A DNA stretch of 9,734 bases from Clostridia bacterium. GTDB taxonomy: Bacteria; Bacillota_A; Clostridia; UBA1212; UBA1255. Positions 1 through 9,734 of this stretch are shown one piece after another; the stretch's first letter is position 1, and each line of letters begins with the position of its first letter. Both the position numbers and the translations under genes were made by a program. The notes under the pieces are model-generated. The model had not been told where the DNA came from and searched no databases. It worked only from the letters and a program-made list of their open reading frames with translations. The stretch spans positions 1 to 9,734 of the forward strand of contig JAFWZH010000077.1 of NCBI GenBank assembly GCA_017522515.1, written 5' to 3'.

Positions 1-34
1 TCTTTTTATACATTCAATATTTATTTGTACATTT

Positions 35-169
35 TTACTCTATATTAAAATCCTCAACAGTTTTCGCCGAGCCTATGTTGACCACTATCATAGTATTGGT
101 ATCACTTATTTTATAAATGACGACCTTGTCTCGAGAAGCTTTTATATGTTCAGGCAACTCACTTTTCAA
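35..169 (-). pseudogene. unrecognised coding remnant, C-terminal end of a lost gene
   Basis: Read on the minus strand, this frame stays open for 44 codons before a TAA at 37-35. The residues include SELPEHIKASRDKVVIYKI and, further on, TMIVVNIG, which look like ordinary protein with alternating charged and beta-forming stretches. An in-frame TAA lies directly upstream of the TTG at 169, and the same frame before that stop can be read as FANK, so this looks like the tail of a longer gene broken by a stop rather than a complete small gene. There is no convincing ribosome binding site. I do not recognise the family. It could also be chance. Confidence 0.3.
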
Positions 170-349
170 TTATTTATTTGCGAATTTGTTAAATAACCAT
201 TATAAAAAGATAGTTGAAGCGGTAGTAAATATTGTTTAGCAAATTTTTACATTTTGCTAGAACGCTTTTCCGTAATAAAAATGGCGGTATTGCCTTTGCA
301 TCGCTTATGTGCGGAAATAGTAAAACAGTCTTTTTGTCAACGATCAGAA
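170..349. other. non-coding stretch with possible decayed transposon-end motifs
   Basis: No supported gene. The segment at 307-321 (ATGTGCGGAAATAGT) resembles the unit ATGGGCGGAAACTAT in the tandem repeats at 9493-9561. A looser ATGGCGG...TTGCATCGCTT stretch lies just before it. As both places are followed by the same dispersed repeat, this may be the remnant of another copy of the IS21-like right-hand flank. The matches are short and imperfect. Confidence 0.25.
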
Positions 350-505
350 AACATTTCGTCAAATAATTTTACTTGACGAAATTCAAGCAGAACACCCTTG
401 GATTTTAGTTAATCGCCATTTGCTCGTCATTTTTTGATTGAAATCATATTCATTTAACATAAGAAAAAGTGAGATTGACTAAATTTCAATGGGCACTTTT
501 TAATT
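350..505 (+). repeat. dispersed intergenic repeat, copy 1 (fullest)
   Basis: It shares extended similarity with 9620-9734 and, in its last third, with 8236-8287. Its parts in order are: an inverted repeat ATTTCGTCAA (353-362) / TTGACGAAAT (373-382); a block beginning AATCGCCAT and continuing through GCTCGTC (411-436), nearly identical at 9678-9704; an AT-rich spacer; and a terminal hairpin (464-501). No coding frame is conserved between copies, so this looks like a non-coding mobile or structural repeat (MITE-like, or the flank of an IS) rather than a gene. The family is not recognised and the boundaries are approximate. Confidence 0.6.
464..501 (+). terminator. terminator-like hairpin at the end of repeat copy 1
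   Basis: AAAAAGTG (464-471) pairs perfectly with CACTTTTT (494-501), and inside it ATTGA (474-478) pairs with TCAAT (486-490), leaving a small internal loop and a 7-nt loop. The 3' arm ends in a T run. It lies just upstream of the operon promoter and would insulate it from read-through. In copy 3 the same stem survives only through G-U pairs (8252-8259 with 8279-8286). Confidence 0.5.
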
Positions 506-517
506 ATATAAGCGCAA

Positions 518-545
518 TTGACTAATAAACAATCTATGTTATAAT
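518..545 (+). promoter_or_regulatory. sigma-A type promoter of the three-gene operon
   Basis: The -35 box is TTGACT (518-523) and the -10 box is a perfect TATAAT (540-545), separated by 16 bp. Transcription would start near 551-553, leaving a leader of about 120 nt before the first gene. Confidence 0.7.
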
Positions 546-553
546 AAAATTAG

Positions 554-581
554 AGCTATGAAAATATATCGTAGCTTTTTT
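554..581 (+). terminator. promoter-proximal terminator-like hairpin (possible attenuator)
   Basis: AGCTATG (554-560) pairs with CGTAGCT (570-576), with one T-G wobble, around a 9-nt AT-rich loop, and runs into six T residues (576-581). It sits at the very start of the predicted transcript. It could cause premature termination, or simply protect the 5' end, because the stem is short. Confidence 0.4.
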
Positions 582-588
582 GGATGGG

Positions 589-663
589 ACTTTCTATTAC
601 AACAATTATTTATTGTACATTGAGTAAAAAAATTGTCTCCATGCCATTTGTGCAATAGAAAGT
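589..663 (+). promoter_or_regulatory. long-range inverted repeat in the leader, covering the first gene's ribosome binding region
   Basis: ACTTTCTATT (589-598) is the exact reverse complement of AATAGAAAGT (654-663). The 3' arm contains the only purine-rich stretch near the first start codon and ends at the base before a possible GTG start (664). Within the loop, ACAAT (602-606) can pair with ATTGT (612-616). The arrangement could hide the ribosome binding site. It might instead be the ends of a small inserted element. Confidence 0.4.
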
Positions 664-675
664 GTGGTTATAAAC

Positions 676-1032
676 ATGACAGATTATTTGAACATTGCAA
701 AAAACATAGATAAGGAACTGATAATTAGTAGAGAAGAGAGCCTTGTCTATTTACTTTATCCGAATCCCCCTCGAAATGGAAATCTTTTATTTGAAGAAAA
801 AGGAAATACACTCATCTTCTGGTCAAATGGATATAAGGAAATGTGTTTAAGAGATATACTTGCCATTATTGAAGCCAATACAGATTGTGACATTTTGATT
901 CCTTATATAGAGTCAAAAGAAGAATATGATTTATTATTATACTTAGGATATTGTCCGGTAGAGTTTACCATCGAAGACGACGACTCTTTTGTCAAAAAGT
1001 ACGGGTCAGTAATAAAAAAACATGATATATAA
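676..1032 (+). CDS. small hypothetical protein, first gene of the operon
   Basis: A soluble, acidic protein of about 118 residues that I do not recognise. It has no signal peptide or membrane segment. Visible stretches include YLLYPNPPRNGNLLFEE near the N-terminus, DILAIIEANTDCDILIPYI in the middle and an acidic IEDDDSF close to the end. The strand/helix alternation suggests a small alpha/beta domain. The start is uncertain: ATG 676 is chosen, but GTG 664, four codons upstream in the same frame, is possible. Neither has a strong ribosome binding site and both lie next to the leader's inverted repeat. The last 11 bases overlap the start of the DUF2156 gene, so the two are probably translationally coupled. 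The location suggests a partner or regulator of the two downstream enzymes, which is inference only. Confidence 0.7.
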   Translation: MTDYLNIAKNIDKELIISREESLVYLLYPNPPRNGNLLFEEKGNTLIFWSNGYKEMCLRDILAIIEANTDCDILIPYIESKEEYDLLLYLGYCPVEFTIEDDDSFVKKYGSVIKKHDI

Positions 1033-1891
1033 AAAACTAGAGTTAGAGGACATTCCTCAAGTTAGGAAATTTTTTAATATGGTTCATACACGTTCTTGCG
1101 ATTATTCAATCGGCGGAATGTTTATGTGGCGCGATTACTATCGTATGGAGTATTCGATAGAAAATGGTGTGTTTTTTTCAAGGCTTTATGACAAGAACGG
1201 AAAATGTTACTACAACATTCCAATTGGCCAAGATATCAAGCGATGCATAAGAAAATTGATCAAGGAAGAAGGAAAGCTTGCTTTTTGTACTGTTCCTGAA
1301 AGCATGCTAGAAGTATTTAAATCTCTTGATTTTACAATTAATGTTATAGAACAGCCTGATTTTGCAGACTATTTATACAATTCTAGTGATCTTATTCATC
1401 TAAGAGGAAAAAAATTAAGTAGCAAAAGAAATCAGATACATCAATTTCTTAGAGAAAACGATTTGTGGTCTTATGAGACAATATCAGATGATATTATTCA
1501 AGAAATAAAAGTCTTTTTAACAACCGAATACAAGATAGCTAATAATGCTAAAGATTTTGAAATTGAAGAAGAAAGAAAAGTGCTGGAAGTGCTCGATAAT
1601 TATAACATTTATAATTTTGTTGGTTCAGTTCTAAAAGTTGATGATAAAATAGTCGGTTTTTCAATCGGCGAGATTGTTGGTGATACTCTGTTTGTTCATA
1701 TCGAAAAAGCTAATAATACAATTAAAGGAGTATATCAGATGTTGGTAAATTTATTTGCGATAAAATATTCAAGTGATAAAATACAATTTATCAACAGAGA
1801 AGAGGATATGGGAGATGTAGGCTTAAGGATTTCAAAAAAGTCATATCATCCTGTGATGCTTATTAATAAATATATTGTCGAGGTTGAGTAA
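1022..1891 (+). CDS. DUF2156 (phosphatidylglycerol lysyltransferase C-terminal-like) protein
   Basis: A 289-residue cytosolic protein resembling the stand-alone DUF2156/COG4866 family, which shares the tandem GNAT-like fold of the lysyl-phosphatidylglycerol synthase catalytic domain. Family-like motifs are CDYSIGGMFMWRDYY (residues 26-40), DLIHLRGKKLSSKRNQIHQF (123-142), GFSIGEIVGDTLFVHIEKAN (212-231) and FINREEDMGDVGLR followed by KKSYHPVMLINKY (256-284). The length fits the stand-alone family; the integral-membrane flippase part of full-length MprF is absent. Known relatives of the fold use aminoacyl-tRNA or acyl-CoA donors, but the substrate of the stand-alone form is not established. The start overlaps the preceding gene by 11 bases without a clear ribosome binding site. 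The stop overlaps the next start (TAATG), so translation is likely coupled through all three genes. Confidence 0.8.
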   Translation: MIYKKLELEDIPQVRKFFNMVHTRSCDYSIGGMFMWRDYYRMEYSIENGVFFSRLYDKNGKCYYNIPIGQDIKRCIRKLIKEEGKLAFCTVPESMLEVFKSLDFTINVIEQPDFADYLYNSSDLIHLRGKKLSSKRNQIHQFLRENDLWSYETISDDIIQEIKVFLTTEYKIANNAKDFEIEEERKVLEVLDNYNIYNFVGSVLKVDDKIVGFSIGEIVGDTLFVHIEKANNTIKGVYQMLVNLFAIKYSSDKIQFINREEDMGDVGLRISKKSYHPVMLINKYIVEVE

Positions 1892-4119
1892 TGAGAATAA
1901 CAACATTAAAACCAAATGCATTTAATGATGTATTAGAATTATTTTATAAATCATTTAATAATGATACTTATTATCGTGATTTAATAGAGTCAAACAAAGT
2001 AAGTTCAATATATGAAATACGTGACGTCTTTTCACAAGCCATTAATTATTGTTTGCAGGAAGAAGGGTTCTCATATGGTATTTATAACGACAGTGAATTA
2101 ATAGCTTTTATACTAACCACAGATTTCAAAAAACTTTGTCGGGACAAAGAAATGTATAATTTCGTTTTTGGAACTGACACTTTAGATAAAAATAGTTTAA
2201 GAAAAGAAAAACTCCAAAAAAAACTATCAAATATCAAGAATGGAAAGTATGATACCATTTATTGTTTATCAATAGCTGTTGCTGAAAGTTACAGAAACAA
2301 AGGCATCGCATCACTTCTAATTGATAAGATTATTACCCTTTTTGCCGAATACCATATTATCACTGATGTATCAAATAAAGATTCCTTAGGCATATATAAA
2401 GCCAGGAACTTTAAGCAAGAAGATATCGACGATCACTACTTTTTTTTGCATAGAAGACCAACTCAAAAAAAGTTTTCTATCAATTTTCAACAAACTGTTA
2501 ACATTGCCTTACATAGCAGTAACATACTTGATGCTCTCAACATCAAGTACACAAAAGAAAGATGTGTTTATATAGAGGACATTGCTAAGAAAGACGATTT
2601 CTTTATTAATAAAAAAAACAATATAGAAATAGCAACAATATATAAATTGGATTATGATGATTTGCTGAAATACCAAAGATATGTTGGGATTTCCGATTTT
2701 AAAGAATATCTAAGCTACTTTTTTATATACTATGTACGATTCAGAGAGACTAAATATAGTGGGCAGTATAACAAAGATGTTTTTGACGCTTTAATTGAAG
2801 AAAGAAAGAGAGAATGGGATGTCATTCCAGATGTTTATGTATCTATTCCGTGTACATATTCAGACATTTCGAGAATACAAAATTTTGAGGGTAACACGTA
2901 TTCCGATTTAGTTTTAGCAAACCTTGATTTTAGAACAAAATACGAGTCCGGTATTATTTCTCGCGAAAATGTCAATTATGACGAAACCAGCATTTTTAAA
3001 AACAGAATCAAAAGAATATATTTAGGGACAGTTTCTGTTTGTTTGTGCGATGAAAACAATATAGACCACGTAGAAGATTATTCATTAATAGGGTCTCCGA
3101 ACCACGTAGATTTATACTTATCTTATGATATTAAAAGTGAGTGTGCAGTTATTGGACTATATTCGATTTCCTGTCCGTTTATCATAAGTATTTTTTTTGA
3201 TAATATAATTCGAAATCAAATTATAGTCATAAACAATGAAAAAGAGGAGAATCTATACGATTATTTGTATAGGACATTTAAGATATCAAAAAGCGGCTCC
3301 CCAAAAATATATTCCGTTATACCAAAGAGTAGACAATGCTTATCGGACGAACAGATAGGATCATTATTATCGGGTGAAACCATATATTCTGATGGTGACA
3401 ATTTCGGAAAAATTATAGATAAGGATATCATGGATGCTGTAAACTCAGAATATGGAATGGGGCAGTATAATAGAGGATTTGTATTGGCATATCTGAATGT
3501 TGTTCTGCAATTCAGCGACAATCAAAGATCATCCATCGAAGATAGAATATACGAAGCAATGATAACACAGTTTTATATCGAACTTATTATGTTTGAGGAA
3601 GCTGCAATTAATTTAACAGATATTGCAATTACCAAACTATTAGCTAATTCAGAAATAGAAAATACTATTTCATATTTAGAAAAAGCCGAGAAAATCAATG
3701 AAAATTATGCAAAAACCATTTGTTTTTGGGATATCAATGTTAATTATCCAACTTCACAGAAATCAATCGATATGTTACGCAATTCTTTTGCATTAAAAAG
3801 GCACCTAAAAAAAATGGAAAGAAACAAAGCCCAACTACAGGCTGTCTATGATGCAAAGTGCGAGATCATTGACAGAAAAGACTCAAAAAGGATTGATTCA
3901 TCTCTCGCTGTATTAGCTGTTCTCGCAATATTCAGTGCACTGATTGATAGTTTTGATTATATTGGTGTTTGGGCTTCTTATTTTCCGGCTAAATTCATAA
4001 AGACTCTCCAAATATTAAATTCATCAGTCATTGTTTTGATAGGTTTATATGTTATTATTCGTTTATATGGTAGTAATATGTTAAAAAGATTAAAAAGTTT
4101 AATGCACAAAAGCAATTGA
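1891..4119 (+). CDS. GNAT acetyltransferase fused to a large unassigned region with C-terminal membrane hairpin
   Basis: A 742-residue protein. Residues 1-190 look like a GNAT N-acyltransferase: LSIAVAESYRNKGIASLLID (126-145) matches motif A, with the acetyl-CoA pyrophosphate loop R-N-K-G-I-A at 135-140, followed by the usual NKDSLGIYKARNF (162-174) near the end of the fold. A typical GNAT protein would end there. Residues about 195-670 match no family I recognise; 560-665 are helical and strongly charged, resembling a stalk. Two hydrophobic segments follow (about 672-698 and 703-727), then a basic tail, suggesting a membrane hairpin with the GNAT part in the cytosol. The layout superficially recalls CorA-like stalk-plus-two-TM proteins, but no GMN motif is seen. 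The start has GAGG (1880-1883) 7 nt upstream and overlaps the previous stop. Acceptor unknown. Confidence 0.75.
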   Translation: MRITTLKPNAFNDVLELFYKSFNNDTYYRDLIESNKVSSIYEIRDVFSQAINYCLQEEGFSYGIYNDSELIAFILTTDFKKLCRDKEMYNFVFGTDTLDKNSLRKEKLQKKLSNIKNGKYDTIYCLSIAVAESYRNKGIASLLIDKIITLFAEYHIITDVSNKDSLGIYKARNFKQEDIDDHYFFLHRRPTQKKFSINFQQTVNIALHSSNILDALNIKYTKERCVYIEDIAKKDDFFINKKNNIEIATIYKLDYDDLLKYQRYVGISDFKEYLSYFFIYYVRFRETKYSGQYNKDVFDALIEERKREWDVIPDVYVSIPCTYSDISRIQNFEGNTYSDLVLANLDFRTKYESGIISRENVNYDETSIFKNRIKRIYLGTVSVCLCDENNIDHVEDYSLIGSPNHVDLYLSYDIKSECAVIGLYSISCPFIISIFFDNIIRNQIIVINNEKEENLYDYLYRTFKISKSGSPKIYSVIPKSRQCLSDEQIGSLLSGETIYSDGDNFGKIIDKDIMDAVNSEYGMGQYNRGFVLAYLNVVLQFSDNQRSSIEDRIYEAMITQFYIELIMFEEAAINLTDIAITKLLANSEIENTISYLEKAEKINENYAKTICFWDINVNYPTSQKSIDMLRNSFALKRHLKKMERNKAQLQAVYDAKCEIIDRKDSKRIDSSLAVLAVLAIFSALIDSFDYIGVWASYFPAKFIKTLQILNSSVIVLIGLYVIIRLYGSNMLKRLKSLMHKSN

Positions 4120-4225
4120 TATAGTAAATAAAGTTTAGCATATGTCAACTGTGCCCATATTCGATGATTCATTGGGATATAAACAAATTTCCTTAATAAG
4201 AAGTATCAATCCCCTATCGTCGGAT
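4120..4225. other. short spacer after the operon, no feature
   Basis: No gene and no convincing intrinsic terminator are seen between the operon's last stop and the transposon end. The best plus-strand terminator lies further on, inside the IS3 remnant (4271-4307). Confidence 0.4.
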
Positions 4226-4250
4226 GAACTGAACCCCAAATGTTGGACAG
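4226..4250 (-). repeat. terminal inverted repeat of an IS3-family (IS150-like) element
   Basis: The sequence CTGAACCCCAAATGTTGGACA, read here without its last base as TGAACCCCAAATGTTGGAC, has the typical form of IS150-group ends (TGA-CCCCAAA--GTTGGACA). It lies six bases beyond the orfB stop codon on the minus strand, as expected for the right end. No matching left end is visible near 4515. Confidence 0.65.
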
Positions 4251-4255
4251 TTTAA

Positions 4256-4515
4256 TTAAGCAACTCTTTGGGACTGAACCCTGTATTGTACAGGACTCAG
4301 TCCTTTTAGTTTGCACTTAATTCTTCTGTTGTTGTAACAATCGATATATTCCTCTATTTCTTTCAATCGAGATTGATATCGTTTCATCTGATACTGCCAG
4401 CCTTGCTTCATTAATAAACCTTCTGGACCGAACTGTTTGTATCGAGCAACCCATCACGCAACAGGTGCTTTAGAAGTTCCTATGGGGTGCACTTCAAACC
4501 TCTTCTTTTTATTTT
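4256..4515 (-). pseudogene. IS3-family transposase remnant, orfA and orfB pieces joined by deletions
   Basis: Minus strand, one frame ending at TAA 4258-4256. The order of recognisable pieces is: VHPIGTSKAPVA, then an in-frame TGA (4456-4454), then WVARYKQFGPEGL (helix-turn-helix region typical of OrfA); next QGWQYQMKRYQSRLKE (the DDE-domain DQGWQYQM motif of OrfB, its aspartate replaced by K); then EEYIDCYNNRRIKCKLKGL and SPVQYRVQS, the conserved OrfB C-terminus. Most of OrfA's end, most of the OrfB catalytic core and the segment with the SRKGNCLDNA-type motif are missing, yet the joins stay in one frame. It cannot encode an active transposase. The remnant begins about 20 bases after the protease stop codon. 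Confidence 0.8.
4271..4307 (+). terminator. strong bipartite hairpin terminator inside the IS3 remnant
   Basis: GGACTGA (4271-4277) pairs with TCAGTCC (4297-4303), and CCTGTA (4280-4285) pairs with TACAGG (4289-4294) around a TTG loop; the two stems are separated by AC/AC mismatches. TTTT follows at 4304-4307. In the plus direction this is a good intrinsic terminator and the best candidate for ending the upstream operon. On the minus strand the AC/AC step becomes G-U pairs but no T run follows. It overlaps the codons of the OrfB C-terminus (KGLSPVQYRVQSQ). Confidence 0.55.
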
Positions 4516-4534
4516 TAGTGATTATATACGTTCT

Positions 4535-7500
4535 TTATCTCATTGTATTTACTGTCTTAAAAATGCCATTTTCAATAGTAAATACATTCCAGTATCTATA
4601 GCTATCAGATTGGGTTGAATCTACAATAAATTTCGCAATGAGTTTTGTACCGTTATATACTTCTACCGTAGCACCTGAATCAGGGAGCGAACCCGAGAAT
4701 GAATAACGATGAACTACAAATTCATATTTTCCTTCAGTTTCAACAACGAAAGTTGTTGTTTCCGGACCATAACTGTTAATGTCATCAACATCTAAATTAG
4801 CCACCTCACGACCTGTACTGTTCAAAGCCTCCTTATTTAAATAATACACATGATACGCAGAGCCGTCTGTTGTTTCACCATATAAATGTGAATCAAGGTC
4901 ATAAGGTATTCTGCCCCAACTTAAAACTACTCTGTATGTACTGCTTGTCATAACAGGAGACAACGAGCCATTTGCCACAGAGGACTCACCGCTATTGACT
5001 AACACATTAACATAACCTGTTGTATAACCTTCACAAACCATCTCGATTGTATAATATCCTGCTTCAAGTTCAAAATTAAACAAGCCTGAATTATTGGTTT
5101 TAGCGGTTTTTATAATAGTACCATTCTTCATATTAAGACCGCTTCTGACGTTCAGTGTTACATTGCTGATAGTCATTGCGCTTGTAGCACTAACAACCGT
5201 TCCGCAGACAGTTCCGTTGCCGGCCTTAACGAGTGTTGCATTTAAAATAGCAGTTTCTTCTTCAAAAACCTCTGCTACAGCAACATAACTTACATAGTCA
5301 TCTGCACTTATTTTTACTGAATAGTTTTGAGCATCAAGTAATACAGAGTACGAACCATTATTGTCTGTTTGCGTCGTATCTACAACTGCGCCATTATGCT
5401 CAAAAGAAATTTCCGCACCAACAATAGGATTGCCTTCAACATCTGTTACGGTTCCTGAAAGTGTTCCTCTTGCGCCAAAAATCTCAACCTCGTCAAAAGC
5501 TTTCTTTATAATAACGATTAATTCTTCATCAAGATTCATTTTTTTCGCAGCTTTCAACACATTGCGACGAACTGTGTAGAAATCTGATGTAGAATCATAT
5601 CCCATACTAAGAGATTTATACCATACCTTTGCGAGTGTTGTTTTAGACATACCATATTTATTCATAAGATACGCTGCGTGGTATACAAGAGAGGAATTTG
5701 TATGAACTCCGCCTCCATCTGAACTGTCAACTGTATAATCAACATAAAACGGACTGCTGAGTTTATCAGGCGCCTCATATGCTGTAGGATTAGATGCATC
5801 GCGTAATGTCATCCAATCTTCACCAAGCTGCCAGTCACCATCAATAAGACATCCAAAAATATCTGCATAACCCTCATCAATCGCACCCGTTGCATTCTCA
5901 TAAGGCAAGCCGTCACCTGTGATATAATCCACTACTCCATGAGTAAATTCGTGCGCAACAACATCGAGTGCGGCCGCTGTGCTTGTTTTCAAAGAACTGC
6001 CAAAGCTATTATCACAAAAGTTTAAAGTCTTTTTGCCTCCGTGCCAAAAAGCATTATCGTCATATAAATCATTATGAACAACAACCTTAATATTCATACC
6101 GTTACCATCAAGCGAATTTCTGTTAAGTGTATTTTTAAACCAATCAAAAGTTTTTATCATATTGGTATAAGCAGAAATCGCAGTTTCATCAGTCCACCAA
6201 TTTATTTCACTGCCAATTCTAAAGTTAGTATCAAATGCTTGATTATACATTTGGATGTCTCTTTCAATGTCTTGCATGTAATAGAAATACCAATCTGTCC
6301 ATGTAAACACAACGGGGAAACTGACTTTTTGACCAAGTTCGTTTTTACCGCTACCTGTTTCGGCAGAAACACCTGTTATATGTTTTTCAATATGAGCAAT
6401 CTCGCCTGTTTGACTATCAATAAAAATTGTCGCTTCTGTGTATTTGTTGTTGCTGTCTTCTCCTGCAACATCCATTCGGTAAGCAAATACAGGTGAATTT
6501 TCATATTCATTTATTGTGTAGTATACGAAATTAGTGCTTCCCTCAACGACTTTGCATTCACCGCCGTATTTGTTATTCGCGATTTTTTCCGCATCTTGTT
6601 GAGCTACTTTTATATTAGTGTCAATTTCAGCCAGTTTTGTTGAAGGATAAAATCCCGAGCCTAGAGAATCTGTAACGCCTGACAAATTCGCTGATACTGT
6701 AATTCTTCTTGCGTACACTTCATATCCGTTATAGACTTGGGCAAAAGTATATTCTGCACCGTATTCATCAGAGTTTACAACCACAAGCTTCAATTCATTG
6801 TAAGGATCTGTAACACCCACAATGGTACGAATACCTTGAATGGCATCTAATGCATCATCTGCATTTTCCACAACAAGCTCACTGTATTTACCTTCAATTG
6901 AAGTTACCTGCGTCTTGTCATCATTATACGAAATATCAAGCTCGCCTTCAGGATTCATATTTTCAATATCTATTACAGAACTGTTTTGAATATCATCTAT
7001 AACTCTGTTGCTCTTATGAATCACATTTAGAACATGTTGGCGCTCACATTTAGCCTCATTCTTCTCAACAAACAATGTCAAAGTTACTTTTTCGTCTTCA
7101 TTCTCAGGTCTTGTCACTTCTCCGTCTTCTGAAATCAATTCATCCGAAGATATCCATTTAAGCGACACACCGGTAACTCCTTCCAATTCAGTAGGTAAAC
7201 CAACATCGCGTGTTACATGATTAATATTATCACCTTGCTGAAAGACAATGTCGATTTGTGATGCGATATATGCTACAACAAAATCATCTATTGTTCCTTC
7301 TATCCAACCAGCATAAAGTGTCATATCCTTCACAACAGGTGTTTCTTCAAAGAGAAATATTTCCGTGTGTCCCTCATCAGCAAACCATCCCGCAAAAACA
7401 TATCCTTCTTTTACAGGTGTTTCAGGTTCGGAAATTTTTTGTCCTTCTTCAACCTCTACAGCGGCAATATTATTACCACCGTCAGTATTGAATGAAACTG

Positions 7501-8140
7501 TATATTTGTGAGTCAAATTCTCTTCAGAGACAACATATTCAACTTTAGCTTTTAGAGAGGCTTCTTCGCCATCCACTTCTATCTCTACATCTGCTTCTGC
7601 GGAATACTTTTTTGCCTTATCTTGCGCAAAAGTTTGAGTCTGAAAGACAGGAAGCATAGACAATGTTAACACCAAACACATAACTGTTGTTGCTGCAACT
7701 TTAGCTTTTTTCTTTTTGACAATAAGCACTACGATTGTTACAATCGCTCCAAGAGTGAGCACAGCACCAACAATCATCAAGATTTTAAAAAGCATAGAAT
7801 TTTCATTGCGAACTATACCAAAAGTATATGTAGCTGACATCGTTTCACCACTGCCAAGTGCTCCAAGTTTAAAATCAGCGGTGTTGTCTGATATTTCAAA
7901 TCCGTCAGCTTCAATTTCATTGACAATAATGTTTTTAATCGAAAATTGATTTTTGTTTTCCAGTAATAAATTCAACTCAATTTTCTCTCCGGATTTATAT
8001 TCTTTTTTATCAGTAGTGATATTAAATACCACCGATTCATCCGGAGTATCATTCTCGTTCGCAATTGCAGGTATTACAAATACAGCAATTGCAATTACGA
8101 CAGCCCAAAAAATAGATAACAGTGTTCTTGTTTTTTTCAT
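4535..8140 (-). CDS. multidomain cell-surface M4 (thermolysin-like) zinc metalloprotease
   Basis: A 1201-residue exported protease. Signal peptide at 1-27 (likely cut at AIA|N); small beta domain 35-110; membrane segment 116-141 followed by KKKK; a second signal-like segment 148-172 ending TFA|Q; InlB B-type repeat 212-279 (GYVFAGWF, LYAGW); Ig-like domain about 285-375; FTP/PepSY-type propeptide about 440-590; M4 catalytic module about 605-890 with HEFTH at 730-734, third zinc ligand E756 in GAIDEGYAD, and catalytic H813 in DGGGVHTNS. Two carboxypeptidase-regulatory-like beta domains (893-970, 977-1062) and a YfaP/DUF2135-like domain (RVVLSWGRIPYDLDSHL, 1070-1201) follow. All catalytic residues are present. 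M4 enzymes cut peptides on the N-side of hydrophobic residues. The start is ATG 8140, with GGAGG at 8150-8146; the frame remains open to 8248 but that extension is not signal-like. Confidence 0.95.
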   Translation of the reverse strand: MKKTRTLLSIFWAVVIAIAVFVIPAIANENDTPDESVVFNITTDKKEYKSGEKIELNLLLENKNQFSIKNIIVNEIEADGFEISDNTADFKLGALGSGETMSATYTFGIVRNENSMLFKILMIVGAVLTLGAIVTIVVLIVKKKKAKVAATTVMCLVLTLSMLPVFQTQTFAQDKAKKYSAEADVEIEVDGEEASLKAKVEYVVSEENLTHKYTVSFNTDGGNNIAAVEVEEGQKISEPETPVKEGYVFAGWFADEGHTEIFLFEETPVVKDMTLYAGWIEGTIDDFVVAYIASQIDIVFQQGDNINHVTRDVGLPTELEGVTGVSLKWISSDELISEDGEVTRPENEDEKVTLTLFVEKNEAKCERQHVLNVIHKSNRVIDDIQNSSVIDIENMNPEGELDISYNDDKTQVTSIEGKYSELVVENADDALDAIQGIRTIVGVTDPYNELKLVVVNSDEYGAEYTFAQVYNGYEVYARRITVSANLSGVTDSLGSGFYPSTKLAEIDTNIKVAQQDAEKIANNKYGGECKVVEGSTNFVYYTINEYENSPVFAYRMDVAGEDSNNKYTEATIFIDSQTGEIAHIEKHITGVSAETGSGKNELGQKVSFPVVFTWTDWYFYYMQDIERDIQMYNQAFDTNFRIGSEINWWTDETAISAYTNMIKTFDWFKNTLNRNSLDGNGMNIKVVVHNDLYDDNAFWHGGKKTLNFCDNSFGSSLKTSTAAALDVVAHEFTHGVVDYITGDGLPYENATGAIDEGYADIFGCLIDGDWQLGEDWMTLRDASNPTAYEAPDKLSSPFYVDYTVDSSDGGGVHTNSSLVYHAAYLMNKYGMSKTTLAKVWYKSLSMGYDSTSDFYTVRRNVLKAAKKMNLDEELIVIIKKAFDEVEIFGARGTLSGTVTDVEGNPIVGAEISFEHNGAVVDTTQTDNNGSYSVLLDAQNYSVKISADDYVSYVAVAEVFEEETAILNATLVKAGNGTVCGTVVSATSAMTISNVTLNVRSGLNMKNGTIIKTAKTNNSGLFNFELEAGYYTIEMVCEGYTTGYVNVLVNSGESSVANGSLSPVMTSSTYRVVLSWGRIPYDLDSHLYGETTDGSAYHVYYLNKEALNSTGREVANLDVDDINSYGPETTTFVVETEGKYEFVVHRYSFSGSLPDSGATVEVYNGTKLIAKFIVDSTQSDSYRYWNVFTIENGIFKTVNTMR

Positions 8141-8186
8141 TTTAACCTCCACATTAAATTGATGTTGCTTATTTTTGTTACACTCT

Positions 8187-8212
8187 AAAAAAACACCGCA
8201 ATCTGTGTTTTT
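8187..8212 (-). terminator. hairpin with T run in the protease leader (possible attenuator)
   Basis: Read on the minus strand, AAAAACAC (8212-8205) pairs perfectly with GTGTTTTT (8196-8189) around an 8-nt loop, and the T run continues to 8187. It sits 47 bases before the protease start and downstream of the likely promoter at 8247-8274, the position of a transcriptional attenuator. The stem has few GC pairs, so its strength is doubtful. It could also terminate plus-strand transcription weakly. Confidence 0.4.
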
Positions 8213-8235
8213 CGCAATGAACCAACAAAAAAGCA

Positions 8236-8287
8236 CATCATTTTGCATGATAAAAAGTGAGAACTAAATTTCAAAGGGTATTTTTTA
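8236..8287 (+). repeat. dispersed intergenic repeat, copy 3 (terminal third only)
   Basis: Similar to the end of copy 1: ATCATTTTGCATGA, then AAAAAGTGAGA, then ACTAAATTTCAA and GGG before a T run. The hairpin of copy 1 (464-501) is kept in form: AAAAAGTG (8252-8259) faces TATTTTTT (8279-8286), pairing through two G-U pairs. The inner stem is weaker. The upstream two thirds of the repeat are absent. Confidence 0.55.
8247..8274 (-). promoter_or_regulatory. likely promoter of the M4 protease gene
   Basis: On the minus strand a -35 box TTGAAA (8274-8269) and a -10 box TATCAT (8252-8247) are separated by 16 bp. Transcription would start near 8240, giving a leader of about 100 nt that includes the hairpin at 8187-8212. 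The promoter lies within the partial repeat copy 3, so the repeat may have supplied it. Confidence 0.45.
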
Positions 8288-8298
8288 CATGGTTAGAT

Positions 8299-8327
8299 TT
8301 GACACTACTACCGATCCGCCGTATAGT
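8299..8327 (+). promoter_or_regulatory. promoter of the IS21-like transposase genes
   Basis: A consensus -35 box TTGACA (8299-8304) and a -10 box TATAGT (8322-8327) are separated by 17 bp, oriented toward istA. Transcription would begin near 8334, just before the leader hairpin. Confidence 0.6.
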
Positions 8328-8345
8328 GCATTATCATATTTTAAT

Positions 8346-8393
8346 CCTATAATGAAATTGGCACACATCTGTGTGACTATCATTTATAGGAGG
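8346..8393 (+). promoter_or_regulatory. leader hairpin masking the istA ribosome binding site
   Basis: CCTATAATGA (8346-8355) pairs with TCATTTATAGG (8380-8390) with one bulged base, enclosing a perfect inner stem CACACA (8362-8367) / TGTGTG (8370-8375). The outer stem takes in the first two bases of the ribosome binding site GGAGG (8389-8393), which lies 10 nt before the istA ATG. This fits structural limitation of transposase translation, known in principle for several IS families. Confidence 0.55.
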
Positions 8394-8403
8394 TTCGATA
8401 ACA

Positions 8404-8991
8404 ATGGTTGATTATCGAGAAATCCTGAGACTTAAGAGTCTCGGATACAAAACGAAAGACATTGCATCTAGTGTTCACAGTTCCAGAAACACAGTTTCTG
8501 AAGTGTTGACTTTAGCAGGAAATCTGCATATTTGCTGGCCACTTGATGACGATGTCACCAATGCTTCCCTGGAGGCTATGTTTTATCCAGGCAGGGATAA
8601 ATCAGATGAGGATCGTCTCATTCCTGATTATCCTAAGATTCATAGAGAACTTGCCAAGAAAGGCGTTACCCTTACACTTCTTTGGACGGAATACTGTCTG
8701 GAGGCAAGTGCTGCCGGCAAGAAACCCTACATGAGCACACAGTTTAATGACAACTATCGTAAATGGGCTCGTATCACAAAGGCCACTATGCGTATTCAGC
8801 ATAAACCGGGTGACGAAATGGAGGTTGACTGGGCTGGTGCGACAATCGATATATTCGATGAAGTTACAGGCATTGCTACTCCTGCATATCTGTTTGTCGC
8901 GGTTCTTTCCTGTAGCTGTTATGTTTATGCAGAAATCTGTCCAAACATGAAGTCAGATGCTTTTATTAACTGTCATGTACATGCTTATCAA
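8404..8991 (+). pseudogene. istA: IS21-family transposase IstA, N-terminal fragment
   Basis: Residues 1-196 match the N-terminal part of clostridial IS21 transposases: helix-turn-helix about 12-37 (SLGYKTKDIASSVHSSRNTV), the segment TLLWTEYCLEA, FNDNYRKW, and MEVDWAG at 139-145 with the first catalytic aspartate D142, then AYLFVAVLSCSCYVYAE. IstA is usually about 500 residues. Here the match ends at HVHAYQ, before the second catalytic aspartate and the C-terminal region, and the reading frame then runs out of frame through istB sequence to 9036. The start is ATG 8404 with GGAGG 10 nt upstream. The product would bind DNA at most and could not catalyse strand transfer. Confidence 0.85.
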
Positions 8992-9376
8992 CGAAGGACA
9001 TCATATCATCTTAAAGGGTGCTACCGGTTTAGGTAAGACTTATATTGCATGTGCATTAGGTAATGCTGCCTGCCGGAAGTTCAAAACCGTACGATATATC
9101 AGAATGCCGGAATCGCTTGATGAATTAGCACTTTCAAAATTAGACGGAACTTTTCGCAAAGTAATTAATGCTTACTGTAAAGCCGAACTTCTTATCATTG
9201 ATGAATGGCTAATTCGAAAGCTTTCTACACAAGAAAGATATGACATTTTTGAAATCATCGAATCTATGATTCTTTGTACACAGTACAACGATGAAGAATG
9301 GTATGGACGTATTAACCCGGAATACGACGAAGGAAGTCCTATAGCAGAAGCGCTCTATGGATCGATTACCAGATAG
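8987..9376 (+). pseudogene. istB: IS21-family helper ATPase IstB, truncated and frameshifted
   Basis: In the frame one base ahead of istA, IstB sequence starts abruptly at INEGHHIILK and continues into the Walker A motif GATGLGKT (9017-9040), YIRMPESLDEL, Walker B LLIIDEW (about 9188-9208) and LCTQYNDEEWYGRINPEY. The N-terminal domain, about 90-100 residues in family members, is missing. A few residues also seem lost between IIESM and ILCTQY, where relatives carry an AST-type sensor stretch. Near 9353-9357 an extra base shifts the frame: the expected AEALMDR reads as AEALYGS and stops at 9376, while MDR appears in the next frame. It cannot be a working IstB. Confidence 0.85.
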
Positions 9377-9504
9377 TACAAGTGGCTTTACAAAAGGCAG
9401 AGGAATTATGTTCGTCCAATTGGAATGAAATCAGCTGTTTGTTGGATCGTGTGAAGTTGCTTGAGTCGTTGCTAAATGAAAATAGAATAAATATCCCGGA
9501 ATAA
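9370..9504 (+). other. open stretch of 44 codons without a start, unrecognised
   Basis: In the frame beginning at 9370 the translation reads QIVQVALQKAEELCSSNWNE and continues to LLESLLNENRINIPE before TAA at 9502. It has a plausible helical, charged composition but no start or ribosome binding site, and is not in register with the IstB fragment. It may be the tail of another decayed gene joined by deletion, or chance. Confidence 0.2.
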
Positions 9505-9561
9505 CAGCAATGCTCTGATGACCGGAAGGAGTGCACTGTATGGGCGGAAACTATGCACTAA
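9493..9561 (+). repeat. three degenerate tandem repeats of 22-25 bp at the right side of the IS21 remnant
   Basis: Units are 9493-9517, 9518-9539 and 9540-9561. Units 2 and 3 agree at 14 of 22 positions with the pattern ATG--CGGAA----TGCACT; unit 1 keeps CCGGAA and TGCTCT with a few extra bases. IS21-family ends are known to carry several internal repeats that serve as transposase sites, and the position downstream of istB fits. A similar unit occurs at 307-321 on the other side of the window. Confidence 0.45.
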
Positions 9562-9619
9562 AATATCATTATGTAATAAAAGAGTATTATTTGGTCTGTA
9601 TCTTTTATTTATTCCCAAA

Positions 9620-9734
9620 TACATCGTCAAGTAATTTACTTGACAAAATTTCATCAAAACCCCCTTAAAATTTAGGCAATCGCCATTTTGCTCGTCGTTT
9701 TTTGCTTAAAATCATATCATTTTACATGAGAAAA
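9620..9734 (+). repeat. dispersed intergenic repeat, copy 2 (runs off the window)
   Basis: Aligned with copy 1: a near-perfect palindrome GTCAAGTAA (9626-9634) T TTACTTGAC (9636-9644), then CCCCCTTAAAATTT, then the conserved AATCGCCATTTTGCTCGTCG block (9678-9697), then AAATCATATCATTTTACATGA to the window end. The terminal hairpin present in copies 1 and 3 would follow outside the window. Confidence 0.6.

Follow-up and report, generated by a model that had tools for sequence, protein, structure and literature searches.

The window, that is, the whole stretch of 9,734 nucleotides analysed here, contains three consecutive genes on the forward strand, referred to as G1, G2 and G3 (Table 1). The initial annotation described them as one operon with a single promoter and two overlapping joins, and both joins are confirmed in the sequence: G1 and G2 share 11 bases (1022-1032), while the stop codon of G2 and the start codon of G3 meet in TAATG, a junction that probably couples the translation of the two genes. 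The promoter is likewise present, being the sole 11-of-12 promoter-like site in a scan of positions 400-4300, in which the 23 sites found in all are at the level expected by chance (mean 23.6). The three reading frames are not products of chance, because G1 has 5 relatives (75-99% identity), G3 has 21 related proteins among the matches listed (7995 candidates scored) and G2 matches a protein family. A GTG at 664 is an alternative start of G1 and would lengthen that protein. The region between promoter and G1 may possibly be a structured leader, the folding signal being weak: positions 552-690 fold at -28.2 kcal/mol (z -1.77), with 9 of 200 shuffles equally low. The leader has no Rfam match, and its hairpin and T run were not called by the terminator scan.

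Table 1. Coordinates of genes, domains and regulatory features in the window.
Feature	Position	Strand	Description
Sigma-70-like promoter, TTGACT-16-TATAAT	518..545	+	TG before second hexamer
Candidate structured leader	552..663	+	Hairpin, then T run, then long hairpin pairing AGAAAG upstream of G1 start
G1	676-1032	+	118 aa; small, lineage-restricted protein
G2	1022-1891	+	289 aa; PF09924/DUF2156 protein of 2HQY type, predicted acyl-CoA-dependent acyltransferase
G2 stop/G3 start, TAATG	1889..1893	+	One base in common; comparable junctions in relatives
G3	1891-4119	+	742 aa; GNAT, core and C-terminal hydrophobic hairpin
GNAT domain of G3	1891..2460	+	Residues 1-190; PF00583 match
Acetyl-CoA-type loop RNKGIA	2293..2310	+	Residues 135-140
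G3 core	2473..3882	+	Residues 195-664 (~470 residues); mixed alpha/beta, then long helices
Hydrophobic helix 1	3898..3954	+	Residues 670-688; hydropathy; AlphaFold2 helix
Hydrophobic helix 2	4003..4059	+	Residues 705-723; hydropathy; AlphaFold2 helix

The assignment of G2 to DUF2156 in the initial annotation is borne out by a match to PF09924 (the former DUF2156) that spans residues 20-286 of 289 (6.8e-38; 130.9 bits against a cut-off of 27.5). Its match to PDB entry 2HQY is close to full-length (residues 3-286; 2.2e-37 with G2 alone, 2.1e-68 as a profile), and 2HQY was the only structure matched in a PDB profile search at E up to 10, in which no MprF structure was found. The 2HQY protein, BT_3689, and HPB8_1270 of H. 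pylori are DUF2156 proteins with two GNAT domains, of which only 2HQY was compared with G2; the relevant passage in PMC10700544 reports acetyl-CoA in 2HQY and, as a difference from the present locus, mentions no membrane-anchored GNAT partner. Since G2 resembles a structure that holds acetyl-CoA and its profile finds no MprF structure, an acyl-CoA appears a likelier donor for G2 than an aminoacyl-tRNA.

The initial annotation had leaned towards the latter donor. An MprF-like transferase of this kind would aminoacylate a lipid or a peptide, aided by the GNAT protein. VlmA of azoxy biosynthesis uses seryl-tRNA. It belongs to PF09924, according to a passage in PMC9379638, and passages in PMC9437257, PMC11630815 and PMC5898192 identify PF09924 as the family of the MprF synthase, so that the C-terminal domain of MprF/LPG synthase and G2 share a Pfam family. 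Moreover, a lysyl-tRNA synthetase gene (4e-177) precedes G2 in locus L016, the sole case among the neighbours read in the 9 paired loci. However, the N-terminal flippase domain of MprF is absent from G2, as is any hydrophobic segment (the highest 19-residue hydropathy is 1.24). The aminoacyl-tRNA reading is thus weakened by the 2HQY-only match and keeps the synthetase neighbour of L016 in its favour; in our opinion, it is quite improbable.

G3 had been described as a membrane-anchored GNAT fusion, and both parts of this description hold. The N-terminus matches the GNAT family PF00583 at 4.1e-8, as do 21/21 members of the G3 family at E up to 0.1, and two hydrophobic helices are located near the C-terminus. 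The acetyl-CoA loop of GNATs follows the motif Q/R-x-x-G-x-G/A. A loop of the form [QR]xxGx[GASC], with S or C allowed at the last place, is present in 81 of the 95 near G3 relatives scored. The AlphaFold2 model and the positively charged flanks of the hairpin suggest that its two sides are cytoplasmic, which would place both GNAT and core at the inner side of the membrane. For the core itself, no significant sequence match was found in Pfam, NCBIfam or the PDB. Matches to SLATT_5 (0.024, in one family member) and to 2czc (0.037, with the core profile) were taken as chance. Long helices followed by a C-terminal hairpin recall CorA; a search with the core gave no CorA match, and comparison of the G3 C-terminus with PF01544 gave probabilities of 0.1-5.8%, obtained with a CorA set that is imperfect in that it includes a wrong-frame row (L051).

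Fold comparisons bear on the substrate of the GNAT domain. It should be noted that the whole-model PDB fold lists for G3 were taken up by GNAT matches, so that the core was barely probed. The VIA rows are headed by small-amine acyltransferases, rows within about 1 Z being tied. These enzymes (PBCV-1 A654L, 3qb8, and puromycin, dopamine, agmatine and polyamine N-acetyltransferases) match G3 over the GNAT domain only, and differ from it in that G3 has about 550 extra residues with two hydrophobic helices. The top viral fold match, a 184-residue acetyltransferase with 30% identity, is also confined to the GNAT domain. In Foldseek's own order, the top place goes to an uncharacterised S. aureus acetyltransferase and the sixth to the protein acetylase Ard1. 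When G3 is compared with the PDB by sequence, most matches are to protein-type NATs (E 0.009-0.5). Both of the latter results count against an amine substrate. G2 and G3 might instead form a protein acetylation module directed at lysines or N-termini, its targets restricted to membrane proteins by the anchor; we consider this unlikely.

The association of G2 with G3 was evaluated in 21 genomes, fetched because G3 is present in them, using a threshold of E <= 1e-10 for G2. A G2 match was found in 9 of the 21, a single one in each genome, located directly upstream of G3 in 8 and as the second gene upstream in 1; no G2 match occurs elsewhere in the 21 genomes at this threshold. In 7 of the 8 direct pairs, with start codons set mechanically, the genes overlap or lie 1 base apart. 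The distances of G2 and G3 are strongly correlated across 11 pairs (Mantel r 0.96, none of 10,000 permutations as high), a value that still includes shared species history. In the G2 and G3 trees alike, the 11 paired loci form three groups of identical membership, the grouping of L013 in the G3 tree being supported only at 80/53, and the three groups include Bacillota and one contig of a Bacteroidota MAG. The hypothesis that all G3-linked G2 proteins form a single clade is weakly rejected (p-AU 0.035), with three unlinked DUF2156 proteins placed among them. Thus, G2 and G3 recur as a coupled pair and form a genomic unit. The remaining 12 of the 21 genomes have no G2 match; therefore, G3 does not need G2.

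The initial annotation had proposed that all three genes work as one unit, with the small orphan as partner, and that they should co-occur in this order. The G2-G3 part of this proposal stands on the recurrent adjacency and the correlated distances described above, whereas the trio does not recur: relatives of G1 are absent from the 21 G3 genome loci, from 8 loci of a distant G3 branch and from locus L022, so that G1, confined to its 5 close relatives, is not a conserved third member. Searches of Pfam, NCBIfam and PADLOC with G1 gave no match at E up to 1, the predicted model of G1 is poor (pLDDT 57.6), and the top fold matches of the model, to metallo-beta-lactamases (best E 0.042), were judged meaningless. 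Half of a DUF2156 domain, plausible by eye, was rejected for G1, since hhalign against G2 scored like the reversed alignment and like column shuffles (34/100 as high), and a GNAT half domain was rejected at 0.2% probability in a profile comparison with G3. GNAT toxin-antitoxin pairs consist of a small GNAT toxin and a gene for a DNA-binding antitoxin. Here, G1 lacks any family match and G3, with 742 aa and a membrane part, is unlike a small GNAT toxin. In the reading we favour, G1 would be a lineage-specific accessory.

The limited distribution of G1 also bears on the view that an ordinary DUF2156 gene came by chance to lie beside unrelated accessory genes, in a region that is mobile and decaying. 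Remnants of insertion sequences are present downstream of the operon, G3 is rare, with only the source genome itself carrying it among the 391 of the class sample, and DUF2156 is common in Clostridia without G3 (123 of 216 genomes). For G2-G3 this view is largely refuted by their adjacency in three tree groups, the mostly overlapping or abutting junctions and the matched distances; the refutation does not extend to G1. As an account of the locus we hold it to be very improbable. As to mobile elements and defence, PADLOC anti-phage families gave no match to G2 or G3 at E up to 1 either. No relative of G3 or G1 was found in the viral contig set, none of G3 in plasmids, and none of G1 or of a distant-branch protein in phage records. 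The sole match of G3 in the phage set, MT836542, is an unannotated record marked UNVERIFIED, in which inspection by eye revealed no phage gene; it was therefore not accepted as establishing a phage gene.

Neighbouring genes link the distant G3 branch, whose proteins have the same layout, to polyamine uptake. The spermidine/putrescine uptake genes potABCD lie nearby in 6 of its 8 loci, with potD directly before the G3 relative in 5; spermidine/putrescine-binding proteins, matched at 4.5e-68 and 2e-49, support the PotD assignment. No PotD match was found in the 21 near-family loci, the window or locus L022, which counts against the amine reading for the window's own branch. Distant and near loci differ in potABCD linkage (6/8 against 0/21; Fisher p 5.9e-5) and in having potD as the gene immediately before (5/8 against 0/20; p 5.7e-4). 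Both contrasts involve unequal flanks, the distant loci being 14.7-18 kb long and the near ones 4.1-14.2 kb, and some distant loci that are close kin. A gene for a ThiT-like ECF S-component follows the G3 relative in 6 of the 8 distant loci.

The cofactor loop is absent from all 5 distant-branch proteins scored and from all 4 of a sister clade, in which the GNAT is degenerate and an amidohydrolase gene directly precedes G3. The GNAT of the distant branch may therefore lack enzyme activity, and what this branch does is not necessarily a guide to the window's branch. The loss of the loop, together with the potD and ThiT-like neighbours of the distant-branch gene, is consistent with sensing or transport: the G3 core might be a membrane receptor or part of a channel for a cationic solute, with the GNAT-like domain reading the ligand or acetyl-CoA and G2 or the amidohydrolase as output enzyme. 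However, the loop is retained by most proteins of the window's branch and kinship with the CorA channels was not found with the imperfect set used; we regard a sensor or transporter as distinctly unlikely.

Taken with some reserve, and at somewhat below an even chance, the reading we favour is that G2 and G3 form an acyl-CoA-dependent modification unit at the membrane that acts on a small cationic amine. By analogy with the fold rows and with the neighbour genes of the distant branch, this substrate would most likely be a polyamine or a close analogue. G2 and G3 would be produced together and kept on the inner side of the cell membrane. There, the core of G3 would serve to bind or sense the amine, which the GNAT of G3 would acylate, and G2 would carry out another transfer, with either that acceptor or a related one as its target. 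The unit of the amidohydrolase clade might hydrolyse instead of acylating; this is proposed because the GNAT there has lost its cofactor loop and the amidohydrolase gene directly precedes G3.

A broader version of the amine reading, which we rate as unlikely, would unite G3 and the distant branch in an undescribed superfamily of membrane-anchored GNATs that handle polyamines in branch-specific roles. The G3-like protein of the distant branch would be an extra component of the potABCD operon that reads the imported amine; the window's branch, with its acetyl-CoA-type DUF2156 protein, would acylate the amine at two positions, yielding di-acylated polyamines at the membrane of gut Clostridia; and in the third branch an amidohydrolase would replace the acylation step.

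A search of the literature, in which subscription journals were mostly outside the scope, found no description of the G2-G3 pair or of the G3 core. What recurs is a large, conserved membrane protein region of no named family, accompanied by acyltransferases and, in the distant branch, by polyamine uptake. This suggests a hitherto unnoticed route by which small cationic amines are modified or sensed. Should a polyamine prove to be the substrate, the pair would open a direct way to study the acylation, sensing or trapping of polyamines by gut bacteria. The amine reading, if true, would also provide a testable function for the relatives of G2, a little-studied group that is common in Clostridia.

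Pairing of DUF2156 with GNATs in Clostridia is also observed outside G3 loci. In 10 of 29 unlinked loci, an Eis-like GNAT gene follows the DUF2156 gene, at spacings from a 4-base overlap to 113 bases downstream. The gene order is that of G2-G3. The differences are that the DUF2156 proteins are of another clade, and that the Eis-like proteins (PF13527 and PF13530 in 10/10, PF17668 in 9/10) have SCP2 and mostly PF17668 domains where G3 has its core. Fusions of PF09924 with Acetyltransf_3 are encoded by two unlinked clostridial DUF2156 loci, L067 and L068.

The pair formed by G2, the DUF2156 protein, and G3, a large protein consisting of an N-terminal GNAT domain, a core and a hydrophobic C-terminus, recurs outside the window. 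Scanning genomes with an alignment of G3 yielded 21 loci, one of which (L020) is a short contig without upstream sequence; 21 relatives were likewise listed by the protein search. Eight of these loci (L001, L004, L011, L012, L013, L014, L018 and L019) have a DUF2156 gene immediately upstream of G3, and in L016 one gene separates the two. A whole-genome search of the 21 genomes (E up to 1e-10) found G2 in exactly the nine with pairing, one copy each. By mechanically assigned starts, the two genes overlap by 4 bases in L011 and L018 and by 10 in L012, L014 and L019, and are separated by one base in L001 and L004 and by 10 bases in L013. The small protein G1 was found at none of the 21 loci, at none of eight loci of a distant G3 branch, and not at the further G3 locus L022. 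Its protein search returned five relatives (75-99% identity), with limited sensitivity because there were only seven candidates. Thus, of the trio proposed in the initial annotation, G2-G3 stands as a recurring pair, while G1 appears, from the loci covered, to have been added in the window's lineage.

Within the window, the three genes are joined by overlaps, as had been noted: G1 and G2 share 11 bases, and the G2/G3 junction reads TAATG. The promoter-like match listed in the table is the best within positions 400-4300, the count of such sites being at chance level. The leader between it and G1 is predicted to fold (z -1.77) into one hairpin, with a T run behind it, and a second, long hairpin that would mask the AGAAAG ahead of the G1 start; an Rfam search of the leader gave no match.

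Features of the window (strand given where assigned)
Feature	Position	Strand	Remarks
Dispersed direct repeat	368-502, 8238-8287, 9635-9724		intergenic; pieces 80-88% identical
Promoter-like match	518-545		TTGACT-16-TATAAT
Leader	552-690		
G1	676-1032	+	
G2	1022-1891	+	
G3	1891-4119	+	
IS3-type transposase end	~4225-4440	-	remnant, by eye
M4 metallopeptidase	4535-8248	-	large, surface-type; List_Bact repeat, atrophied Ig domain, carboxypeptidase-regulatory domains
IS21-type remnant	8404-9376	+	IstB match 3.7e-21; IstA-like ORF with sub-threshold rve match only

The pair and its architecture can be read from the predicted proteins. G2 matches the PF09924 profile and the N-terminus of G3 matches GNAT profiles; G1 matched nothing in the profile collections at E up to 1. 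Two hydrophobic segments close the C-terminus of G3 and are drawn as helices by the AlphaFold2 model (mean pLDDT 83.6), while a third hydrophobic stretch (residues 418-436), modeled as a strand and a helix, was left out of the membrane-spanning count. Among the 95 near relatives of at least 700 residues (out of 107 rows), the last 120 residues hold two such segments in 44 and one in 51 at the threshold used. G3 is rare: a sample of 391 genomes from the class yielded it once, in the window's own genome, and a sample of 400 from the family yielded it twice, both already among the known loci. DUF2156 relatives of G2 occur in 123 of 216 class genomes, and among the best 30 such places (~1.5 kb each side) G3 was present only at the window genome's own. 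Among the papers listed by the literature search, none dealt with the pair or the G3 core.

Trees of G3 (26 rows) and G2 (40 rows) sort the 11 paired loci into the same three groups: the window with L001, L004, L011 and L018; L012, L013, L014 and L019; and L016 with L022. The pairwise distances of the two proteins correlate at 0.96, a value that none of 10,000 permutations reached and that still includes shared species history. The position of L013, a Bacteroidota MAG contig (tree support 80/53 for G3 and 92/79 for G2), would fit transfer of G2-G3 as a unit, or misbinning. A 100/100 branch separates the G3-linked G2 proteins and the unlinked L066-L068 from 26 other clostridial DUF2156 proteins; the 11 G3-linked proteins do not form a clade by themselves (p-AU 0.035).

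The idea, raised in the initial annotation, that two acyltransferases work as one unit gains independent support from DUF2156-GNAT combinations elsewhere. L067 and L068 are single-protein fusions of PF09924 followed by Acetyltransf_3, and an Eis-like GNAT gene (PF13527 and PF13530 in all ten, PF17668 in nine) lies downstream of DUF2156 on the same strand at 10 of 29 unlinked loci, from a 4-base overlap to 113 bases apart. Neither arrangement was present at the remaining 17 unlinked loci, whose neighbors were inspected by eye only. The next observation concerns the ten loci with an Eis-like neighbor. At four of these loci, L069, L071, L078 and L086, a Mur-ligase-type gene lies 39-106 bases ahead of DUF2156, giving the order Mur-ligase-type protein, DUF2156, Eis-like GNAT in Clostridia. 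Two of these four proteins were scanned and carry Mur ligase middle and C-terminal domains; we take the protein to be cyanophycin synthetase-like.

Most likely, the G2-G3 pair uses acyl-CoA to acylate a small cationic amine on the cytoplasmic side of the membrane. The donor would follow from kinship. The G2 profile matched only 2HQY in the PDB (E up to 10); according to PMC10700544, the active site of this protein, BT_3689, contains acetyl-CoA, and its family member HPB8_1270 is most probably an acetyltransferase. PMC9437257 and PMC5898192 describe other PF09924 members that use aminoacyl-tRNA, and the gene directly ahead of DUF2156 in L016 (1469-3394) encodes a lysyl-tRNA synthetase. By its relatives, G2 would have acetyl-CoA as the likelier donor, and an MprF-like aminoacylation appears quite unlikely. 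Acetylation of a protein is an unlikely alternative to the small amine. The fold-comparison rows for the G3 model are led by small-amine acyltransferases.

In a sister clade (L015, L016, L017 and L022), the acetyl-CoA-type loop is absent from all four G3 proteins and an Amidohydro_2 gene lies directly ahead of G3, the order in L016 and L022 being DUF2156, amidohydrolase, G3. This absence together with the adjoining hydrolase suggests that the GNAT step is exchangeable for a hydrolase.

In two family samples the G3 core profile also retrieved more distant relatives, from 5 genomes of 348 and from 2 of 250, and a profile built on these gave hits in 4 of 180, three known and one new. Compared by profile, this distant branch and the near G3 family match with 99.9% probability (E 2e-31, profile columns 352-729 of 795). 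Six distant proteins are single frames of 629-748 residues; in L097 and L100, GNAT and core are on separate ORFs. PF00583 touches the N-terminus in four of five scanned (two above its cut-off), a C-terminal hydrophobic segment is present in all five with hydropathy computed, and the acetyl-CoA-type loop is absent from all five scored. The polyamine-uptake genes potABCD are found in six of eight extended distant loci (L095, L096, L099, L100, L101 and L102); potD immediately precedes the distant-branch gene in five of the eight, and in L096 four opposite-strand genes intervene between potABCD and that gene. PotD of L061/L102 matches spermidine/putrescine-binding proteins (4.5e-68 and 2e-49). Neither the window, L022 nor any of the 21 near-family loci has a PotD match (Fisher p 5.9e-5 for pot linkage and 5.7e-4 for potD directly upstream, distant versus near, the distant flanks being longer and some distant members close kin). 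The cationic-amine substrate is the weakest step of the preferred reading, because it is based on the fold-comparison rows and on this branch with its loop-less GNAT. The uptake genes also bring to mind a role in sensing or transport, which is in our opinion quite unlikely.

A ThiT-like ECF S-component gene lies downstream in six of the eight distant loci (L095-L099 and L102); in L095, L099 and L102, the run is HTH regulator, potABCD, GNAT-core membrane protein, ThiT-like S-component. The ThiT-like proteins of L035 and L039 score 39 bits against an NCBIfam thiamine cut-off of 108, so their substrate may differ from thiamine. In L012, an HTH_11/3H-domain regulator gene and then an S-component-like membrane gene (by eye) follow G2-G3, L014 and L019 look alike downstream of G3, and L005 has a divergent QueT gene ahead of G3; these ECF-type neighbors are possibly due to chance. 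In the window, insertion-element remnants flank the peptidase gene, one per side, downstream of the operon.
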